From Acidipropionibacterium jensenii DSM 20535 (GTDB taxonomy: Bacteria > Actinomycetota > Actinomycetes > Propionibacteriales > Propionibacteriaceae), in assembly GCF_000425285.1 (NCBI RefSeq), contig NZ_AUDD01000003.1, positions 62,001-126,000 of the forward strand: a stretch of DNA of 64,000 nt. The letters run 5' to 3'. Both the position numbers and the translations under genes were made by a program. Positions within the stretch are counted from its first letter, which is position 1; each line of letters starts with the position of its first letter. Shown here piece by piece: positions 1-64,000 of the stretch. The notes beneath the pieces were generated by a model that saw only the letters and a program-made list of their open reading frames with translations, did no database searches and had not been told where the DNA came from.

Positions 1-2
1 TC

Positions 3-404
3 AAGGAGCTCCGCGCTGCCGGCTACCAGGTCGTCGACCACGGGGCCACCAGCTATGACGCTGAGGACGACTACCCCGACTTCTGCATCCCCTGCGCCCA
101 GGCGGTGGTCGCCGAGCCGGGCTCGCTGGGGATCGTGTGCGGGGGTTCGGGCAACGGCGAGCAGATCGCGGCGAACAAGGTGGCCGGGATCCGCGCGGCG
201 CTGGTCTACAACGCCGAGATGGCCCAGCTCGCCCGTGAGCACAATGACGCCAATGTGATCTCCCTGGGTGGCCGGATGCAGTCGGTCGAGGACGCCTGGG
301 AGTGGGTGAAGGTCTTCCTCACCACCCCGTTCTCCGGGGTCGAGCGCCACCAGCGCCGGATCGAGAAGCTGGCCCACTGGGAGTCGGCCGGAGCCCTCAG
401 CTGA
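3..404 (+). CDS. rpiB: Ribose-5-phosphate isomerase B, 3' part
   Basis: Interconverts ribose 5-phosphate and ribulose 5-phosphate in the cytosolic non-oxidative pentose phosphate pathway. The frame is open from base 3, so the N-terminus (about 20-25 residues) lies outside the window; 133 residues are visible. The segment GGSGNGEQIAANK matches the actinobacterial RpiB active-site loop, in which a Glu serves as base in place of the Cys used by the E. coli enzyme (family knowledge). The conserved HNDANVISLGGR stretch follows. It ends 20 bp before the stop of a possible convergent small gene. Family assignment is secure. Confidence 0.93.
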   Translation, partial: KELRAAGYQVVDHGATSYDAEDDYPDFCIPCAQAVVAEPGSLGIVCGGSGNGEQIAANKVAGIRAALVYNAEMAQLAREHNDANVISLGGRMQSVEDAWEWVKVFLTTPFSGVERHQRRIEKLAHWESAGALS

Positions 405-424
405 TCCAGGCCGATCCCGGCTGA

Positions 425-733
425 TCACTTCGTGGGGGCGTCGTCCCGTCCGTCGGTCCGGGTCGCGTCCCCGTCGGCACCGTGGCCGGCATCCCTGCTA
501 CCGGCCCGGCCGGCACCCCGGCCCTCGGCCCTGTGGTCCTCGCCCCGTGCCCGTCTCCTCAGCGAATCGAGGATGAACGGCCACTCGCGGCCATTCGCGG
601 GCATCGGCACCGTCTCCGAGGGCGGCGTACGGTGTTGACGGCCCAGCAGCTCGCGGGCGCGCAGCGCACGGACCCGGTCGACGACCGGGCCGGATCGCCG
701 CCCGTTCGTGGTCGGCCTGCCGGACCTGCTCAT
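425..733 (-). CDS. Possible small hypothetical protein, divergent from nei
   Basis: A 102-residue reverse-strand frame fills the 360-bp gap between rpiB and nei. Codon third positions are almost all G or C, as in neighbouring genes, and the end lies 20 bp from the convergent rpiB stop. It starts at ATG 733, with TGGAAT 6 nt upstream, 31 bp from the nei start. The middle contains an aromatic/aliphatic patch (REWPFILDSLRRR); the C-terminus is Arg/Asp/Gly-rich and probably disordered. I do not recognise the family. A later in-frame Met just before ANGREWPF would give a 59-residue protein. It could be a chance frame in GC-rich DNA. Confidence 0.45.
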   Translation of the reverse strand: MSRSGRPTTNGRRSGPVVDRVRALRARELLGRQHRTPPSETVPMPANGREWPFILDSLRRRARGEDHRAEGRGAGRAGSRDAGHGADGDATRTDGRDDAPTK

Positions 734-764
734 TGCTCCATTCCACCACGTCCGGGAGGCCGAG

Positions 765-1580
765 TTGCCAGAGGGGCACGTCATCCACCGTCTTGCAGGC
801 GCCATCGAGGACGCCTTCGCGGGCGAGGAGGTGACCGTCACCTCCCCCCAGGGCCGCTTCGCGGTGGAGGCCGCCCATCTCAACGGCAGCCGGCTGCGCG
901 GGGCACAGGCCTGGGGCAAGCACCTGCTCATCGACTTCGCCGCCGAGGGAGCCCACCTGGTCCACATCCACCTCGGACTCATCGGCAGGTTCACGGTGGG
1001 GCCGATCACCCCGGTGCACGGCCAGGTGAGACTGCGCATCGAGGACGCCGTGAGCTCTGCCGATCTGCGAGGACCGCAGTGGTGCCGACTGCTCAGCGAC
1101 GAGGAGTGGGAGGCCGTCCTGTCCACCGTCGGCTCCGACCCGATCCGCCCTGATGCCGATCCGGAGAAAGCCTGGCGGGCCATCCACCGCAGCACCCGGG
1201 CGATCGGGGTGCTGCTGATGGACCAGTCGATCACCGCCGGGGTGGGCAACATCTACCGGGCCGAGGTGCTCTTCCGCCACCGGATCGACCCGATGACCCC
1301 CGGGAACAGACTGGCGCACGCGACCTGGCAGGCCATCTGGGAGGACCTGGTGGTTCTGATGCGCCGCGGGGTGGCCACCGGTCGCATCGACACCGTCCGG
1401 CCCGAGCACACCCCGGAGGCGATGGGGCGGCCCCCTCGCCTCGACCGGCACGGCGGCGAGGTCTACGTCTACCGCCGGGACGGACAGCCCTGCCTGGTCT
1501 GCGGAACCACCGTGCGCCGGACCAATCTGGCCGGACGCCACCTGTTCTGGTGCCCGCGCTGCCAGCGGAGGCACCGATGA
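765..1580 (+). CDS. nei: Endonuclease VIII (Fpg/Nei family DNA glycosylase)
   Basis: Removes oxidised bases and cleaves the abasic site in base excision repair. I chose the TTG at 765 because mature Fpg/Nei enzymes begin with catalytic Pro-Glu and the frame reads (M)PEGHVIHRLA from there; a GGGAGG ribosome site lies 5-6 nt upstream. An upstream GTG at 708 would bury the catalytic proline, so I rejected it. The 271-residue product has the helix-two-turn-helix glycosylase core (MDQSITAGVGNIYRAE) and a C-terminal zinc finger with two Cys-x2-Cys pairs (CLVC and CPRC). It resembles mycobacterial Nei1 throughout. Its stop overlaps the next start as ATGA, so the two are translationally coupled. Confidence 0.93.
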   Translation: MPEGHVIHRLAGAIEDAFAGEEVTVTSPQGRFAVEAAHLNGSRLRGAQAWGKHLLIDFAAEGAHLVHIHLGLIGRFTVGPITPVHGQVRLRIEDAVSSADLRGPQWCRLLSDEEWEAVLSTVGSDPIRPDADPEKAWRAIHRSTRAIGVLLMDQSITAGVGNIYRAEVLFRHRIDPMTPGNRLAHATWQAIWEDLVVLMRRGVATGRIDTVRPEHTPEAMGRPPRLDRHGGEVYVYRRDGQPCLVCGTTVRRTNLAGRHLFWCPRCQRRHR

Positions 1581-3091
1581 CCCCGGCGTCAGGATCCGAC
1601 TCCCGGTCAGTGGACTGGCAGGGCTGGACCCTCGACCTCGGGGTCGACGCCGACTCCTGGCCCCGGGTGACCGGCTGCTCCCCGGCCGGGGAGGTCCTGG
1701 TCAGCGCACCCTCCCCCTGGGGGGTGAGGGAGGCCGACCGGCTGGGCACCGAGATCGAGGTGAGCGCGATTCACCCCAGCGGGGCGCGGATGAGGATCCG
1801 TCAGAGCATCGATGAGAGCTGGGACGTCCGCATCGCGGTGGCTCCGCCGTCCGAGGCCATGACGTCGGTCGAGGTGCCGGGGCCGGTCTGGCGGTTCGGA
1901 ACCGACAGTCCGGTCCAGGTGTGGACCGCCGGCGCCGAGGGCCTCGCTCTCACCGACCGGGACCCGCAGGACCCGGCTGGGCGACGGATCGTCTGGCGCC
2001 AGATCGTCGGGGACTCCAGCCTGGACGTCGAGGGGATCCGCCCGCTGGGGGAGTCGCTGACCCTGGAGCCGGGACGCACCCGCACCGCCCTGTGGCGGGC
2101 CACGCCGGTCGACGACGTCGCCTCGGCGGCAGCCAGACTGCCGTCCTGGCTGCCCGACGAACTGCTGGTCGATCCCGCCGTCGACCAGGAGATCTGGCTG
2201 GACACCCCCGACGCCGGACTGCTCCTGGACGGCGCACCGAGCGACCAGTGGCTGAGTCCCGGCACCGACTCCCCGACAACAGATCACGACGTCATGCACG
2301 AGGTGCAGGTGCGCCAGGCCCGCGGCACCACGCGGCTGATGGTCGGCTGGGCGATGATGGCCCGCGACCACGCCCGCCGGCGCGCCGAGGAGATCCTCGA
2401 GGGAATGGATCCCCGGCTGGTCACCGGGGCGCAGTTGTGGATCCTGCTCCAGGCCACCCCGGTCGGGGCGGTCCGCGGCGAGGACGTCGTCGCCGCGGTC
2501 GCCGAGTCCCTGGAGAACCGGCTGGCGCGCCCGGGCGCCGACTTCTTCACCGTTGTCTCCGCGATCACGGTGGCTGCCCAGATCGGCGACGCCGACATCT
2601 GGGAGTCTGCGATGGAGGGCCTGGCGAGCCTGCCCGCGGAGGCCCCCGGCACTCTCATCGGCCACGCGCTGGCCCGGTCGCGGGCCCTCCTCCACGACTG
2701 GCAGGTCCCGGCACCCCGCAGCGGCAGGGCCGACGACCCGCTGGTGCGCGCCGAACGGTCGGTGCTGCTGCGACCGGGCCCCGTACCGAACCCAGGACCG
2801 AACCCTGGACCGGGCGTCGACGACGGCCCGGACGCAGACGCCCTGGCCGCGCTGTGGTGGCTCGGGTCGGCGCTGCCCGTCCCCGGCCCCCGCCCCCTGA
2901 TGGGCCGGACCGGCCCGGTGGACCCGATCCAGTCGGCCTGGGCCTCGGCCATCTGCTCCTTCTGGCCGCAGTGGTGGCAGATCGGCCCCGACTGGGGTGT
3001 CGACGTCACCCGGCTGCGGCAACGGACCGCCCGTCGGCTGCTGCTCGACCCGGAGCTGAGAGACGAGACGCTGGCCCTGCTGCTCTGGTGA
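1577..3091 (+). CDS. Conserved-looking hypothetical protein, 504 aa
   Basis: The product is not recognised. Start ATG 1577 overlaps the nei stop by 4 nt, and a further in-frame ATG upstream at 1550 lies inside nei. The N-terminal half looks beta-rich with many Trp-containing strands; residues around 240-370 look helical; a short Asn-Pro-Gly-Pro repeat (about residues 415-425) forms a linker before a Trp-rich C-terminal region (FWPQWWQIGPDWG). There is no signal peptide or membrane segment, so it is probably cytosolic. Its place between a repair glycosylase and lysX gives no clear functional clue. The gene seems real because of the coupling, length and codon use. Confidence 0.8.
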   Translation: MTPASGSDSRSVDWQGWTLDLGVDADSWPRVTGCSPAGEVLVSAPSPWGVREADRLGTEIEVSAIHPSGARMRIRQSIDESWDVRIAVAPPSEAMTSVEVPGPVWRFGTDSPVQVWTAGAEGLALTDRDPQDPAGRRIVWRQIVGDSSLDVEGIRPLGESLTLEPGRTRTALWRATPVDDVASAAARLPSWLPDELLVDPAVDQEIWLDTPDAGLLLDGAPSDQWLSPGTDSPTTDHDVMHEVQVRQARGTTRLMVGWAMMARDHARRRAEEILEGMDPRLVTGAQLWILLQATPVGAVRGEDVVAAVAESLENRLARPGADFFTVVSAITVAAQIGDADIWESAMEGLASLPAEAPGTLIGHALARSRALLHDWQVPAPRSGRADDPLVRAERSVLLRPGPVPNPGPNPGPGVDDGPDADALAALWWLGSALPVPGPRPLMGRTGPVDPIQSAWASAICSFWPQWWQIGPDWGVDVTRLRQRTARRLLLDPELRDETLALLLW

Positions 3092-3216
3092 GCGCGCAGG
3101 GAGCGGGCAGGGAGCGACCGGGGGGCTGGGGAGAACACCTCTGTTGCCGAGGTTGCGGGCGCGTTCCGGAGTGGCGCCGATCGGTGTGGTGCGCGCGAAG
3201 GCTGCACCCCGGGTGG

Positions 3217-3228
3217 CACAGTGTGAGC
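3217..3228 (+). promoter_or_regulatory. Possible leaderless -10 for lysX
   Basis: CACAGT is followed by 6 nt and then GTG 3229. The spacing matches other starts in this window, but the hexamer lacks the usual first T, so this is a weak site. Confidence 0.35.
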
Positions 3229-6200
3229 GTGACCATCGCAGAAACCCGATCCAGACGCGGCGCCGCCGTGGTCGTTCCGCGACTCATGCTCGTGGGAGCG
3301 GTCCTGACCGCCCTGAGGCTGTTGTTCGCCCAGACCTGGTGGGTCCAGGGCCTGAGCTCGCTGTTCTCGGTGCTGGTCTTCCCGACCGACCTGGGCAGCT
3401 GGGGGCTGGTCGTCCTGCTGATGGTGCTGGCCTACTCCCTGAACCGCCGTAAGCGCATCGCCTGGCTGGGCTGCCTGGTGATGTTCGGGTTGATGTGGCT
3501 CGTGTCGGTGTTCTTCTTCGTCGTCCTCATCGTCGAGGTGGTTCAGGGAGACCCCACCGACCCGTTCGAGGACATGGGGATCGCCTCCTACCTGTTCAAC
3601 GTCGTGAGCGTCGGCTGGATCCTGCTGGTCCTGGTGGAGAACCACTCCCAGTTCGGTGCCCGCACCGCCCGGGCCAATCTGCGCCGGGCCATCGTGGTGC
3701 TGGTCTCGGGACTGGCCGCCACCGCCCTCATCGGATGGCTGCTGGTGTGGGCCTCCGGCGGATCGGGACGCCCCCGCAGCCGGCTGTGGCACCTCATCGC
3801 CCGGATGCTGGAGGGCCACCGCGCCGACACCAGCCCGTTGGCCCCCGCCTGGGTGGGCGACATCATCGGACTGCTCATCGCCGGTACCCTGGTCGCCGCC
3901 CTCATCGTGCTGCTGCGCTCCCAGCGGGAGGTCGCGGTGATGACCCTGGCCGAGGAGCTGGAGGTGCGTCGCCTGCTGGCCGCCAATCCTGCGGACTCGC
4001 TGGGCTACTTCGCCCTGCGTCGCGACAAGTCGGTGTCCTTCTCGGCCAACCGGCGGGCCGCCATCGCCTACCGCACCGTCTCGGGGGTGATGCTGGCCGC
4101 CGGGGACCCGATCGGACCCGCCTCCCAGTGGCCCGCGGCGATCGACTCCTTCCTGCGCACCGCCCACACCTTCGGCTGGACACCGGCCGTGCTGGGGACC
4201 TCGGAGGCCGGCGCCACCGCATGGGAGCGGGCCGGCCTGAGAGTGATGAGGATCGGCGACGAGGCGATCATCTCGCCGTCGACCTTCCACCTGGACGACC
4301 ACGAGCTGAAGGCCGTCCGCGGCACCGTCGACCGGTTGCACAAGGCCGGCTACTCGGTGCGGGTCCGCCGCCACGAGGACATCGCCCCGGCCGAGCTGGA
4401 AGAGCTCATCACCCTCGCCGACCGGTGGCGCATCGACGGCGACGAGCGCGGGTTCTCGATGGCCCTGTCTCGCCTGGGCGACGTCCTGGACGGACGCTGC
4501 GTGATGGTGGAGGCCCGCTATCCCGACGACCAGGGCACCGCCGGACTGCTGTCCTTCGTGCCGTGGGGGGAGGACGGGCTCTCCCTGGACGTGATGCGCC
4601 GAGACCCGAGGGCCGACAACGGGGTCACCGAGCTCATGGTGGCCGGGCTGATGTCGGCGGGCCGGGAGATGGGTCTGCACCACGTCTCACTGAACTTCGC
4701 GGTCTTCCGCGAGGCCATCGAGCAGGGTTCGCGGGTCGGGGCCACCCTCCTGCAGAGACTCAACCGGCGACTCATCGCGGCCGCCTCCCGCTGGTTCCAG
4801 ATCGAGCAGCTCTACCGGTCCAACGTCAAGTACAGCCCGCAGTGGCAGGCGCGCTACCTGGGATACGCCGACGCCGCCGATCTGGGGCAGGTCGGTGTCG
4901 CCCTGGGACAGGCCGAGGGGCAGCTGGACCTGCCGCGATGGATGCGTCCGCTGCCGCTTCCGGTCCAGCCGATCTACACCGCCGAGTCCCGTCCCGAGAT
5001 CGCCGCCTTCCTCGCCGAGCAGTCGAAACCCTCCCTGCTCCCGACCCGGCCGGTGCCCGAGCAGATGCGGGCCAGGATGGCCACCCGACAGCACATCCTC
5101 GACGAGGGGGGACAGGCCTACCCGCCCGATATCCACCCCGACCACCGGCCGCACGACGTGGAGACGGTGGCGATGGGGGAGTCCATCTCCGTCGTCGGAC
5201 GGGTGCTGGCGGTGCGCGACCACGGCGGGGTGATCTTCGCCGAGGTGGCCGACTGGTCCGGATCGGCCCAGGTCGTCCTGGAGGTCTCGGCGCTGGGAGC
5301 CGGGTCGATGGCCCTGTTCCGCTCCCAGATCTCGCTGGGCGACCATCTGCTGGCCGAGGGCACCGTCGGACCGACCCGCAACGGCACCCGTTCCCTGCTG
5401 CTGACCTCCTGGCGGTTGGCCGCCAAGGCACTGCGGCCGCTGCCGGACCGCCGCTCCGGGATGAGCGACCCGGAGGCCCGGGTCCGTCGGCGCTACCTGG
5501 ACCTCATCATCAACAGGTCGGCCCGCGACCAGTTGAGGGCCCGCTCCGAGACCATCCGGGCGGTGCGCGAGACCCTGCTGGGCCACGACTACCTAGAGGT
5601 CGAGACGCCGATCCTCCAGACCATCCACGGCGGGGCCAATGCCCGGCCCTTCCGCACCCACATCAACGCCTACGACCTGGATCTGTACCTGCGGATCGCG
5701 CCGGAGCTGTTCCTCAAGAGGCTGATGGTGGGCGGTGCCGGCCGGGTCTTCGAGATCGGTCGCAACTTCCGCAACGAGGGGGCCGACGCCACCCACAACC
5801 CGGAGTTCACGATGCTGGAGGCCTACCAGGCCTACGGCGACTACGTGCAGATGCGCCATCTCACCCGCGAGATGATCCTCACCGCGGCCCGGCGGGCCAC
5901 CGGCGGCACGTCGATCCGGGGTCGCGACCGCTCCGGCGTCGAGCACGAGATCGACCTGGCCGAGGAGTGGCGGGTGGTGACGGTCAACGAGGGGATCTCC
6001 GCGGCCCTGGGCGAGGAGATCACCGCCGACACCTCCAAGGAGGAGCTGATCCGTCACGCCGACCGGCTGGGGATCGCCGTCTCCCCGAAGTGGGAGCGCG
6101 GAGACGTGGTCCTGGAGCTCCATGAGCACCTGTCCGAGCACGTCACGGTCGCGCCGACCTTCTTCTGCGACTTCCCGACCGACGTCTCGCCGCTGACCCG

Positions 6201-6537
6201 ACAGCACCGCGACGACCCGCGGCTCGCCGAGAAGTGGGACCTCATCGTCCTGGGGGATGAGGTGGCGACCGCCTACACCGAGCTCGTCGACCCGGTGATC
6301 CAGCGCAAGCGGTTCACCGACCAGTCCCTGCGCGCCGCCGGCGGGGACCCTGAGGCGATGGAGCTGGACGAGGACTTCCTCCAGGCCCTGGAGTTCGCGA
6401 TGCCCCCCTCGGGAGGGATGGGGATGGGCCTGGACCGGTTGGTGATGATGCTCACCGACACCTCGATCCGGGAGACCATCGCCTTCCCGCTGGTGCGCCC
6501 GGCACGGCGGGAGGGGACGGGTCGCGGTGACCGATGA
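3229..6537 (+). CDS. lysX: Bifunctional lysylphosphatidylglycerol synthetase / lysyl-tRNA synthetase
   Basis: Charges tRNA with lysine and transfers the lysyl group to phosphatidylglycerol in the inner leaflet, which lowers surface charge and protects against cationic peptides (known for mycobacterial LysX). The 1102-residue product has membrane segments over roughly residues 15-230, a DUF2156 aminoacyl-transferase domain (about 240-590), an OB-fold anticodon domain (near 650) and a class II LysRS core. Motif 2 reads FRNEGADATHNPEF (near 845) and motif 3 reads GMGMGLDRLVMM (near 1060). Start GTG 3229 is chosen from leaderless geometry; GTG 3223 is possible. It overlaps the next gene by 11 bp. 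Confidence 0.93.
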   Translation: MTIAETRSRRGAAVVVPRLMLVGAVLTALRLLFAQTWWVQGLSSLFSVLVFPTDLGSWGLVVLLMVLAYSLNRRKRIAWLGCLVMFGLMWLVSVFFFVVLIVEVVQGDPTDPFEDMGIASYLFNVVSVGWILLVLVENHSQFGARTARANLRRAIVVLVSGLAATALIGWLLVWASGGSGRPRSRLWHLIARMLEGHRADTSPLAPAWVGDIIGLLIAGTLVAALIVLLRSQREVAVMTLAEELEVRRLLAANPADSLGYFALRRDKSVSFSANRRAAIAYRTVSGVMLAAGDPIGPASQWPAAIDSFLRTAHTFGWTPAVLGTSEAGATAWERAGLRVMRIGDEAIISPSTFHLDDHELKAVRGTVDRLHKAGYSVRVRRHEDIAPAELEELITLADRWRIDGDERGFSMALSRLGDVLDGRCVMVEARYPDDQGTAGLLSFVPWGEDGLSLDVMRRDPRADNGVTELMVAGLMSAGREMGLHHVSLNFAVFREAIEQGSRVGATLLQRLNRRLIAAASRWFQIEQLYRSNVKYSPQWQARYLGYADAADLGQVGVALGQAEGQLDLPRWMRPLPLPVQPIYTAESRPEIAAFLAEQSKPSLLPTRPVPEQMRARMATRQHILDEGGQAYPPDIHPDHRPHDVETVAMGESISVVGRVLAVRDHGGVIFAEVADWSGSAQVVLEVSALGAGSMALFRSQISLGDHLLAEGTVGPTRNGTRSLLLTSWRLAAKALRPLPDRRSGMSDPEARVRRRYLDLIINRSARDQLRARSETIRAVRETLLGHDYLEVETPILQTIHGGANARPFRTHINAYDLDLYLRIAPELFLKRLMVGGAGRVFEIGRNFRNEGADATHNPEFTMLEAYQAYGDYVQMRHLTREMILTAARRATGGTSIRGRDRSGVEHEIDLAEEWRVVTVNEGISAALGEEITADTSKEELIRHADRLGIAVSPKWERGDVVLELHEHLSEHVTVAPTFFCDFPTDVSPLTRQHRDDPRLAEKWDLIVLGDEVATAYTELVDPVIQRKRFTDQSLRAAGGDPEAMELDEDFLQALEFAMPPSGGMGMGLDRLVMMLTDTSIRETIAFPLVRPARREGTGRGDR

Positions 6538-7363
6538 GATCGTCGAGACGCCGACATCGGCGGGGCCGCGACAGGTCCGGCTGAGGATCCGTCACGGCCG
6601 GGGCCCGGCCGCCCTGCTGATGTCGGGAGCGGCGCAGTCCAGCGAGCTGTGGCGTCCGGTCGTCGAGGATCTTCCCGACCGTCTGGTGGTCTCATACGAC
6701 CGACCCGGGATGGGCGGCACGCGCTGGCCCGGACGGCTCCCGAGCCTGGCCGAGGAGGCGCAGACGGCGACCGCGCTGGCCCGCCGGATCGGCCCGCCGG
6801 TGATCCTGGTCGCCCACTCGATGGCCGCCTTCCACGCCGAGGCCATGATCCGTGAGCACCCCGACCTGGTGGCCGGCCTGGTGCTGGTCGACCCCTCGGT
6901 CGAGTGGCACGCGCGTCGTCCCGGTCCTCAGGGCAGCCGCCTGGCCCACACCGTCCGGCTGGCCGCCCGAAGCGGCCTGTCGGGACTGGGGGAGCTCACG
7001 ATGGCCACCGGCACCCTGCTGCAGACCAGCTGGTCGGCCGGACGGCTGCGCGGATACCTGCGGACCCACCGACTCAGGGAGGTCTTCGCCGACCCGGACT
7101 CCCTGGCGATGTCCACCGCCGAACTGCTGGCCTACCCCCGCCAGGCCTGGGAGCTGATGGAGGTCCGGGCGCATCACCCCTGGCCCGGCACCGCCACGAT
7201 CCTGCTGTCGGCAGAACACTCCCACGCCGAGCAGGAGGTCGACCGTCAGGACAGGCTCGCCCGACTGCTGGGGGCCGAGCTGCGGGTCGTCCACGGCTCG
7301 CGTCATCTCATCATGCTCGACGAACCCGGGGCGATCGCCGGGGCGATCCGGGAGCTGTCCTGA
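6527..7363 (+). CDS. Alpha/beta hydrolase
   Basis: A 278-residue cytosolic hydrolase of unknown substrate. The nucleophile elbow reads AHSMA (Ser near residue 91), a variant of G-x-S-x-G. An acidic residue after strand 6 (LLSAEHSH) and a late His (GSRHLIMLDEP) complete a plausible triad. GTG 6527 is preceded by GGGAGGGG and lies inside the end of lysX, so translation is coupled. An esterase or lipase acting on lipids near LysX is conceivable, but only proximity suggests it. Confidence 0.85.
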   Translation: MTDEIVETPTSAGPRQVRLRIRHGRGPAALLMSGAAQSSELWRPVVEDLPDRLVVSYDRPGMGGTRWPGRLPSLAEEAQTATALARRIGPPVILVAHSMAAFHAEAMIREHPDLVAGLVLVDPSVEWHARRPGPQGSRLAHTVRLAARSGLSGLGELTMATGTLLQTSWSAGRLRGYLRTHRLREVFADPDSLAMSTAELLAYPRQAWELMEVRAHHPWPGTATILLSAEHSHAEQEVDRQDRLARLLGAELRVVHGSRHLIMLDEPGAIAGAIRELS

Positions 7364-7457
7364 GTCTGCGCCGCCGTCCGTCCTGGCGCAGCCGGGCCCG
7401 ATTCCTCGGGACGGCTCTGGTTCCGGTGCCGCAGGGCGGCCCGGGGACCATTGCCGC

Positions 7458-7479
7458 AGGACCGCTGCGAGGCGGTCCT
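7458..7479 (+). terminator. Hairpin after the nei-lysX operon
   Basis: An 8-bp perfect stem (AGGACCGC/GCGGTCCT) with a 6-nt loop lies 95 bp after the hydrolase stop. There is no U-tract, as is common in actinobacteria. It may end the operon before the tRNA genes. Confidence 0.45.
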
Positions 7480-7560
7480 CGGGCCACCCGCGCAGACGAC
7501 CGCGGGTGAGACTCGCGCACGACAGCCGGGAGTCGGGATGCCGGACGGCGTCGGGTCCAC

Positions 7561-7566
7561 TACACT
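7561..7566 (+). promoter_or_regulatory. -10 box of tRNA-Pro
   Basis: TACACT lies 31 nt before the mature tRNA 5' end. No strong -35 is evident. Confidence 0.5.
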
Positions 7567-7597
7567 GGCCGTCGTTCTGCCGCCGAGGCGGTGGGAT

Positions 7598-7670
7598 CGG
7601 GGCGTAGCGTAGTGGCTAGCGCGCCTGCTTTGGGAGCAGGAGATCGCGGGTTCGAGTCCCGTCGCCCCGA
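7598..7670 (+). tRNA. tRNA-Pro (anticodon UGG)
   Basis: A cloverleaf can be drawn. The 7-bp acceptor stem is CGGGGCG/CGCCCCG with discriminator A; the anticodon stem CCTGC/GCAGG encloses loop TTTGGGA (anticodon TGG); the T-arm carries TTCGAGT. The 3' CCA is not encoded, since the discriminator is followed by CGG. Confidence 0.96.
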
Positions 7671-7732
7671 CGGACGGTACGGCCTCATCGTCGGCGAGAT
7701 CCGGCGGATATGACGCGACGGCCGGTTCCATG

Positions 7733-7738
7733 TAGCAT
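7733..7738 (+). promoter_or_regulatory. Possible -10 box of tRNA-Gly
   Basis: TAGCAT lies 23 nt before the mature tRNA-Gly 5' end and 62 nt after tRNA-Pro. Read-through from the tRNA-Pro promoter is an alternative. Confidence 0.35.
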
Positions 7739-7761
7739 TACCCGAGTTCCGTCAGGGACGT

Positions 7762-7835
7762 GCGGATGTAGCTCAATGGTAGAGCCCCAGTCTTCCAAAC
7801 TGGCTACGCGAGTTCGATTCTCGTCATCCGCTCCA
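7762..7835 (+). tRNA. tRNA-Gly (anticodon UCC), CCA encoded
   Basis: The acceptor stem GCGGATG/CATCCGC has discriminator T and encoded CCA (7833-7835). The anticodon stem CCAGT/ACTGG encloses CTTCCAA (anticodon TCC). The T-loop is TTCGATT with a GCGAG/CTCGT stem. The neighbouring tRNA-Pro lacks encoded CCA. Confidence 0.96.
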
Positions 7836-7859
7836 CATGCCGCCGTGGGTTTTCCAGCA

Positions 7860-7889
7860 TTGGTGGACCCCATCTGCGCTCGGTACAAT
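7860..7889 (+). promoter_or_regulatory. Promoter of tig
   Basis: TTGGTG (7860-7865), an 18-bp spacer and TACAAT (7884-7889) predict transcription from about 7896, giving a leader of about 60 nt. Confidence 0.55.
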
Positions 7890-7955
7890 TGCACGGCGTG
7901 TGTCCCCGCCGTGACGGGCGGAGACTGTGTTACCCCGGACCATCAGGAGAACTTC

Positions 7956-9539
7956 GTGCCCAGCACCCTCGAGCAGCTCACCAACAATCGCGTGAAGCTC
8001 ACTGTCGAGATTCCTTTCGAAGAGCTGAAGCCCAGCCTCGACAAGGCCTACAAGGACATCGCCGGCCAGGTGAACGTCCCCGGCTTCCGGAAGGGCAAGG
8101 TGCCGGCCCCCGTCATCGACCAGCGGTTCGGACGCGGCGCGGTCCTCCAGGAGGCCATCAACGACGCCCTGCCGACCGCCTACAGCAGCGCCGTCAACGA
8201 CAACAAGATCGTTCCTCTCGGCCAGCCCGACATCGAGGTCACCAAGCTCGAGGACCACGGCAAGGACGTCGACGTCGAGTTCACCGCCGAGGTGGACATC
8301 CGTCCCGACTTCGACCTGCCCGATGTCTCGACCATCGAGGTCGAGGTGCCCGACCTCGACGTCCCCGACGAGGACGTCGACGAGCGCATCGAGACCCTGC
8401 GTCAGCGCTTCGCCACCAACACCGAGGTCGAGCGCCCGGCTGCTGACGGCGACGTCGTGGTGCTCAACCTCAAGGGTTCCCAGAACGGTGAGGTCCTCGA
8501 GGACGCCACCGCCGATGACATCACCTACAAGATCGGTTCGGGCGGCATGCTCGAGGGTCTCGACGAGGCCGTCACCGGCCTGAAGGCCGGCGAGTCGGCG
8601 ACCTTCACCTCCAAGCTGCTGGGCGGCGCCCACCGCGACGAGGAGGCCGAGATCGAGGCCACCGTCACCAAGGTCTCCGAGCAGAAGCTGCCGGAGGTCG
8701 ACGACGACTTCGCCCAGCTGGTCAGCCAGTTCGACACCGTCGACGAGATGCGCCAGGACATGCGCAACTCGCTGGAGGGGATGGCCCGTCTGGACCAGTC
8801 CGCCGATGCCCGCGACAAGGTCCTCGAGGCCGTCATCTCCAAGATCGACATCGAGCTGCCGCAGGCCCTGGTCGACTCCGAGCTGGAGGCCCGCCGCAAC
8901 CAGGTGAGCCAGCAGCTCGCCCAGGCCGGACTGACCGTCGAGCAGTACCTCGAGGACTCCGAGGAGGAGGCCGAGGACGAGGACGCCTTCTGGGCGGAGA
9001 TCGAGAAGCGCTCGCTGGACGCCCTCAAGGCCCAGATCGTGCTCGACAAGATGGCCGACGACGACGAGATCGGCGTCGAGCAGAACGAGCTGTCCGAGCT
9101 CATCGTCCGCAAGGCCCAGCAGAACGGCTCGACGCCGCAGCAGGAGGCCCAGCACATGATGGAGCACAACCATCTGGCTGAGTGGATGGAGGAGATCCGA
9201 CGCGGCAAGGCGCTGGCCTCGATGGTCAAGCAGGCCACCGTCAAGGACGCCTCCGGCACTGTCCTGGAGCTGGACCGCATCCAGCCCGACGGTTCGATCT
9301 CCGACGCTCCGGCCGATGACGAGGCCGCCGCGCCCGCCGACAAGGCCGATGAGCCCGCCGACGAGGCCGACAAGGCGAAGGCCGACGAGGCGAAGGCCGA
9401 CGAGGCGAAGGTTGATGAGCCGAAGGCCAAGGCCAAGGCAGACGAGCCCAAGTCCGACGAGCCCAAGGCCAAGGCCGACGAGCCCAAGTCCGACGAGCCC
9501 AAGGCCAAGGCCAAGTCCAGGGCTTCCGCCAAGAAGTGA
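7956..9539 (+). CDS. tig: Trigger factor (ribosome-associated chaperone / PPIase)
   Basis: Binds the ribosomal exit tunnel and shields nascent chains; the middle domain is an FKBP-type peptidyl-prolyl isomerase. GTG 7956 follows AGGAGA at good spacing, and the protein starts VPSTLEQLTNNRVKLTVEIP. The ribosome-binding signature (NVPGFRKGKVP) is near residues 40-50, the FKBP domain spans about 160-245, and the C-terminal chaperone arms run to about 440. Residues from about 450 to 527 form a Lys/Ala/Asp/Glu tail of KADEA and KSDEPKA repeats, far longer than in E. coli (432 residues). The gene precedes clpP1-clpP2-clpX in the usual actinobacterial order. Confidence 0.96.
   Translation: MPSTLEQLTNNRVKLTVEIPFEELKPSLDKAYKDIAGQVNVPGFRKGKVPAPVIDQRFGRGAVLQEAINDALPTAYSSAVNDNKIVPLGQPDIEVTKLEDHGKDVDVEFTAEVDIRPDFDLPDVSTIEVEVPDLDVPDEDVDERIETLRQRFATNTEVERPAADGDVVVLNLKGSQNGEVLEDATADDITYKIGSGGMLEGLDEAVTGLKAGESATFTSKLLGGAHRDEEAEIEATVTKVSEQKLPEVDDDFAQLVSQFDTVDEMRQDMRNSLEGMARLDQSADARDKVLEAVISKIDIELPQALVDSELEARRNQVSQQLAQAGLTVEQYLEDSEEEAEDEDAFWAEIEKRSLDALKAQIVLDKMADDDEIGVEQNELSELIVRKAQQNGSTPQQEAQHMMEHNHLAEWMEEIRRGKALASMVKQATVKDASGTVLELDRIQPDGSISDAPADDEAAAPADKADEPADEADKAKADEAKADEAKVDEPKAKAKADEPKSDEPKAKADEPKSDEPKAKAKSRASAKK
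9354..9530 (+). repeat. In-frame low-complexity repeat encoding the trigger factor tail
   Basis: Units such as AAGGCCGACGAGGCG and AAGTCCGACGAGCCC recur in phase and encode KADEA, KSDEP and KAK blocks. Length may vary between strains without shifting the frame. Confidence 0.8.
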
Positions 9540-9623
9540 TGATCTGACCCGAGTCCCGTGCGGGCAACGGGCTGCCGATCTGGCAGGATCGTGCCAGCAC
9601 GGCCGCTCGACGGTACGGTGATC

Positions 9624-9665
9624 CGAACCGGCACCCGCGATGAGACGTCGTGCGGTGCCGGTTCG
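9624..9665 (+). terminator. Inverted repeat after tig
   Basis: 12-bp perfect arms (CGAACCGGCACC/GGTGCCGGTTCG) with an 18-nt loop lie 84 bp after the tig stop and 24 bp before the next start. It may be a terminator or a control element for the permease gene. Confidence 0.45.
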
Positions 9666-9688
9666 GCGTCTCCAGGGAGGGGTAGTTC

Positions 9689-11062
9689 ATGACGCGACGA
9701 TCATCCAGCCCGGACGGTGAGGGGACCGAGGAGTCCCCGACACGATCGGAGGAGCCGTCCTCCGGCCGACTGGTCCGGATCCAGCGGGCGGTCCGCCGAC
9801 AGATCTCCAAGGTCCAGGCGGTCACCGCGGTGACCCCGCCGCCGATCCCGCAGCAGCCGGTCAACGTCGCCGATCAGGGCACCGCCGATCAGAGTGTTGC
9901 CGCCGATCAGGGCACCGCCGATCGGGGTGTCGGCGGCGAGCCGGTGTCGGCCAGCCAGGACCACGGGGCCGAGCCGCACCCCGGCGTCCCGCAGGAACAC
10001 GGAAACCTGCCCAGATTCACCGTGGCGGTGCTCACCATCGGGGCCGCCTGGCTGGCCTTCAGTCTGCTCCACGATCTGGCCGGCGTCATCGCCCCGATGT
10101 TCCTGGCGCTGAACCTCATGATCACCGCCTACCCGATCCACTCCTTCCTGGTCCGCCACCACTGGCCCAGGGGGATCTCCGCGATCATCACCGGCCTGGT
10201 CGTCGTCTTGGTCCTGGGCGGCTTCCTTGCCGGTATCGCATGGTCGGTGGCCGCCACCATCACCCAGATGCAGAAGTACGTCCCGCAGATGGAGTCGCTG
10301 TACCGCAACGCCATCGAACTGCTCACCAGAATCGGCTGGGACGAGGAGTTCATCCTGGAGAAGGTGCGACGGATCGATCCCCAGCAGGTGGTCGGGGTCG
10401 CCACCTCGCTGCTGTCGGACACCACCTCGGTGCTCACCATGATCGTGGTGATCATCACCGGGATGATCTTCATGGTGATGGACACCTCCCGGTTCGGCGA
10501 GAGGCTGGAGGCCGCCGGCCGGCAGAAGCCGGGCATCGTCGCCTCGCTGATCGCCTTCGCCTCCGGAATCCGGCGGTACTGGCTGGTCACCACCGTCTTC
10601 GGCCTCATCGTGGCGCTGCTCGACTGGGGTGTGCTGGCGGCGATCGGTGTTCCGCTGGCCGCGGTCTGGGCGCTGTTCAGCTTCCTCACCAACTACGTGC
10701 CCAACATCGGCTTCGTGATCGGCGTGATCCCCCCGGCGATGCTGGCCCTGTTCGACAAGGGCTGGGTGAGCGCGGTGATCGTCGTCGCCGCCTACTCGGT
10801 GCTCAACTTCGTCGTCCAGTCGATCATTCAGCCGACCTTCGCCGGGGACGCGGTGGGGCTGACGCCCACCCTGTCCTTCCTCTCCCTGCTGCTGTGGGGA
10901 TGGGTGTTCGGCGCCCTGGGCACCCTCATCGCGCTTCCCTGCTCCCTGCTGGTCAAGGCGATGCTCATCGATCCCGATCCCGAGTCCCGTTGGGTCAATG
11001 CGCTGATCTCCCCGCGCGGCGACGAGCTCGAGTCCTCCTCGGGCCAGTCCGCCCCCGACTGA
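9689..11062 (+). CDS. AI-2E family (PerM/UPF0118) transporter
   Basis: A 457-residue integral membrane protein. After a disordered N-terminal region (about residues 1-110) come hydrophobic segments typical of the AI-2E/PerM family: an N-terminal pair, an amphipathic domain, then several helices (for example [20 protein letters not shown], a conserved family stretch). Substrates differ widely in this family and cannot be deduced here. ATG 9689 follows GGGAGGGG. It lies between tig and clpP1, where most genomes have nothing or an unrelated gene, and it is probably its own transcription unit. Confidence 0.88.
9869..9934 (+). repeat. 33-bp tandem repeat within the AI-2E gene
   Basis: Two adjacent 33-bp units (9869-9901, 9902-9934) encode two copies of an ADQGTADxxV block in the cytoplasmic N-terminal tail. 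In-frame length variation is possible. Confidence 0.8.
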
Positions 11063-11140
11063 GCCCCGGTCCGGGCGTCCCGACGGCCCCGCCGTGCGCG
11101 AAACCCGCACGGGGGGCCGTGAAGTGTCGGTGGCACACGG

Positions 11141-11153
11141 TAGGTTCGTAGAC
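11141..11153 (+). promoter_or_regulatory. Leaderless-type promoter of clpP1
   Basis: TAGGTT (11141-11146) is followed by 7 nt and then GTG 11154, so transcription would begin at or next to the start codon. Confidence 0.6.
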
Positions 11154-11789
11154 GTGAACGACACCAATGCACCCATCATGGCGGGCGCACCTCGGATGGC
11201 CGGGGAGTCCCTCGGCGGCGGAATGACCGACAACGTCTACCAGTCCCTGCTGCGCAACCGCATCATCTTCCTGGGTTCGGAGGTCAAGGACGAGAACGCC
11301 AACGCGTTGTGCGCCCAGATGCTCCTCCTGAACGCCGAGGACCCCGAGGCCGACATCTACCTCTACATCAACTCCCCGGGCGGATCGATCACCGCGGGAA
11401 TGGCGATCTACGACACCATGCAGTGGATCTCCAACGACGTCGCGACGGTGGCCATGGGGATGGCCGCCTCGATGGGGCAGTTCCTGCTCACCGCCGGCGC
11501 CAAGGGCAAGCGATATGCCCTGCCGCACTCCAAGATCCTGATGCACCAGCCGCTGGGAGGGATCGGTGGCACCGCCACCGAGGTCGCCATCCACGCGAGG
11601 TTCCTGGTCGACATCAAGAAGGAGATGGCGCGCATCATCGCCGAGCACACCGGCCAGCCGGTCGAGAAGATCGAGGCCGACTCCGACCGGGACCACTGGT
11701 TCACCGCCGAGGAGTCCCTCGAGTACGGCTTCATCGACCACGTCTACGAGAACGCCTCGCAGATCCCGCACGACGCTCCCACCAAGTGA
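11154..11789 (+). CDS. clpP1: ATP-dependent Clp protease proteolytic subunit ClpP1
   Basis: Serine peptidase ring subunit that degrades proteins unfolded by ClpX or ClpC. The 211-residue product has the catalytic Ser in MGMAASMGQ, the His in ILMHQPLGG and the Asp in DSDRDHW. GTG 11154 is chosen because a TAGGTT box sits 7 nt before it; a further start at 11094 would add an unconserved Arg-rich stretch. Actinobacteria carry two paralogues that form mixed ClpP1P2 tetradecamers (known in mycobacteria). The second subunit starts 8 bp downstream. Confidence 0.95.
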
Positions 11790-11797
11790 GGTTTCCG

Positions 11798-12511
11798 ATG
11801 GATCTTTCCACGATGGCCGGATTCAACGCCCAGCAGGCCGCCCACGCGCTGGCCGGCGCCGGCGTCTCCCCGGTCTCACCCGTGATGCCCTCGTCGACGA
11901 GCAGCCAGCCCGCACCCTCGATGGACTACTACATCCCCCAGTGGGAGGAGCGCACCTCCTACGGGGTGCGGCGGGTCGACCCCTACACCAAGCTCTTCGA
12001 GGACCGGATCATCTTCCTCGGCACCCCGGTCACCGACGACATCGCCAATGCCGTAATGGCCCAGCTGCTGTGCCTGCAGTCGATGGACCCGGACCGCCAG
12101 ATCAGCATGTACATCAACTCGCCCGGCGGCTCCTTCTCCGCGATGAGCGCCATCTACGACACGATGAACTACGTGCGCCCCGACATCCAGACGATCTGCC
12201 TGGGAATGGCGGCCTCGGCGGCGGCGGTCCTGCTCGCCGCCGGCACCAAGGGCAAGCGGTTGGCCCTGCCGAACTCGACGATCCTCATCCACCAGCCCGC
12301 GATGGGCCAGTCGAGCTACGGTCAGTCCTCCGACATCGAGATCCAGGCCAACGAGATCCAGCGGATCCGCAGGCTGATGGAGAAGATGCTCTCGGAGGCC
12401 ACCGGCCAGACCGAGGAGCAGGTCTCCCAGGATGTCGACCGTGACAAGTACCTCACCGCCGAGGGAGCCAAGGAGTACGGCCTCATCGACGACATCCTCA
12501 CCTCGGTGTGA
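11798..12511 (+). CDS. clpP2: ATP-dependent Clp protease proteolytic subunit ClpP2
   Basis: Second ring subunit, 237 residues. The catalytic Ser lies in LGMAASAAA, the His in ILIHQPAMG and the Asp in DVDRDKYL. The first 41 residues are Ser/Pro/Ala-rich and longer than usual; they may be a propeptide removed by self-processing, or translation may begin at the in-frame ATG 11921 (MDYYIPQWEER). The start 8 bp after clpP1 shows co-transcription. A hairpin follows the stop, so clpX is largely separate. Confidence 0.95.
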   Translation: MDLSTMAGFNAQQAAHALAGAGVSPVSPVMPSSTSSQPAPSMDYYIPQWEERTSYGVRRVDPYTKLFEDRIIFLGTPVTDDIANAVMAQLLCLQSMDPDRQISMYINSPGGSFSAMSAIYDTMNYVRPDIQTICLGMAASAAAVLLAAGTKGKRLALPNSTILIHQPAMGQSSYGQSSDIEIQANEIQRIRRLMEKMLSEATGQTEEQVSQDVDRDKYLTAEGAKEYGLIDDILTSV

Positions 12512-12540
12512 GGATCCCGCCCCCTCGGGGGCACGGCTCG

Positions 12541-12569
12541 CGGGGGTCCTGAGGATCTCGGGACCCCCG
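12541..12569 (+). terminator. Hairpin between clpP2 and clpX
   Basis: A 9-bp stem (12541-12549 with 12561-12569) with an 11-nt loop, 30 bp after clpP2 and just before a -10 box. No U-tract. Confidence 0.5.
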
Positions 12570-12575
12570 GCGGGC

Positions 12576-12581
12576 TAGGGT
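12576..12581 (+). promoter_or_regulatory. -10 box of clpX
   Basis: TAGGGT predicts transcription near 12588 with a leader of about 130 nt before the clpX ATG. Confidence 0.45.
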
Positions 12582-12718
12582 GAAACAACAGCCCACATCG
12601 CAACACGACAGGGGCCCCACAGGCCCCCGGGAGATCGGCCCGGACCGGGTCGGAGGTATCGGCCCCATCGGGACACGACAGGCCTGAACGACGGGCCCAG
12701 GGGAAGGAGGAGAAGCTC

Positions 12719-14008
12719 ATGGCACGGATCGGCGAGAGCAGCGATCTGTTCAAGTGCTCGTTCTGCGGAAAGAGCCAGAAGCAGGTCAAGAAACTCATTG
12801 CGGGCCCGGGGGTGTACATCTGCGACGAGTGCATCGACCTGTGCAACGAGATCATCGAGGAGGAGTTCACCGAGTCCAGCGAACTCGGCCCGATCGACGA
12901 GCTTCCCCACCCCCGCGAGATCCGCGACTTCCTCGACTCCTACGTGATCGGTCAGGACGAGGCGAAGAAGACCCTGTCGGTGGCTGTCTACAACCACTAC
13001 AAGCGGATCCAGGTCTCCCAGGAGACCCCCCACGCCCGACGCGCCGAGGACGACGGGATTGAGCTCGGCAAGTCCAACATCCTGGTCCTGGGACCCACCG
13101 GCTGCGGCAAGACCTATCTCGCCCAGACCCTGGCCCGACGCCTCAACGTCCCCTTCGCGATGGCCGACGCCACCGCCCTCACCGAGGCCGGCTATGTCGG
13201 CGAGGATGTCGAGAACATCCTGCTCAAACTCATCCAGGCCGCCGACTTCGACGTCAAGAAGGCCGAGACCGGAATCATCTACATCGACGAGATCGACAAG
13301 GTGGCCCGCAAGTCGGAGAACCCGTCGATCACCCGCGACGTCTCCGGTGAGGGAGTGCAGCAGGCCCTGCTGAAGATTCTGGAGGGCACCGTGGCGGCGG
13401 TCCCGCCACAGGGCGGCCGCAAGCATCCCCACCAGGACTTCCTGCAGATCGACACCACCAACATCCTGTTCATCGTCGGCGGCGCCTTCGCCGGCCTGGA
13501 GGACATCATCACCAAGCGGGTCGGCACCCGGCCCCTCGGGTTCAACACCGATCCGACCGCCCAGCGGATCGACACCTCCGACATCCTCGCCCAGGTGACC
13601 CCCGAGGACCTCCACAAGTTCGGCCTGATCCCCGAGTTCATCGGCCGGCTGCCGATGATCACCACGGTCCACTCGCTGGACCGCGACTCCCTGGTGCGCA
13701 TCCTCACCGAGCCGCGCAACGCCCTCACCCGCCAGTTCGAGAAGCTCTTCGAACTGGACGGCGTCCAGCTGGAGTTCACCGAGGACTCCCTGGAGGCGAT
13801 CGCCGCCAAGGCCCTGGAGCGCAAGACCGGTGCCCGCGGGCTGCGCTCGATCATCGAGGAGACCCTGATGGAGGCGATGTTCGAGGTGCCCTCCCGGGAG
13901 GACGTCGCCCGCGTCGTCGTCACCGCCGGTGCCGTCGAGGGGTCCGAGCAGTGTCGGCTGGAGTCCCGGGTCAAGATCAGTCAGAGCCGCGGCAAGCTCA
14001 CCGCCTGA
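12719..14008 (+). CDS. clpX: ATP-dependent Clp protease ATP-binding subunit ClpX
   Basis: AAA+ unfoldase that feeds substrates to ClpP. The 429-residue product has the N-terminal zinc-binding domain (CSFC near 13-16, CDEC near 35-38), Walker A GPTGCGKT (near 124-131), Walker [10 protein letters not shown] and sensor/arginine residues in the EFIGRLPM and [10 protein letters not shown] segments. AAGGAGGAG lies 6 nt before ATG 12719. Full length for the family. Confidence 0.97.
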
Positions 14009-14094
14009 GGGCGGCTGAGGCGTCCAGCGATCGGCTGATCGGCTGAGAACCGCTGACGGTGGAGCGAGACGGGGAGAGTGTCAGAGGGCAGGGA

Positions 14095-14107
14095 TAACCT
14101 GTTCCTC
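14095..14107 (+). promoter_or_regulatory. Leaderless-type promoter of the tricorn gene
   Basis: TAACCT (14095-14100) is followed by 7 nt and ATG 14108. This supports the downstream ATG over GTG 14078. Confidence 0.55.
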
Positions 14108-17100
14108 ATGCCCTCTGGATACCTGCGCTACCCCGATGTTCACCAGGACCGCGTGGTCCTGGTCGCCGATGACGACCTGTGGCTCGCCCCGATCACCGGT
14201 GGCCGGGCGACCCGGCTCACCACCGATCACGCCCCGGCCAGGAATCCGCGGTTCTCCCCGGATGGCAGCAGGATCGCCTGGAGTTCCACCGCGGCCCAGC
14301 GTCCCGAGGTCTACGTCCTCGACCTGGCCAACGGGAACCGACGCCGTCTCACCTGGCTGGGATCGGTCAAGACGGTCGTGGTCGGCTGGGCCGACGACGA
14401 GCACATGGTGATCTCCTCCCCCTATCAGCGCAATGACGCCGGACTGGGCTGGTTGTACACGGTCGGGATGGATGGCGATGTGGAGCCCTGCGGCTACGGG
14501 CCGGGGATGGATCTGGCCGTCGATCCGCACGGGGCGGTGGCCGTGGTGAGCCCGAACTCCGGGGACTGCTCGCGCTGGAAGCGCTACCGGGGCGGCACCG
14601 CCGGCCAGATCTGGCTGCGTCCGGCCGGGGCCGAGCGGTTCCTCCGGGTGCTGCGCGACGGCAATGACGACCACGACGGGGTCTACGCGGCCGCCGGCCG
14701 GTACTCGGTCGGATGGATCGACGGACGTCTCATCTTCAGCTCCGACATGGGCGCCGAGCTCGACCCGGCCGGCCAGGAGACCGCCAATCCGGGCCGTCAG
14801 GCCCAGCTGTGGTCGGTCGACGGTCAGGGCGCCGACCTGCGGCTGCACACCCATCAGGACCTGTCCCAGGGCTACGTCCGCGACCCCCGCACCGACGGCA
14901 GCACCATCGTCTTCCACTGCCGCGGGCGGATCTACGCGATGGCCGGGCTGGCCGCCGACCCTGTCGAGATCCCGGTCGAGCTGGGCATCGGGGATCCCCG
15001 GCCGTTCTGGATCGAACCCAGCGACCGGTTGGGCTGGGTGGTCAGCGACCAGGGTGGGGACGGCTCCCTGCTCGAGTGGCGGGGCGCCGCCTACTACCTC
15101 ACCCACCGCAGCGGACCGGCCCGTGCGCTGTCGGCCCAGGACGGGGTGCGGATCCGCGAGCCGCGCTGTCTGGGCGCCACCGGCGCAGGAATCTGGGCCA
15201 GTGACGTGGCAGGGGAGGACTGTCTGGAGACGGCATCCCTCGATGGCACCGGCACCCCGGTGCGAATCGCCCAGGGCGAGCTCGGCCGGGTGCTCGACCT
15301 GGCACCGGACCCGGCAGGGGAGCGGGCCGCGGTGGTGAGCCACGACGGCCGGGTCCTGCTGGTCGAGATCGCCACCGGGGCGGTGCGCGAGCTCGCCACC
15401 TCCCGCTACGGCGAGGCCACCGGGCTGGCCTGGTCCCCCGACGGCCGCTACCTGGCGTGGCGCTCGGCGGTGGCCGCCGACCCGGAGATGAAGGGCCAGC
15501 TGATCTGCGTCGACACCCGGGCCGAGGGTTCCGACCCCGGTGTGCAACCGGTCGCACTGACCCGGGGGTCCTATGACGACTCCGAGCCGGTGTTCACCGC
15601 CGACGGGAAGTACCTCGTCTTCCTGTCGGCGCGCACCTTCGACCCCGACTACGACGGCCAGACCTTCGACCTCACCTTCGGTCACACCATCCGGCCCTGG
15701 CTGGTGCCGCTGCGCGCCGACGAGCCCTCTCCCTTCGGCCCCAGCCCCGAGGGCTGGCGGATCAGCGAGGTCCAGGACCCGGCCCGCGGCGGATCCCAGC
15801 AGGGGGCTGCGCAGGGCACCGGTGAGGGGTCCGTCGAGGGCAGGGACAAGGAGGAGATCTCCTGCCGTCTGGACGCCGAGGGGTTCGAGGAGAGGATGAT
15901 CGCCTTCCCGGTCGCCTCGGGCGCCTACCACGGCCTCACCGCGGTCAAGGACGGCCTCGCCTGGATCCAGGACGCCGACCGCGGCGGCCAGATCGGCACC
16001 TCGCGGGCCGGGGTGAGCGGCGAGCAGCCGACGGACTCTCTGTGGGTGTACAACCTCACCACCCGGCGCCTGGAGGAGATCTGCGAGGCCGTCGACACCT
16101 TCTCGGCCTCCGGTGACGGCCAGCGGCTGGTGGTGCGCCACAAGGACGAGGTCACCGTCATCCCCGCCGATCACAAGGTCGACGGCGACGACCCGGCCAA
16201 GGTGGTCGTCGACCTGACCCGGCTGCGCCGGCAGGTGTCTCCGCGGGCCGAGTGGCGTCAGATGTTCGAGGAGAACGGCCGGCTGATGGCCAGCCACTAC
16301 TGGCGCCCCGACATGAACGGCACCGACTGGCAGGGGGCCCTGGCGGCCTACCGGCCCACCCTGAACCGGCTGGCGAGCGCCGACGACCTCTACGACGTCC
16401 TCCAGGAGGTGGTCGCCGAGCTCAACACCTCCCACTCCTATGTCATCCCCTCGGGGCTGGACGGGGACGCCTCCAGCCGTGCCGGTCGCCTGGGAGCCGA
16501 CCTGGCGACCTCCACCGACGAGGGGTCGACCATCCGCCGGGTGGTGCCCGGGGAGACCTCTGACCCGCGAGCCTGGTCGCCGCTGCGGGCCGCCGGGGTG
16601 GCGGTGCGCGACGGCGACGTCATCACCGCCGTCGACGGGCAGCCGGTCACCTCCCGCACCCCGATCGGGGAGCGGCTGGAGGGTTCGGCCGGGCGCACCG
16701 TGGAACTGACCGTGCGCCCCCACGACGGCGCTGACAGGCGGGTCGCCGTGGTCCCGATGGCCGACGAGTCGGTACTGCGCTACCACGACTGGGTGGCCTC
16801 GCGGCGGCGCTACGTCGAGGAGCGCTCCGGGGGTCGGCTGGGCTACCTGCACGTCCCCGACATGGTCGCCGACGGATGGGCCGAGCTCTACCGCCAGATC
16901 GCCGACGCCACCGCTCACGAGGGGGTGGTCGCCGATGTGCGGTTCAACCGCGGCGGACACACCTCCCAGCTGGTCGTCGAGAAGCTGGCCCGCAGGGTGG
17001 TCGGCTGGGACTACGGCCGCTACCACAGCGAGCCGACGACCTACCCGCAGAACGCGGTCCGCGGACCGGTCGTGCTGGTCACCAACCAGTGGGCCGGATC

Positions 17101-17437
17101 CGACGGGGACATCGTCTCCGCGGTCACCCAGGCGATGGGATACGCGAAGATCATCGGGGAGAGGTCCTGGGGCGGGGTGATCGGCATCGACGGACGGTTC
17201 GACCTGGTCGACGGCACCGCGGTCACCCAACCGCGCTACCCGAGCTGGTTCGCCGGCTACGGCTGGGGGGTGGAGAACCACGGCGTCGACCCCGACATCG
17301 TGGTGACCCAGAGCCCCGAGGACTGGGAGTCCGACCAGGACATCCAGCTCGACGTGGCCATCACCGAGTGCCTGCGCCAGCTGGCCGAGCACCCGGCCGC
17401 GGTGCCCCCGCAGTTCCCGCCCGCCGTCTTCGGCTGA
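14108..17437 (+). CDS. Tricorn-type serine protease (S41 family)
   Basis: A cytosolic self-compartmentalising peptidase that trims oligopeptides released by proteasome or Clp machines (known for the Thermoplasma and Streptomyces homologues). The 1109-residue product begins with WD/PD40-like beta-propeller repeats (to about residue 700), then a helical linker with SHSY (catalytic His), a PDZ domain (about 800-880) and the C-terminal catalytic domain. That domain contains the nucleophile Ser in AGSDGD (near 995), followed by the S1-specificity Asp, and the Glu in GVENHG. All expected catalytic positions are present. It starts 99 bp after clpX. Confidence 0.9.
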   Translation: MPSGYLRYPDVHQDRVVLVADDDLWLAPITGGRATRLTTDHAPARNPRFSPDGSRIAWSSTAAQRPEVYVLDLANGNRRRLTWLGSVKTVVVGWADDEHMVISSPYQRNDAGLGWLYTVGMDGDVEPCGYGPGMDLAVDPHGAVAVVSPNSGDCSRWKRYRGGTAGQIWLRPAGAERFLRVLRDGNDDHDGVYAAAGRYSVGWIDGRLIFSSDMGAELDPAGQETANPGRQAQLWSVDGQGADLRLHTHQDLSQGYVRDPRTDGSTIVFHCRGRIYAMAGLAADPVEIPVELGIGDPRPFWIEPSDRLGWVVSDQGGDGSLLEWRGAAYYLTHRSGPARALSAQDGVRIREPRCLGATGAGIWASDVAGEDCLETASLDGTGTPVRIAQGELGRVLDLAPDPAGERAAVVSHDGRVLLVEIATGAVRELATSRYGEATGLAWSPDGRYLAWRSAVAADPEMKGQLICVDTRAEGSDPGVQPVALTRGSYDDSEPVFTADGKYLVFLSARTFDPDYDGQTFDLTFGHTIRPWLVPLRADEPSPFGPSPEGWRISEVQDPARGGSQQGAAQGTGEGSVEGRDKEEISCRLDAEGFEERMIAFPVASGAYHGLTAVKDGLAWIQDADRGGQIGTSRAGVSGEQPTDSLWVYNLTTRRLEEICEAVDTFSASGDGQRLVVRHKDEVTVIPADHKVDGDDPAKVVVDLTRLRRQVSPRAEWRQMFEENGRLMASHYWRPDMNGTDWQGALAAYRPTLNRLASADDLYDVLQEVVAELNTSHSYVIPSGLDGDASSRAGRLGADLATSTDEGSTIRRVVPGETSDPRAWSPLRAAGVAVRDGDVITAVDGQPVTSRTPIGERLEGSAGRTVELTVRPHDGADRRVAVVPMADESVLRYHDWVASRRRYVEERSGGRLGYLHVPDMVADGWAELYRQIADATAHEGVVADVRFNRGGHTSQLVVEKLARRVVGWDYGRYHSEPTTYPQNAVRGPVVLVTNQWAGSDGDIVSAVTQAMGYAKIIGERSWGGVIGIDGRFDLVDGTAVTQPRYPSWFAGYGWGVENHGVDPDIVVTQSPEDWESDQDIQLDVAITECLRQLAEHPAAVPPQFPPAVFG

Positions 17438-17475
17438 CCGGGACCGCGGCTGCCCGCCCGGCCCTCCCCCCGACT

Positions 17476-17500
17476 GCCCGCCCGCTACTGCCGGGCGGGC
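17476..17500 (+). terminator. Terminator after the tricorn gene
   Basis: A 9-bp perfect stem GCCCGCCCG/CGGGCGGGC with a 7-nt loop lies 38 bp after the stop. Confidence 0.65.
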
Positions 17501-17685
17501 CGGGGCTCTGGCCGGTGGGCGGTCACGACGTACTCGAGGGGCATCCGGTCTGGCCGTTCGGCCAGCCGGACCTCCTGCCGTAGGCGACATGGATCGCGGC
17601 CCCGGTCGTCAGCCTGGAGCAGCACCGATGGTGAGCTCCGCGCTCGGTAGCGGTGCTGGCGGGCCGGGGTGGGAGGATGGCGGGC

Positions 17686-18252
17686 ATGTCTCACGCCACC
17701 GCCGCAGATCTCAGGTCCGCCCGACGGGTCCTCATCCAGGGGGTCACCGGTTCGGGGAAGTCGACCGCTGCCGCCCGGATCGGCCGCGCACTGGGCCTTC
17801 CGGTCCATCTGGCCGACGAGGAGATCGGCTTCCTGCCGGCCTCCGAGGCGGTGTGGACCAACCGTGAACCCGATCAGATGCGCGCGATTGCCGCCGAGAT
17901 CACCGCGGAGCCCGGCTGGGTCCTGGACGCCAGCTACAGCTCCTTTCGCGACATCGTGCTGGAACGTGCCGACATCGTCGTCGGGCTGGACTATCCGCGC
18001 TGGCTGTCGCTGGGCCGGCTGCTGCGCCGCACCGCCGGGCGTCTACGGGACCGCACCCCGGTCTGCAACGGCAACCGGGAGACCCTGCGCCAGACCCTCG
18101 GCGGCGAGTCCATCATCGTCTGGCACTTCCAGACCTTCGCCGACAAGCGCGCCACCATGCGCGACTGGGCCTTGGACCCGGCGGGGCCACCCACCATTCT
18201 GGTGGACGGCCCCGGCCGACTCGATGCGCTGATCGCGCAGATCAGTTCCTGA
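17686..18252 (+). CDS. P-loop NTPase, adenylate/shikimate-kinase-like
   Basis: A 188-residue soluble protein with Walker A GVTGSGKST near residues 20-28. It contains the segment GWVLDASYSSFRDIVLERAD and basic LRRTAGRLRDR, as in the family of small topology-modulation (FlaR-like) or adenylate kinase-like proteins found in actinobacteria. Substrate unknown. GGGAGG precedes ATG 17686; ATG 17677 is an alternative start. The stop abuts the stop of convergent valS with no spacer. Confidence 0.75.
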   Translation: MSHATAADLRSARRVLIQGVTGSGKSTAAARIGRALGLPVHLADEEIGFLPASEAVWTNREPDQMRAIAAEITAEPGWVLDASYSSFRDIVLERADIVVGLDYPRWLSLGRLLRRTAGRLRDRTPVCNGNRETLRQTLGGESIIVWHFQTFADKRATMRDWALDPAGPPTILVDGPGRLDALIAQISS

Positions 18253-20862
18253 TCACCTGTGCTTGGCGGGCGGCTCTCCGAGGGTGGCCTCGACGGTCAG
18301 CTCCCCGGATTCCTCGACCAGGGTCATCTCGCCGGTGGTCTTCGAGACGTTCTTCAGATCCTGCTCGGCCTGCTTGAGGTGGTCGATCACCGAGGCAGGG
18401 GCGGTGATGGTGGCGGCCAGGATCGGGGTGCGCATCGGCTTCTTGTGGGTCGACTTCACCCCGCGCAGCTCCACCAGGGCGGCTGAGACGTCGGTCATCA
18501 GCTCGGTGTCGCCGGCCTTGGGCAGCTCCTCGGGCAGCGGCCACATGGTGGTGTGCACCGAACCGGACTGCCACCAGCTCCACACCTCCTCGGTGACGAA
18601 GGGCAGGAAGGGGGCGAACAGCCGCAGCATCACGTCCAGGGCCAGACGCAGCGCCGTGCGGGCGCTGGTGGCACCGGGGACATCGGTCCCGTCGGAATCG
18701 TAGGCGCGCTCCTTGACCAGCTCCAGGTAGTCATCGCAGAAGGCCCAGAAGAACTGCTCGGAGGCCTCCAGGGCCGCGGTGTAGTTGAACTCCTCGAAGG
18801 CCGCGGTGGCCGCCACGATCACCTCGTGCAGCTGGGAGAGCATCGCCAGGTCGACCGGCTCGGTGACGTCGGCGATGCCGCCGCCCTCACCGAAGCCCAG
18901 CACGAACTTGGAGGCGTTGAGGATCTTCATCGCCAGTCGGCGACCGACCTTCATCTGGGCCTTGTCGAAGGGGGAGTCCATCCCCGGCCGGGCCATCGCG
19001 GCCCGCCAGCGCACCGCATCGGCGCCGAAGGAGTCGATGATCTCGGTCGGCACCACCGTGTTGCCCTTGGACTTGCTCATCTTCTTGCGGTCCGGGTCGG
19101 TGACGAATCCGGAGATCGCCGCCCGCTTCCACGGCAGCACGTGGTTCTCCAGGTGGGCCCGCACGATCCGCGAGAACACCCAGGTGCGGATGATGTCGTG
19201 GGCCTCGGGGGCGAAGTCCATCGGGAAGGTCTTGGCGAACAGGTCGGCGTCGCGCTCCCAGCCGGTGACGATCTGGGGGGTGAGGGAGGAGGTGGCCCAG
19301 GTGTCCATCACATCGGGGTCGGCGACGAAACCGCCGGGCACCCCGCGCTGGGACTCCTGGAATCCCTCGGGGGCCTGGGAGGCCGGGTCGATCGGCAGCT
19401 GCTCCTCAGAGGGGGTGATCGGGTGGTCGTAGTCGGGCCGCCCGTCGGCGTCCAGCGGGTACCAGACGGGGAAGGGGACGCCGAAGAACCGCTGGCGGGA
19501 GATCAGCCAGTCGCCGTTGAGCCCCTCCACCCAGTTCTCGTAGCGGTAGCGCATGTGCTCGGGCACCCAGGCCAGTTCCCTGCCCCGCTCCAGCAGCTCC
19601 TCGCGCAGTTTCTGGTCGCGCCCGCCGTTGGTGATGTACCACTGCCGGGTGCCGATGATCTCCAGCGGCTTGTCGCCCTTCTCGTAGAAGTTCGCCTTGC
19701 GCTCGGTGGGGGTCGGGTCGCCCTCCATCTCGCCGGAGGCCTGGAGGGCCTCGACGACCAGCTTGCGGGCGGTGAAGACCGTCTTGCCGGCGATCGGGGA
19801 GTAGGCCTCCCGGTTGACGATCCAGTCGGGGGTCTCGGAGAGCAGCCGTCCGTCGCGGCCGATCACGGTGCGGGTCGGCAGCTGCAGCTCGCGCCACCAG
19901 GTGACGTCGGTGAGGTCGCCGAAGGTGCAGCACATCGCGATTCCGGCGCCCTTGTCCATCTCGGCTGCCGGGTGGGCCAGCACCGGGATCTCCACCCCGT
20001 ACAGCGGGGTGGTGACGGTGGTGCCGAAGAGGTGCTGGTAGCGCTCGTCATCGGGGTGCGCGATGAGTGCGCAGCAGGCCGCCAGCAGCTCGGGGCGGGT
20101 GGTCTCGATGGCGACGTCGCCCGACCCGTCGGTGCGGTGGAAGTCCAGCCGGTGGTAGGAGCCGGGGTAGTCCCGGGCCTCCAGCTCGGCCTGGGCGACG
20201 GCGGTCTGGAAGGTGACGTCCCACAGCGTGGGGGCGTCCTTCATGTAGGCCTCGCCGCGGGCCAGGTTGCGCATGAAGGCCAGCTGGGCGATCCGCTGGG
20301 CCTCCGGGGAGATCGTGCTGTACAGCTGGTTCCAGTCCACCGACAGGCCGACCGAGCGCCACAGGTCCTGGAAGGTCTTCTCGTCGACCCGGGTGAGTTC
20401 CACGCACAGCGCGACGAAGTTGCGCCGGCTGATCGAGATCTGGTGCTTCGGGTCGGGCTTGGCCGGCGGCCGGAAGTCGGGGTCGTAGGGCAGCGTCGGG
20501 TCGCAGCGCACCCCGTAGAAGTTCTGGACGCGGCGTTCGGTGGGCAGGCCGTTGTCGTCCCAGCCCATCGGGTAGAAGACTTTCTTGCCGCGCATCCGCT
20601 GGTAGCGGGCCACCAGATCGGTGTGGGTGTAGGAGAACACGTGTCCGGGGTGCAGATGGCCCGACACGGTGGGCGGCGGGGTGTCGATGGAGAAGACCTG
20701 CTCGCGGGAGTCGACCTGCGACGCGCTGAAGGCGTAGAGCTGCTCGTCCTCCCAGACCTTCCCCCACTTGGCCTCCAGGCCCTCCAGAGCCGGTTTGTCG
20801 GGGACGACGCCGCGGGCCACGGTGGACTCGTCGGTGCTGGGTCGATGGTCTTCAGACGTCAT
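18253..20862 (-). CDS. valS: Valyl-tRNA synthetase
   Basis: Charges tRNA-Val. The 869-residue class I synthetase has the HIGH-type motif HPGH (residues 71-74), an editing domain and KMSKS (near 592). The region around PPPTVSGHLHPGHVFSYTHTD and the absence of a long C-terminal coiled coil resemble the archaeal/alternate ValRS class rather than the E. coli type (951 residues). That is inference from remembered sequences. The start codon ATG 20862 has TAGAAT 8 nt upstream, so the mRNA has almost no leader. Confidence 0.95.
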   Translation of the reverse strand: MTSEDHRPSTDESTVARGVVPDKPALEGLEAKWGKVWEDEQLYAFSASQVDSREQVFSIDTPPPTVSGHLHPGHVFSYTHTDLVARYQRMRGKKVFYPMGWDDNGLPTERRVQNFYGVRCDPTLPYDPDFRPPAKPDPKHQISISRRNFVALCVELTRVDEKTFQDLWRSVGLSVDWNQLYSTISPEAQRIAQLAFMRNLARGEAYMKDAPTLWDVTFQTAVAQAELEARDYPGSYHRLDFHRTDGSGDVAIETTRPELLAACCALIAHPDDERYQHLFGTTVTTPLYGVEIPVLAHPAAEMDKGAGIAMCCTFGDLTDVTWWRELQLPTRTVIGRDGRLLSETPDWIVNREAYSPIAGKTVFTARKLVVEALQASGEMEGDPTPTERKANFYEKGDKPLEIIGTRQWYITNGGRDQKLREELLERGRELAWVPEHMRYRYENWVEGLNGDWLISRQRFFGVPFPVWYPLDADGRPDYDHPITPSEEQLPIDPASQAPEGFQESQRGVPGGFVADPDVMDTWATSSLTPQIVTGWERDADLFAKTFPMDFAPEAHDIIRTWVFSRIVRAHLENHVLPWKRAAISGFVTDPDRKKMSKSKGNTVVPTEIIDSFGADAVRWRAAMARPGMDSPFDKAQMKVGRRLAMKILNASKFVLGFGEGGGIADVTEPVDLAMLSQLHEVIVAATAAFEEFNYTAALEASEQFFWAFCDDYLELVKERAYDSDGTDVPGATSARTALRLALDVMLRLFAPFLPFVTEEVWSWWQSGSVHTTMWPLPEELPKAGDTELMTDVSAALVELRGVKSTHKKPMRTPILAATITAPASVIDHLKQAEQDLKNVSKTTGEMTLVEESGELTVEATLGEPPAKHR

Positions 20863-20870
20863 GTCACATC

Positions 20871-20876
20871 ATTCTA
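20871..20876 (-). promoter_or_regulatory. -10 box of valS
   Basis: TAGAAT on the reverse strand with 8 nt to ATG 20862 predicts a 0-2 nt leader. Confidence 0.6.
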
Positions 20877-20932
20877 TGAGTGCCCGAGATGTGACGCGAA
20901 ACGGCCTGCGGACCGGGCCGGGGAATGGAGCT

Positions 20933-20966
20933 GGGCCCTGCCGACCGGACCGGTCGAGCAGGGCCC
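20933..20966 (-). terminator. Terminator after the DsbA-like gene
   Basis: A two-part stem (GGGCCCTGC/GCAGGGCCC enclosing CGACCG/CGGTCG, loop GAC, one bulged A) lies between the DsbA-like stop and the valS promoter. A strong insulator of the two units. Confidence 0.65.
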
Positions 20967-21022
20967 GGGTGCACCGCGCCGGGCAGCAGAGGAGCGGACG
21001 GGGTCCGTGCCCGCCAGGCGGA

Positions 21023-21817
21023 TCAGGCAGCGGACTTGATGGAGGTCAGCAGGGCGGCGGGGGTCGGGTTGGTGATGGACTGCCAGCCGGTGTACGGCTT
21101 GCCGTTGACGGTGAAGAACGGGGTGCCGAACTGGTTGTCCAGCCTCGATCCCTCCGCCAGACCCTTGGCGGCGGCGTTCTTGACGAAGTCGGAGGTGGCC
21201 CTGGTGTCGTAGTACTTCTGGAACTTCGTGAGGTCGGAGCCGGTGATCCCGGCGTCCTTGGCAAATGTGTTGCGTAGCTGGTCGTCGGTGAACCCGACTC
21301 CCTCCTCGGGCTGGTTGTCGTAGATCGTCTTGTGATAGCTCTCCAGCTTGCCGACCATGGCGGCCGAGGCGGCCGCCACCGCGGCCCGGTAGGAGTTGTC
21401 CCCCTGCGAGCCGTCCAGGAAGGTCAGCGTCCAGTACTGCAGTTTGATGTCACCCGATGAGGCCAGCTGGCGGATCGACGGGCCGAAGGCGTTCTCGGCG
21501 TTCTTGCAGTTGGGGCACTGGTAGTCCTCGTAGATCGTCAGGGTCGGCACCCCGCTCTTGGCGGCGTCGGCGTTGACGGTGTAGATCCCGGTCTTCGGGT
21601 CGGCGTTGGGCGGGACCACCTGGGAGCCGGTGACCGCCGACTGGGCCTGCTGGGCACTGCGGTGCCGGTCGACACCGACGAAGACCGCCACCGCGGCGAC
21701 CACGATGACCACCACTCCGGCGACGATGCTCAGCACCTTCTTGCGCTTGGCGGCCCGGACCTCGGCCTCCTGCTGGGCGCGCAGCGCCTCACGACGTGAC
21801 GACTTCGACTGACTCAT
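21023..21817 (-). CDS. DsbA-family thiol-disulfide protein, membrane-anchored
   Basis: A 264-residue protein with a charged N-terminal tail, one membrane helix (residues 29-49) and an extracytoplasmic thioredoxin fold with redox motif CPNC (Cys101, Cys104) and a cis-Pro in FGTPFFTVNG. It probably oxidises or isomerises disulfides in exported proteins, as actinobacterial DsbA homologues of this layout do. It is a single-gene unit with a terminator after it. Confidence 0.88.
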   Translation of the reverse strand: MSQSKSSRREALRAQQEAEVRAAKRKKVLSIVAGVVVIVVAAVAVFVGVDRHRSAQQAQSAVTGSQVVPPNADPKTGIYTVNADAAKSGVPTLTIYEDYQCPNCKNAENAFGPSIRQLASSGDIKLQYWTLTFLDGSQGDNSYRAAVAAASAAMVGKLESYHKTIYDNQPEEGVGFTDDQLRNTFAKDAGITGSDLTKFQKYYDTRATSDFVKNAAAKGLAEGSRLDNQFGTPFFTVNGKPYTGWQSITNPTPAALLTSIKSAA

Positions 21818-21875
21818 GGTCTCCCTCAGCTATCGGTGTGGCATGCGATGACGCCGCCGCCATGGTACCCAGCGA

Positions 21876-22610
21876 TCACAGCGCGCAGTTGTAGCGGGGC
21901 AGTCCGGCGGCGGCCTCGGGATCGGTCATCCAGCAGGTCTCCTCGGTGCCGTGCACCAGGGTGGCCGGCAGCGACTCGTCGCCGGCGAAGACCTGGGCGA
22001 CGGCGTCGGCCTTCTCCGCCCCGCTCACCAGGAACCACACGTTGCGCGACCGGTTGATCACCGGCAGGGTGAGCGAGATCCGCTCGGGCGGCGGCTTGGG
22101 GGCGTCGGTGACGCCGACCGCGATCTGGCTGGTGTCGGGGACGAAGGCCGGATGCCCGGGGAACAGCGAGGCCACGTGGCCGTCGGGCCCCATCCCGAGC
22201 AGGCAGATGTCGAAGGCGGTGTCGCCGACCTCCTCGGCGTAGGAGTAGGCGGCCTCGTCGGGATCGGCCCGGCCGTCGGCGGCCGGCATCACATGGGTGT
22301 TGGCCGGGTCGAGGTGGAAGGCCTTCTGCAGCTGGAGCAGGCTCTGGAGGGAGTTGCGGTCGGGATCGCCGGCCGGCACGAACCGGTCGTCCCCCCACCA
22401 GACGTGGAGCTTCTCGGGGTCCACCCGTCCGCACTCGCTGGCATTGGACAGGCTGGCGTAGATCTGGTTGGCGATCCGGCCGCCGGTGAGGCACAGGTCG
22501 ACGCGGGGCCGCTCGGCCTGGAGCAGCACGATGTTGTGCGCCAGCCGGTGGGCGACCCCCTCGGCCAGATCGTCGGCCGACTGGTAGCGCATCACTCGGG
22601 GGGCGTTCAT
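21876..22610 (-). CDS. pgl: 6-phosphogluconolactonase
   Basis: Hydrolyses 6-phosphogluconolactone in the oxidative pentose phosphate pathway. The 244-residue product has the family segments LTGGR, WWGDDRFVP and the conserved LLGMGPDGHVASLFPG. Start ATG 22610 overlaps the opcA stop (ATGA) and follows AAGGAGAAGG. Last gene of zwf-opcA-pgl. Confidence 0.95.
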   Translation of the reverse strand: MNAPRVMRYQSADDLAEGVAHRLAHNIVLLQAERPRVDLCLTGGRIANQIYASLSNASECGRVDPEKLHVWWGDDRFVPAGDPDRNSLQSLLQLQKAFHLDPANTHVMPAADGRADPDEAAYSYAEEVGDTAFDICLLGMGPDGHVASLFPGHPAFVPDTSQIAVGVTDAPKPPPERISLTLPVINRSRNVWFLVSGAEKADAVAQVFAGDESLPATLVHGTEETCWMTDPEAAAGLPRYNCAL

Positions 22611-23626
22611 CGTGCCTTCTCCTTGCTCTTGCCGGTGGGGTTGCTCTTGCCGGTGGGGTTGCTCTTGCCGGTGGGGTTGCTCTTGCCGGCGGGACTCTTC
22701 GTCCCGGACTCGGTGGACGTTCCGGGCTGGCCGACCCCTCGGTGCAGAGCCGCCATCACCTCGGCCTGGACCGGGTCGGGATCCAGCCGGCGCAACTCCT
22801 CTGCCATCACCTCGGCGATGCTGCGGCGGTCCAGGGCGACCCCTCGGGCGGGCTCGCCGGGTATCCGGTAGACCGCCGAACGCCGGTCGGTGCGGCGGAT
22901 CTCGATGTCGCCGGCGGCGGTGCTCAGCGCCAGGGAGATGATCCCACCGGGCCCCTTGACGTCGTCGCGCTGGACCGGAACCCCCAGTTTGAGGGCCAGC
23001 CAGGCGGTCAGCAGGGAGGTCGGGCCGTTGGTCGGGTCGGCCTCGACGCGGATCGAGTGCACCTGGCTGGGGTGCTGGTCCAGGGCTGCGGCGGCCAGCG
23101 CGCGCCAAGAGGTGATCCGGGCCCAGCACAGGTCGGAGTCCCCGGGGCTGAGGTGCTGGGCGCGCAGCTCCAGCGCCCTGCGCGAGTCCTTGGCCGTTCC
23201 GGAGTCGGAGATCCGTCGGGTGGCCAGCCGGCCGATCGAGTCGGCGGCCAGATCCCGGGGGGCGTTGAAGGGCCACCAGGCGATCACCGGGGAGTCGGGC
23301 AGCAGCAGTGGGAGCACCACCGAGTCGGCGTGCTCGGCGATCTTGCCGCAGACCCGCAGCACGATGACGTCTCCGGGGGTGGCCTCGGCGGTCTGGATCT
23401 CGGCGTCCAGGGTGTTGCCGCGACCCTTGGTGTGGACGACCATCAGGACCCGGGCCGGATGCTCGCGGGCCGCGTCGACGGCGTCCTGCAGGGCGGTCTC
23501 GTAGTGGTCGGAGTCGCAGATCGTGATGAGGGTGTGCACCAGGGCGGTGCCGCCCATCTCGCGATGGTTCTCGATGAGCGCGGCGTTGATGTCGGCCGCG
23601 GTGGTGTCGTGAAGGGTGACGATCAT
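22607..23626 (-). CDS. opcA: Glucose-6-phosphate dehydrogenase assembly protein OpcA
   Basis: An actinobacterial/cyanobacterial allosteric partner required for full G6PD activity. The 339-residue product shows the conserved HTLITICDSDHYE region near the N-terminus and the WWPFNAPRDLAADS segment. ATG 23626 is chosen because the conserved protein starts MIVTLHDTT; an earlier ATG at 23701 would overlap zwf. The C-terminus ends in PTGKSN repeats. It starts 22 bp after zwf. Confidence 0.93.
   Translation of the reverse strand: MIVTLHDTTAADINAALIENHREMGGTALVHTLITICDSDHYETALQDAVDAAREHPARVLMVVHTKGRGNTLDAEIQTAEATPGDVIVLRVCGKIAEHADSVVLPLLLPDSPVIAWWPFNAPRDLAADSIGRLATRRISDSGTAKDSRRALELRAQHLSPGDSDLCWARITSWRALAAAALDQHPSQVHSIRVEADPTNGPTSLLTAWLALKLGVPVQRDDVKGPGGIISLALSTAAGDIEIRRTDRRSAVYRIPGEPARGVALDRRSIAEVMAEELRRLDPDPVQAEVMAALHRGVGQPGTSTESGTKSPAGKSNPTGKSNPTGKSNPTGKSKEKAR
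22623..22694 (-). repeat. Four 18-bp tandem repeats at the opcA 3' end
   Basis: The unit TTGCTCTTGCCGGTGGGG occurs four times (22623, 22641, 22659, 22677; the last copy diverged) and encodes a basic tail of PTGKSN blocks. A likely strain-variable minisatellite; the frame is kept at any copy number. Confidence 0.9.
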
Positions 23627-23648
23627 GTCGATGTCCTGTCTGGCGGGC

Positions 23649-25205
23649 TCAGGGCCGGCGCCACTCGAATCCGTCGCGGGCCAGCATCTGCTTGCCGGCA
23701 AGAGGTCCCCAGGTGCCCGATGCGTATCCGTGCGGCGGGATGGGGGAGTCCGCCCAGTGGTTCAGGATCGGGTCGAGGATCCGCCAGGCCAGCTCGACCT
23801 CCTCGTGCTGGGGGAACAGCGGCGGGTCGCCGAGCAGGACGTCGAGGATGAGCCGTTCGTAGGCCTCCGGGCTGGACTCGGTGAAGGAGCTGCCGTAGCC
23901 GAAGTCCATCGTGACGTCGCGCACCGAGTTGTGGGTGCCGGGCACCTTGGCGCCGAATCTCAGGGTGACCCCCTCGTTCGGCTGGATCCGCAGCACCAGG
24001 GCGTTGGAGCCCAGCGACTGGGTGTCGTGGAAGGGCAGGTGGGGGGCCCGCCGGAAGTTCAGGGCGACCTCGGTGACCCGTCGGGGCATCCGCTTGGCGG
24101 TCCTCAGGTAGAACGGCACACCGGCCCACCGGCGGTTGTCGACGCCGACCCGGATCGCCGCATAGGTCTCGGTGGTGGAGTGCGGGTCGACGCCGTCCTC
24201 GTCGAGATACCCCGGCACCCAGGTGCCTCCCTGCCAGCCGGCCTGGTACTGGCCGCGCACGGTGTGGGCATCCAGGTCCTCGGGCAGGGTGACCGCAGCC
24301 AGCACCTTTTTCTTCTCGGTGCGCAGCTGCTCGGCCTCGAAATTGGTGGGCTCCTCCATGGCGGTCAGCGCCAGCAGCTGGAGGAGGTGGTTCTGGATGA
24401 CGTCGCGCGCCGCGCCGATCCCGTCGTAGTACCCGGCCCTCCCGGCGATGCCGATGTCCTCGGCCATCGTGATCTGGACATGGGAGACGTAGTTGCGGTT
24501 CCAGATCGGCTCGTAGATCTGGTTGGCGAAGCGCAGCGCCATGACGTTCTGGACGGTCTCCTTGCCCAGATAATGGTCGATCCGAAAGACCGCGTCGGGG
24601 GAGAAGGTCCCCGACAGCAGGGCGTCCAGCTCACGGGCGCTGGCCAGGTCGTGGCCGAAGGGCTTCTCGATGACCACCCGGTTCCAGTGGCTGTGGTCCT
24701 GGGTGGCCATGCCGTGGTTCTTGAGCTGGCCGATGACCTTCTCGAAGGACTTCGGCGGGATCGACAGGTAGAAGGCGTGGTTGCCGCCGGTGCCGCGCTC
24801 CTCGTCGAGGTCGCGGATGGTGTCGGCCAGCCGGGCGAAGGCGTTGTCGTCGTCGAACTCGCCGCGCACGAACCGGATGCCCTCCAGCAGCTGCTGCCAG
24901 ACCTCCTCGCGGAAGGGGGTCCGGGAGTGCTCGGCGACGGCGTCGTGGACCACCTGGGCGAAGTCCTCGTCCTCCCAGTCGCGGCGGGCGAAGCCGACCA
25001 GCCCGAAGCCGGGCGGCAGCAGCCCGCGGTTGGCCAGGTCGTAGACCGCGGGCATCAGCTTCTTGCGCGACAGATCACCGGTGACTCCGAAGAGCACCAG
25101 CACGCACGGTCCGGCGACCCTGGGCAGGCGGCGGTCGAGTGGGTCTCGAAGTGGGTTGCCGCCACGTCGACGAGTCCTCTCGGTGGCTGTCTCGAGGGTG
25201 CTCAC
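23649..25205 (-). CDS. zwf: Glucose-6-phosphate 1-dehydrogenase
   Basis: Oxidises glucose 6-phosphate and reduces NADP in the first step of the oxidative pentose phosphate pathway. The 518-residue product has the nucleotide-binding GVTGDLSRKKL (near 40) and active-site RIDHYLGKE (near 200). GTG 25205 follows GGAAGGAC. It is divergent from ctaB across 232 bp. Many actinobacteria have tkt and tal between ctaB and zwf; here they are absent. Confidence 0.96.
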   Translation of the reverse strand: MSTLETATERTRRRGGNPLRDPLDRRLPRVAGPCVLVLFGVTGDLSRKKLMPAVYDLANRGLLPPGFGLVGFARRDWEDEDFAQVVHDAVAEHSRTPFREEVWQQLLEGIRFVRGEFDDDNAFARLADTIRDLDEERGTGGNHAFYLSIPPKSFEKVIGQLKNHGMATQDHSHWNRVVIEKPFGHDLASARELDALLSGTFSPDAVFRIDHYLGKETVQNVMALRFANQIYEPIWNRNYVSHVQITMAEDIGIAGRAGYYDGIGAARDVIQNHLLQLLALTAMEEPTNFEAEQLRTEKKKVLAAVTLPEDLDAHTVRGQYQAGWQGGTWVPGYLDEDGVDPHSTTETYAAIRVGVDNRRWAGVPFYLRTAKRMPRRVTEVALNFRRAPHLPFHDTQSLGSNALVLRIQPNEGVTLRFGAKVPGTHNSVRDVTMDFGYGSSFTESSPEAYERLILDVLLGDPPLFPQHEEVELAWRILDPILNHWADSPIPPHGYASGTWGPLAGKQMLARDGFEWRRP

Positions 25206-25275
25206 GCAATGTCCTTCCGGTCAGATGAGGTGCCGCCGTGATCGCGTCGCCAGGGACGCCGGGGGCACTGCCAAT

Positions 25276-25281
25276 AGGCTA
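25276..25281 (-). promoter_or_regulatory. Possible -10 of zwf-opcA-pgl
   Basis: TAGCCT on the reverse strand, about 70 nt before the zwf start. Weak evidence. Confidence 0.3.
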
Positions 25282-25358
25282 GTAGCAGGCCGATGGTCGC
25301 TGCTTCGCCGTCCGCGATAGCCGACCACGATGGTTGGCCGGTGCGGACGACAGTTGCC

Positions 25359-25364
25359 TACACT
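25359..25364 (+). promoter_or_regulatory. Possible -10 of ctaB
   Basis: TACACT lies about 74 nt before the GTG start. A TTGGCC 19 bp upstream could be a weak -35. Confidence 0.4.
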
Positions 25365-25437
25365 CGGCCTCAGCGCCAGGAGCAGGTCCCCTCCCGGGAA
25401 CCGGTCTCGAGGCGGGCCCAGCATTGCGAAGGACACC

Positions 25438-26418
25438 GTGACCCACAACACGTCGAGAACGTTGAGAGCATCTGAGTCGCTGTCCGCCGACCGCCGCGAG
25501 GGCCGATCGGCGCGGTCCCGCATGCAGCGCAGCACCGCCCGCGCCCGCTTCGACGCCTACCTGGCCCTCACCAAGCCCCGCGTCATCGAACTGCTGCTGG
25601 TCGCGACCCTGCCGGTGATGTTCCTGGCCTCGGGCGGGGTGCCGGACTGGCGGCTGGCCCTGGTCACCTTGATCGGCGGCTTCCTGGAGGCCGGCAGCGC
25701 CAACACCTTCAACTGCGTCATCGACGCCGACATCGACCAGAAGATGCGCCGGACCCGTCGCCGCCCGATGCCCCGCCATGTTGTGGCGCCGCGCAACGCG
25801 GTGGTCTTCGGGGTGCTGCTCGGCCTGGTCGGCACCCTGCTGCTGGGTCTGGGTGCGAACTGGCTGTCGGCCGGTCTGGCCGTGGGGGCGAACCTGTTCT
25901 ACATCCTCGTGTACTCCCTGGTGCTCAAGAGGCGCACCTGGCAGAACACCATCTGGGGTGGGATCGCCGGCTGCTTCCCCCCGCTGATCGGCTGGACGGC
26001 GGTGACCGGCCGGGTGAGCTGGGAGCCGCTGGTGCTCTTCGCGCTGGTCTTCTTCTGGACCCCGCCGCACACCTGGGCGCTGGGACTGCGGTACCGGGAG
26101 GACTATGCGGCCGGCGGGGTGCCGATGCTCCCGGTCGTCCGTGACGCCGTTCCGGTCTGCGTCCAGATCCTCGTCTACACCGTGGTCACGGTGGCGACCT
26201 CTCTGGTGCTGTGGCCGGTGGCCCCGATGAACTGGCTCTACCCGGCGGTGTGCCTCGTGGCCGGGGCGGTCTTCATCGCGGAGGCGGTGCAGCTGCTGCG
26301 CCGTGCCCGGGCCGGACTAAGGGATGCCCAGCTCAAGCCGATGAGACTGTTCCACTGGTCGAACACCTACCTGTCGCTGGTCTTCCTGGCCGTGGCGATC
26401 GACCCGCTGCTGCCCTGA
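25438..26418 (+). CDS. ctaB: Protoheme IX farnesyltransferase (heme O synthase)
   Basis: UbiA-family membrane enzyme that farnesylates heme B to heme O for cytochrome oxidase. The 326-residue product has the prenyl-diphosphate-binding NCVIDADID (N-x3-D-x3-D), the second Asp-rich YREDYAAGG loop, and about eight or nine membrane helices. GTG 25438 follows GAAGGA; an alternative ATG at 25522 begins the conserved core. ctaA, the next step, lies 1.5 kb downstream on the opposite strand. Confidence 0.94.
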   Translation: MTHNTSRTLRASESLSADRREGRSARSRMQRSTARARFDAYLALTKPRVIELLLVATLPVMFLASGGVPDWRLALVTLIGGFLEAGSANTFNCVIDADIDQKMRRTRRRPMPRHVVAPRNAVVFGVLLGLVGTLLLGLGANWLSAGLAVGANLFYILVYSLVLKRRTWQNTIWGGIAGCFPPLIGWTAVTGRVSWEPLVLFALVFFWTPPHTWALGLRYREDYAAGGVPMLPVVRDAVPVCVQILVYTVVTVATSLVLWPVAPMNWLYPAVCLVAGAVFIAEAVQLLRRARAGLRDAQLKPMRLFHWSNTYLSLVFLAVAIDPLLP

Positions 26419-26590
26419 ACCTGCTGGTGTGCTTGAACCGGCTGTGTCCTGGACCGACTGCTGACCTCAACCGGCTGGTGTGCTGAACCTGCTGGCGTCT
26501 TGGGCCGGCTGGTGTGCTGAACCTGCCGTCTCCTGGACCGGCTGGTGTGCTGAACCTGCCGTCTCCTGGACCGGCTGCTGTGCTCAACCG
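26417..26590. repeat. Degenerate 33-34 bp tandem repeat, non-coding
   Basis: Three clear units at 26484-26517, 26518-26550 and 26551-26583 share TGAACCTGC...CCGGCTG.TGTGC; more degraded copies extend back to the ctaB stop. There are no spacers, so it is not a CRISPR array. Frames through it look like simple repeats, not protein. Confidence 0.85.
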
Positions 26591-26597
26591 GCACCGA

Positions 26598-26655
26598 GCG
26601 CCTCTTCCTTCACCAGGCGCCTCTTCCAGCTGGCGCGTGGTGAAGGAAGAGGCGC
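26598..26655. repeat. 58-bp palindromic element, copy 1
   Basis: The core of a perfect 20-bp inverted repeat (26596-26615 with 26638-26657). It matches a second element at 27866-27923 over its whole 58-bp length, with the stem conserved and the loop diverged. It may act as a terminator for ctaB or as a REP-like mobile repeat. Confidence 0.85.
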
Positions 26656-26735
26656 TCCGTCGCAGGAATGAGTGGTGACGTACCACCGAGGAGCCGTCAG
26701 GGGGTAGCCGACGGAGTGCGGTCGGGTCTGCAGGA

Positions 26736-26811
26736 TGATCCACAGCGGCTCGGGACCGGGTCGCGAGGTTGTCCACAGGGGGCCGGACTCTCGCCGAGTG
26801 GGTTGTCCACA
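26736..26811. promoter_or_regulatory. Cluster of DnaA-box-like sites
   Basis: TTGTCCACA, the high-GC actinobacterial DnaA box, occurs exactly at 26769-26777 and 26803-26811. A weaker TGATCCACA is at 26736-26744. They lie in the 445-bp gap between ctaB and the nuclease-like gene. The rest of that gap is the tandem repeat and palindrome. Confidence 0.55.
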
Positions 26812-26863
26812 GGATCGGAACTGCCCCTGGCGTCGGCGGACTTCTCATGGCTGGCTTGGTCCC

Positions 26864-27895
26864 ATGACCGAGCAGACCAGGCGGGTCCTGAAGGTGTCCG
26901 ATCTTGCGCTCCAGGGCATCGGCCCCAGTGAGATCGCAAGGCTGAGGAGAGACGGCACCTTCAGCTCCGTGCGCCGCGGTGTCGTGGTGGAGGGAGCTCC
27001 CGAGCGGGATGCCCGACGCCGTCAGTTGGAACTCATCGCGGCGACGATGCCGGTGCTGTCCGGTGCGCAGGGGGTTCTCACCCATACTTCGGCCACAGCC
27101 CTGCTCGGTCTGCCGATGACCGTCATGGGTTCTGATCGAGTGTGGCTCAATCGGCCTGCCGGGAGCAGTTCCCACCGACGTCGGCAGCTCGTTGTCCGGG
27201 ACGGGCCGATGGAGTGGGACGAGGTGACGGAGGTGGACGGCCTGCTGGTCACCGGTCCGGAACGTACCGCCGTCGACATGGCCAGGGAGTTCGGTTTTGT
27301 CACCGGAGTGATGGTCGCCGACGCGGTACTTCGCCGGTCCGGGGAGCCCGAGCGGCTGCAGGAGCTCGTGCGACGCGGTGCCCGGCGTCGCGGAAATGCC
27401 ACGGCCAGGGCGGTGGCGGCATTCGCCGACGGGCTGTCCGAGAGTCCGGGGGAGTCGCTGATGAGGGCTCAGCTGCAGATGCAGGGCTGCCCTGAGCCGG
27501 AACTCCAGGTCGAGATCCTCGATGCGCGAGGCTTCCTGGTGGCGCGTTGCGACTACGGCTGGCGCAGGTATGGGGTGGTCGGCGAGTACGACGGGGTCGA
27601 GAAGTACGGGCGTCTTCTGAGGCCGGGACAGACGGTGTCCGCGGTGGTCGACGCGGAGAAGGATCGCGAGGCCAACATCCGCGACCAGGGTCTGGAGATC
27701 ATCCGGTTCTGCAGAGCCGACCTGCGCAACCCCAGAGCGGCCGCAGCACGGCTCAACCGTCTTCTGGCCAGTCGGGCGCCGAGCGCGATGACGGTGGCGT
27801 CCGGGACATGGGCAGGTCCTCGACGGGCTGTGAGGGCGCCGCTCGGTGCAGTGTGGGACGACGACGCGCCCCTTCTCCCACCAGGCGCCAACTAG
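26864..27895 (+). CDS. wHTH (AbiEi-like) plus DUF559 nuclease-like protein
   Basis: A 343-residue protein. The N-terminus (about 1-70) looks like the AbiEi_4-type winged helix of many actinobacterial proteins of this class (GIGPSEIARLRRDGTFSSVRRGV). The C-terminus (about 225-305) fits the DUF559/Vsr-like PD-(D/E)xK fold: CDYGW, GEYDG, KYGR, then DAEKDREANIRDQG. Role unknown; such genes are often labelled type IV toxin-antitoxin AbiEi family, but no AbiEii toxin gene is next to it. ATG 26864 is chosen because the conserved domain begins just after. The stop codon lies inside the second palindrome's loop. Confidence 0.8.
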   Translation: MTEQTRRVLKVSDLALQGIGPSEIARLRRDGTFSSVRRGVVVEGAPERDARRRQLELIAATMPVLSGAQGVLTHTSATALLGLPMTVMGSDRVWLNRPAGSSSHRRRQLVVRDGPMEWDEVTEVDGLLVTGPERTAVDMAREFGFVTGVMVADAVLRRSGEPERLQELVRRGARRRGNATARAVAAFADGLSESPGESLMRAQLQMQGCPEPELQVEILDARGFLVARCDYGWRRYGVVGEYDGVEKYGRLLRPGQTVSAVVDAEKDREANIRDQGLEIIRFCRADLRNPRAAAARLNRLLASRAPSAMTVASGTWAGPRRAVRAPLGAVWDDDAPLLPPGAN

Positions 27896-27923
27896 AAGAG
27901 GCGCTTGGCGGAGGAAGGGGCGC
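27866..27923. repeat. 58-bp palindromic element, copy 2
   Basis: Aligns base for base with 26598-26655 without gaps. Two stem positions change on both sides (T-A to C-G; T-A to C-G), keeping the pairing, while ten loop bases differ. It covers the last codons of the nuclease-like gene and part of the 73-bp convergent gap to ctaA. Confidence 0.8.
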
Positions 27924-27968
27924 CTGGTGAGGTGGGACGGGCCTTCAGCGCTGCCGGCGTCCCCTCAG

Positions 27969-28865
27969 TCAGCGCGGGGTGAGGTCGGGGGCCTGGAAAG
28001 GTCTGACGCTGGACCACAGGGCGCCGGCCGCCATCGCGCAGGCCGAGACCCCCACCATGTGCCAGATCACCAGCCAGGGGTTGAGGTGGGCGAAGTACTG
28101 GGCGTAGCCGATCGCACCCTGGCAGATCTCCACGGTCAGCAGGATGAGCGCCCAGCGGCGCATCGGGGCCGCGCGATGGGCGATTCCCAGCAGCAGGCAG
28201 GCCACCGTGAGGATCACCAGCACCCACACCGAGATGCCGTGCAGCCGGGCGACGGTCTCCAGGTCGAATCCGGTCCGCCGGGCCCCGGCATCCCCGGCAT
28301 TGGGCCCCGATCCGGTGACGATGGTGCCCAGCCACATCACCACCACGGTGGCCGCGACGACGGCTCTCACCAGCGCCATCGCCAAGCCGTCCACCTCGAC
28401 GGTGTCGTGGTGGGAGACCACCCAGACCAGCTTCACGACGACCAGGATGATGGCGACCGACAGCAGCAGGTGCAGGGCGACGACGAAGGGGTTGAGCCCG
28501 CTGAGTACGCTCAGCCCGCCGACCACCGCCTGCAGCGGGATGCCGACCAGGGCCACCCAGGACAGGGAGCGGACATTGCCGGCGGCCCGGGTGCGGGTGG
28601 CGGCGACCACCGTCATCGCCGAGGTGATGAGCAGCACGAAGGTGAGCAGCCGGTTGCCGAACTCGATGACGCCGTGGGCGCCCATCGACTGGTGGGGGAC
28701 GAAGGACCCGGCGGTGCAGTGCGGCCAGGTGGGGCAGCCCAGCCCGGACCCGGTGAGCCGCACCACGGCTCCCGAGACGATGAGCACCATGTTGACGACC
28801 AGGGTGGCCATCGCCCAGCCCGACAGTGCCCTGCGGGTCGCCGAGACGGAGTTCAGGAGACCCAT
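27969..28865 (-). CDS. ctaA: Heme A synthase (CtaA/COX15 family)
   Basis: Converts heme O to heme A for aa3-type cytochrome oxidase. The 298-residue protein has about eight membrane helices and the conserved segments GAVVRLTGSGLGCPTWP, H in MGAHGVIEFGNRL, HLLLS, and RLHGISVW plus WHMVGVSA (heme-ligand His residues). ATG 28865 overlaps the end of the ABC permease by 13 bp, so the three genes form one operon. Confidence 0.93.
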   Translation of the reverse strand: MGLLNSVSATRRALSGWAMATLVVNMVLIVSGAVVRLTGSGLGCPTWPHCTAGSFVPHQSMGAHGVIEFGNRLLTFVLLITSAMTVVAATRTRAAGNVRSLSWVALVGIPLQAVVGGLSVLSGLNPFVVALHLLLSVAIILVVVKLVWVVSHHDTVEVDGLAMALVRAVVAATVVVMWLGTIVTGSGPNAGDAGARRTGFDLETVARLHGISVWVLVILTVACLLLGIAHRAAPMRRWALILLTVEICQGAIGYAQYFAHLNPWLVIWHMVGVSACAMAAGALWSSVRPFQAPDLTPR

Positions 28866-29614
28866 CGGAACACCTTGTGCGCGACGAACCCGAGGACGGC
28901 GGTCCACACCGCCAGGGAGAGCAGCGGCCACCACTGGGTGACCCCCTCGCCCCAGGCCCGCAGGGACTCGCCCAGGGCGGTGGTCGGCAGCAGGGCGACC
29001 ACCGGACGCAGTGCCGACGGGTAGTCGCGCAGCGGCCACATCACCCCGCCGGCCACGCCGAGCAGGTAGATCAGGTTCGCCAGGGCCAGGGTGGCCTCGG
29101 CCCTCAGCGACCCGGCCAGTGACAGCGCGAGCAGCGAGAAGGCCGACATCCCCAGCAGCACCGAGACGAGCATCGGCAGCCAGGCCAGCGCGGAGCCGAC
29201 CGGGGACCAGCCCAACACCACGGCCACCACCACCAGGATCACCACCTGGAGGGCGGAGATGAGGGAGTAGGCCAAGGCCTTGCCGGCCAGCAGCCCGCCC
29301 CGTCCCAGGGGGGTCGCGGCCAGCCTCTCGAGAACACCGTAGCGGCGTTCGAAGCCGGTCTGGATCGCCTGGGAGGTGAAGCAGGTCGACCAGATGGCCA
29401 GCGCCAGCACCGAGGGGGCGAGCATGGACAGCGGCAGGCCGACCCGGTCGCCGACGTAGCGGCCGGCGAACAGGATGGCCACCGGGACCACCAGGGCGAG
29501 CACCAGCTGCTCGCCGTTGCGCATCACCAGACGCGCCTCGGTGAGGCCGTGGTTGCGGATTCTGGCGGCCGGCGTCGCGGCGTGCGGTGCCGGGTGAAGA
29601 TCGAGTGCACTCAC
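28853..29614 (-). CDS. ABC-2 type transporter permease
   Basis: A 253-residue membrane protein with about six helices (from residue ~35) and the ABC-2 signature region FERRYGVLERLAATPLGRGGLLAGK. GTG 29614 is one base after the ATPase stop, so the pair is coupled. ABC-2 exporters in this position next to ctaA are common in actinobacteria; the cargo is not known, and a link to heme or cytochrome assembly is only suggested by position. Confidence 0.9.
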   Translation of the reverse strand: MSALDLHPAPHAATPAARIRNHGLTEARLVMRNGEQLVLALVVPVAILFAGRYVGDRVGLPLSMLAPSVLALAIWSTCFTSQAIQTGFERRYGVLERLAATPLGRGGLLAGKALAYSLISALQVVILVVVAVVLGWSPVGSALAWLPMLVSVLLGMSAFSLLALSLAGSLRAEATLALANLIYLLGVAGGVMWPLRDYPSALRPVVALLPTTALGESLRAWGEGVTQWWPLLSLAVWTAVLGFVAHKVFRWVS

Positions 29615-29615
29615 C

Positions 29616-30437
29616 TCAGTGCCTCCTGGCAGGGTCGTTCGGGGCAGCAGGGTCGTTCGGGGCGGCAGGGTTGGTCGGGGCGTCGGGCCCGGACGGATCA
29701 CTCGGGTGGGGGAAGGACCACTGCGCTCCCTCGGCCCGGTCACTGGTGTGGGTCAGGAAGACGTCCTCCAGGCTCTGCTGGGCGGTGAGCTCGGCGACGC
29801 TGCCGTGGATCGCGACCTTTCCCCGGTCGACGATCCAGACGTGGTCGGCCAGCCGGGCGGCCTCATCCATCGCATGGGTGGTGAGCACCACCGAGACCTC
29901 GTCGCGGCGCAACTCCTCGATGACATCCCAGGTGTGGTGCCGGGCGTGCGGGTCCATCCCGGCGGTGGGCTCGTCGAGGAAGACCAGTCGGGGCCGCCCG
30001 ATGATCGCGGCGGCGAGGTTGACGCTCTGCTGCTGGCCCCCCGACAGCCGTCGGTAGGTGGTGCGGGCGAAGGGAGTGATCCCCAGCGCTTCGATGAGCT
30101 GGTCGGGGCTGATCGGGTCGGAGTACATCCCGGCCATGTAGCGCAGCAGCTCACCTGCCTTGATGTTCACCCAGGCGCCGGCGCTCTGGGGCATCAGCCC
30201 GGTGGCCTCGGCGGCCTGCGGTGAGCCTGGTTCGTGACCCAGTACGCTGACCTGTCCCGAGTCCGGGTGGATCAGCGAGGTGCAGCATCTCATCATGGTC
30301 GTCTTACCGGCCCCGTTGGGTCCCAGGATCGCGGTGACCTCCGCCCGGTGGGCGGTGAGGGTGAGACCGTCGAGGGCGACAACGGGGCCGAAAGAGACGT
30401 GAAGGTCGTCGATGACGAGGGGTTCGGGTTCCGGCAC
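29616..30437 (-). CDS. ABC transporter ATP-binding protein
   Basis: A 273-residue ATPase for the permease next to it. Walker A GPNGAGKTT, signature LSGGQQQ, Walker B LVFLDEPTAGMD and H-loop His in LTTHAM are all present. The C-terminus ends in Asn-Pro-Ala/Asn-Asp-Pro repeats. GTG 30437 has TACACT 7 nt upstream. Confidence 0.93.
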   Translation of the reverse strand: MPEPEPLVIDDLHVSFGPVVALDGLTLTAHRAEVTAILGPNGAGKTTMMRCCTSLIHPDSGQVSVLGHEPGSPQAAEATGLMPQSAGAWVNIKAGELLRYMAGMYSDPISPDQLIEALGITPFARTTYRRLSGGQQQSVNLAAAIIGRPRLVFLDEPTAGMDPHARHHTWDVIEELRRDEVSVVLTTHAMDEAARLADHVWIVDRGKVAIHGSVAELTAQQSLEDVFLTHTSDRAEGAQWSFPHPSDPSGPDAPTNPAAPNDPAAPNDPARRH

Positions 30438-30444
30438 GAGCGAC

Positions 30445-30450
30445 AGTGTA
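30445..30450 (-). promoter_or_regulatory. Leaderless-type promoter of the ABC-ctaA operon
   Basis: TACACT on the reverse strand, then 7 nt, then GTG 30437. Confidence 0.6.
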
Positions 30451-30462
30451 CGGCGTGCTCAA

Positions 30463-30497
30463 GGGCCCTGGTCCGCCACGGCGGCGGACCAGGGCCC
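30463..30497 (-). terminator. Terminator after hppA
   Basis: A 15-bp perfect stem (30463-30477 with 30483-30497; GGGCCCTGGTCCGCC) with a 5-nt loop, 27 bp after the hppA stop. The strongest terminator on this strand. Confidence 0.8.
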
Positions 30498-30524
30498 AGT
30501 CTCTGAGCGGTACTCGGACAGTGG

Positions 30525-33167
30525 TCAGCCGGCGTGGTCGATCTGCGGGGCGACCCGGTGCACCGACTCGGGTGAGGTCGGTGAGGAGGGGGTCTGCGGC
30601 GACTCCGGGGAGGCCGGGGAGATCGGAGCCTGGGCCAGGGCGCCGAAGCCGTCCCCGCTCGGCAGATCGAGGCGCCACTCGTCGTCACCGGGACCGTCCG
30701 CGGAGTGGATCCGCATTCCGTAGAAGGACCGGTAGACGAAGACCGCCGCAGTGACGAAGAAGGCCGCGGCCAGCAGGTGGGTGAGCAGTCCGGCACCGAT
30801 CGAGACGGCCAGCTCCACGGCCAGCAGCCCGAACAGGGTGGTGAACTTGATCACCGGGTTCAGGGCCACCGAGGAGGTGTCCTTGAAGGGGTCGCCCACC
30901 GTGTCGCCGACCACCGAGGCGTCGTGCAGCGGGGTGCCGCTGGCGTCCAGGTCGACCTCGACGATCTTCTTGGCGTTGTCCCAGGCTCCTCCGGCGTTGG
31001 CCATGAAGATCGCCTGGTAGAGCCCGAAGATCGCGATCGAGATGAGATACCCGACGAAGAAGTACGGGTCCAGGAAGGCGAAGGCCAGGGCGAAGAAGAA
31101 CACTCCCAGGAATATGTTGAGCATCCCCTTCTGGGCGTACTCGGTGCAGATCCGCACGACCTTCTTGGAGTCCTCGATCGAGGCCCTGGTGGCGTCGGAG
31201 TCGAGCTTGATGTTGTCCTTGATGAACTCCACCGCCCGGTAGGCGCCGGTGGTGACGGCCTGCATCGAGGCTCCCGAGAACCAGTAGATGATCGCCCCGC
31301 CGGTGATCAGGCCGAGCAGGAAGGGGGCGTGGGTCAGTCCGAGCTTGGTGACCTCCGAGGTTGCCGCCAGACCGTCGGTCAGAGCCATGATGATCGAGAA
31401 GATCATCGTGGTGGCGCCGACCACCGCGGTCCCGATGAGGACCGGTTTGGCGGTCGCCTTGAAGGTGTTGCCGGCGCCGTCCTGCTCCTCCAGGAAGTGC
31501 TTGGCGACGTCCCACTTCGGGGTGAAGCCGAAGTCGCGCTCGATCTCCTCGTCGATCCCGTCGATCTCCTCGATGGTGGACAGCTCGTAGACGCTCTGGG
31601 CGTTGTCGGTGACCGGGCCGTAGGAGTCCACGGCGATCGTCACCGCACCCATCCCCAGGAACCCGAAGGCCACCAGACCGAAGGCGAAGACCGCCCACTT
31701 GACCTCCGACATGGCGCCCATGTCTCCCAGCCCGGTGCTGGCGACCAGGAAGGACCCGCCCATCAGGGCGACGATCACGGTGCCGAGCCAGAAGGCGGAG
31801 AAGTTGCCGGCCACCAGCCCCGAGAGGATGTCGAGGGAGGCGCCGCCCTCCTTGGCGCTGGTGACGACCTCGCGGACGTGGCGGGACTTGGTCGAGGTGA
31901 AGGACTTCACCAGTTCGGGGATGAGGGCCCCGGCCAGGGTGCCGAAGGACACGATGATCGACAGCTTCCACCACAGCCCGTCGGCCATCGAGCCGAGCAT
32001 CCACCAGGTGGTGACCACGGTGAGCACGATCGACATCACCGAGGTGATCCACACCAGCGAACTGAGCGGCTTCTCGAAGTCGAAGGCCTCCGCATCGGCG
32101 TAGCGGGACCGGGTCACCGCATTGTTGATGAGATAAGAGAGGAACGACGCGATGAGCATCACCACGCGCACCACGAAGATCCAGATCAGCAGGGTGACCT
32201 GCTCCGAGGGGTTCGGCACCGCCAGGGTGAGGAAGGTGATGAGCGCGACGCCGGTGACCCCGTAGGTCTCGAATCCGTCGGCCGAGGGGCCCACCGAGTC
32301 CCCGGCGTTGTCACCGGTGCAGTCGGCGATGACACCCGGGTTGCGGGCGTCGTCCTCCTTGATGTGGAAGGCGATCTTCATGAGGTCGGCGCCGACATCG
32401 GCGATCTTGGTGAAGATGCCGCCGGCGATCCGCAGGCAGGCCGCTCCCAGCGACTCGCCGATCGCGAAACCGATGAAGCTGGGGCCGGCGATCTCGCCGG
32501 GCAGCAGCAGCATGATGAACAGCATCATGAACAGCTCGACCGAGATGAGCACCATGCCGACGCTCATCCCCGAGCGCATCGGGATGTCGAAGCACTCGTA
32601 GGGCCGTCCCCGCAGGGAGGCGTGGGCGGTCCGGGAGTTGGCGAAGGTGTTGACCCGGATCCCGTACCAGGCGACGCCGAAGGAGCCGGCCATCCCGACC
32701 AGGCTGAAGGCCAGGATGATGAGCACCTTGGCGCCCATGTGCTGGAGGAACAGGAAGTAGACCAGGATCACCGCGGCGATGAAGGCCCACAGCACCATCA
32801 GGAACCGGGCCTGCTGCTTGAGGTAGGTCTTGCAGGTCTCGTAGATGGTCTCCGAGACCTCCTTCATGGACCGGTGGACGGGCAGTCCGTGCAGCTTGGA
32901 GTAGCTCAGCAGGCCGAATCCCAGGCCGAGCAGACACACTCCCAGGCCGATCCACAGCAGGGTGGTGCCGGAGATCCCGCCGACCTGCTCGTTGAGCGGG
33001 GGGAGTGCGATATTGGCCTCGCCGCCGACCTTGTGGTCGCCGGATCCGCCGCCTGAGCAGCCGGCGAGCCCGAGCAGGGTCAGGCCGGCGAGGGCGGCCC
33101 AGACGATGCGGCGGGCCGAGGGGTGCGTCCCGATGGGGACGTGTGTCGTGTCTTGCCTGGCGTTCAC
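30525..33167 (-). CDS. hppA: Membrane-bound ion-pumping pyrophosphatase, divergent type
   Basis: Hydrolyses pyrophosphate and pumps H+ and/or Na+ outwards. The 880-residue protein has about 16 helices and PPi/Mg-binding motifs (DVGADLMK, EDDARNPGVIADCTGDNAGD). GNTFKATAKP carries Lys at the position linked to K+-independence. The motif variants match the divergent clade that, from memory, includes Na+-regulated H+ pumps of Chlorobium and Cellulomonas. Unusually, the N-terminus is a lipoprotein-type signal: RR, a hydrophobic stretch, then LAGC (Cys37) and GGGSGD. The C-terminus has a Ser-Pro-rich tail. GTG 33167 follows GGAAGAGAA. Confidence 0.92.
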   Translation of the reverse strand: MNARQDTTHVPIGTHPSARRIVWAALAGLTLLGLAGCSGGGSGDHKVGGEANIALPPLNEQVGGISGTTLLWIGLGVCLLGLGFGLLSYSKLHGLPVHRSMKEVSETIYETCKTYLKQQARFLMVLWAFIAAVILVYFLFLQHMGAKVLIILAFSLVGMAGSFGVAWYGIRVNTFANSRTAHASLRGRPYECFDIPMRSGMSVGMVLISVELFMMLFIMLLLPGEIAGPSFIGFAIGESLGAACLRIAGGIFTKIADVGADLMKIAFHIKEDDARNPGVIADCTGDNAGDSVGPSADGFETYGVTGVALITFLTLAVPNPSEQVTLLIWIFVVRVVMLIASFLSYLINNAVTRSRYADAEAFDFEKPLSSLVWITSVMSIVLTVVTTWWMLGSMADGLWWKLSIIVSFGTLAGALIPELVKSFTSTKSRHVREVVTSAKEGGASLDILSGLVAGNFSAFWLGTVIVALMGGSFLVASTGLGDMGAMSEVKWAVFAFGLVAFGFLGMGAVTIAVDSYGPVTDNAQSVYELSTIEEIDGIDEEIERDFGFTPKWDVAKHFLEEQDGAGNTFKATAKPVLIGTAVVGATTMIFSIIMALTDGLAATSEVTKLGLTHAPFLLGLITGGAIIYWFSGASMQAVTTGAYRAVEFIKDNIKLDSDATRASIEDSKKVVRICTEYAQKGMLNIFLGVFFFALAFAFLDPYFFVGYLISIAIFGLYQAIFMANAGGAWDNAKKIVEVDLDASGTPLHDASVVGDTVGDPFKDTSSVALNPVIKFTTLFGLLAVELAVSIGAGLLTHLLAAAFFVTAAVFVYRSFYGMRIHSADGPGDDEWRLDLPSGDGFGALAQAPISPASPESPQTPSSPTSPESVHRVAPQIDHAG

Positions 33168-33592
33168 GATTCGTTCTCTTCCTCGAGCACTCTCGTTCAG
33201 GGGTCCCCCGGACCACCGCCATGGTGGTTGGCACGTCGTCGTGGGGACGGGGACCCGTCCCAGAAACGCTATGACCTCTGGAAGGGGTTGTCACGGGTCA
33301 AGGGCCCGGATGTGGGCAACATCACAGTTTCGTTATCGAGCCGCTCACGGGTCGTGATCGGCGTCTCCTCGGGACGCCGGGTCAAGTCCCGTGGAGGGGT
33401 GTCACGGCCGTGAGCCCGATTCGCGACGCCGTCACTCGCCGTCCCGGGTGCCCCGGGGTGCCGTCGTCGACCCCGTGACAAGCGGTGACAAGGGGAGTCA
33501 GGCGGTCCTGGGGGGACGGGTCCGGGAGTCGGGAGCCCAGGAAGAAGGGTCGCCTTACTTGCATCCGACGGTCATTTGGAAACAATGGAGTT
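33168..33592. promoter_or_regulatory. Intergenic region between hppA and sufR
   Basis: A 425-bp divergent control region without a convincing gene. It holds the likely hppA promoter, a 12-bp palindrome TCACGGCCGTGA (33402-33413) and a direct repeat GTGACAAG at 33475-33482 and 33485-33492 (10-bp period). TTGTCAC at 33288-33294 is the same core inverted. ACAA-N5-TTGT (33583-33595) covers the sufR start. Confidence 0.5.
33266..33293 (-). promoter_or_regulatory. Likely hppA promoter
   Basis: On the reverse strand TGACAA (33293-33288), a 16-bp spacer and TAGCGT (33271-33266). The leader would be about 90 nt. Confidence 0.45.
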
Positions 33593-34336
33593 GTGAAAAC
33601 TTCGAATGATCCCTCGCGCGAGCACGGCGGGGGCCGTCCCGCGGCAGGAGATTCCTTCGAAGAGCCCGCGGACGGCACCACCCGTGACCGTGTGATGTCC
33701 TCGATCCTCCACCATGGACCCTCCACCGCTGCCCAGCTGGCCGATCGTCTGGGCCTGACCCCGGCGGCCGTCCGCAGGCATCTGTCCGCCCTGGGCGAAA
33801 GCGGCCAGATCGCCAGTCGCGAACAGCGGGTCTTCGGCTCCCGGGGCCGGGGGCGTCCCTCGCGGGTCTTCTTCCTCACCGACTCCGGTCGCGCCGACTA
33901 CTACACCGCCTATGACGAGCTGGCGATCGCGGCCCTCAAGCAACTCGCCGCAGCCGCCGGTCCCGACGCCCTGGCCGCCGTCGCCCAGGCCAGGGTCGAC
34001 GACATCGAGGCGAAGTACCGGGAGCTGCGCGCCGCCCGACCCGATCAGGACCCGGCCCAGACGCTGGCTGAGAGCCTGTCCGCCGACGGCTACGTGGCCT
34101 CTCTGGAGCCGGCCGTCGCCGGACGCCAGATCTGCCAGCACAACTGCCCGGTGGCCGAGGTCGCCAAGGTCTTCCCCGAGCTCTGCGAGGTCGAGACCCG
34201 ACTGTTCTCCGAACTGCTCGGCTCCAACGTCCAGCGGCTGGCCACCATCGCCCACGGCGACGGGGTGTGCACCACCCACGTCCCGGTCGACGTGGAGATC
34301 ACCCGAAAACGCATCGGCCCACCGGTGTCGGGCTGA
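33593..34336 (+). CDS. sufR: Fe-S-sensing transcriptional regulator SufR
   Basis: Winged-helix repressor of the suf operon. The 247-residue product has the DNA-binding domain over about residues 30-100 (STAAQLADRLGLTPAAVRRHL) and cysteines at 181, 185, 198 and 226. Their spacing (x3, x12, x27) matches streptomycete SufR, where three of them hold the cluster. GTG 33593 is chosen for the window-wide start geometry and the loss of conserved sequence upstream. No terminator separates it from sufB, 88 bp on. It probably represses its own operon when the cluster is loaded. Confidence 0.92.
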   Translation: MKTSNDPSREHGGGRPAAGDSFEEPADGTTRDRVMSSILHHGPSTAAQLADRLGLTPAAVRRHLSALGESGQIASREQRVFGSRGRGRPSRVFFLTDSGRADYYTAYDELAIAALKQLAAAAGPDALAAVAQARVDDIEAKYRELRAARPDQDPAQTLAESLSADGYVASLEPAVAGRQICQHNCPVAEVAKVFPELCEVETRLFSELLGSNVQRLATIAHGDGVCTTHVPVDVEITRKRIGPPVSG

Positions 34337-34424
34337 TCGGCCCATCCCGCCGGTGCGCCGCCTCGCGCATCACCCTCAGTTCTCAACTTCTTCCCACGGC
34401 TTCGACTGACTGAAAGGCCCAGAT

Positions 34425-35873
34425 ATGACTCAGGTCGACACAACCACCGCCCTGCCGGGCACCGGTGCCACCCAGGACGAGCACCTGGCGGCACTGTCCG
34501 GCTACAAGTACGGATGGCACGACTCCGACGCCTATGCGGCGGCCTCCCAGCGCGGCCTGTCGGAGGAGGTGGTGCGCGGCATCTCGGCGATGAAGCACGA
34601 GCCCGAGTGGATGCTCAAGCTGCGCCTCAAGGCCCTGCGCCAGTTCGAGAAGAAGCCGATGCCGACCTGGGGCGTCAACCTCGACAGCATCGACTTCGAC
34701 CAGATCAAGTACTTCGTCCGGGCCCAGGAGAAGCAGGCGAAGTCCTGGGAGGACCTGCCCGCCGACATCAAGAACACCTACGACCGGCTCGGCATCCCCG
34801 AGGCCGAGAAGGACCGGCTGGTGGCCGGGGTGGCCGCCCAGTACGAGTCCGAGGTGGTCTACCACAAGATCAACGAGGAGCTCGGCAAGCAGGGAGTGAT
34901 CTTCCTGGACACCGACACCGCCCTCAAGGAGTGCCCCGAGCTGTTCAAGGAGTACTTCGCCTCCACCGTCCCGGTCGGCGACAACAAGTTCGCCGCCCTC
35001 AACACCGCGGTGTGGTCGGGCGGATCCTTCATCTACGTCCCCAAGGGAGTGCACTGCACCATCCCGCTGCAGGCCTACTTCCGGATGAACACCGAGAACC
35101 TCGGTCAGTTCGAGAGGACCCTGATCATCGTCGACGAGGGTGCCTACGTGCACTACGTCGAGGGCTGCACCGCCCCGATCTACAAGTCGGACTCGCTGCA
35201 CGCCGCGGTCGTCGAGATCATCGTCAAGAAGAACGCCCGCTGTCGTTACACGACCATCCAGAACTGGTCGAACAACGTCTACAACCTCGTCACCCAGCGC
35301 GCCTACGTCGAGGAGGGCGGGACGATGGAGTGGATCGACGGCAATATCGGCTCCAAGTCCAACATGAAGTACCCGGCCTGCTACCTGATGGGCGAGCACG
35401 CCAAGGGCGAGGCCCTCTCGGTGGCCTTCGCCGCCGAGGGTCAGCACCAGGACACCGGCGCCAAGATGGTCCACAACGCCCCCTACACCTCCTCGACGAT
35501 CGTCTCGAAGTCGATCTCCCAGGGAGGCGGCCGGTCGGCCTACCGAGGCCTGGTCGCGGTGGGCAAGAACGCCCACCACTCGGCCTCCTCGGTGCGCTGC
35601 GACGCGCTGCTGGTCGACGACATCTCGCGGTCGGACACCTACCCCTACAACGACGTCCGCACCGACGAGGTGTCGATGGCTCACGAGGCCACCGTCTCCA
35701 AGGTGAGCGAGGACCAGCTGTTCTACCTCATGCAGCGGGGACTCACCGAGGAGGAGGCGATGGGCATGATCGTCCGCGGGTTCATCGAGCCGATCGCCAA
35801 GGAGCTCCCGATGGAGTACGCCCTGGAGCTCAACCGGCTCATCGAGATCCAGATGGAGGGTGCGGTCGGCTGA
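34425..35873 (+). CDS. sufB: Fe-S cluster assembly protein SufB
   Basis: Core scaffold subunit of SufBC2D, which builds Fe-S clusters. The 482-residue product carries the beta-helix core and the conserved [32 protein letters not shown] and [12 protein letters not shown] segments. ATG 34425 follows GAAAGG. No intein interrupts it, unlike mycobacterial SufB. Confidence 0.97.
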
Positions 35874-35923
35874 CCCGGTCGACCACCACATCACCCGCAA
35901 TCCACACGAAAGAGAGCACAGCG

Positions 35924-37132
35924 TTGACCGCACCCGTCCAGACCCCCCAGAAGGGTCACAATGTGACGATCGAGGGGGACGTCGAGTCCCATCTGCACCC
36001 GCGCCCCTCCTGGCAGCTCGCCGACCATCCGATGCCCACCGGGCGCGAGGAGATCTGGCGGTTCACCCCCGTCCGTGAGTTCGCCCCGATCCTGGCCGAG
36101 GGTCCGACCCGGGCCAGCCTCGAGTGGGACATCAAGGCACCCGAGCAGGTCACCGTCACCGACCTGGCCCCCGACGACCTGCGCGGTCTGGCCGAGACCC
36201 CCCAGGACCGCCTCTCGGCGGTGGCGGCCACCAACTCCGTCAACCCCTCGAGGCGGATCGAGATCCCGGCCGACGCCCAGTACGACGACCCGATCGACAT
36301 CAACCTCACCGGCACCGGTTCGGGCGAGTCGGTCTACCAGAACCTCGTCGTGGAGATCGGCCGGTTCGCACACGTCACCCTCGTGGTGCGGTACAAGGGA
36401 TCGGCGAACCTCGGCGAGAACTGGACCTTCCGGATCGGCGACGGCGCCGAGGCCACCATTGTCTTCGTCCACGAGTGGGACGACGACGCCGTCCACGCCG
36501 CCCAGATCGCCTTCGAGCTGGGCCGCGACACCACGGTGCGCACCGCCCAGGCGACCTTCGGCGGGAAGGCCGTGCGGATCTCGCAGACGGCCTCCTACCA
36601 GGGGCCGGGAGCCGACCTCTCGCAGCTCGGCGTCTACTTCGCCGATGCCAGCCAGCACATCGAGCACCGGCTGTTCGTCGACCACAACGCCCCGCGCACC
36701 AAGTCGCGGGTGGACTTCCGCGGCTGTCTGCAGGGCGCCGGGGCCCACACCGTGTGGGTCGGCGACGTGCTGATCCGTCCGGTCGCCACCGGCATCGACA
36801 CCTACGAGTCCAACAAGAACCTGGTGCTCACCGAGGGCTGCCGGGCCGACGCGGTGCCGAACCTGGAGATCCAGACCGGCAACATCGTCGGCGCCGGGCA
36901 CTCGGCCTCCACCGGCCGGTTCGACGCCGAGCAGCTGTTCTACCTCCAGTCCCGAGGGATCGAGGAGGAGGAGGCACGGCGTCTGGTGGTGCACGGCTTC
37001 TTCACCGACATCGTCCGCAGGATCGGCGTCGAGGAGATCAGCAACGAGCTGATGGACCGCATCGAGGAGGAGCTTCTCGAGAGCCTCGGAGCCTCCACCC
37101 AGACCGCCGCCGACCAGTCCTCGGAGGGCTGA
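35924..37132 (+). CDS. sufD: Fe-S cluster assembly protein SufD
   Basis: Paralogue and partner of SufB in SufBC2D. The 402-residue product has the C-terminal conserved regions RGCLQGAGAHTVWVGD and HSASTGRFDAEQLFYLQSRG. TTG 35924 is the only start matching the first conserved residues; AGAGAG lies upstream. An in-frame extension into sufB was rejected. The next gene starts 1 bp after the stop. Confidence 0.95.
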   Translation: MTAPVQTPQKGHNVTIEGDVESHLHPRPSWQLADHPMPTGREEIWRFTPVREFAPILAEGPTRASLEWDIKAPEQVTVTDLAPDDLRGLAETPQDRLSAVAATNSVNPSRRIEIPADAQYDDPIDINLTGTGSGESVYQNLVVEIGRFAHVTLVVRYKGSANLGENWTFRIGDGAEATIVFVHEWDDDAVHAAQIAFELGRDTTVRTAQATFGGKAVRISQTASYQGPGADLSQLGVYFADASQHIEHRLFVDHNAPRTKSRVDFRGCLQGAGAHTVWVGDVLIRPVATGIDTYESNKNLVLTEGCRADAVPNLEIQTGNIVGAGHSASTGRFDAEQLFYLQSRGIEEEEARRLVVHGFFTDIVRRIGVEEISNELMDRIEEELLESLGASTQTAADQSSEG

Positions 37133-37133
37133 G

Positions 37134-37469
37134 ATGGCAGCGGTGAAGGTGACGACCGTCGACCAGCTGGCGGATGACACGCCGGCCGAGTTCGACGACG
37201 TCGAGGGCACCGACATCGTCCTGGTGCGCACCGAGGGCCAGACCTTCGCGATCGGGGCCCTGTGCAGCCACGCCGAGGTGCCGATGGTCGATGGAGAGGT
37301 CGAGGACTGCGCCCTCGAGTGCTACATGCACGGCTCCATGTTCGACCTGCGCACCGGCGCACCGCTCAGCCTGCCGGCCACCGAGCCGATTCCCGTATTT
37401 CCCGTGACTATCGACGGCGACGACGTCCTCGTCGACGTCGCCCATCCCATTCCCTACAAGGAGTCCTGA
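37134..37469 (+). CDS. Rieske [2Fe-2S] ferredoxin-like protein
   Basis: A 111-residue soluble Rieske domain with C-S-H (near 44-46) and C-Y-M-H (near 63-66) cluster ligands, as in dioxygenase-type ferredoxins. Actinobacterial suf operons often carry such a gene between sufD and sufC; it may pass electrons during cluster assembly, but that is inference. Confidence 0.92.
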   Translation: MAAVKVTTVDQLADDTPAEFDDVEGTDIVLVRTEGQTFAIGALCSHAEVPMVDGEVEDCALECYMHGSMFDLRTGAPLSLPATEPIPVFPVTIDGDDVLVDVAHPIPYKES

Positions 37470-37476
37470 CACACCC

Positions 37477-38243
<767 letters not shown>

Positions 38244-38244
<1 letters not shown>

Positions 38245-39527
38245 TGAGTGGGGCCACCGACTACGACGTGGAGGCCGTTCGGGCGGACTTCCCCATCCTG
38301 AACACCAGGGTGGGGGACTACCCGTTGGCCTACCTGGACTCGGCCAACACCTCCCAGAAGCCGCAGGTCGTGATCGATGCGGTGGCCGACCACTACGCCC
38401 ATCACAACGCCAATGTGGCCCGGGCGATGCACAAGCTGGGGCTGGAGGCCACCCAGGCCTACGAGGGGGGACGCGAGCGGATCGCCCGGTTCATCGGAGC
38501 CGAGCGGCCCGAGGAGGTCATCGCCCTGTCGAACGCCTCCGAGGGACTCAACCTGTGCGCCTACACCCTGGGATCGCGGCTGAAGCCCGGCGACGAGGTG
38601 GTGGTCTCTGTGATGGAGCACCACTCGAACCTGGTGCCCTGGCAGCTGGCCTGCCAGCGCACCGGCGCCACCCTGCGCTGGTTCGACATCACCGATGAGG
38701 GCCGGCTGGACCTCGAGAAGGCCGAGCGCGAGGGGCTCATCAATGAGCACACCAAGGTGGTCTCGATCGCCCTGGCCTCCAACGTGCTCGGCACCGTCAA
38801 CCCGGTGACCGCGATCGCCGCCCAGGCCCATGCGGTCGGTGCGGTGATGGTGGTCGACGCCTCCCAGGCGGTGCCCCAGATGCCCGTCGACGTCTCGACC
38901 CTGGGTGCCGATCTGGTGGCCTTCACCGGTCACAAGATGGTCGGCCCGACCGGTATCGGGATCCTGTGGGGCCACTACGACCTACTCGCCGACCTGCCCC
39001 CCTTCCTGGGCGGCGGGGAGATGATCGAGATCGTCCGGATGGACCACTCGACCTACGCCGAGCCGCCGCACCGGTTCGAGGCCGGCACCCCGCCGATCGC
39101 CCAGATGGTCGGGCTGGCGAAGGCCGCCGACTACCTCGACGGGGTGGGGATGGCGGCCATCGCCGCCCACGAGCGCGACATCGCCGACTACGCCCTGGCG
39201 GGGCTGACCGGGTTGAAGGGGCTGCGTATCCTGGGTCCCACCGAGGCCGTCGATCGCACCGGGACCATCTCGTTCACGATCGAGGGGGTCCACCCCCACG
39301 ACGCGATGAGCCTGATGGACTCCCACGGGGTGGCGGTGCGCGGTGGTCACCACTGCGCCCGACCGCTGCACGAGAGACTGGGGATCCAGGCCTCGCTGCG
39401 GGCATCGGCCTACCTCTACACCACCCGCGGGGAGATCGACGCCCTCGTTGACGCTGTGGAGTACGCCCGCGATTTCTTCACCGGTCGGACCCTGACCGGC
39501 GCCGGGGCTGGAAGGAGTGATTCATGA
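38244..39527 (+). CDS. sufS: Cysteine desulfurase SufS
   Basis: PLP enzyme that takes sulfur from cysteine for cluster building. The 427-residue class V aminotransferase has the PLP Lys in AFTGHKMVGP and the active-site Cys in GGHHCARP (near 371). It overlaps sufU by 4 nt, its persulfide acceptor. Confidence 0.97.
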
Positions 39528-40063
39528 ACGTCGAGGACATGTACCAGCAGATCATCCTCGATCACTACCGCGAGAAGCACCACTCGGGGCTGCGCGACGG
39601 CTACGCCGCCGAGGTGACCCAGGTGAACCCGTCCTGCGGCGACGAGCTGATGCTCCGACTGCACCTGGACGGAGACGTCATCACCGACGTCTCCTACGAC
39701 GCGGTGGGCTGCTCCATCTCCCAGGCTTCCACCTCGGTGATGACCGATCTGGTGATCGGCGGCACGGTCGACCACGCCCAGAAGCTGTACCGCGGCTTCC
39801 AGGCGATGATGCGGTCCCACGGCGAGGAGACCCTCGACCCGGATCGCTACGACGACGCCGTGGCCTTCGAGGGGGTCGCCAAGCTGATGGCTCGCGTCAA
39901 GTGCGCGATGCTCGGCTGGTCGGCTCTGGAGGAAGCCATGATGGAGGCTCAGCAGAACAGCGACACAGCGGTGTCGACGCAGAGCAGCGACACCGCGGTG
40001 TCGACGCAGAACAGCAGTACTGCCGTGTGCGCAGGAGCACCGGCGAGGGGAGAGAAGGCATGA
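39524..40063 (+). CDS. sufU: Zinc-dependent sulfurtransferase SufU
   Basis: Accepts sulfur from SufS. The IscU-like 179-residue product has the zinc ligands Cys38, Asp40, Cys63 and Cys127 seen in Bacillus SufU. After about residue 140 a tail of three 9-residue repeats (QNSDTAVST-like) follows, which ordinary SufU lacks. Start and stop both overlap neighbours. Confidence 0.95.
   Translation: MNVEDMYQQIILDHYREKHHSGLRDGYAAEVTQVNPSCGDELMLRLHLDGDVITDVSYDAVGCSISQASTSVMTDLVIGGTVDHAQKLYRGFQAMMRSHGEETLDPDRYDDAVAFEGVAKLMARVKCAMLGWSALEEAMMEAQQNSDTAVSTQSSDTAVSTQNSSTAVCAGAPARGEKA
39953..40033 (+). repeat. Three 27-bp tandem repeats in the sufU tail
   Basis: Units at 39953-39979, 39980-40006 and 40007-40033 (last diverged) encode repeated Q-x-S-x-T-A-V-x blocks. 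Confidence 0.9.
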
Positions 40064-40485
40064 GCGAGGAGACCACCCAGGAGGCCAGGCCCTCCGACCT
40101 GGTGCGCGACACCCTTCCGGACCAGGAGCCTGCGACTCCGCAGCCGGGGGAGCAGTCCGGGGAGGTGACCCGCTCGCTTCCGACCGTCGACGACATCATC
40201 GAGGCGATGAAGGATGTCATCGATCCCGAACTCATGGTCAATGTGGTGGATCTGGGCCTGGTCTACGGGGTCCAGATCGACGACGAGGCCAATGTCACCA
40301 TCGACATGACGCTGACCAGTCCCACCTGTCCGCTCACCGATCGCCTGGAGTACGACACCCAGACGGTCCTCGAGGGGATCGTCAACAGCGTGGCGATCAA
40401 CTGGGTGTGGCTGCCGCCGTGGGGTCTTGAGAGGATCACCGAGGACGGCCGGGCACAGCTCCAGGCCATCGGCTTCAACGTCTGA
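40060..40485 (+). CDS. sufT: Metal-sulfur cluster assembly factor (MIP18/DUF59, SufT)
   Basis: A 141-residue MIP18-family protein; family members help cluster maturation. The core has DPELMVNVVDLGLVYGV, TLTSPTCPLTD with its conserved Cys, and WLPPWGLERITEDGR. The first 40 residues are acidic and disordered. ATG 40060 overlaps the sufU stop (ATGA) after GGGGAGAGAAGG. Last gene of the operon. Confidence 0.93.
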   Translation: MSEETTQEARPSDLVRDTLPDQEPATPQPGEQSGEVTRSLPTVDDIIEAMKDVIDPELMVNVVDLGLVYGVQIDDEANVTIDMTLTSPTCPLTDRLEYDTQTVLEGIVNSVAINWVWLPPWGLERITEDGRAQLQAIGFNV

Positions 40486-40508
40486 TCCGCGACATCTGAT
40501 CCGGTTCT

Positions 40509-40550
40509 GATGAGGGCGGGCCCCCACATCTGTGGGGGCCCGCCCTCATC
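40509..40550 (+). terminator. Terminator of the suf operon
   Basis: 20-nt complementary arms (40509-40528 with 40531-40550), giving a stem of about 19 bp with a tight loop, 24 bp after the sufT stop. It also separates the convergent metallopeptidase. Confidence 0.9.
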
Positions 40551-40650
40551 CTGCCGTGACCGCAAGGACTGCCGTGACCGGTGTGGATGCCGTCGTCGAT
40601 GGCGACCGCCGCCATCCGTGCGGCGGGTCACCGCTCGCTCGGGGGCCGGA

Positions 40651-41544
40651 TCAGCCGTCCAGGTTGTTGGTCGAGAAGGTGTCGCAGGAGGCCAGGCTGC
40701 TGGCGTTGAACCCGCGCTGGGTCCAGTAGACCCGCATCTTCGAGGACCCATGGGTCCAGGCGTCCTGGTTCACCCGACCGGAGGACTGCTCCTGGATGTG
40801 GTCGTCGCCGACCGCCTTGGCGGCGTCGACGATCTTGGCGATGTCGGCGGAGGTGACATTCTCGATGAGGTCGTCGGGGTTGTCGGAGGCCCACTTGAGG
40901 TAGGCCCCGGCGTAGCAGTCGGCCTGCAGCTCGAGGCGCACCGAGGGGGAGTGGGCACCGGTCTGGTTGCCCGATGCGTGGGCCTTGGCCAGGGTGCCGA
41001 GCAGATCCTGGGCGTGGTGGCCGTACTCGTGGGCGATGACATAGGCCTCGGCCGCGGTGCTGGACTTGGTGCCCAACTCGGTGAACAGCTGCGAGAGGAA
41101 GCCGGTGTCCAGGTAGACCAGCTTGTCGCCGGAGCAGTAGAAGGGGCCGGTCTGGGAGTCCGCCGTCCCGCAGGCCGTCGAGATCTGGCCGCTGAAGGGC
41201 TTGATCCGAGCCTTCGTGTACCCGTCGATCTGGGTCCCCCAGTACTGGTTGACGCTGGTGGCGTAGGCCGCCCAGCGGCAGTTCGGGTCCCGGTTGGCGT
41301 CGGCCCCGGTCCGACAGCTGGAAGTCGAGACGGCGGTGCTCTGCGACGTCTCGGTGCCGGTTCCGGAGTCGGTGCCCAAGATGTCGCCGGGATTGACGCC
41401 GAAGACCAGGGCGAGGATGAGCACCACGATCCCGGCCCCACCACCCAGGACGATCCGTCCTCCTCCGCCGCCACCGCGTCCCGGTCCACCGGCGCTGTTG
41501 TCGATGGAGTCCGAGTCGATCTGAGCGTCATTCTTGAAGTCCAT
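40651..41544 (-). CDS. Neutral zinc metallopeptidase (YpfJ family), membrane-anchored
   Basis: A 297-residue protein with a Gly-rich cytoplasmic start, one helix (about 30-50) and an extracytoplasmic domain with zinc motif HEYGH (His172, Glu173, His176). The conserved VYLDTGF and ELQADCYAGAY segments (third ligand Glu) follow. Physiological substrate unknown. GGAGGA precedes ATG 41544. Confidence 0.92.
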   Translation of the reverse strand: MDFKNDAQIDSDSIDNSAGGPGRGGGGGGRIVLGGGAGIVVLILALVFGVNPGDILGTDSGTGTETSQSTAVSTSSCRTGADANRDPNCRWAAYATSVNQYWGTQIDGYTKARIKPFSGQISTACGTADSQTGPFYCSGDKLVYLDTGFLSQLFTELGTKSSTAAEAYVIAHEYGHHAQDLLGTLAKAHASGNQTGAHSPSVRLELQADCYAGAYLKWASDNPDDLIENVTSADIAKIVDAAKAVGDDHIQEQSSGRVNQDAWTHGSSKMRVYWTQRGFNASSLASCDTFSTNNLDG

Positions 41545-41622
41545 CGTTCCTCCGGGTCGGTCAGCAGGCGAGACCAGACTACGCATCAACAGTGTGCGAT
41601 CCGGCTTCTCTCCCGAGGTCGT

Positions 41623-41931
41623 CTACTCACCGGCAATCATCGCGATGGCCGCCAGGTGTCCCTCAAGGGCGGCTCTCCCCGCGCCGGTGAGACTGACCCA
41701 GGTAAGACGACGCGAGTCGCTCCGGGCGCGCGAGGCTTCCTTGCGGAGGGTGATCAGTCCCGCCTGGGCGAGCACCTTGAGGTTCTTCGACAGACTCGCA
41801 TCGTGCAACCCCAAGGTGTCGCGAACGACGGAGAACTCGATCTCCGACATACGTCGGAGCAGGCCACATATCCGTAGCCGCACCGGCGAGTGGATCACAT
41901 CGTTGAAAGCGGGTTGTGCATCTGACGTCAT
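41623..41931 (-). CDS. Small winged-helix transcriptional regulator
   Basis: A 102-residue protein with a single winged helix (HTH_34/ArsR-like: SPVRLRICGLLRRM, then ASLSKNLKVLAQAGLI). No metal site is evident. The start overlaps the upstream membrane-protein stop by one base (TGATG). Such pairs often regulate their own operon. GC is lower than in the flanks. Confidence 0.85.
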   Translation of the reverse strand: MTSDAQPAFNDVIHSPVRLRICGLLRRMSEIEFSVVRDTLGLHDASLSKNLKVLAQAGLITLRKEASRARSDSRRLTWVSLTGAGRAALEGHLAAIAMIAGE

Positions 41932-42425
41932 CAGGCTCGTCCGGTCCTCCCGCCCAGTTCGTCACGCAGCGCGTCATCGTAGCGGCGCCCGAGCACGACT
42001 GTCGCGAGGAGTGCAGAGACGGCAGGGATGAGCCCCCACCATGGCGAGAACGCAAGAAACTTGATCGCGAGACTGCTCACCATCGCCAGGATCAGGATCG
42101 CGAGGAGTGTCAGAAGCAGGCGCTTGCCGCGAGAACCAGCGGGTTGGGTTGTTGAGACCCCGTAGCGGCGGTTGTAGGTGATCGTGAGCACCGGCAGCAG
42201 CATGATTCCGACCGCGACGATCCAGATCGCAGTTGAGCCGGGAAGCACCTGCGAACCGACGAAGGCGGCGACGATCGCCCCCAGCGCGGGGTGGTACCAC
42301 CACGGTGTCACGACTCGGGCGGCAAGTCGTGATCCGTCATCCTGAAGCTGCCTGAGAGTCTCGCGGGCCGACGCGGCTTCAGGGTGTTCAGGCTGATCAC
42401 CGCCATGGCTGAAGTCGTTTTCCAT
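41931..42425 (-). CDS. Small integral membrane protein of unknown function
   Basis: A 164-residue protein with a charged N-terminus and four hydrophobic segments (about 45-65, 68-85, 100-122, 128-148). I do not recognise the family. It is coupled to the wHTH gene. A 60-bp sample of this stretch is about 57% GC and the next about 65%, against about 70% around it, hinting at acquisition. Confidence 0.75.
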   Translation of the reverse strand: MENDFSHGGDQPEHPEAASARETLRQLQDDGSRLAARVVTPWWYHPALGAIVAAFVGSQVLPGSTAIWIVAVGIMLLPVLTITYNRRYGVSTTQPAGSRGKRLLLTLLAILILAMVSSLAIKFLAFSPWWGLIPAVSALLATVVLGRRYDDALRDELGGRTGRA

Positions 42426-42613
42426 GCAGGAAAGCGTATCTGTCGTGTGCCATCAGGAAAAGGGGAATGAGCCCCTGAAACGCGATCGGTCCTCGTCAAG
42501 CTGCGCGGCAAGGGTCGGCGTCCTCGACTGGTCGCCGTCCTCGACAGGTCGTCGTTCTGGGCGAGCTTGGCGAGCACCGTGCCCTCATCGGAGGGGGGAG
42601 CTACTTGGCCCTG

Positions 42614-42973
42614 CTAGACGACGAACCAGAAGACCACCGCGAGTACCGCCACCAGCGCCGGAAGACCGAACATCAGGACAAGCCGCCAGGTGCGGCGCAG
42701 CCAGATCTGGGCGAGGATGCCGATGATCGACCCGAGGGCCGCGGCGGCCACCGCCGATCCCCAGTAGGTGGCGGCCTCCCCGGGACGACACCCCTCCAGG
42801 GACGAGTCGCACAGGCTCCACCAGGCGAGATAGCCGAAGATGCCGATGCCGATGACGGCGACGACCATCCCGATGATGACCCAGATGGAGTACCGCCGCC
42901 ATGCCTTCAGGTCGGCGGCGATCTCCTCCTCGTTCTCCGGTGCTGCTCGCCGTGGTGCTGCCATGTCGTCCAT
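42614..42973 (-). CDS. Small membrane protein, hypothetical
   Basis: A 119-residue protein with three predicted helices (about 29-52, 68-90, 97-118) and a pair of Cys in SLCDSSLEGCRP in an external loop. ATG 42973, or ATG 42964 nine bases in. Divergent from the acetyltransferase by 56 bp. The 188-bp gap before it (42426-42613) shows nothing I can name. Confidence 0.7.
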   Translation of the reverse strand: MDDMAAPRRAAPENEEEIAADLKAWRRYSIWVIIGMVVAVIGIGIFGYLAWWSLCDSSLEGCRPGEAATYWGSAVAAAALGSIIGILAQIWLRRTWRLVLMFGLPALVAVLAVVFWFVV

Positions 42974-43017
42974 TGTTGCCCATTGTGGCGACGCTGGCCC
43001 GTCGGGGCGCGCCGGGG

Positions 43018-43029
43018 GATACTCCCTCC
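43018..43029 (+). promoter_or_regulatory. Leaderless-type promoter of the acetyltransferase
   Basis: GATACT (43018-43023), 6 nt, then ATG 43030. Confidence 0.5.
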
Positions 43030-43485
43030 ATGGTCCACACTCCGCCCACCGCCACTCCCCAGGTTCACTGGGCGTCCCTCGACGAGATCGATCCGGTGGT
43101 GCTCTACCGCCTGCTGTGGCTGCGCAGCGAGGTCTTCAACGGGGAGCAGCACTGCACCGACGACGATCTGGACGGCCGCGAGCTCGATCCCTCCTCCCGG
43201 ATCGGCTGGGTGGAGGTCGACGACGAGCCGGTCGCCACCCTGCGCGCCTTCGACGAGGACGGGGTCACCGTCCTCGGCCGACTCGCCACCGCGGCCGGCC
43301 ACCGGGGTCGGGGTCTGGCCGCGGCACTGGTCCGGCGAGCCGTCGCGGAGTCCGCCGGGCGTCCCGTCGTCCTGCACGCCCAGGCCCACCTCCAGGGCTG
43401 GTACGCGGGCCTCGGATTCGTCCTGGACGGAGAGCCCTTCATGGAGGCCGGCATCCCGCACGTGCCGATGAGGCTCACGCGCTGA
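43030..43485 (+). CDS. GNAT acetyltransferase, ElaA-like
   Basis: A 151-residue protein. The acetyl-CoA loop is seen in HRGRGLAAALV, and the ElaA-type ending in GFVLDGEPFMEAGIPHVPM. The substrate is unknown. ATG 43030 is chosen because the frame upstream is Arg/Pro-rich and a -10 lies 6 nt before it. Confidence 0.88.
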   Translation: MVHTPPTATPQVHWASLDEIDPVVLYRLLWLRSEVFNGEQHCTDDDLDGRELDPSSRIGWVEVDDEPVATLRAFDEDGVTVLGRLATAAGHRGRGLAAALVRRAVAESAGRPVVLHAQAHLQGWYAGLGFVLDGEPFMEAGIPHVPMRLTR

Positions 43486-43529
43486 GCTGACAAGATGTGC
43501 ACGCATTTGGCCACCGGGGCGGGTGAGGG

Positions 43530-43541
43530 CAGGATGGTCCG
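43530..43541 (+). promoter_or_regulatory. Leaderless-type promoter of the ABC-F gene
   Basis: CAGGAT (43530-43535), 6 nt, then GTG 43542. Confidence 0.5.
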
Positions 43542-45140
43542 GTGCTGCAGGTCAAGGATGTGGAGGTCCGTATCGGGGCCCGGTTGTTGCTCAACCCGGT
43601 GAGTTTCCAGGTCGCACCCGGGGACAAGATCGGACTGGTGGGCCGCAACGGCGCCGGAAAGACCACCCTCACGAAGATCCTCGCCGGGCAGACCCAGCCC
43701 AGCGCCGGCACCGTCTCCCGGACCGGTCAGCTCGGCTACCTCCCTCAGGATCCGCGCGATCCCGACCTCACCCAGCTGGCTAGCGAGAGGATCCTGTCGG
43801 CCCGCGGTCTGGCCCACATCCTCGACAAGATGCAGAGCCTCGAGGACGCGATGTCCTCCCCCGATGACGCCGTCCGCCAGCGTGCGATGGACAAGTACGC
43901 CAAGGCCGAGGCCCGACTGATGGCCGCCGGCGGCTACGGGGCCGAGGCCGAGGCGGCCCGCATCTCGGCCAACCTGGCACTTCCGGACCGCGTCCTCAGT
44001 CAGCCCCTGGGCAACCTCTCCGGCGGCCAGCGACGCCGCGTCGAGCTGGCGCGGATCTTGTTCTCCGGCGCCGACACCCTGCTCCTGGACGAACCGACCA
44101 ACCACCTGGACGCCGACTCGATCAATTGGCTGCGCGGCTTCCTGCAGGGCTATCAGGGCGGGGTCCTGATGATCTCCCACAACACTGAGCTGGTCGGGGA
44201 GACCGTCAACAAGGTCTTCCACCTGGACGCCAACCGGGCCACCCTCGACGTCTACTCGATGAACTGGAGGCGCTACCTCATCCAGCGCGCCGCCGACGAG
44301 AAGCGCCGCCACAAGGAGCGGGTCAACGCCGAGCGGAAGGCCTCGGCACTGATGGCCCAGGCCGACAAGCTGCACGCCAAGGCCACCAAGGCGGTCGCCG
44401 CCCAGAACATGGCCCGACGGGCCGAGCGGCTGCTGGCCGGGGTCGAGGGGGAGAGGGCCGCCGACAAGGTGGCGGCCATCCGCTTCCCCAGCCCGGCCCC
44501 CTGCGGCAAGACGCCGTTGACCGCCCACAACCTCACCAAGACCTACGGGTCCCTGGAGGTGTTCACCGGGGTGGACCTGGCGGTGGACCGCGGCTCCCAG
44601 GTGGTGGTGCTGGGCCTCAACGGCGCCGGCAAGACCACCCTGCTGAGGATCCTGGCCGGGGTGGAGACCCCAGACACCGGCGAGGTCGTTCCGGGTCACG
44701 GGCTGAAGATTGGCTACTTCGCCCAGGAGCACGACCTCATCGAGATGGACCGGACGGTGCTGGACAACATGGCGCGCACCGCCGGGGACATGACCGACAC
44801 CGACATCCGCAAGATCCTGGGATCCTTCCTGTTCACCGGCGACGACGTCGACAAGCCCGCCGGGGTGCTCTCGGGAGGCGAGAAGACCCGTCTGGCCCTG
44901 GCCATGCTGGTCGTCTCCTCGGCCAATGTGCTGCTGCTTGACGAGCCCACCAACAACCTGGACCCGGCCAGCCGCGCACAGGTGCTCGACGCGATCGCCC
45001 ACTTCGGTGGGGCGATCGTGCTGGTCACCCACGACGAGGGCGCCGTCCAGGCCCTCCAGCCCGACCGGGTGCTGATCCTGCCCGAGGGGACCGAGGATCT
45101 GTGGGGGCCCGACTACCAGGACCTCATCACGCTGGCCTGA
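43542..45140 (+). CDS. ABC-F family ATPase (ribosome-associated)
   Basis: A 532-residue protein with two ABC domains and no membrane helices. Walker A GRNGAGKTT and GLNGAGKTT, signatures LSGGQRRR and LSGGEKTR, and Walker B with DEPTNHLD and DEPTNNLD identify it. The linker (about 225-320) is Lys/Arg-rich and helical, the ABC-F P-site region. Members act as translation factors or protect ribosomes from antibiotics; which applies cannot be told. Confidence 0.93.
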   Translation: MLQVKDVEVRIGARLLLNPVSFQVAPGDKIGLVGRNGAGKTTLTKILAGQTQPSAGTVSRTGQLGYLPQDPRDPDLTQLASERILSARGLAHILDKMQSLEDAMSSPDDAVRQRAMDKYAKAEARLMAAGGYGAEAEAARISANLALPDRVLSQPLGNLSGGQRRRVELARILFSGADTLLLDEPTNHLDADSINWLRGFLQGYQGGVLMISHNTELVGETVNKVFHLDANRATLDVYSMNWRRYLIQRAADEKRRHKERVNAERKASALMAQADKLHAKATKAVAAQNMARRAERLLAGVEGERAADKVAAIRFPSPAPCGKTPLTAHNLTKTYGSLEVFTGVDLAVDRGSQVVVLGLNGAGKTTLLRILAGVETPDTGEVVPGHGLKIGYFAQEHDLIEMDRTVLDNMARTAGDMTDTDIRKILGSFLFTGDDVDKPAGVLSGGEKTRLALAMLVVSSANVLLLDEPTNNLDPASRAQVLDAIAHFGGAIVLVTHDEGAVQALQPDRVLILPEGTEDLWGPDYQDLITLA

Positions 45141-45208
45141 GCGGCCGGCCCGGCGGTGCAGGTGCCGGTACCATGAGCGCGTCATCACCACGACCGCGGA
45201 GGACAGCC

Positions 45209-45724
45209 ATGCCAGCACGCCAGCCCAGACTCACCGGGGACCAGAGGCGTGCGATGGCCGAGGTGCTCGCCCAGCGCTATGACGAGGGGGCCTCGATCCG
45301 GTCCCTGGCGGTGGAGTTCGGCAGGTCCTACGGACTGGTGCAGCGTCTTCTCGCCGAGGCCGGGGTGGAGTTCCGGGCCCGTGGCGGAGCCGACCCCAGC
45401 TCCCCGATGACCCGCGCCGAACGTGAGAGCGAGGCACCGACGGATGATTCCCGGGATGCGCCGGAGCAGCCACGGGAGCCCGATGAGGCAGCCGAGACGG
45501 TGACCGAGGAGCAGCTGGCGAAGGCCGAGGCCAAGGCGCGACGGGCCACGAACCGGCTGTCCAAGGCGCTGCGGGCGCGGGCGAAGCTCACCAAGGCCAA
45601 CAGCTCCAAGAAGCAGCGCAGGGCCGCGAAGAAGAAGGTGGCCAACCGCCGCCTGAAGTCGGAGAAGGCCGCCGACCGGCTGGAACGGATCCGCGAGCAG
45701 CTGGACGCCCACACCGGCCACTGA
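45209..45724 (+). CDS. Helix-turn-helix protein with basic coiled-coil tail
   Basis: A 171-residue protein. Residues 8-55 (RYDEGASIRSLAVEFGRSYG, LLAEAGVEFRARGG) match the small actinobacterial HTH protein often found next to this ABC-F gene. After an acidic linker the C-terminus (about 105-171) is a Lys/Arg/Ala-rich helix likely to bind nucleic acid. GGAGG precedes ATG 45209; ATG 45173 is possible. Confidence 0.82.
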   Translation: MPARQPRLTGDQRRAMAEVLAQRYDEGASIRSLAVEFGRSYGLVQRLLAEAGVEFRARGGADPSSPMTRAERESEAPTDDSRDAPEQPREPDEAAETVTEEQLAKAEAKARRATNRLSKALRARAKLTKANSSKKQRRAAKKKVANRRLKSEKAADRLERIREQLDAHTGH

Positions 45725-45758
45725 GTCGGTCAGTGCGGGTCTCGGCGCAGGAAGATGG

Positions 45759-46595
45759 TCAGTCCCCGCCGCGACGCCGGAAGGTGGTCACCTCGACCGC
45801 CACCGTCACCGCGATCGGTTCGCTCAGATCGACGTGGGTGGCGTGATGGGCGCTGGGTCCCATCCCCACCGCATCGGCGGCGAGCCGCGGATCCAGGGTC
45901 ACGACATTGCTGACCGTCTGATGGGCGAAGGGTGTGAAGGACTCCACCAGCCCCTCCATCATCTGGTGCCTCTTGTCGGGCTGGATCCCGATCATCCCGG
46001 TGGCCTCGCGCAGCTCGGCTAGATGGGTGCTGAGCGGGGTCACGACGACCAGCAGACCCCCGGCAGACAGCACCCGGTGGAACTCCTGGCGGTTGCGAGG
46101 AGCGAAGACGCACATCACGGCGTCCACCGATCCGCTGCGCAGCGGCAGGCCGCGCCAGGTGTCGGCGACGACAGCCGCCATCCGCGGATGGGCCCGAGCC
46201 GCCCGGCGGACGGCGGCCACCGAGACATCGGAGGCCAGTCCGTGGGCCGACCCGACGGCGTCCAGCACCTTCCCCAGATGATGTCCGGTGCCGGCCCCGG
46301 CCTCGAGGATCCGCTGCGATGAGGCCAGTTGTCGCGCCATCACGGCGTCCACCGGGTCGAAGATGCCGGAGTCCAGGACGCGCTGGCGGGCAGCGACCAT
46401 CTCGGTGGTGTCGGCATTGATGCCGGGGCGCGCCGGGATCATCGTGACGTGACCCTGACGGGCGACGTCCAGGCTGTGACCGTGACGACAGCGCAGGGTT
46501 CGCTCGGTCAGTTCCAGGCCCTCCTCGGCGCCCGTCCGGCGTCGACAGGTGGGGCAGATGAGCCAGTCGACGACCTGGGCCAGGCCGCCGGTCAC
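45759..46595 (-). CDS. 23S rRNA (guanine-N1)-methyltransferase RlmA family
   Basis: A 278-residue SAM-dependent enzyme. The N-terminal zinc site (CPTC then CRHGH) and the conserved QGHVTMIPARPG segment match RlmA, which methylates G745/G748 in 23S rRNA. SAM motif I is LEAGAGTGHHLG. GTG 46595 overlaps the SURF1 stop (GTGA). Which of the two guanines is modified is not decided. Confidence 0.88.
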   Translation of the reverse strand: MTGGLAQVVDWLICPTCRRRTGAEEGLELTERTLRCRHGHSLDVARQGHVTMIPARPGINADTTEMVAARQRVLDSGIFDPVDAVMARQLASSQRILEAGAGTGHHLGKVLDAVGSAHGLASDVSVAAVRRAARAHPRMAAVVADTWRGLPLRSGSVDAVMCVFAPRNRQEFHRVLSAGGLLVVVTPLSTHLAELREATGMIGIQPDKRHQMMEGLVESFTPFAHQTVSNVVTLDPRLAADAVGMGPSAHHATHVDLSEPIAVTVAVEVTTFRRRGGD

Positions 46596-47500
46596 GAGGG
46601 ATCGTCCGAGGAGGGGCCGGTGCTCGAGGAACCGGTGCCGGGCACCCCGGTCGCGGAGTCGATCGGGACGCCGTTGCGGGTGGCTGGCTTACCGATCGGG
46701 ACGCCGTTGCGGGTGGCTGGCTTTCCGACCGGGGCCGGCCTGTGAGCCCTGCGGGCCGAGCGCTCCCGGCGCGTGCGGCGGTCGCGGATGTCACCGCGGA
46801 TCAGGACGAACAGCCCGCCCACCGCGATCGCGGTGAAGCAGAACCACTGGATCGCGTAGGACAGGTGCGGACCCTCGTCGAGCTGGGGCAGCGGCAGCGG
46901 GGTGATCCGCGCCGACTGCGGAGGCATCGAACTGGCCAGCATGATGTACCCGTCGACGTAGTCGCCGCCCTGGGCGCGGCCGATCGCCTGTGAGTTGATG
47001 AGTCTGGCGCGGCCGTCGACCGGGACGACGGCACTGTCCTTGCCGTTCTCGTTGCCGCGCACATAGCCGATCACCGTGACGGTGCCGCCCGGAGGTGCCG
47101 GGATGTCGGCGATGTCGGGATCGGTGCCGTCCCCGGCTCGCGGGATGAATCCGCGGTCGACGAGCACGGTCCGACCGTCCGCGGCGCGCAACGGGGTGAT
47201 GACCTCACTGCCCTGCTGGTCCCCGGACTTCCGGTAGCGGATCTGCAACTGGTGGGCGGCGTCATAGCTTCCGGTGACGGTGACCCGGGTCCACTGGTCG
47301 TCGGCGCCGATGACCTTGCCGGGGGTGAAGACCTGGGCCCAGTCGACGACCGGTTGGCCCTCGTGGGCGCGGACGATCGCATTGGCCTCGCGCCGGCCCG
47401 AGAGCCGGTGGAGCTGCCACTCGCCCAGGCGCACCATCACCCCGGCCAGGATCACGACGAACAGCGCCAGTCCGATCCATCGCAGCCACAGCCTCTTCAC
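46592..47500 (-). CDS. SURF1 family protein (cytochrome oxidase assembly)
   Basis: A 302-residue membrane protein with an N-terminal helix (7-25) and a second near residue 220 flanking an external domain, the SURF1 layout; LGEWQLHRLSGR, VLVDRGFIP and YAIQWFCFTAIA are family hallmarks. It is thought to aid heme A insertion into oxidase. The tail carries two copies of GKPATRNGVPI. Confidence 0.92.
   Translation of the reverse strand: MKRLWLRWIGLALFVVILAGVMVRLGEWQLHRLSGRREANAIVRAHEGQPVVDWAQVFTPGKVIGADDQWTRVTVTGSYDAAHQLQIRYRKSGDQQGSEVITPLRAADGRTVLVDRGFIPRAGDGTDPDIADIPAPPGGTVTVIGYVRGNENGKDSAVVPVDGRARLINSQAIGRAQGGDYVDGYIMLASSMPPQSARITPLPLPQLDEGPHLSYAIQWFCFTAIAVGGLFVLIRGDIRDRRTRRERSARRAHRPAPVGKPATRNGVPIGKPATRNGVPIDSATGVPGTGSSSTGPSSDDPS
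46661..46726 (-). repeat. Two 33-bp tandem repeats in the SURF1 tail
   Basis: Units 46661-46693 and 46694-46726 differ at one base and encode an 11-residue block twice. Confidence 0.9.
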
Positions 47501-47510
47501 CCGGCCGAGC

Positions 47511-47936
47511 CTAGTCGCTGCGGTCGGTCCGGTCCCGGGGGCTTCCCGCCGGGTCCTGGTCGTCCTCGGCCAGTTGTCCCGGGATGGTCACCGCCGAACC
47601 GAGCTGGTGCTGGGCCTGCGAACGCTCGGAGGCCTCGACGGTACTGGTGCGACGGTCGTCGACATTGCCCAGGATCACCGCGATGGCCGGCAGCAGGGCC
47701 GCCCCGGGGATGAAGAGCCATCGCCACGGGTTCGGGGCGACCACCAGACCGATGAAGCAGACCGTCCTGATCGCCATCGAGATGAGGTAGCGGCGCTGAC
47801 GCGACTCCAGATCCTCGGAGGCCGAGGGCCGGGCGCCGGTGATGAGATGACCGCCGTGGCGGCGCGAGTGCGACCTCCGGCCGGGGTGGCCGGTGTCGCT
47901 GCGGTGCGACGACTCGGATGGCACAAGAGTGGGCAC
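47511..47936 (-). CDS. DUF3099 membrane protein
   Basis: A 141-residue protein. Its core ([20 protein letters not shown], then two hydrophobic helices ending [11 protein letters not shown]) matches the actinobacterial DUF3099 family of unknown role. The N-terminus is His/Arg-rich. GTG 47936 has a TACCCT box 6 nt upstream. First gene of the operon with SURF1, 10 bp apart. Confidence 0.87.
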
Positions 47937-47948
47937 CCCTTCAGGGTA
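47937..47948 (-). promoter_or_regulatory. Leaderless-type promoter of DUF3099-SURF1-RlmA
   Basis: TACCCT (47948-47943 reverse), 6 nt, then GTG 47936. Confidence 0.6.
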
Positions 47949-48062
47949 GGCGCGCCGTCGGGCCTGTGGAGACCTCACAGACACCTGCTTTCCGGGTTGT
48001 GCTGCCAGCGCATCGGGCACCCGCCGGCAGGGGCCGTCGTGCCTGAAGCTCCCGTGCGGCGC

Positions 48063-48074
48063 TAGGTTCGTGCC
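48063..48074 (+). promoter_or_regulatory. Leaderless-type promoter of fabG
   Basis: TAGGTT (48063-48068), 6 nt, then ATG 48075. Confidence 0.65.
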
Positions 48075-48800
48075 ATGACTGTTGAGGATCCTGACCAGGG
48101 GCGCGTCGCGCTCGTCACCGGAGGGTCGCGAGGTATCGGCGCGGCGATCGCCCAGGCACTGGCCGCCGACGGCTACCGGGTGGCGGCCACCAGTCGCAGC
48201 GGCACCGCACCCGAGGGAGTCCTCCCGGTGGTCTGCGATGTCACCGACGCCGACTCGGTCGACGCCGCCTTCACCACGGTGGAGAAGGAGCTGGGTCCGG
48301 TCGAGGTGCTGGTCGCCAATGCCGGAATCACCCGCGACACCCTGCTGGCCCGGATGAGCGAGGAGGACTTCACCTCGGTCCTCGACACCAACCTCACCGG
48401 GGCTTACCGGGTGATCCGTCGCGCCGCCCGCGCCATGACCCGTGCCCGGTTCGGCCGGATCGTGGTGATGTCCTCGGTGGTGGGACTGCTGGGATCGGCC
48501 GGCCAGGTCAACTACGCGGCCTCCAAGGCGGGCCTGATCGGGATCGCGCGCAGCGTCTCCCGGGAGCGCGGGGCCCGCGGGGTCACCTGCAATGTCGTCG
48601 CTCCCGGGTTCATCTCCACCGACATGACGGCGGTGCTCCCGGACAAGGTCATCGCCGACTACCGGGCACGGATCCCGGCCCGGCGGCTCGGGGAGGTCGA
48701 CGACGTCGTCAACGCCGTGCGCTTCCTCACCTCCGATGCCACCTCCTACATCACCGGCGCCGTCATCCCGGTCGACGGCGGTCTGGGCATGGGCCACTGA
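48075..48800 (+). CDS. fabG: 3-oxoacyl-[ACP] reductase
   Basis: NADPH-dependent SDR enzyme of fatty acid elongation. The 241-residue product has TGGSRGIG, the NAG motif, catalytic Ser in MSSVVG, and YAASK. It is followed 47 bp on by fabI, mirroring mabA-inhA of mycobacteria, so FabG is favoured over another SDR. Confidence 0.93.
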
Positions 48801-48847
48801 GCTCCGCCTCCGGCTGCCTCTGAAACGTCAACGAAAGGGTTACAACA

Positions 48848-49621
48848 ATGGGACTTCTCGAAGGAAAGACCATCCTGGTCACCGGGGTGACGATGCACAC
48901 CTCGATCGCCTTCAAGGTGGCGCAGATCGCACAGGACGAGGGCGCCCGGGTCATCGTCTCCAACATCCCCCGCGCGATCCGGGTCACCCACCGGGCGGTC
49001 CGCAAGCTGGATCCGGTACCTGAGGTGATCGAGCTGGACGCCACCGACGAGGAGCAGCTCACCGCCCTCCCGGAGACCCTGCGCGCACTGGGGGTCGAGA
49101 AGCTCGACGGCGTCGTCCACGCGATCGCCTTCGCCAACCCGAAGACCGCCCTGGGCGGGGAGTTCCTCAACACCGAGTGGCACGACGTCGACGTCGCCCT
49201 GCACACCTCGACCTACTCCTACGTCTCCCTGGCCAAGGCCGTCCAGCCGCTGTTCGGCACGACCGCCGCGGTGGTCGGGCTCACCTTCGACGCGACCGTG
49301 TCATGGCCCTTCTACGACTGGATGGGAGTGGCCAAGGCCGGTCTGGAGTCGGCCAACCGCTACCTGGCCCGCTACCTGGGCAAGGACGGGGTGCGCTGCA
49401 ACCTCGTCTCGGCCGGACCGCTGGACACCATGGCCAAGACCTCCATCCCCGGGGCCGACGCCTTCAACAACCTGTGGGGGGACCGAGCCCCGCTGGGATG
49501 GGACACCAAGGACGCCACGGCGGCCGCCAAGGCCGTGGTGGCCCTGCTGTCCGACTGGTTCCCGGCCACCACCGGTGAGATGGTGCACGCCGACGGAGGA
49601 CTGCACTCCACCGGCGCCTGA
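48848..49621 (+). CDS. fabI: Enoyl-[ACP] reductase, InhA/FabI type
   Basis: Last reductive step of fatty acid elongation. The 257-residue product begins GLLEGKTILVTGV and has the catalytic Tyr-x6-Lys pair in FYDWMGVAKAG. Family members are targets of isoniazid or triclosan in other species. AAAGGG precedes the ATG. Confidence 0.95.
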   Translation: MGLLEGKTILVTGVTMHTSIAFKVAQIAQDEGARVIVSNIPRAIRVTHRAVRKLDPVPEVIELDATDEEQLTALPETLRALGVEKLDGVVHAIAFANPKTALGGEFLNTEWHDVDVALHTSTYSYVSLAKAVQPLFGTTAAVVGLTFDATVSWPFYDWMGVAKAGLESANRYLARYLGKDGVRCNLVSAGPLDTMAKTSIPGADAFNNLWGDRAPLGWDTKDATAAAKAVVALLSDWFPATTGEMVHADGGLHSTGA

Positions 49622-49643
49622 TCCGACCCTCCGCTGGGAGGAC

Positions 49644-49679
49644 GCGACGGTCCGGCACTGTGCAGTGCCGGACCGTCGC
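49644..49679. terminator. Bidirectional terminator between fabI and aspA
   Basis: 17-bp perfect arms (49644-49660 with 49663-49679) form a long hairpin in the 111-bp convergent gap. Confidence 0.85.
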
Positions 49680-49732
49680 TGTGTACTGGGGCGCTCCGCG
49701 GGGTTGTGGGGCGCCCCGCCGGGCTCGCGGGA

Positions 49733-51160
49733 TCAGTTCGTCGGCATCCAGGGGTGGATGAGGTGCTCGGGGGCCAGCGCCGAGGCGAGTGCGTCCTTGT
49801 CGAGGAGGTGCTCCTCCAGGATGATCTCGCCGACCGTGCGGCCCTCCGCCAGAGCCTGCTGAGCGACCCGGGTGGCGGTGCGGTAGCCGAGCGCCGGCGA
49901 CAGCGCGGTGACGATGGAGACCGACCTCCAGACCTCCTCGCGCAGAGTCTCCTCATTGGCGGTGATGCCGGTGATGCAGCGGTCGGTGAAGACCACCATG
50001 GCCCGCTGGAGGTGGCGGATCTCCTCGAACAGCAGGTGGGCGATGATCGGCTCGAAGGCGTTGAGCTGCAGCTGGCCGGCCTCGGCGGCCATCGAGATGG
50101 TGACGTCATGGCCGACGATCTCGAAGGCAACCTGGTTGACCATCTCGGGGATGACCGGGTTCACCTTGCCGGGCATGATGCTGGATCCGGCCTGGACCGC
50201 CGGCAGGTTGATCTCCCCGAGCCCGGCCCGCGGACCCGAGGACAGCAGCCGCAGGTCGTTGCAGATCTTCGAGATCTTCACCGCGATCCGCTTGAGCACC
50301 CCGGACAGCTGCACGAAACCGCCGACGTCCTGAGTAGCCTCGACCAGATCGGGGGAGGCCGACAGCTCGAGGCCGGTCAGCCTGTTGAGCTCGGTGATCA
50401 TGGCGGGGGCGTAGGCGGCCGGGGTGTTGATGCCGGTGCCGATGGCGGTGCCGCCGATGTTGAGCTGGGTGAGCAGTTTCCGGGCGGCCGCCAGGATCGA
50501 CTCGTCATTGCGCAGCATCACGGCATAGGTGCCGAACTCCTGGCCCAGGGTCATCGGGACGGCGTCCTGGAGCTGGGTGCGTCCGAGCTTGAGGACGTCG
50601 GAGAACTCCTCGGCCTTGGCGGCGAAGGCGTCGCCGGCGTGCCTGAGCGCACCGGAGAGGTCGTCGAGCATCAGGAGCAGGGCGATCTTGATGGCCGAGG
50701 GGTAGACGTCATTGGTGGACTGGCAGCAGTTGACGTGGTTGTGGGGGTCCACGACGTCGTAGCGGCCCTTGGCCAGACCGAGCTCCTCGAGGGCGACGTT
50801 GGCGACCACCTCGTTGGCGTTCATGTTGGTGGAGGTGCCGGCCCCACCCTGGATGGTGCCCACCACGAACTGGTCGTCGAACTCACGGGCGCGGATCCGC
50901 TGGCAGCCGGCGATGATCGCCTCGGCGGCGCGGGCGGGGACCAGCCCCTGTGCGGAGTTGACGGTGGCGGCGGCCTGCTTGATGACGGCCAGGGCGTCGA
51001 CGAACTGAGGGTAGTTGCCGATCTTCTTGCTGGTGATCGGGAAGTTCTCGAGGGCGCGGGCGGTGTTGATGCCCCAGTAGTGGGCGTCGTCGATCTGCAC
51101 CTCCCCGAGCAGGTCGACCTCCACGCGGCTGGACTGGGATGACCTCGGGTGCTGTGTCAT
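49733..51160 (-). CDS. aspA: Aspartate ammonia-lyase
   Basis: Deaminates aspartate to fumarate, which propionibacteria use as an electron sink and succinate source. The 475-residue product has the superfamily SS-loop GSSIMPGKVNPV. AspA-type features such as STNMNANEVVAN, QSTNDVYPSA and HLIHPW at the end favour it over fumarase. GAGGAG precedes ATG 51160. A single-gene unit. Confidence 0.92.
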   Translation of the reverse strand: MTQHPRSSQSSRVEVDLLGEVQIDDAHYWGINTARALENFPITSKKIGNYPQFVDALAVIKQAAATVNSAQGLVPARAAEAIIAGCQRIRAREFDDQFVVGTIQGGAGTSTNMNANEVVANVALEELGLAKGRYDVVDPHNHVNCCQSTNDVYPSAIKIALLLMLDDLSGALRHAGDAFAAKAEEFSDVLKLGRTQLQDAVPMTLGQEFGTYAVMLRNDESILAAARKLLTQLNIGGTAIGTGINTPAAYAPAMITELNRLTGLELSASPDLVEATQDVGGFVQLSGVLKRIAVKISKICNDLRLLSSGPRAGLGEINLPAVQAGSSIMPGKVNPVIPEMVNQVAFEIVGHDVTISMAAEAGQLQLNAFEPIIAHLLFEEIRHLQRAMVVFTDRCITGITANEETLREEVWRSVSIVTALSPALGYRTATRVAQQALAEGRTVGEIILEEHLLDKDALASALAPEHLIHPWMPTN

Positions 51161-51412
51161 GAAGCTCCTCGCCTTGGTTGGACACCACTCATGATGGGCC
51201 AACCATACGGACAGCCGCGAGGCTCGGGTCCGGCGCGGTCCTTCCTGCGCGAGTCCTCCTCGTGGCCCGTGTCCGGCGCCGTCGACGGTGTTCGTCGATC
51301 TGAGCGCGAGACGCTGATCAGGTGGTCGGGCAGGGCTGCTCGTCCGGTCACCGCACTGTGTTCAAGCGGCCATGAGACGTGCTCGGTGGGCCGTGGCTCT
51401 GTGCTCGGTCGG

Positions 51413-52171
51413 TCACTCTCGACGGCCCGGCGCCCGATCGCCCCGGGGCCAGGCGGTGGCGGCGGTGACGGCGTCCTGAGCGGCGGCGCGCAGCCTGCGA
51501 AGAGCGGACTCGCGGACCTGGGAGCCTTGGGAGGTGAGCATCGGTGAGGACTCCAGACCCGACTCACTGGCCTCCAGGGCGGTCCATGCCAGGTCCAGCA
51601 GCACCTGGTCGGAGTGCCGGTGCCCCCGGCCCAACCTCGGCGGGACCGACTCGGGACGACTGCCGGTGACGATGTCGAGGCGGCCCAGCTCCCCGGAGAC
51701 CTCGGCCATCACCTGACGCAGCTGCTGGCCCGCCTCGGCAGGGGTGGCCGGGGGAATCGGCGGTCGGCCCTGCACTATCCGCCACTGAATGGCCGGGCCG
51801 ACCGGCTGGGGGATCCAGCACAGCCCGGCCGGAATGCCCGCCGGTCCCGAGGTGTGGCAGATCACCGCGGTCCCCGCCTCCAGCACGTCGGCGTTGAGCT
51901 CGGCGGGCCCGCGCAGTCCGGCCAGCCGACCGGGAGCGGTGAGCACCATCGCCCACAGGGCGGACCCGGCCCCGGGCCAGTGGGCGATCCGGGTGAGGGC
52001 CCGGCGGACCGGCACCGAGGCCAGCGGATCCTGCTCGGACAGCTGCAGCAGGCCGTCGGGGTCGTGGACCTGGTGCATCGGTCCGAGTCGGTCCTCGGCC
52101 ATCGGCGCGCTGATCCGGCCTGCGCACAGGTCGTTGAGCAGGGATGTCAGCTGCAGACAGGTCTCACGCAC
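51413..52171 (-). CDS. Hypothetical protein divergent from dxr
   Basis: A 252-residue soluble protein of unknown family. It looks mostly helical, with a hydrophobic middle (SALWAMVLTAPGRLAGLRG) and an Arg-rich end. GTG 52171 has TATCCT 7 nt upstream and the dxr promoter is back-to-back. Codon use resembles the flanks. The 252 bp between its stop and aspA hold only a likely aspA promoter (TATGGT region). Confidence 0.7.
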   Translation of the reverse strand: MRETCLQLTSLLNDLCAGRISAPMAEDRLGPMHQVHDPDGLLQLSEQDPLASVPVRRALTRIAHWPGAGSALWAMVLTAPGRLAGLRGPAELNADVLEAGTAVICHTSGPAGIPAGLCWIPQPVGPAIQWRIVQGRPPIPPATPAEAGQQLRQVMAEVSGELGRLDIVTGSRPESVPPRLGRGHRHSDQVLLDLAWTALEASESGLESSPMLTSQGSQVRESALRRLRAAAQDAVTAATAWPRGDRAPGRRE

Positions 52172-52184
52172 CTCAGGAAGGATA
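52172..52184 (-). promoter_or_regulatory. Leaderless-type promoter of the 252-aa gene
   Basis: TATCCT (52184-52179 reverse), 7 nt, then GTG 52171. Confidence 0.55.
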
Positions 52185-52219
52185 CGGGGCGGGGCGGACC
52201 ATGGCCCGTGTGCATGTGA

Positions 52220-52231
52220 CAGTCTGTGGGC
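52220..52231 (+). promoter_or_regulatory. Leaderless-type promoter of dxr
   Basis: CAGTCT (52220-52225), 6 nt, then ATG 52232. The hexamer is imperfect. Confidence 0.4.
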
Positions 52232-53317
52232 ATGCGACGCGTGATCCTTCTCGGTTCCACCGGATCCATCGGCACCCAGGCTCTCGATGTGGTGAGGGCC
52301 AATCCTCAACGGTTCCAGGTGGTGGGCCTGTCGGCAGGCAGCAACCGGGAGATGCTCGCCGACCAGGCACGGGAGTTCGGCGTCGAGCATCTGGCACTGG
52401 GCGCCGAGGAGTCCTGTCAACTGGTTGCCGATGTCGAGGCCGACGTCGTCCTCAACGGCATCACCGGGTCGGTCGGGCTCGGCCCGACCCTGGCCACCCT
52501 GAAGGCTGGCAGGTGCCTGGCGCTGGCCAACAAGGAGTCACTCATCGTGGGCGGGGCACTGGTGAGGAGGGCGGCGGCCCCCGGCCAGCTGGTCCCCGTC
52601 GACTCCGAGCACTCGGCCATCGCCCAGGCCCTGCGCGCCGGCGCTCCCACCGAGGTCGCGAGGTTGGTGGTGACGGCCTCCGGCGGCCCGTTCCGCGGCT
52701 GGACCCACTCCGAGCTGGAGGAGGTCACCCCCGCCCAGGCGCTGGCCCACCCGACCTGGCGGATGGGCCGGGTCGTCACCACCAACTCCGCAACCATGGT
52801 CAACAAGGGGCTGGAGGTCATCGAGGCCCACCTGCTCTTCGACGTCGACTACGACAACATCGAGGTGGTCGTCCACCCCCAGTCGGTCGTCCACTCGATG
52901 GTCGAGTTCGTCGACGGGTCGACGATCGCCCAGGCCTCCCCGCCCGACATGCGGCTGCCAATCTCGCTGGGCCTGGGCTGGCCCGATCGCGTCCCCGGGG
53001 TCGGCCGGCCGCTCGACTGGCACCAGGTCACCAGCTGGACCTTCGAACCCCTCGACGAGCAGACCTTCCCCGCGGTGGCCCTGGCCCGACAGGTGGGACG
53101 GGCCGGGGGAACCTACCCGGCGGTCTACAACGCGGCCAACGAACAGGCCGTGGAGGCCTTCCACGCCGGTCGGCTGTCCTTCCCGGGGATTGTCGAGACG
53201 ATCCAGCGGGTCGTGGAGGCCCACCAGCCGCCCGCCGAGCTCACCCTCGACAGCCTGGCCGGCGCCGAGCAGTGGGCGCGTCGTCGCGCCGATGAGGACA
53301 TCGCCGCACGGCGGTAG
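52232..53317 (+). CDS. dxr: 1-deoxy-D-xylulose 5-phosphate reductoisomerase
   Basis: Makes MEP, the committed step of the non-mevalonate isoprenoid pathway. The 361-residue product has NADPH motif [23 protein letters not shown], the metal/substrate segments DSEHSA and SGGPFRG, and [12 protein letters not shown] little shorter than E. coli Dxr (398). GTG 52226 two codons upstream is possible. Confidence 0.95.
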
Positions 53318-53342
53318 CGGCTCGGCCCCTCGCGATCGTTGG

Positions 53343-53355
53343 TAGGTTCGTGCCC
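53343..53355 (+). promoter_or_regulatory. Leaderless-type promoter of the ABC ATPase
   Basis: TAGGTT (53343-53348), 7 nt, then ATG 53356. Confidence 0.6.
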
Positions 53356-54144
53356 ATGAATGCAGTGGTGCAGTTGGCCGGGGTCGGTGTGCGGCGCGGG
53401 ACCACCCAGATCCTCGAGGATGTCGACTGGGAGGTCGACGAGGGTCAGCGCTGGGTGCTGGTCGGACCGAACGGCGCCGGGAAGACCACGATCCTGCAGA
53501 TTCTGGGCGCCCAGCTGCACCCCACCACCGGGCTGGTGGAGATCCTCGACGAGATCATCGGGGCCGTCGACGTCTTCGAGCTGAGACCACGGATCGGGGT
53601 CTGCTCCTCGGCTCTGGCCCACCGGATCCCGGCCTCCGAGACGGTGCGCAACATCGTCGTCTCGGCCGCCTGGGCGGTGATCGGGCGCTGGCGGGAGTCC
53701 TACGACCCGATGGACCTGGCCCGCGCCGACGAGCTCATCGCCCAGATGGGGCTGGCCGGAATGGCCGAGCGCACCTACGGGACCCTCAGCGAGGGGGAGC
53801 GCAAGCGGGTGGAGATCGCCCGGGCGCTGATGACCGACCCGGAGCTGCTGCTGATGGACGAACCGGCCGCCGGCCTGGACCTGGCCGGCCGCGAACAGCT
53901 GGTCGCCGTGATGTCGCAGATCTGCGCCGATCCGAGTGCCCCGGCCACCGTGCTGGTCACCCACCATCTGGAGGAGATTCCGGCCGGTATCACCCACGCC
54001 CTGGTGCTGGACGGCGGCAGGGTGGCGGCCAGCGGTCCGGTCGACCAGGTGCTGACGTCCGAGATCCTCTCCGAGGCCTTCGGGCTACCCTTGGAGGTCA
54101 CCACCAGCAACGGTCGCTGGAGCGCCGTGGCAGCGAGAGAGTGA
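53356..54144 (+). CDS. ABC-type ATPase, stand-alone
   Basis: A 262-residue ATPase with Walker A GPNGAGKTT, a modified signature LSEGERKR, Walker B LLLMDEPAAGLD and H-loop LVTHHLEEIP. No permease is adjacent. This subtype (ModF/molybdate-like stand-alone ATPases) is common in actinobacteria and its partner is unknown. nfeD follows by 7 bp and may share the transcript. Confidence 0.88.
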   Translation: MNAVVQLAGVGVRRGTTQILEDVDWEVDEGQRWVLVGPNGAGKTTILQILGAQLHPTTGLVEILDEIIGAVDVFELRPRIGVCSSALAHRIPASETVRNIVVSAAWAVIGRWRESYDPMDLARADELIAQMGLAGMAERTYGTLSEGERKRVEIARALMTDPELLLMDEPAAGLDLAGREQLVAVMSQICADPSAPATVLVTHHLEEIPAGITHALVLDGGRVAASGPVDQVLTSEILSEAFGLPLEVTTSNGRWSAVAARE

Positions 54145-54151
54145 GGCCCCG

Positions 54152-54646
54152 ATGGCAGAGTTCTGGAGGTGGGTCGCCGAGCACGGCTGGGTGGGCTGGC
54201 TGGGAGCCTCGGCGGTGCTCGCCTGCGCCGAGATGCTCACCCTCGACTTCACCCTGCTGATGCTGGCCTCCGGGGCCCTGGCCGGTGGTGTCACCGCCGT
54301 CTTCCTGCCCGGTGCCTGGCTGATCCAGGTGCTGGTCGCCGTCGCGGTGGGCGGCGTGATGCTCGCCGTGCTGCGGCCCACCCTGCTCAAGCGGGTGAGG
54401 GACGCCCCGGGTTACCGGTCCCTGCTGGACCAGTTGGTGGGTTCGGAGGGCACCGCCACCCGGCAGGTCACCTCGGAGACCGGGGAGGTCAAGGTCCGCG
54501 GGGAGATCTGGGAGGCCCGCACGATGAGCCCCGGCGTCACGATCGACGCCGGCGAGTCGATCGAGGTCTACCAGGTCGATGCCACCACCCTCATCGTCTA
54601 CCCGGCCAGTCAGGGCCTCGGATGGTCGGGAGGGGCCCGAACCTGA
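54152..54646 (+). CDS. NfeD-like membrane protein
   Basis: A 164-residue protein with three or four hydrophobic segments in the first 85 residues, then an OB-fold (GSEGTATRQV through VKVRGEIWEA). NfeD proteins work with SPFH proteins in membrane microdomains; the next gene encodes that partner. Confidence 0.9.
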   Translation: MAEFWRWVAEHGWVGWLGASAVLACAEMLTLDFTLLMLASGALAGGVTAVFLPGAWLIQVLVAVAVGGVMLAVLRPTLLKRVRDAPGYRSLLDQLVGSEGTATRQVTSETGEVKVRGEIWEARTMSPGVTIDAGESIEVYQVDATTLIVYPASQGLGWSGGART

Positions 54647-54702
54647 GGCCCGTCCGGCGCGCGGCACCGGATGGCGGCGCAGCGGATGGCAGGATGGAGG
54701 AA

Positions 54703-54732
54703 ATGACTGTCGCACTCGCTGAGGAGGCCTGA
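54703..54732 (+). CDS. Possible 9-residue leader ORF before the SPFH gene
   Basis: ATG 54703 opens a frame of nine codons ending at TGA 54730-54732, which overlaps the SPFH ATG (TGATG). CAGGAT lies 7 nt before it, and the GAGGAGG within it doubles as ribosome site for the SPFH gene. It may only mark the transcript start. Confidence 0.3.
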   Translation: MTVALAEEA

Positions 54733-56084
54733 TGACCGAGTTCATCGTCGCGATCATCATCATCGTTCTGGTGGTGGTTGCCCTTGGATCGTCGGTGAAG
54801 ATCATTCACCAACAGAAGATCGGACTGGTGGAGCGTCTGGGGAAGTTCCACCGGCGTCTCAATCCGGGACCGCATCTCGTGGTCCCCGTCATCGACAAGG
54901 TCCAGTACAACCTGGACATGCGAGAGCAGGTCCAGCCCTTCCCGCCCCAGGGTGTCATCACCGAGGACAACCTGATGGTCAACATCGACTCGGTGATCTA
55001 CTTCCAGATCGTCGATCCCGAGCGTGCCGCCTACGAGGCGCAGTCCTACCGGACCGCCATCGAGCAGCTCACCATGACCACCCTGCGCAACATCATCGGC
55101 GGGATGGACATGGAGGCCGCGCTCACCTCGCGCGAGGAGATCAACCAGAAGCTGCGGTCGGTCCTCGACGAGGCCACCGGCAAGTGGGGCATCAAGGTCA
55201 ACCGTGTCGAGCTGAGGGCCATCGAGCCGCCGCCCACCATCCGTGACGCGATGGAGAAGGGGGCTCGCGCCGAACGCGACAAGCGGGCCGCGATCCTGCT
55301 GGCCGAGGGCCAGCGTCAGTCCCAGATCCTGGCCGCCGGCGGCGACCGGGAGTCGGCGATCCTGAGGGCCCAGGGCGACCGGGAGGCTCAGGTGCTGCGC
55401 GCCCAGGCCGACCGTCAGGCCCAGATGCTGAGGTCGGAAGGCGAGGCCCAGGCCATCACCACCGTGTTCAACGCGATCCACGCCGGTCAGCCCGATCAGG
55501 GGCTGCTGGCCTATCAGTACATGCAGATGCTGCCCACCCTGGCGCGTGGGGACGCCAACAAGGTGTGGATCGTCCCGAGCGAGCTGAACGACGCCCTGCG
55601 CGGACTCGGTCAGATGGTCGGTGACGGCGACAACCGCAAGCCGACCTACCAGACCGCCGACCCCTCCTCCTTCGACCAGCCGAAGAAGGTCGACGTGATG
55701 GCGGAGATCGCCCAGCAGAAGGAGGACGAGCGGGCGCAGTCCGACGCCACCGTCCAGCAGGCCATCGAGGAGGCCGCGAAGCTGGAGAACCCCGGCCTGA
55801 GCACCGGGCCCAAGACCGCGCCGTCGGTCGGTCGTGGACCCTCGACCGCGCTGCCCGGATCGTCCAAGGGCGGCCACACGCCGGCCGATCAGCAGGCCCA
55901 GGGGCCGATGGGTGGTCTCTACCAGACCGGCTGGGGCACCCCGCAGAGCCAGCCGACCCCGCCTCCCCAGCGCCCGCAGGCCCCGCAGGCCCCCCAGGCC
56001 CCCCAGGCCCCCCAGGGCCCGCAGCCGGACCAGGGTCAGCCTCCCCAGCAGCCCTTCAACCCTCGTGGCGGCGACCAGGGCTGA
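54732..56084 (+). CDS. SPFH/Band 7 (stomatin-like) membrane protein
   Basis: A 450-residue protein with one N-terminal helix (4-20), a Band 7 domain (about 25-185: GLVERLGKFHR, NLDMREQ, DSVIYFQI) and a Glu/Arg/Ala coiled coil (about 170-240). It ends in a long Pro/Gln tail with repeated PQA. SPFH-NfeD pairs organise membrane domains and quality control. Length exceeds QmcA (305 residues) by the tail. Confidence 0.92.
   Translation: MTEFIVAIIIIVLVVVALGSSVKIIHQQKIGLVERLGKFHRRLNPGPHLVVPVIDKVQYNLDMREQVQPFPPQGVITEDNLMVNIDSVIYFQIVDPERAAYEAQSYRTAIEQLTMTTLRNIIGGMDMEAALTSREEINQKLRSVLDEATGKWGIKVNRVELRAIEPPPTIRDAMEKGARAERDKRAAILLAEGQRQSQILAAGGDRESAILRAQGDREAQVLRAQADRQAQMLRSEGEAQAITTVFNAIHAGQPDQGLLAYQYMQMLPTLARGDANKVWIVPSELNDALRGLGQMVGDGDNRKPTYQTADPSSFDQPKKVDVMAEIAQQKEDERAQSDATVQQAIEEAAKLENPGLSTGPKTAPSVGRGPSTALPGSSKGGHTPADQQAQGPMGGLYQTGWGTPQSQPTPPPQRPQAPQAPQAPQAPQGPQPDQGQPPQQPFNPRGGDQG
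55975..56020 (+). repeat. 9-bp repeats encoding Pro-Gln-Ala in the SPFH tail
   Basis: CCCCAGGCC-type units repeat about five times in frame. Confidence 0.8.
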
Positions 56085-56150
56085 GGTCGCGGGCGGGATC
56101 GGGGTCGCCCCGGACCGCTCGCAGGAGCACTCGTCACAGCGCGTTCAGAT

Positions 56151-56179
56151 GCACCCCGGGGGCTCAGCCCCCGGGGTGC
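56151..56179. terminator. Terminator overlapping the SBF-transporter stop
   Basis: 12-bp perfect stem GCACCCCGGGGG/CCCCCGGGGTGC, 5-nt loop. The reverse-strand stop codon (56164-56166) lies within the loop, so the stem encodes that protein's last residues; it also follows the SPFH gene. Confidence 0.8.
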
Positions 56180-57156
56180 TGCGCGTCCCACTGCTGTCGG
56201 TAGCGTTCGGCGATCCAGCCGCAGGCGATGAGCTGGGCCATGTGGAAGATCATCAGCGGCAGCACGATGAGTCCGACCGGCTGGCCGGTGAACAGCACGG
56301 TGGCCATCGGCAGGCCGGTGGCCAGCGACTTCTTGGTCCCGCAGAACTGGATCGCCACCCGGTCGGCCCGGGGGAAGTGCAGCCATCCGCTCAGCGCCCA
56401 GGTGAGCCACAGCATCACCGCCAGCAGGACCAGGCAGATGAGGACCGTCAAGGCCAGCTGCGGGCCGCTGGTGATCGACCAGATGTGCTCGCGCATCCCC
56501 GAGGAGAAGGCGGAGTAGACCACCACGAGGATGACGCCGTTGTCGACGAACTTGAGGGGCTTGCGGTGCTCGGTGACGAAGCGGGCGGTCAGCGGGCGTG
56601 AGAGCTGCCCGAGGACGAAGGGCAGCAGGATCTGCAGGGCGACGTCGAGAATCGACGAGGCGGAGATGGTGACCCCGGAGTGCGAGGAGACCAGCAGGAA
56701 TGCCAGCACCGGGGTGATGAAGGTCCCCAGCAGGTTGGAGGTGGTCGCCGAGACGATGGCCCCGGGGACGTTGCCGTGGGCGATCGAGGTGAAGTTGATC
56801 GAGGACTGGACCGTCGAGGGGACCAGACACACCCACAGCAGCCCCAGGTAGAGCAGCGGCGAGATGGCCCACGGCACCAGGAGCTGCAGGAGGATGCCGA
56901 TCAGCGGGAAGACGATGAAGGTGCACCCCAGGATCGTCAGGTGCAGTCGCCAGTGGGTGAGCCCGGCCAGCGTCTCGCTGGGTTGCAGGCGGGCGCCGTA
57001 GAGCAGGAAGAGCCAGAAGACCAGCACGTTGACCAGTCCGTCGACCACCGGGACTCCCGCCCCGCGGGCCGGCAGGACACTGGCGATGAGGGCGGAGGCG
57101 ACGATGCCCACCAGGAACCAGTTGATCTGATGGTGCCGGCCGGGAGTCTGGGTCAC
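56164..57156 (-). CDS. Bile acid:sodium symporter (SBF-like) family transporter
   Basis: A 330-residue protein with about nine or ten helices. LVPSTVQSSINFTSIAHGN and FCGTKKSLATGLPMA are hallmarks of the SBF-like (YfeH/RCH) group. Substrate unknown. GTG 57156 is chosen because TAGGGT sits 6 nt before it; GTG 57162, two codons earlier, would overlap the promoter. Confidence 0.9.
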   Translation of the reverse strand: MTQTPGRHHQINWFLVGIVASALIASVLPARGAGVPVVDGLVNVLVFWLFLLYGARLQPSETLAGLTHWRLHLTILGCTFIVFPLIGILLQLLVPWAISPLLYLGLLWVCLVPSTVQSSINFTSIAHGNVPGAIVSATTSNLLGTFITPVLAFLLVSSHSGVTISASSILDVALQILLPFVLGQLSRPLTARFVTEHRKPLKFVDNGVILVVVYSAFSSGMREHIWSITSGPQLALTVLICLVLLAVMLWLTWALSGWLHFPRADRVAIQFCGTKKSLATGLPMATVLFTGQPVGLIVLPLMIFHMAQLIACGWIAERYRQQWDAQHPGG

Positions 57157-57168
57157 CCGCACACCCTA
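57157..57168 (-). promoter_or_regulatory. Leaderless-type promoter of the SBF transporter
   Basis: TAGGGT (57168-57163 reverse), 6 nt, then GTG 57156. Confidence 0.55.
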
Positions 57169-57238
57169 TTCTCGCGGGCCCGGTTCCCGACCGGCCCTCC
57201 GGGAGGTCCGTCTCCCCAGACCAGGGCGCAGAGGGCTC

Positions 57239-57250
57239 TAGGCTGTCGGG
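57239..57250 (+). promoter_or_regulatory. Leaderless-type promoter of the SPOUT methyltransferase
   Basis: TAGGCT (57239-57244), 6 nt, then GTG 57251. Confidence 0.6.
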
Positions 57251-58066
57251 GTGGCTCGATTCGTGACGATTGACGACTCCCAGGACCCCCGGCTCGCCGA
57301 CTACGTGAGTCTGCGCGACGTCAACCTCCGCCGGAGTCTGGAGGCCGCCGAGGGACTGTTCATCGCCGAGGGGGCCAAGATCATCCGGCGTGGCGCCGAG
57401 GCGGGCTACCGTCCGCGCTCCTACCTGCTGGCGCCGCGGTGGATCGACGGGCTGCGGGATCTTCTGGACGCCGTCGACGTGCCGGTCTACGTCGTGACCG
57501 AGGAACTGGCCGAGAAGGTCACCGGGTTCCACGTCCACCGGGGTGCGCTGGCGTCGATGGAGCGGGTGACCCGCTGGTCGGAGGCCGATCTGATGTCGGC
57601 CGACCGTCTGGTGGTCTGCGAGGACATCGTCGACCACACCAATGTGGGGGCGATCATCCGGTGCGCCGCCGGACTGGGCTGGGACGGCGTCCTGCTGGCC
57701 CCCAGGGCCGCCGATCCGCTGTACCGCAGGGCCATCAAGACGTCGATGGGGACGGTCTTCGCGCTTCCCTGGGCCCGCCTGTCGGACTGGCGTCAGGGCC
57801 TGGGCCACCTCAAGGAGCACGGTTTCACGATCGCCGCGATGGCGCTCAGCGATGACTCGGTGAGTCTCGACGAGTTCGCCGCACAGCTGCGCTCCCGGCC
57901 CCGCAAGGTGGCCCTGCTGATGGGGACCGAGGGGGCCGGGCTGTCCTCCCACTGGGTGAACCAGGCCGATGTCGTGGTGCGCATCCCGATGCACCACGGC
58001 GTCGACTCCCTCAATGTGGCGGCGGCCGCCGCGGTGGCCTGCTACGCACTCGGCCCCGTGCACTAG
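57251..58066 (+). CDS. SPOUT (TrmH/RlmB family) RNA 2'-O-methyltransferase
   Basis: A 271-residue protein with an N-terminal L30e-like substrate-binding domain (about 1-110) and the knotted SPOUT domain. Motif 1 is DHTNVGAIIRCA with the catalytic Arg/Asn, motif 2 LLMGTEGAGLS, motif 3 IPMHHGVDSLNVAAA. It could act on rRNA or tRNA; the exact target is unclear. Confidence 0.9.
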   Translation: MARFVTIDDSQDPRLADYVSLRDVNLRRSLEAAEGLFIAEGAKIIRRGAEAGYRPRSYLLAPRWIDGLRDLLDAVDVPVYVVTEELAEKVTGFHVHRGALASMERVTRWSEADLMSADRLVVCEDIVDHTNVGAIIRCAAGLGWDGVLLAPRAADPLYRRAIKTSMGTVFALPWARLSDWRQGLGHLKEHGFTIAAMALSDDSVSLDEFAAQLRSRPRKVALLMGTEGAGLSSHWVNQADVVVRIPMHHGVDSLNVAAAAAVACYALGPVH

Positions 58067-58112
58067 CAGCAGACGTCCTCCCGGAGGGATCCGGCCCGAG
58101 AGGACCGGGGCC

Positions 58113-58715
58113 TCAGCCCTTGGGGTGGACCGGCCAGTCCTCGGGGAAGAGGTGGTCGAGGTTCTCGTGCTGCTCGTCGAGCTTGCGCCGGGAGCGCTTG
58201 GAGAGCCGGTCGCCGAAGACGATCCCGTTGCAGTGGTCGGTCTCGTGCTGGAGACACCGGGCGAAGTAGCCGGCTCCGGTGACCGACAGCGGGGTGCCCC
58301 AGGGGTCCTGACCGGTGCAGGTCGCCAGATCGGGGCGGGCCAGCGGCTGGAACCCGCCCGGCCAGGACAGGCAGCCCTCGTCGACCGAGACGAGATTGCG
58401 GTCACGGCCGGTGGGCAGGGTGACCTGCGGGTTGCAGATCGCGCCCTTGTGGACCACCCCGTCGTCGTCGGGGCAGTTGTAGATGAACAGGGACAGACTC
58501 AGCCCGACCTGGGTGGCGGCCAGGCCGACGCCGTCGGCGGCCGCGTTGGTGACGAACATGTCGCGGATCAGCTCGTGGAGGTCATCGTCGAAGTCGGTGA
58601 CCGGCTGGGTGCTGGCGTGCAGCACCGGTTCGCTCCACCGGGTCACCCGTCGCAGTGTCCCGCCGGTGAACAGTTCTGCCCACCTGGGATCGTCGGTCGG
58701 GGTGTGCTCGCGCAT
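58113..58715 (-). CDS. def: Peptide deformylase
   Basis: Removes the formyl group from nascent N-termini. The 200-residue product has the three motifs GVGLAATQVG (62-71), EGCLSWPG (metal ligand Cys115) and HETDH (His157, Glu158, His161). The motif EGCLSWPG has Trp where E. coli has Leu-Ser-Ile/Val-Pro-Gly, a type III-like or actinobacterial variant. GAGGAG precedes ATG 58715. Confidence 0.94.
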   Translation of the reverse strand: MREHTPTDDPRWAELFTGGTLRRVTRWSEPVLHASTQPVTDFDDDLHELIRDMFVTNAAADGVGLAATQVGLSLSLFIYNCPDDDGVVHKGAICNPQVTLPTGRDRNLVSVDEGCLSWPGGFQPLARPDLATCTGQDPWGTPLSVTGAGYFARCLQHETDHCNGIVFGDRLSKRSRRKLDEQHENLDHLFPEDWPVHPKG

Positions 58716-58783
58716 GAAAACTCCTCAGGCTGTTCCGATTCGCCCGCCCGATTCTGCCACCAGTGCCCCTCTCCACACATTTT

Positions 58784-59851
58784 CTAGACAGTGACGCCGA
58801 CCAGGACGTGGGTGGCCTCGGGAAGATCGAGGGACAGCCGCTGCCGCCAGCCCTGGGGCCCTCGGGTGAAGCAGGAGACCGTTCCGGCGTCCTGCTGGGC
58901 CACCCAGACGCGGTCACCGTCGAGGGTGAGATCGCGCGGTGCGATGCCGCCGCAGTCGAACTCCTCGGCCACCCCCAGCTGCCCCGACCAGGTCGTGAGG
59001 GACCGCGCCCCGGTGATCACCGAGACGGTGCCGACCAGCCGGTTGGCGACCAGCAGGGTGCCGTCGGAGCGGGCCACCAGGCCCGACGGCTGGGAACGGC
59101 CGCGCAGGGAGGCCGCCACGGGTTCGTGGGGATGCCAGTCCTTGGCCCAGACGTCGTCCCCGGCGCGGCGGGTCCAGGTGAGCAGGCTGCCCGACAGCTC
59201 CCCGCAGACCGTGAGGACCTGGAGGCGCCCCGCGGTGGTGAGGACCAGGTGACGCGGTCCGAATCCGGCCGGAGTCTCGATGCTGCCGATCTGCTCCAGC
59301 CCGGCGGGACCGTACTTGAGGATCCGGATCTGGTCGGTGCCGAGATCGGTGACGGCCAGGTGCCCACGGTCCAACCAGGTCACCTGGTGGGCGTGCGGAG
59401 CCTCCTGGCGGGAGGCGACCGGCCCATGACCGGTGAACTGCAGGCGCGCCACCTGCCGGGGACCGGACCGCCAGGAGTCGAGCTCGATGACACTGACCTC
59501 CCCGGAGCCGTAGTGGGCCACCGCCAGGAGACGTCCGGTCGGGTCGGCCGCGGCGTGGCATGGGAGCCCTCCGCCCAGATCCAGCTCGGCGGCGACCGAC
59601 AGGTCGCCCGACCGCACCAGCCACAGCCGGGAGTCGCGCTCCCCGATCACCGCCAGCATGCTGCCCAGCGGCACGATCCAGGAGGCGTCGCCGAGGGCCA
59701 CCTGGCCGGTGGCGGTGGCAGTGAGCTCGGCACGGGGATCTGGCAGGCCGTGGTCGTCGCACGGGGCCTCGACCTCCCAGCTGGAGAGTCCGCCGGGCCC
59801 GGCCGCAGTGCTGTAGCCGCTGGCCAGGACGGGGGTGCGCAGCATGGTCAT
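58784..59851 (-). CDS. Lactonase (beta-propeller) family protein
   Basis: A 355-residue protein resembling the PF10282 seven-bladed lactonase family (HAAADPTGRLLAVAHYGSGEVSV; HAHQVTWL; GFGPRHLVLT), whose known member is 6-phosphogluconolactonase of the YbhE type. A Pgl of the other class is encoded at 21876, so this one may act on another lactone. ATG 59851 has TAGTCT 6 nt upstream. Confidence 0.88.
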   Translation of the reverse strand: MTMLRTPVLASGYSTAAGPGGLSSWEVEAPCDDHGLPDPRAELTATATGQVALGDASWIVPLGSMLAVIGERDSRLWLVRSGDLSVAAELDLGGGLPCHAAADPTGRLLAVAHYGSGEVSVIELDSWRSGPRQVARLQFTGHGPVASRQEAPHAHQVTWLDRGHLAVTDLGTDQIRILKYGPAGLEQIGSIETPAGFGPRHLVLTTAGRLQVLTVCGELSGSLLTWTRRAGDDVWAKDWHPHEPVAASLRGRSQPSGLVARSDGTLLVANRLVGTVSVITGARSLTTWSGQLGVAEEFDCGGIAPRDLTLDGDRVWVAQQDAGTVSCFTRGPQGWRQRLSLDLPEATHVLVGVTV

Positions 59852-59863
59852 GGCCGAAGACTA
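59852..59863 (-). promoter_or_regulatory. Leaderless-type promoter of the lactonase gene
   Basis: TAGTCT (59863-59858 reverse), 6 nt, then ATG 59851. Confidence 0.6.
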
Positions 59864-59919
59864 CGACCTCCAGCGTGTCCACCGGCGGGCCGCTCGAGCC
59901 GCGGGCCACAGTGGAGGCG

Positions 59920-60837
59920 ATGACACTCCCCGCCGCGCTGACCGTCCCGCTGGAGGACTTCTGCGTCCACCTCAGAGCGGATCTGCGCCGCTCCCCGCGC
60001 ACCGTCACCGCCTACCGCACCGACCTGGAGTCTCTGTTCGACCACGCCGCCGACAACGGCGTGACCCGGCTGGCGGAGATCGACGTCTCGGCCCTGCGGT
60101 CCTGGCTGGCCGACGGTCGCGGTGCCGCAGAGGCACCGGCGACCCTTCAGCGGCACTGGGCCAGTGCCAGAGTGTTCTTCCGCTGGGCCTGCGCCGAGGG
60201 GCTGATCGGTGTCGATCCGGCCGCCCGGCTCAAGGCGGCCAAGGTTCCCCGCCGGCTGCCTCGCACCCTGGGCGTCGACCAGGCGCGACGCCTCCTCGAC
60301 GACGCGGTGGCATCGGCGAGCACCGACGACTCACCGCAGGGGGCCAGGGATGCGGCGATTCTCGAGGTGCTCTACGGGTCCGGCATCCGGGTGGGGGAGT
60401 TGTGCGGACTGGACCTGAGCTCCCTGGACCGGGCACGCGACACCCTCCGGGTGCTCGGCAAGGGGTCGAAGGAGCGCACCGTCCCGCTCGGCGATCCCGG
60501 CTGGCGGGCGATCGACGGCTGGCTGTCCAGGCGGTCCGAGTGGCAGACGGCGTCCTCCGGCCAGGCCCTCTTCCTGGGCGCCCGCGGAGCCAGGATCGAT
60601 CCCCGGGTGGTGCGCCGGATGGTGCACCAGCATCTGCGGTCCGAACCCGGTTTCCCCGATCTGGGCCCTCACGGGCTGCGTCACGCGATGGCGACCCACC
60701 TGCTGGAGGGGGGAGCGGACCTGCGCACCGTCCAGGAGATCCTCGGCCACGAGTCCCTGGCGACCACGCAGATCTACACCCACGTCTCGACCGAGCGGCT
60801 CAGACGCGCCTTCAACCAGGCCCATCCGAGGGCTTGA
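59920..60837 (+). CDS. xerC: Site-specific tyrosine recombinase XerC
   Basis: With XerD resolves chromosome dimers at dif. The 305-residue product has a SAM-like N-terminal domain and catalytic Arg157 (GSGIRVGEL), Lys near 181-184 (GKGSKER), HGLRH (His251, Arg254), His277 and Tyr286 (TQIYTH). The position upstream of rpsB-tsf is typical of actinobacterial xerC, so this is not a phage integrase. GGAGG precedes ATG 59920; GTG 59875 is possible. Confidence 0.92.
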   Translation: MTLPAALTVPLEDFCVHLRADLRRSPRTVTAYRTDLESLFDHAADNGVTRLAEIDVSALRSWLADGRGAAEAPATLQRHWASARVFFRWACAEGLIGVDPAARLKAAKVPRRLPRTLGVDQARRLLDDAVASASTDDSPQGARDAAILEVLYGSGIRVGELCGLDLSSLDRARDTLRVLGKGSKERTVPLGDPGWRAIDGWLSRRSEWQTASSGQALFLGARGARIDPRVVRRMVHQHLRSEPGFPDLGPHGLRHAMATHLLEGGADLRTVQEILGHESLATTQIYTHVSTERLRRAFNQAHPRA

Positions 60838-60846
60838 GCGGGTCGC

Positions 60847-61914
60847 TCAACGCGACAGGTGCGGCAGCGGGTCGACCGGGGTACCGTTGCGCTCCATCCC
60901 CAGGTGGAGGTGGCAGCCGGTCGAGAAGCCGGTGCTGCCCACCCGGCCGATGGGCTGGCCGCGCAGCACCACCGCTCCGGCCGCGGTGCCCGGACCCGAC
61001 AGATGGTTGTAGGTGGTCGCCAGACGCGATCCCGACACCGTCCCGTGGTCGACGACCACCCGGTACCCCCAGGCCGGGTGGTACCCGGAGTAGGACACCC
61101 GTCCGGTGGCCGCGGCACGGATCGGGGTGCCGCAGGGGGAGGCGAGATCCACCCCGTCGTGGAGCTTCCACACTCCCCGGACGGGGTGGTGACGCATCCC
61201 GAAGACCGAGGAGACCGGGCCCGGGACGGGCCTGAGGAAGGAGCCTGGCTGACCGGCTCCGGTGGCCAGCGGCATGCCGATCCCCTGATCGGGGACCGAC
61301 CGGGGCGGCGGGGGAGGCCGACGGGGCCGGTGACCCTCGGGGTACAGGCGCACCGTCGCGCCGGGATCACCGGAACCCAGCAGAGACATCGGATCCTGGT
61401 AGCTCCTGCCGTTGATCAGCCCCCAGTGCAGGCACGGCCGGGAGCAGTGCCTGAACTCGGCCAGGGTCCCGATGATCTGGCCGACCACGACCGGTTGGCC
61501 GACCCGCACCGAGGGGCTGACCGGCAGGTGGCTGATGCGGCGGCCGTCTGCCATCTGCACCACCACGACCGGGCGGCCCGCCACCATGCCGGCCACCGTC
61601 ACCACCCCCGCTCGCACCGCTGTCACCGGGGCGCCGACCGGTGCGGCGATATCAACCCCTCGGTGGCCGGGCAGCCAGTCCCGGGCCGGAGGATCAAAGC
61701 CGTGCAGCACCTCGCCGTCGACCGGTGGTGAGTCGGCTGGAGGAGCTCCGGGACGCGGTGCGGCACCCGCCGAGGAGACGGGCGACATCGCGACATCGGC
61801 CAGCGCCCGGGCCGCGGTGGTCGAGGTGAGCAGCATGGTCAGTGGGACCGCCAGCAGCGCCGAACCGAGGGTGAGCGCCGTGCGTCGAGCCGAGGTGGTG
61901 AAGGGGTGTCTCAT
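60847..61914 (-). CDS. Secreted tandem M23 peptidase-domain protein
   Basis: A 355-residue protein with a signal peptide (about 1-39, ends ARALA) and two M23/LytM domains. Domain 1 (about 70-180) has His84-x3-Asp88 but Cys161-x-His163 in place of His-x-His, so it is probably degenerate, although this Cys is usual in the actinobacterial protein at this locus. Domain 2 (about 232-350) has His252-x3-Asp256 and His335-x-His337 and looks catalytic. A Pro-rich linker joins them. It may cleave or bind peptidoglycan. Convergent with xerC, 9 bp apart. Confidence 0.87.
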
Positions 61915-62266
61915 ACTGAACGTCTCGTGGCGCGGGCCCGGATCTGCCGCACCGGGCAGAATCTGTGGACAACTCGTCGCTGCGAGTCGCCGGGACTCCG
62001 GCTCTGGGGACAACTCGCGGAACCACCACCCCCAGACCCGTCGGGCCCCGGATCGAAGTGGCGCCCACCGTGCCCGCGGCATACACTTGGCCCGCAGTCC
62101 GGGCTGTCCCGGACTGACTTCGCATGCGTTCGACTCCCCTGTGGGAGGCCGGAACAACGGTCCCGTCCCGACGGGCAGCTCCCGGCGACGCATCAGGCGG
62201 TGGCGCACCACGTCACCGAACAACCGCCGGCGCGCTGTGGCGCGCCCTGATGAAAGGACGAGCCCC
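61915..62266. promoter_or_regulatory. rpsB upstream region
   Basis: A 352-bp region between the peptidase start and rpsB. It contains a DnaA-box-like TGTGGACAA (61964-61972) and TGGGGACAA (62005-62013), a TACACT -10 (62082-62087), a hairpin with 9-bp arms (62095-62103 and 62108-62116) at the predicted 5' end, and GGCGCG/CGCGCC shortly before the ribosome site. No gene is seen. Confidence 0.5.
62082..62087 (+). promoter_or_regulatory. -10 box of rpsB-tsf
   Basis: TACACT predicts a start near 62094 and a structured leader of about 170 nt. No clear -35. Confidence 0.55.
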
Positions 62267-63226
62267 ATGGCCGTCGTCACCACCCGCCAGCTTCTCGAGA
62301 GCGGCGTCCACTTCGGACACCAGACTCGTCGTTGGAACCCGAAGATGAAGCGCTTCATCTTCACCGAGCGCAACGGCATCTACATCATCGACCTCCACCA
62401 GTCGCTGAGCTACATCGACAAGGCCTACGCCTTCATCAAGAAGACCGTCGCCAATGGTGGCCAGGTTCTTTTCGTGGGCACCAAGAAGCAGGCCCAGGAG
62501 GCCATCGCCGAGCAGGCCGCCCGCGTCGACATGCCCTTCGTCAACCAGCGCTGGCTCGGTGGCATGCTCACCAACTTCCAGACCATCTCCAAGCGGATCG
62601 CCCGGCTCAAGGAGCTCGAGGCGATGGATCTGGAGACCGTGGCCGGCTCCGGACGCACGAAGAAGGAGCTGCTGATGCTCTCTCGTGAGAAGGACAAGCT
62701 GGCCAAGGACCTGGGCGGCATCCGCGACATGCCCAAGACCCCGCAGGCCGTCTGGATCGTCGACACCAAGAAGGAGCACCTGGCCGTCGATGAGGCGCGC
62801 AAGCTGCACATCCCGGTGGTCGCCATCCTCGACACCAACTGCGACCCCGACGAGGTCGACTACGCCATTCCGGGCAACGACGACGCCATTCGCTCCGTCT
62901 CCCTGCTCACCCGGATCATCGCCGACGCCGTCGCCGAGGGCCTGGTGCAGCGCTCCAAGGGCAACGAGTCCGCCGAGAAGGGTTCCGAGGCCGAGCCGAT
63001 GCCCGACTGGGAGCGCGAGCTCCTCGAGGGTTCCGACAAGCCGGCTGACAAGGGCGCCGAGAAGCCTGCCGAGCAGGCCAAGGTCGAGGACGCCGAGACC
63101 GCCGAGAAGAGCGACGCCCAGGCCGAGCAGCTCACCGCCGAGGTCGAGGCTGCTGCTGCCGCCAAGCCGGCCGCTCCGGCCAAGCCCGCCGCCCCGGTTG
63201 CCGAGGCCCCCGCGGAGAACAACTGA
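62267..63226 (+). CDS. rpsB: 30S ribosomal protein S2
   Basis: The 319-residue product starts [19 protein letters not shown] and has [10 protein letters not shown] and [11 protein letters not shown]. After about residue 245 it has an Ala/Lys/Glu/Pro-rich tail of some 70 residues, as in many actinobacterial S2 proteins. AAAGGA precedes ATG 62267. Confidence 0.97.
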
Positions 63227-63262
63227 GCCGTCAACCCACACCACGACAGGAATCAATCACAG

Positions 63263-64000
63263 ATGGCAATCAAAGCTGCTGATGTCAAGAAGCTCCGCGA
63301 CGCCACCGGCGCCGGAATGATGGACGCGAAGAAGGCGCTGACCGAGGCCGAGGGAGACTTCGACAAGGCCGTCGACCTGCTGCGCGTCGCCGGAGCTGCC
63401 AAGGCCGCCAAGCGCTCCGACCGTGAGGCCAGCAACGGCCTGGTCGCCGCGGCCGGGCACGCCCTGGTCCACATCGGCTCCGAGACCGACTTCGTGGCCA
63501 AGAACGCCGAGTTCATGGCCACCGCCGACCAGATCGCCCAGGCCGTCGAGGACGCCAAGGCCGACGGGAAGGACGCCGCCGGTGCGGCCGCCCTGCCCGA
63601 CGGGACCACGGTCGCCCAGACCCTGGGGGCGCTGGCCGCCAAGATCGGCGAGAAGATCGAGCTGGCCGACGCCGCGTACTTCGACGGCACCGTCGAGGTC
63701 TACCTGCACCGTCGCTCCCAGGACCTGCCCCCGCAGGTCGGCGTGATGGTCGAGTACAAGGGTGACGACGCCGCCGCGATCCACGGCATCTGCCTCCAGA
63801 TCGCCGCGATGAGCCCCCGCTGGCTGTCGCGCGAGCAGGTTCCCGCCGAGATCGTCGACCACGAGCGCACCGTCGCCCGCGAGATCGCCGTCGAGGAGGG
63901 CAAGCCCGAGAAGATCCTCGACCGGATCATCGATGGTCGCCTGAACGGCTTCTTCAAGGAGAACTGCCTGCTCGAGCAGGCTGCCGTCTCCGACGACAAG
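63263..64000 (+). CDS. tsf: Elongation factor Ts, 5' part
   Basis: Guanine nucleotide exchange factor for EF-Tu. The first 246 residues are visible: UBA-like start (DVKKLRDATGAGMMDAKKAL), the conserved SETDFVAKN, and the coiled-coil region beginning. The gene runs off the window. Co-transcribed with rpsB (36 bp). Confidence 0.96.
   Translation, partial: MAIKAADVKKLRDATGAGMMDAKKALTEAEGDFDKAVDLLRVAGAAKAAKRSDREASNGLVAAAGHALVHIGSETDFVAKNAEFMATADQIAQAVEDAKADGKDAAGAAALPDGTTVAQTLGALAAKIGEKIELADAAYFDGTVEVYLHRRSQDLPPQVGVMVEYKGDDAAAIHGICLQIAAMSPRWLSREQVPAEIVDHERTVAREIAVEEGKPEKILDRIIDGRLNGFFKENCLLEQAAVSDDK

Follow-up and report, generated by a model that had tools for sequence, protein, structure and literature searches.

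An AbiEi-nuclease fusion gene flanked by private palindromes: a putative REP/RAYT-like mobile-repeat system in Acidipropionibacterium jensenii and other Actinomycetes

A gene predicted to encode an AbiEi-like DNA-binding region fused to a Vsr/EDxHD-like nuclease was found between two inverted palindromes in Acidipropionibacterium jensenii DSM 20535, and is read here as the core of a REP/RAYT-like mobile-repeat system built around an unrelated nuclease enzyme (probability about 0.65); binding, cutting and movement are inferred. An earlier note on this DNA had suggested a cassette or REP-like element associated with a nuclease, in the manner of RAYT proteins, and the recurrence of the arrangement, the dispersal of its palindromes and its absence as a block from related genomes support that suggestion, mobility remaining an inference. 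The stretch analysed (the window) is 64,000 nucleotides long, and the following features were assigned to it in window coordinates:

26419..27968, no strand assigned: occupied site of 1550 bp between the convergent genes ctaB and ctaA
26592..26662 (core 26598-26655), no strand assigned: upstream palindrome, from a repeat search, with a hairpin score of 23 and the 19-bp period shared with other palindromes
26864..27895, + strand: intact gene of 343 aa (open reading frame with ATG at 26864 and TAG at 27893-27895; PADLOC, AlphaFold model and PDB fold matches)
26879..27430, + strand: AbiEi-like DNA-binding region, residues ~6-189 (fold match to 6y8q, Foldseek E 7.6e-06)
27440..27781, + strand: nuclease domain, residues ~193-306 (fold matches to 3r3p and 1cw0, invariant columns)
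27859..27929 (core 27866-27923), no strand assigned: downstream palindrome, spanning the stop codon and inverted relative to the upstream one

The earlier note had described two 58-bp elements (26598-26655 and 27866-27923) that align without gaps, and this alignment was reproduced, with 42 of 58 positions identical in the same direction. Paired changes claimed at two stem positions were also recovered (pairs 6/53 and 13/46, both T-A to C-G), as was the placement of the second palindrome over the stop codon (TAG at 27893-27895). Three other stem pairs are Watson-Crick in element 1 and not in element 2, while pair 19/40 is unpaired in both. About ten loop bases had been described as diverged; this proved to be mostly an artefact of same-direction alignment, the loop matching at 2 of 10 positions directly and at 8 of 10 after reverse-complementing one element. 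Overall identity likewise rose from 42/58 to 47/58 on reverse-complementing, and the two palindromes therefore form an inverted pair.

RNA folds of the two elements (+ strand) were 9.8 and 6.0 SD below those of dinucleotide shuffles, with 0 of 200 shuffles as good. The upstream palindrome is the top hairpin of the 64-kb window (score 23, versus 13 for the best of three Markov controls); the downstream palindrome scored only 12 in the strict hairpin test, which is no better than the Markov controls. The motif GCGCCTCTTCC occurs in the upstream palindrome at 26598-26608 and again, 19 bp further on, at 26617-26627, and is inverted at 26645-26655. Degenerate tandem repeats of ~17 and 33 bp were observed between the ctaB stop and the first palindrome (26420-26590), and two more near-perfect hairpins, of sequences unrelated by eye, were observed in the window at 40509-40550 and 49644-49679 (scores 19 and 16).

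The encoded protein gave a PADLOC match to AbiEi (E 1.2e-11, residues 17-205). An AlphaFold2 model (mean pLDDT 80) was built with the window protein as input, together with ten relatives taken from named records. Residues 6-189 of the model matched the AbiEi antitoxin 6y8q (Z 10.6, 169 residues), so that the antitoxin fold is present; the rmsd of 7.8 over these 169 residues indicates that the arrangement of domains differs from that of AbiEi. The best fold match of the nuclease half was the catalytic domain of the homing nuclease I-Bth0305I (3r3p; Z 11.8, 97 residues, rmsd 2.5, model residues 194-306), by which an EDxHD/Vsr-type catalytic fold is present as well, and Vsr also matched (1cw0; Z 9.3, 108 residues, rmsd 3.4, model residues 192-306). 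Five acidic residues (E193, E197, D230, E241 and D243) were invariant across 11 aligned sequences and are inferred to be a working catalytic site.

In the earlier note the protein had been called a wHTH plus DUF559-type nuclease. The nuclease assignment stands, by fold, and the DUF559 assignment does not: the window protein had no match to Pfam DUF559 (PF04480), the curated cut-off was not met, and only a weak match (E 0.13) was obtained, in one of nine relatives. Pfam AbiEi_4 gave nothing beyond sub-threshold matches, in four of the nine. Going by the model, the protein is nearer to the Vsr/EDxHD homing nucleases plus AbiEi than to Pfam DUF559. A search of PDB sequences with the protein returned a single match, at E 0.44, and NCBIfam returned 0 families; fold families missing from the VIA list were not counted as excluded. 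No relatives were found among 50,697 phage records or, by pattern scan, in IMG/VR, and 72,556 plasmids yielded four weak matches, one of them annotated as an AbiEi family antitoxin; an origin of the gene from phage or plasmid is thus unsupported. The gene was split into two or more frames at 5 of 80 family loci (L114, L121, L124, L126 and L249). A programmed frameshift at the domain boundary is unsupported, since split loci are few and share no slippery site by eye; ordinary decay, or error in the draft sequence, is likelier.

The arrangement was observed to recur well beyond the window. Two paralogues, 58-60% identical, are present in the window's genome, and these, together with relatives in four other species of the genus, mostly have palindromes of different sequence built on the same plan, with short or partial palindromes only at L018, L021 and L023. 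Several extra single half-site copies (CGGATGCAGG-like, by eye) were seen between palindrome and paralogue gene at L008 (2530-2696). A nine-member profile had matches in 116 of 198 family genomes at E 1e-20 and, at E 1e-15, in 239 of a class-wide sample of 394 genomes. These surveys scored a subset of their candidates, and the loci counted are the best-scoring places rather than a random draw; after two duplicates were dropped, 79 non-redundant family loci remained.

Palindromes scoring at least 13 within 500 bp of the gene were found upstream at 49 and downstream at 43 of the 79 loci, compared with 24 of 575 control windows placed at a greater distance from it, which is 13 to 15 times the control frequency. 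From the upstream palindrome to the point where the profile match begins, the distance is mostly ~75-260 bp. Long palindromes (at least 54 bp) were present on one or both sides at 47/79 loci and on both sides at 25/79 (control 6/575), and 32/79 had none. Upstream and downstream repeats matched one another (score at least 28) at 61 of 77 loci, two loci having insufficient flank, versus 4 of 924 pairings between different loci and 2 of 77 comparisons with a far stretch of the same locus; no matched repeat was found at the other 16. The orientation of the repeats at these loci was often undecidable due to the near-symmetry of the arms. At class level the test comprised the 28 best loci and 7 from named records, one of the 35 being short of flank; L035 and L037 were left out, and the proteins of L030 and L031 are identical over the stretch compared. 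Matched flanking repeats were present at 29 of 34 loci, against 76 of 1122 control pairings, a control figure that is raised by related loci among the pairings.

Although these palindromes differ in sequence, a common plan was evident. In the 59 palindromes of at least 56 bp the best arm period was 19 bp in 47 cases and 20 bp in 8, and lag-19 identity in the long palindromes was 0.61 versus 0.28 when shuffled (z 23). Similarity between palindromes followed the identity of the proteins (54 loci, Mantel r 0.34, reached in 0 of 2000 permutations). Of the pairs with more than 70% protein identity, two of three had clearly similar palindromes, as did 18% of 17 pairs at 60-70%, 6% of 81 pairs at 50-60% and ~1% or less below that. 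Palindromes and proteins have diverged together.

Presence and absence of the unit were compared between the window's genome (G000) and four other species of the genus (G001-G004, G003 being A. thoenii), with one genome per species; the G002 assembly is 86% complete. Absence of gene and palindromes from the ctaB-ctaA gap of sister strains had been put forward in the earlier note as a check, and both are missing in three of the four sister species. The gap of G001 measures 9 bp and that of G004 8 bp, and in G003 it holds ~846 bp of other sequence. In G002 it contains the window cassette, 84% identical, in two frames and in the opposite orientation, plus a third palindrome. Beside this nuclease cassette, genes for a TetR regulator and an aldo/keto reductase (by eye) were observed between two window-type palindromes (G002, contig C10, L114, 3400-5393), possibly as cargo.

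For eight other cassettes of the genus, the gene was missing at all 32 corresponding loci (four other species each); both flanks were aligned at 30 of these cassette-less loci, one of the 30 having the right flank only ~4.6 kb away. The unit comes and goes as a whole, and its presence was observed to be lineage-specific, 8 of 11 sites within the genus being seen in one species only. At three of eight cassette sites checked (L154, L163 and L135), the intergenic stretch that holds the cassette contains, in another species, a solo palindrome of a different type. At L138 in G004 (~1535-2810), ~1.3 kb of other sequence was observed where G001 carries cassette L119, and this site is a possible insertion hot spot. 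Among the 79 loci, 32 pairs have both flanks in common, the gene having the same orientation in 25 and being inverted in 7. Eight sites carry a cassette in at least two species, and among eight shared sites the inversions occur at three. Beyond the genus, many cassettes were found at one and the same place in different species, which is evidence against frequent jumping. One test for concerted change between the repeats on either side of the gene, made at shared sites, failed (2 of 18 pairs).

The palindromes were also observed in dispersed copies. A search of the whole genome and relatives for the element, suggested in the earlier note, was borne out in sister species that have a matching (split) gene and only slightly in the window's genome (3 places); the clustering of solo copies near other such genes, which was to accompany it, was not seen. 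The window-type palindrome occupies 33 places in G002, including 4 partial ones and 3 within the ctaB-ctaA gap, and 3 in G000, namely the pair around the gene and, on contig C10, a single degenerate solo copy that a search of G000 with the window's own element missed; none was found in G001, G003 or G004. The G003-type palindrome occupies 19 places in G003, two of which adjoin the gene, with one partial place in G001, two places in G004 and none in G000 or G002. A third type was found in 4 of 198 family genomes at a minimum of 4 places each, these counts being lower bounds because four candidates per genome were scored; two of the genomes have an intact matching gene and one a split copy.

Dispersal is tied to the cognate gene, with 19 places in G003, 33 in G002 and few or none without the gene. 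Two exceptions count against the reading, and would mean loss of the gene or independence from it. In G027, with at least 4 copies of the third type, the matching gene was not detected among 13 candidates scored, and in G004 locus L167 is a well-formed relative (85% identical) of the G003-type palindrome for which no G004 gene with that type is known. G003 and G002, the copy-rich genomes, each carry the matching gene broken into two frames, so that spreading there may have stopped, or the draft sequence may be wrong.

Copies were mostly sharp-ended. Across 10 distinct full-length copies in G003, 338 of 340 arm pairs were complementary, 7 pair positions showing two or three types of pair, and pairing with such varied pair types was reached by 0 of 1000 shuffles. 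Across 22 distinct full-length copies in G002, 557 of 704 cells pair, a value equalled by 218 of 1000 shuffles, and this set is apparently older. The outer motif of the G002 copies is nearly constant and the inner motif varies mainly at three positions. Arm pairing and motif constancy in the two sets suggest that recognition rests on the motif copies, and that full pairing is a sign of young copies.

Positions relative to genes were assigned with a home-made gene finder. Intervals between converging genes hold 10 of the 19 G003 copies and 10 of the 29 G002 copies, and one copy in each set lies inside a predicted gene; the sets include gene-flanking copies, and the 29 consist of 28 of the 33 places plus one degenerate copy. 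In both genomes the copies have flanks enriched in C to the left and in G to the right (47-50% within 10 bp versus 33-34% at 300-500 bp), and this skew was seen within ~40 bp, symmetric in both G003 and G002. The possibility that the flanks of solo copies are mirror images, the target lying inside a terminator, is unsupported, flank complementarity being no better than in mismatched pairs. No regular target duplication was found in the 19 G003 and 29 G002 copies, other types being outside the test. A 10-bp direct repeat is present at one of the 29 G002 copies, a place at which G000 also has a copy, and the palindrome-free G001 has there a single counterpart matching at 9 of 10 positions. RAYTs are not known to leave a regular target duplication. 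Elsewhere in G002, two window-type palindromes with identical arms and opposite orientation (L186/L185, C3:271030-273198) were observed to flank a YeiH-like permease gene (by eye), and no nuclease gene was seen between them.

Among known systems, the closest parallel in behaviour is with REPs and their RAYT partners. The marks of that partnership are flanking inverted palindromes, co-evolution, abundance tied to the gene and paired stem changes (PMC2817692). The window system shares with REP/RAYT units (REPtrons) a single gene between two inverted private palindromes (the window pair is inverted, and repeats are matched at 61 of 77 loci), co-divergence, dispersed copies and paired stem changes. 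It differs in its enzyme, RAYTs being Y1/HUH transposases and the window protein an AbiEi-Vsr/EDxHD fusion, and in being actinobacterial, whereas the RAYTs of the cited study were only in gammaproteobacteria. REPs are given as 20-40 bp in a second source (PMC3733652), whereas the palindromes described here are mostly 56-76 bp with a 19-bp internal period; the GT(A/G)G head of REPs is not common, by eye, to the 19 G003 and 29 G002 copies, and the window system has tens of copies at most in the genomes searched. Y1 transposase (PF01797, the only transposase family searched) had 0 matches in G000, G002, G003 and G004 and one in G001, and a Y1/RAYT enzyme as the mover is thus unsupported. Since the Y1/HUH test is not met, the system acts like a REPtron and is not one, the defining enzyme being absent.

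TIRtrons, in which RAYT-like genes (TIRYT) lie between long terminal inverted repeats, are similar in their longer flanking repeats, sometimes a repeated family (PMC3733652), and differ in having a tyrosine transposase. The reported binding site of AbiEi is an 11-bp inverted repeat with a 27-bp spacer (PMC3985639), and AbiEi is similar in the fold of residues ~6-189, in its inverted-repeat DNA sites and in a site plan like that of the window palindrome. Unlike type IV AbiE systems, the window protein is fused to a nuclease, has a second palindrome downstream and is accompanied by dispersed copies; as for an AbiEii nucleotidyltransferase partner, the ORF list holds no other convincing gene in the 1550-bp gap, whose neighbours are ctaB and ctaA. 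The likeness to EDxHD (I-Bth0305I) and Vsr nucleases lies in the fold of residues ~193-306, and the differences lie in another DNA-binding part, a likely recognition site that is not split by the insertion and the lack of a methylase in the gap. To our knowledge no repeat-mobilising system has such an enzyme; the proposed way of life is one known from REP/RAYT. A literature search restricted to titles and the starts of abstracts, with most subscription papers outside its scope, gave no report linking such nuclease genes to palindromes.

A REP/RAYT-like reading is favoured on the basis of the private flanking palindromes, their co-divergence with the protein, dispersed copies where the gene is present, gain and loss as a block, the lack of a Y1 match in G000, G002, G003 and G004 and the ready means of recognition that the AbiEi half would offer. 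In the proposed mechanism the AbiEi-like part would recognise its own palindrome through a motif of ~10 bp, present as two copies 19 bp apart and mirrored to give four in all, and the Vsr/EDxHD-like part would cut DNA at or beside the palindrome. Palindrome-gene-palindrome would be the complete unit, and solo palindromes, nearly all between genes, would be non-autonomous copies placed by the protein in trans. How the palindrome would be copied elsewhere is a guess, repair or replication from a hairpin or cruciform being conceivable. Binding, cutting, and the spreading of copies by this protein rather than by another enzyme are all inferred, one genome per species having been compared.

Regulation offers another account, in which the palindromes are operators, an AbiEi-like autorepressor (or a defence or toxin-antitoxin protein) controls its own gene and a small regulon, and the nuclease acts elsewhere. 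It would fit the repression by AbiEi of its own promoter via inverted repeats (PMC3985639), the usual position of the upstream palindrome ~75-260 bp before the profile match and the PADLOC score of 1.2e-11. Operators would not lead one to expect a downstream copy, nor its likeness to the upstream one, nor lineage-specific copy sets, and no promoter is expected between converging genes, where 10 of 19 G003 and 10 of 29 G002 copies lie; an AbiEii-type partner was moreover not seen between ctaB and ctaA. This account is considered unlikely. Homing is judged quite improbable: here the cassette would spread by cutting of empty sites followed by repair copying, with palindromes as by-products of the site, and while the best fold match of the nuclease half is indeed the catalytic domain of a homing nuclease and eight sites are occupied in two or more species, the insertion leaves both flanking palindromes whole rather than splitting them, solo copies occur at many sites, and solo palindromes of another type share the cassette's intergenic stretch at three of eight sites (L154, L163 and L135).

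A further account has the palindromes moved by an unrelated transposase, with the gene as a captured passenger; in its favour, other genes do lie between palindromes (TetR and aldo/keto reductase at L114, the permease at L186/L185; names by eye), and some palindromes occur without a detectable gene. Such a history does not predict a private palindrome type in lineage after lineage or a similarity that tracks protein identity, and four of the five genomes have no Y1 match (only Y1 having been searched); very little weight is given to it. Plain terminators or chance hairpins are hardly credible. Many palindromes do lie after genes, often between converging genes, and the downstream window palindrome taken alone is no better than the best control hairpins; frequencies 13-15 times those of controls, matched pairs, the 19-bp period and dispersed near-identical copies speak against it, and on the folds versus shuffles, the hairpin scores and the counts at 79 loci this explanation was rejected.

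The REP/RAYT-like reading has consequences beyond A. jensenii. Opinion is evenly balanced on the wider proposal of an Actinomycetes-wide class of elements in which an AbiEi plus Vsr/EDxHD fusion, without a transposase, suffices to recognise, copy and spread a private palindrome, with specificity and palindrome changing together so fast that there is nearly one palindrome per gene. If the reading is true, the way of life known from REP/RAYT, in which one nuclease gene keeps a population of palindromes, would have arisen at least twice with unrelated enzymes, and very common actinobacterial genes may be repeat-mobilising nucleases rather than antitoxins. About 90 pairs of protein and palindrome (or repeat) were obtained here (61 + 29), and there are probably many more; with their shared 19-bp plan, such pairs would open the DNA-recognition code of AbiEi-type domains to direct testing, and would be a possible source of new site-specific nucleases.
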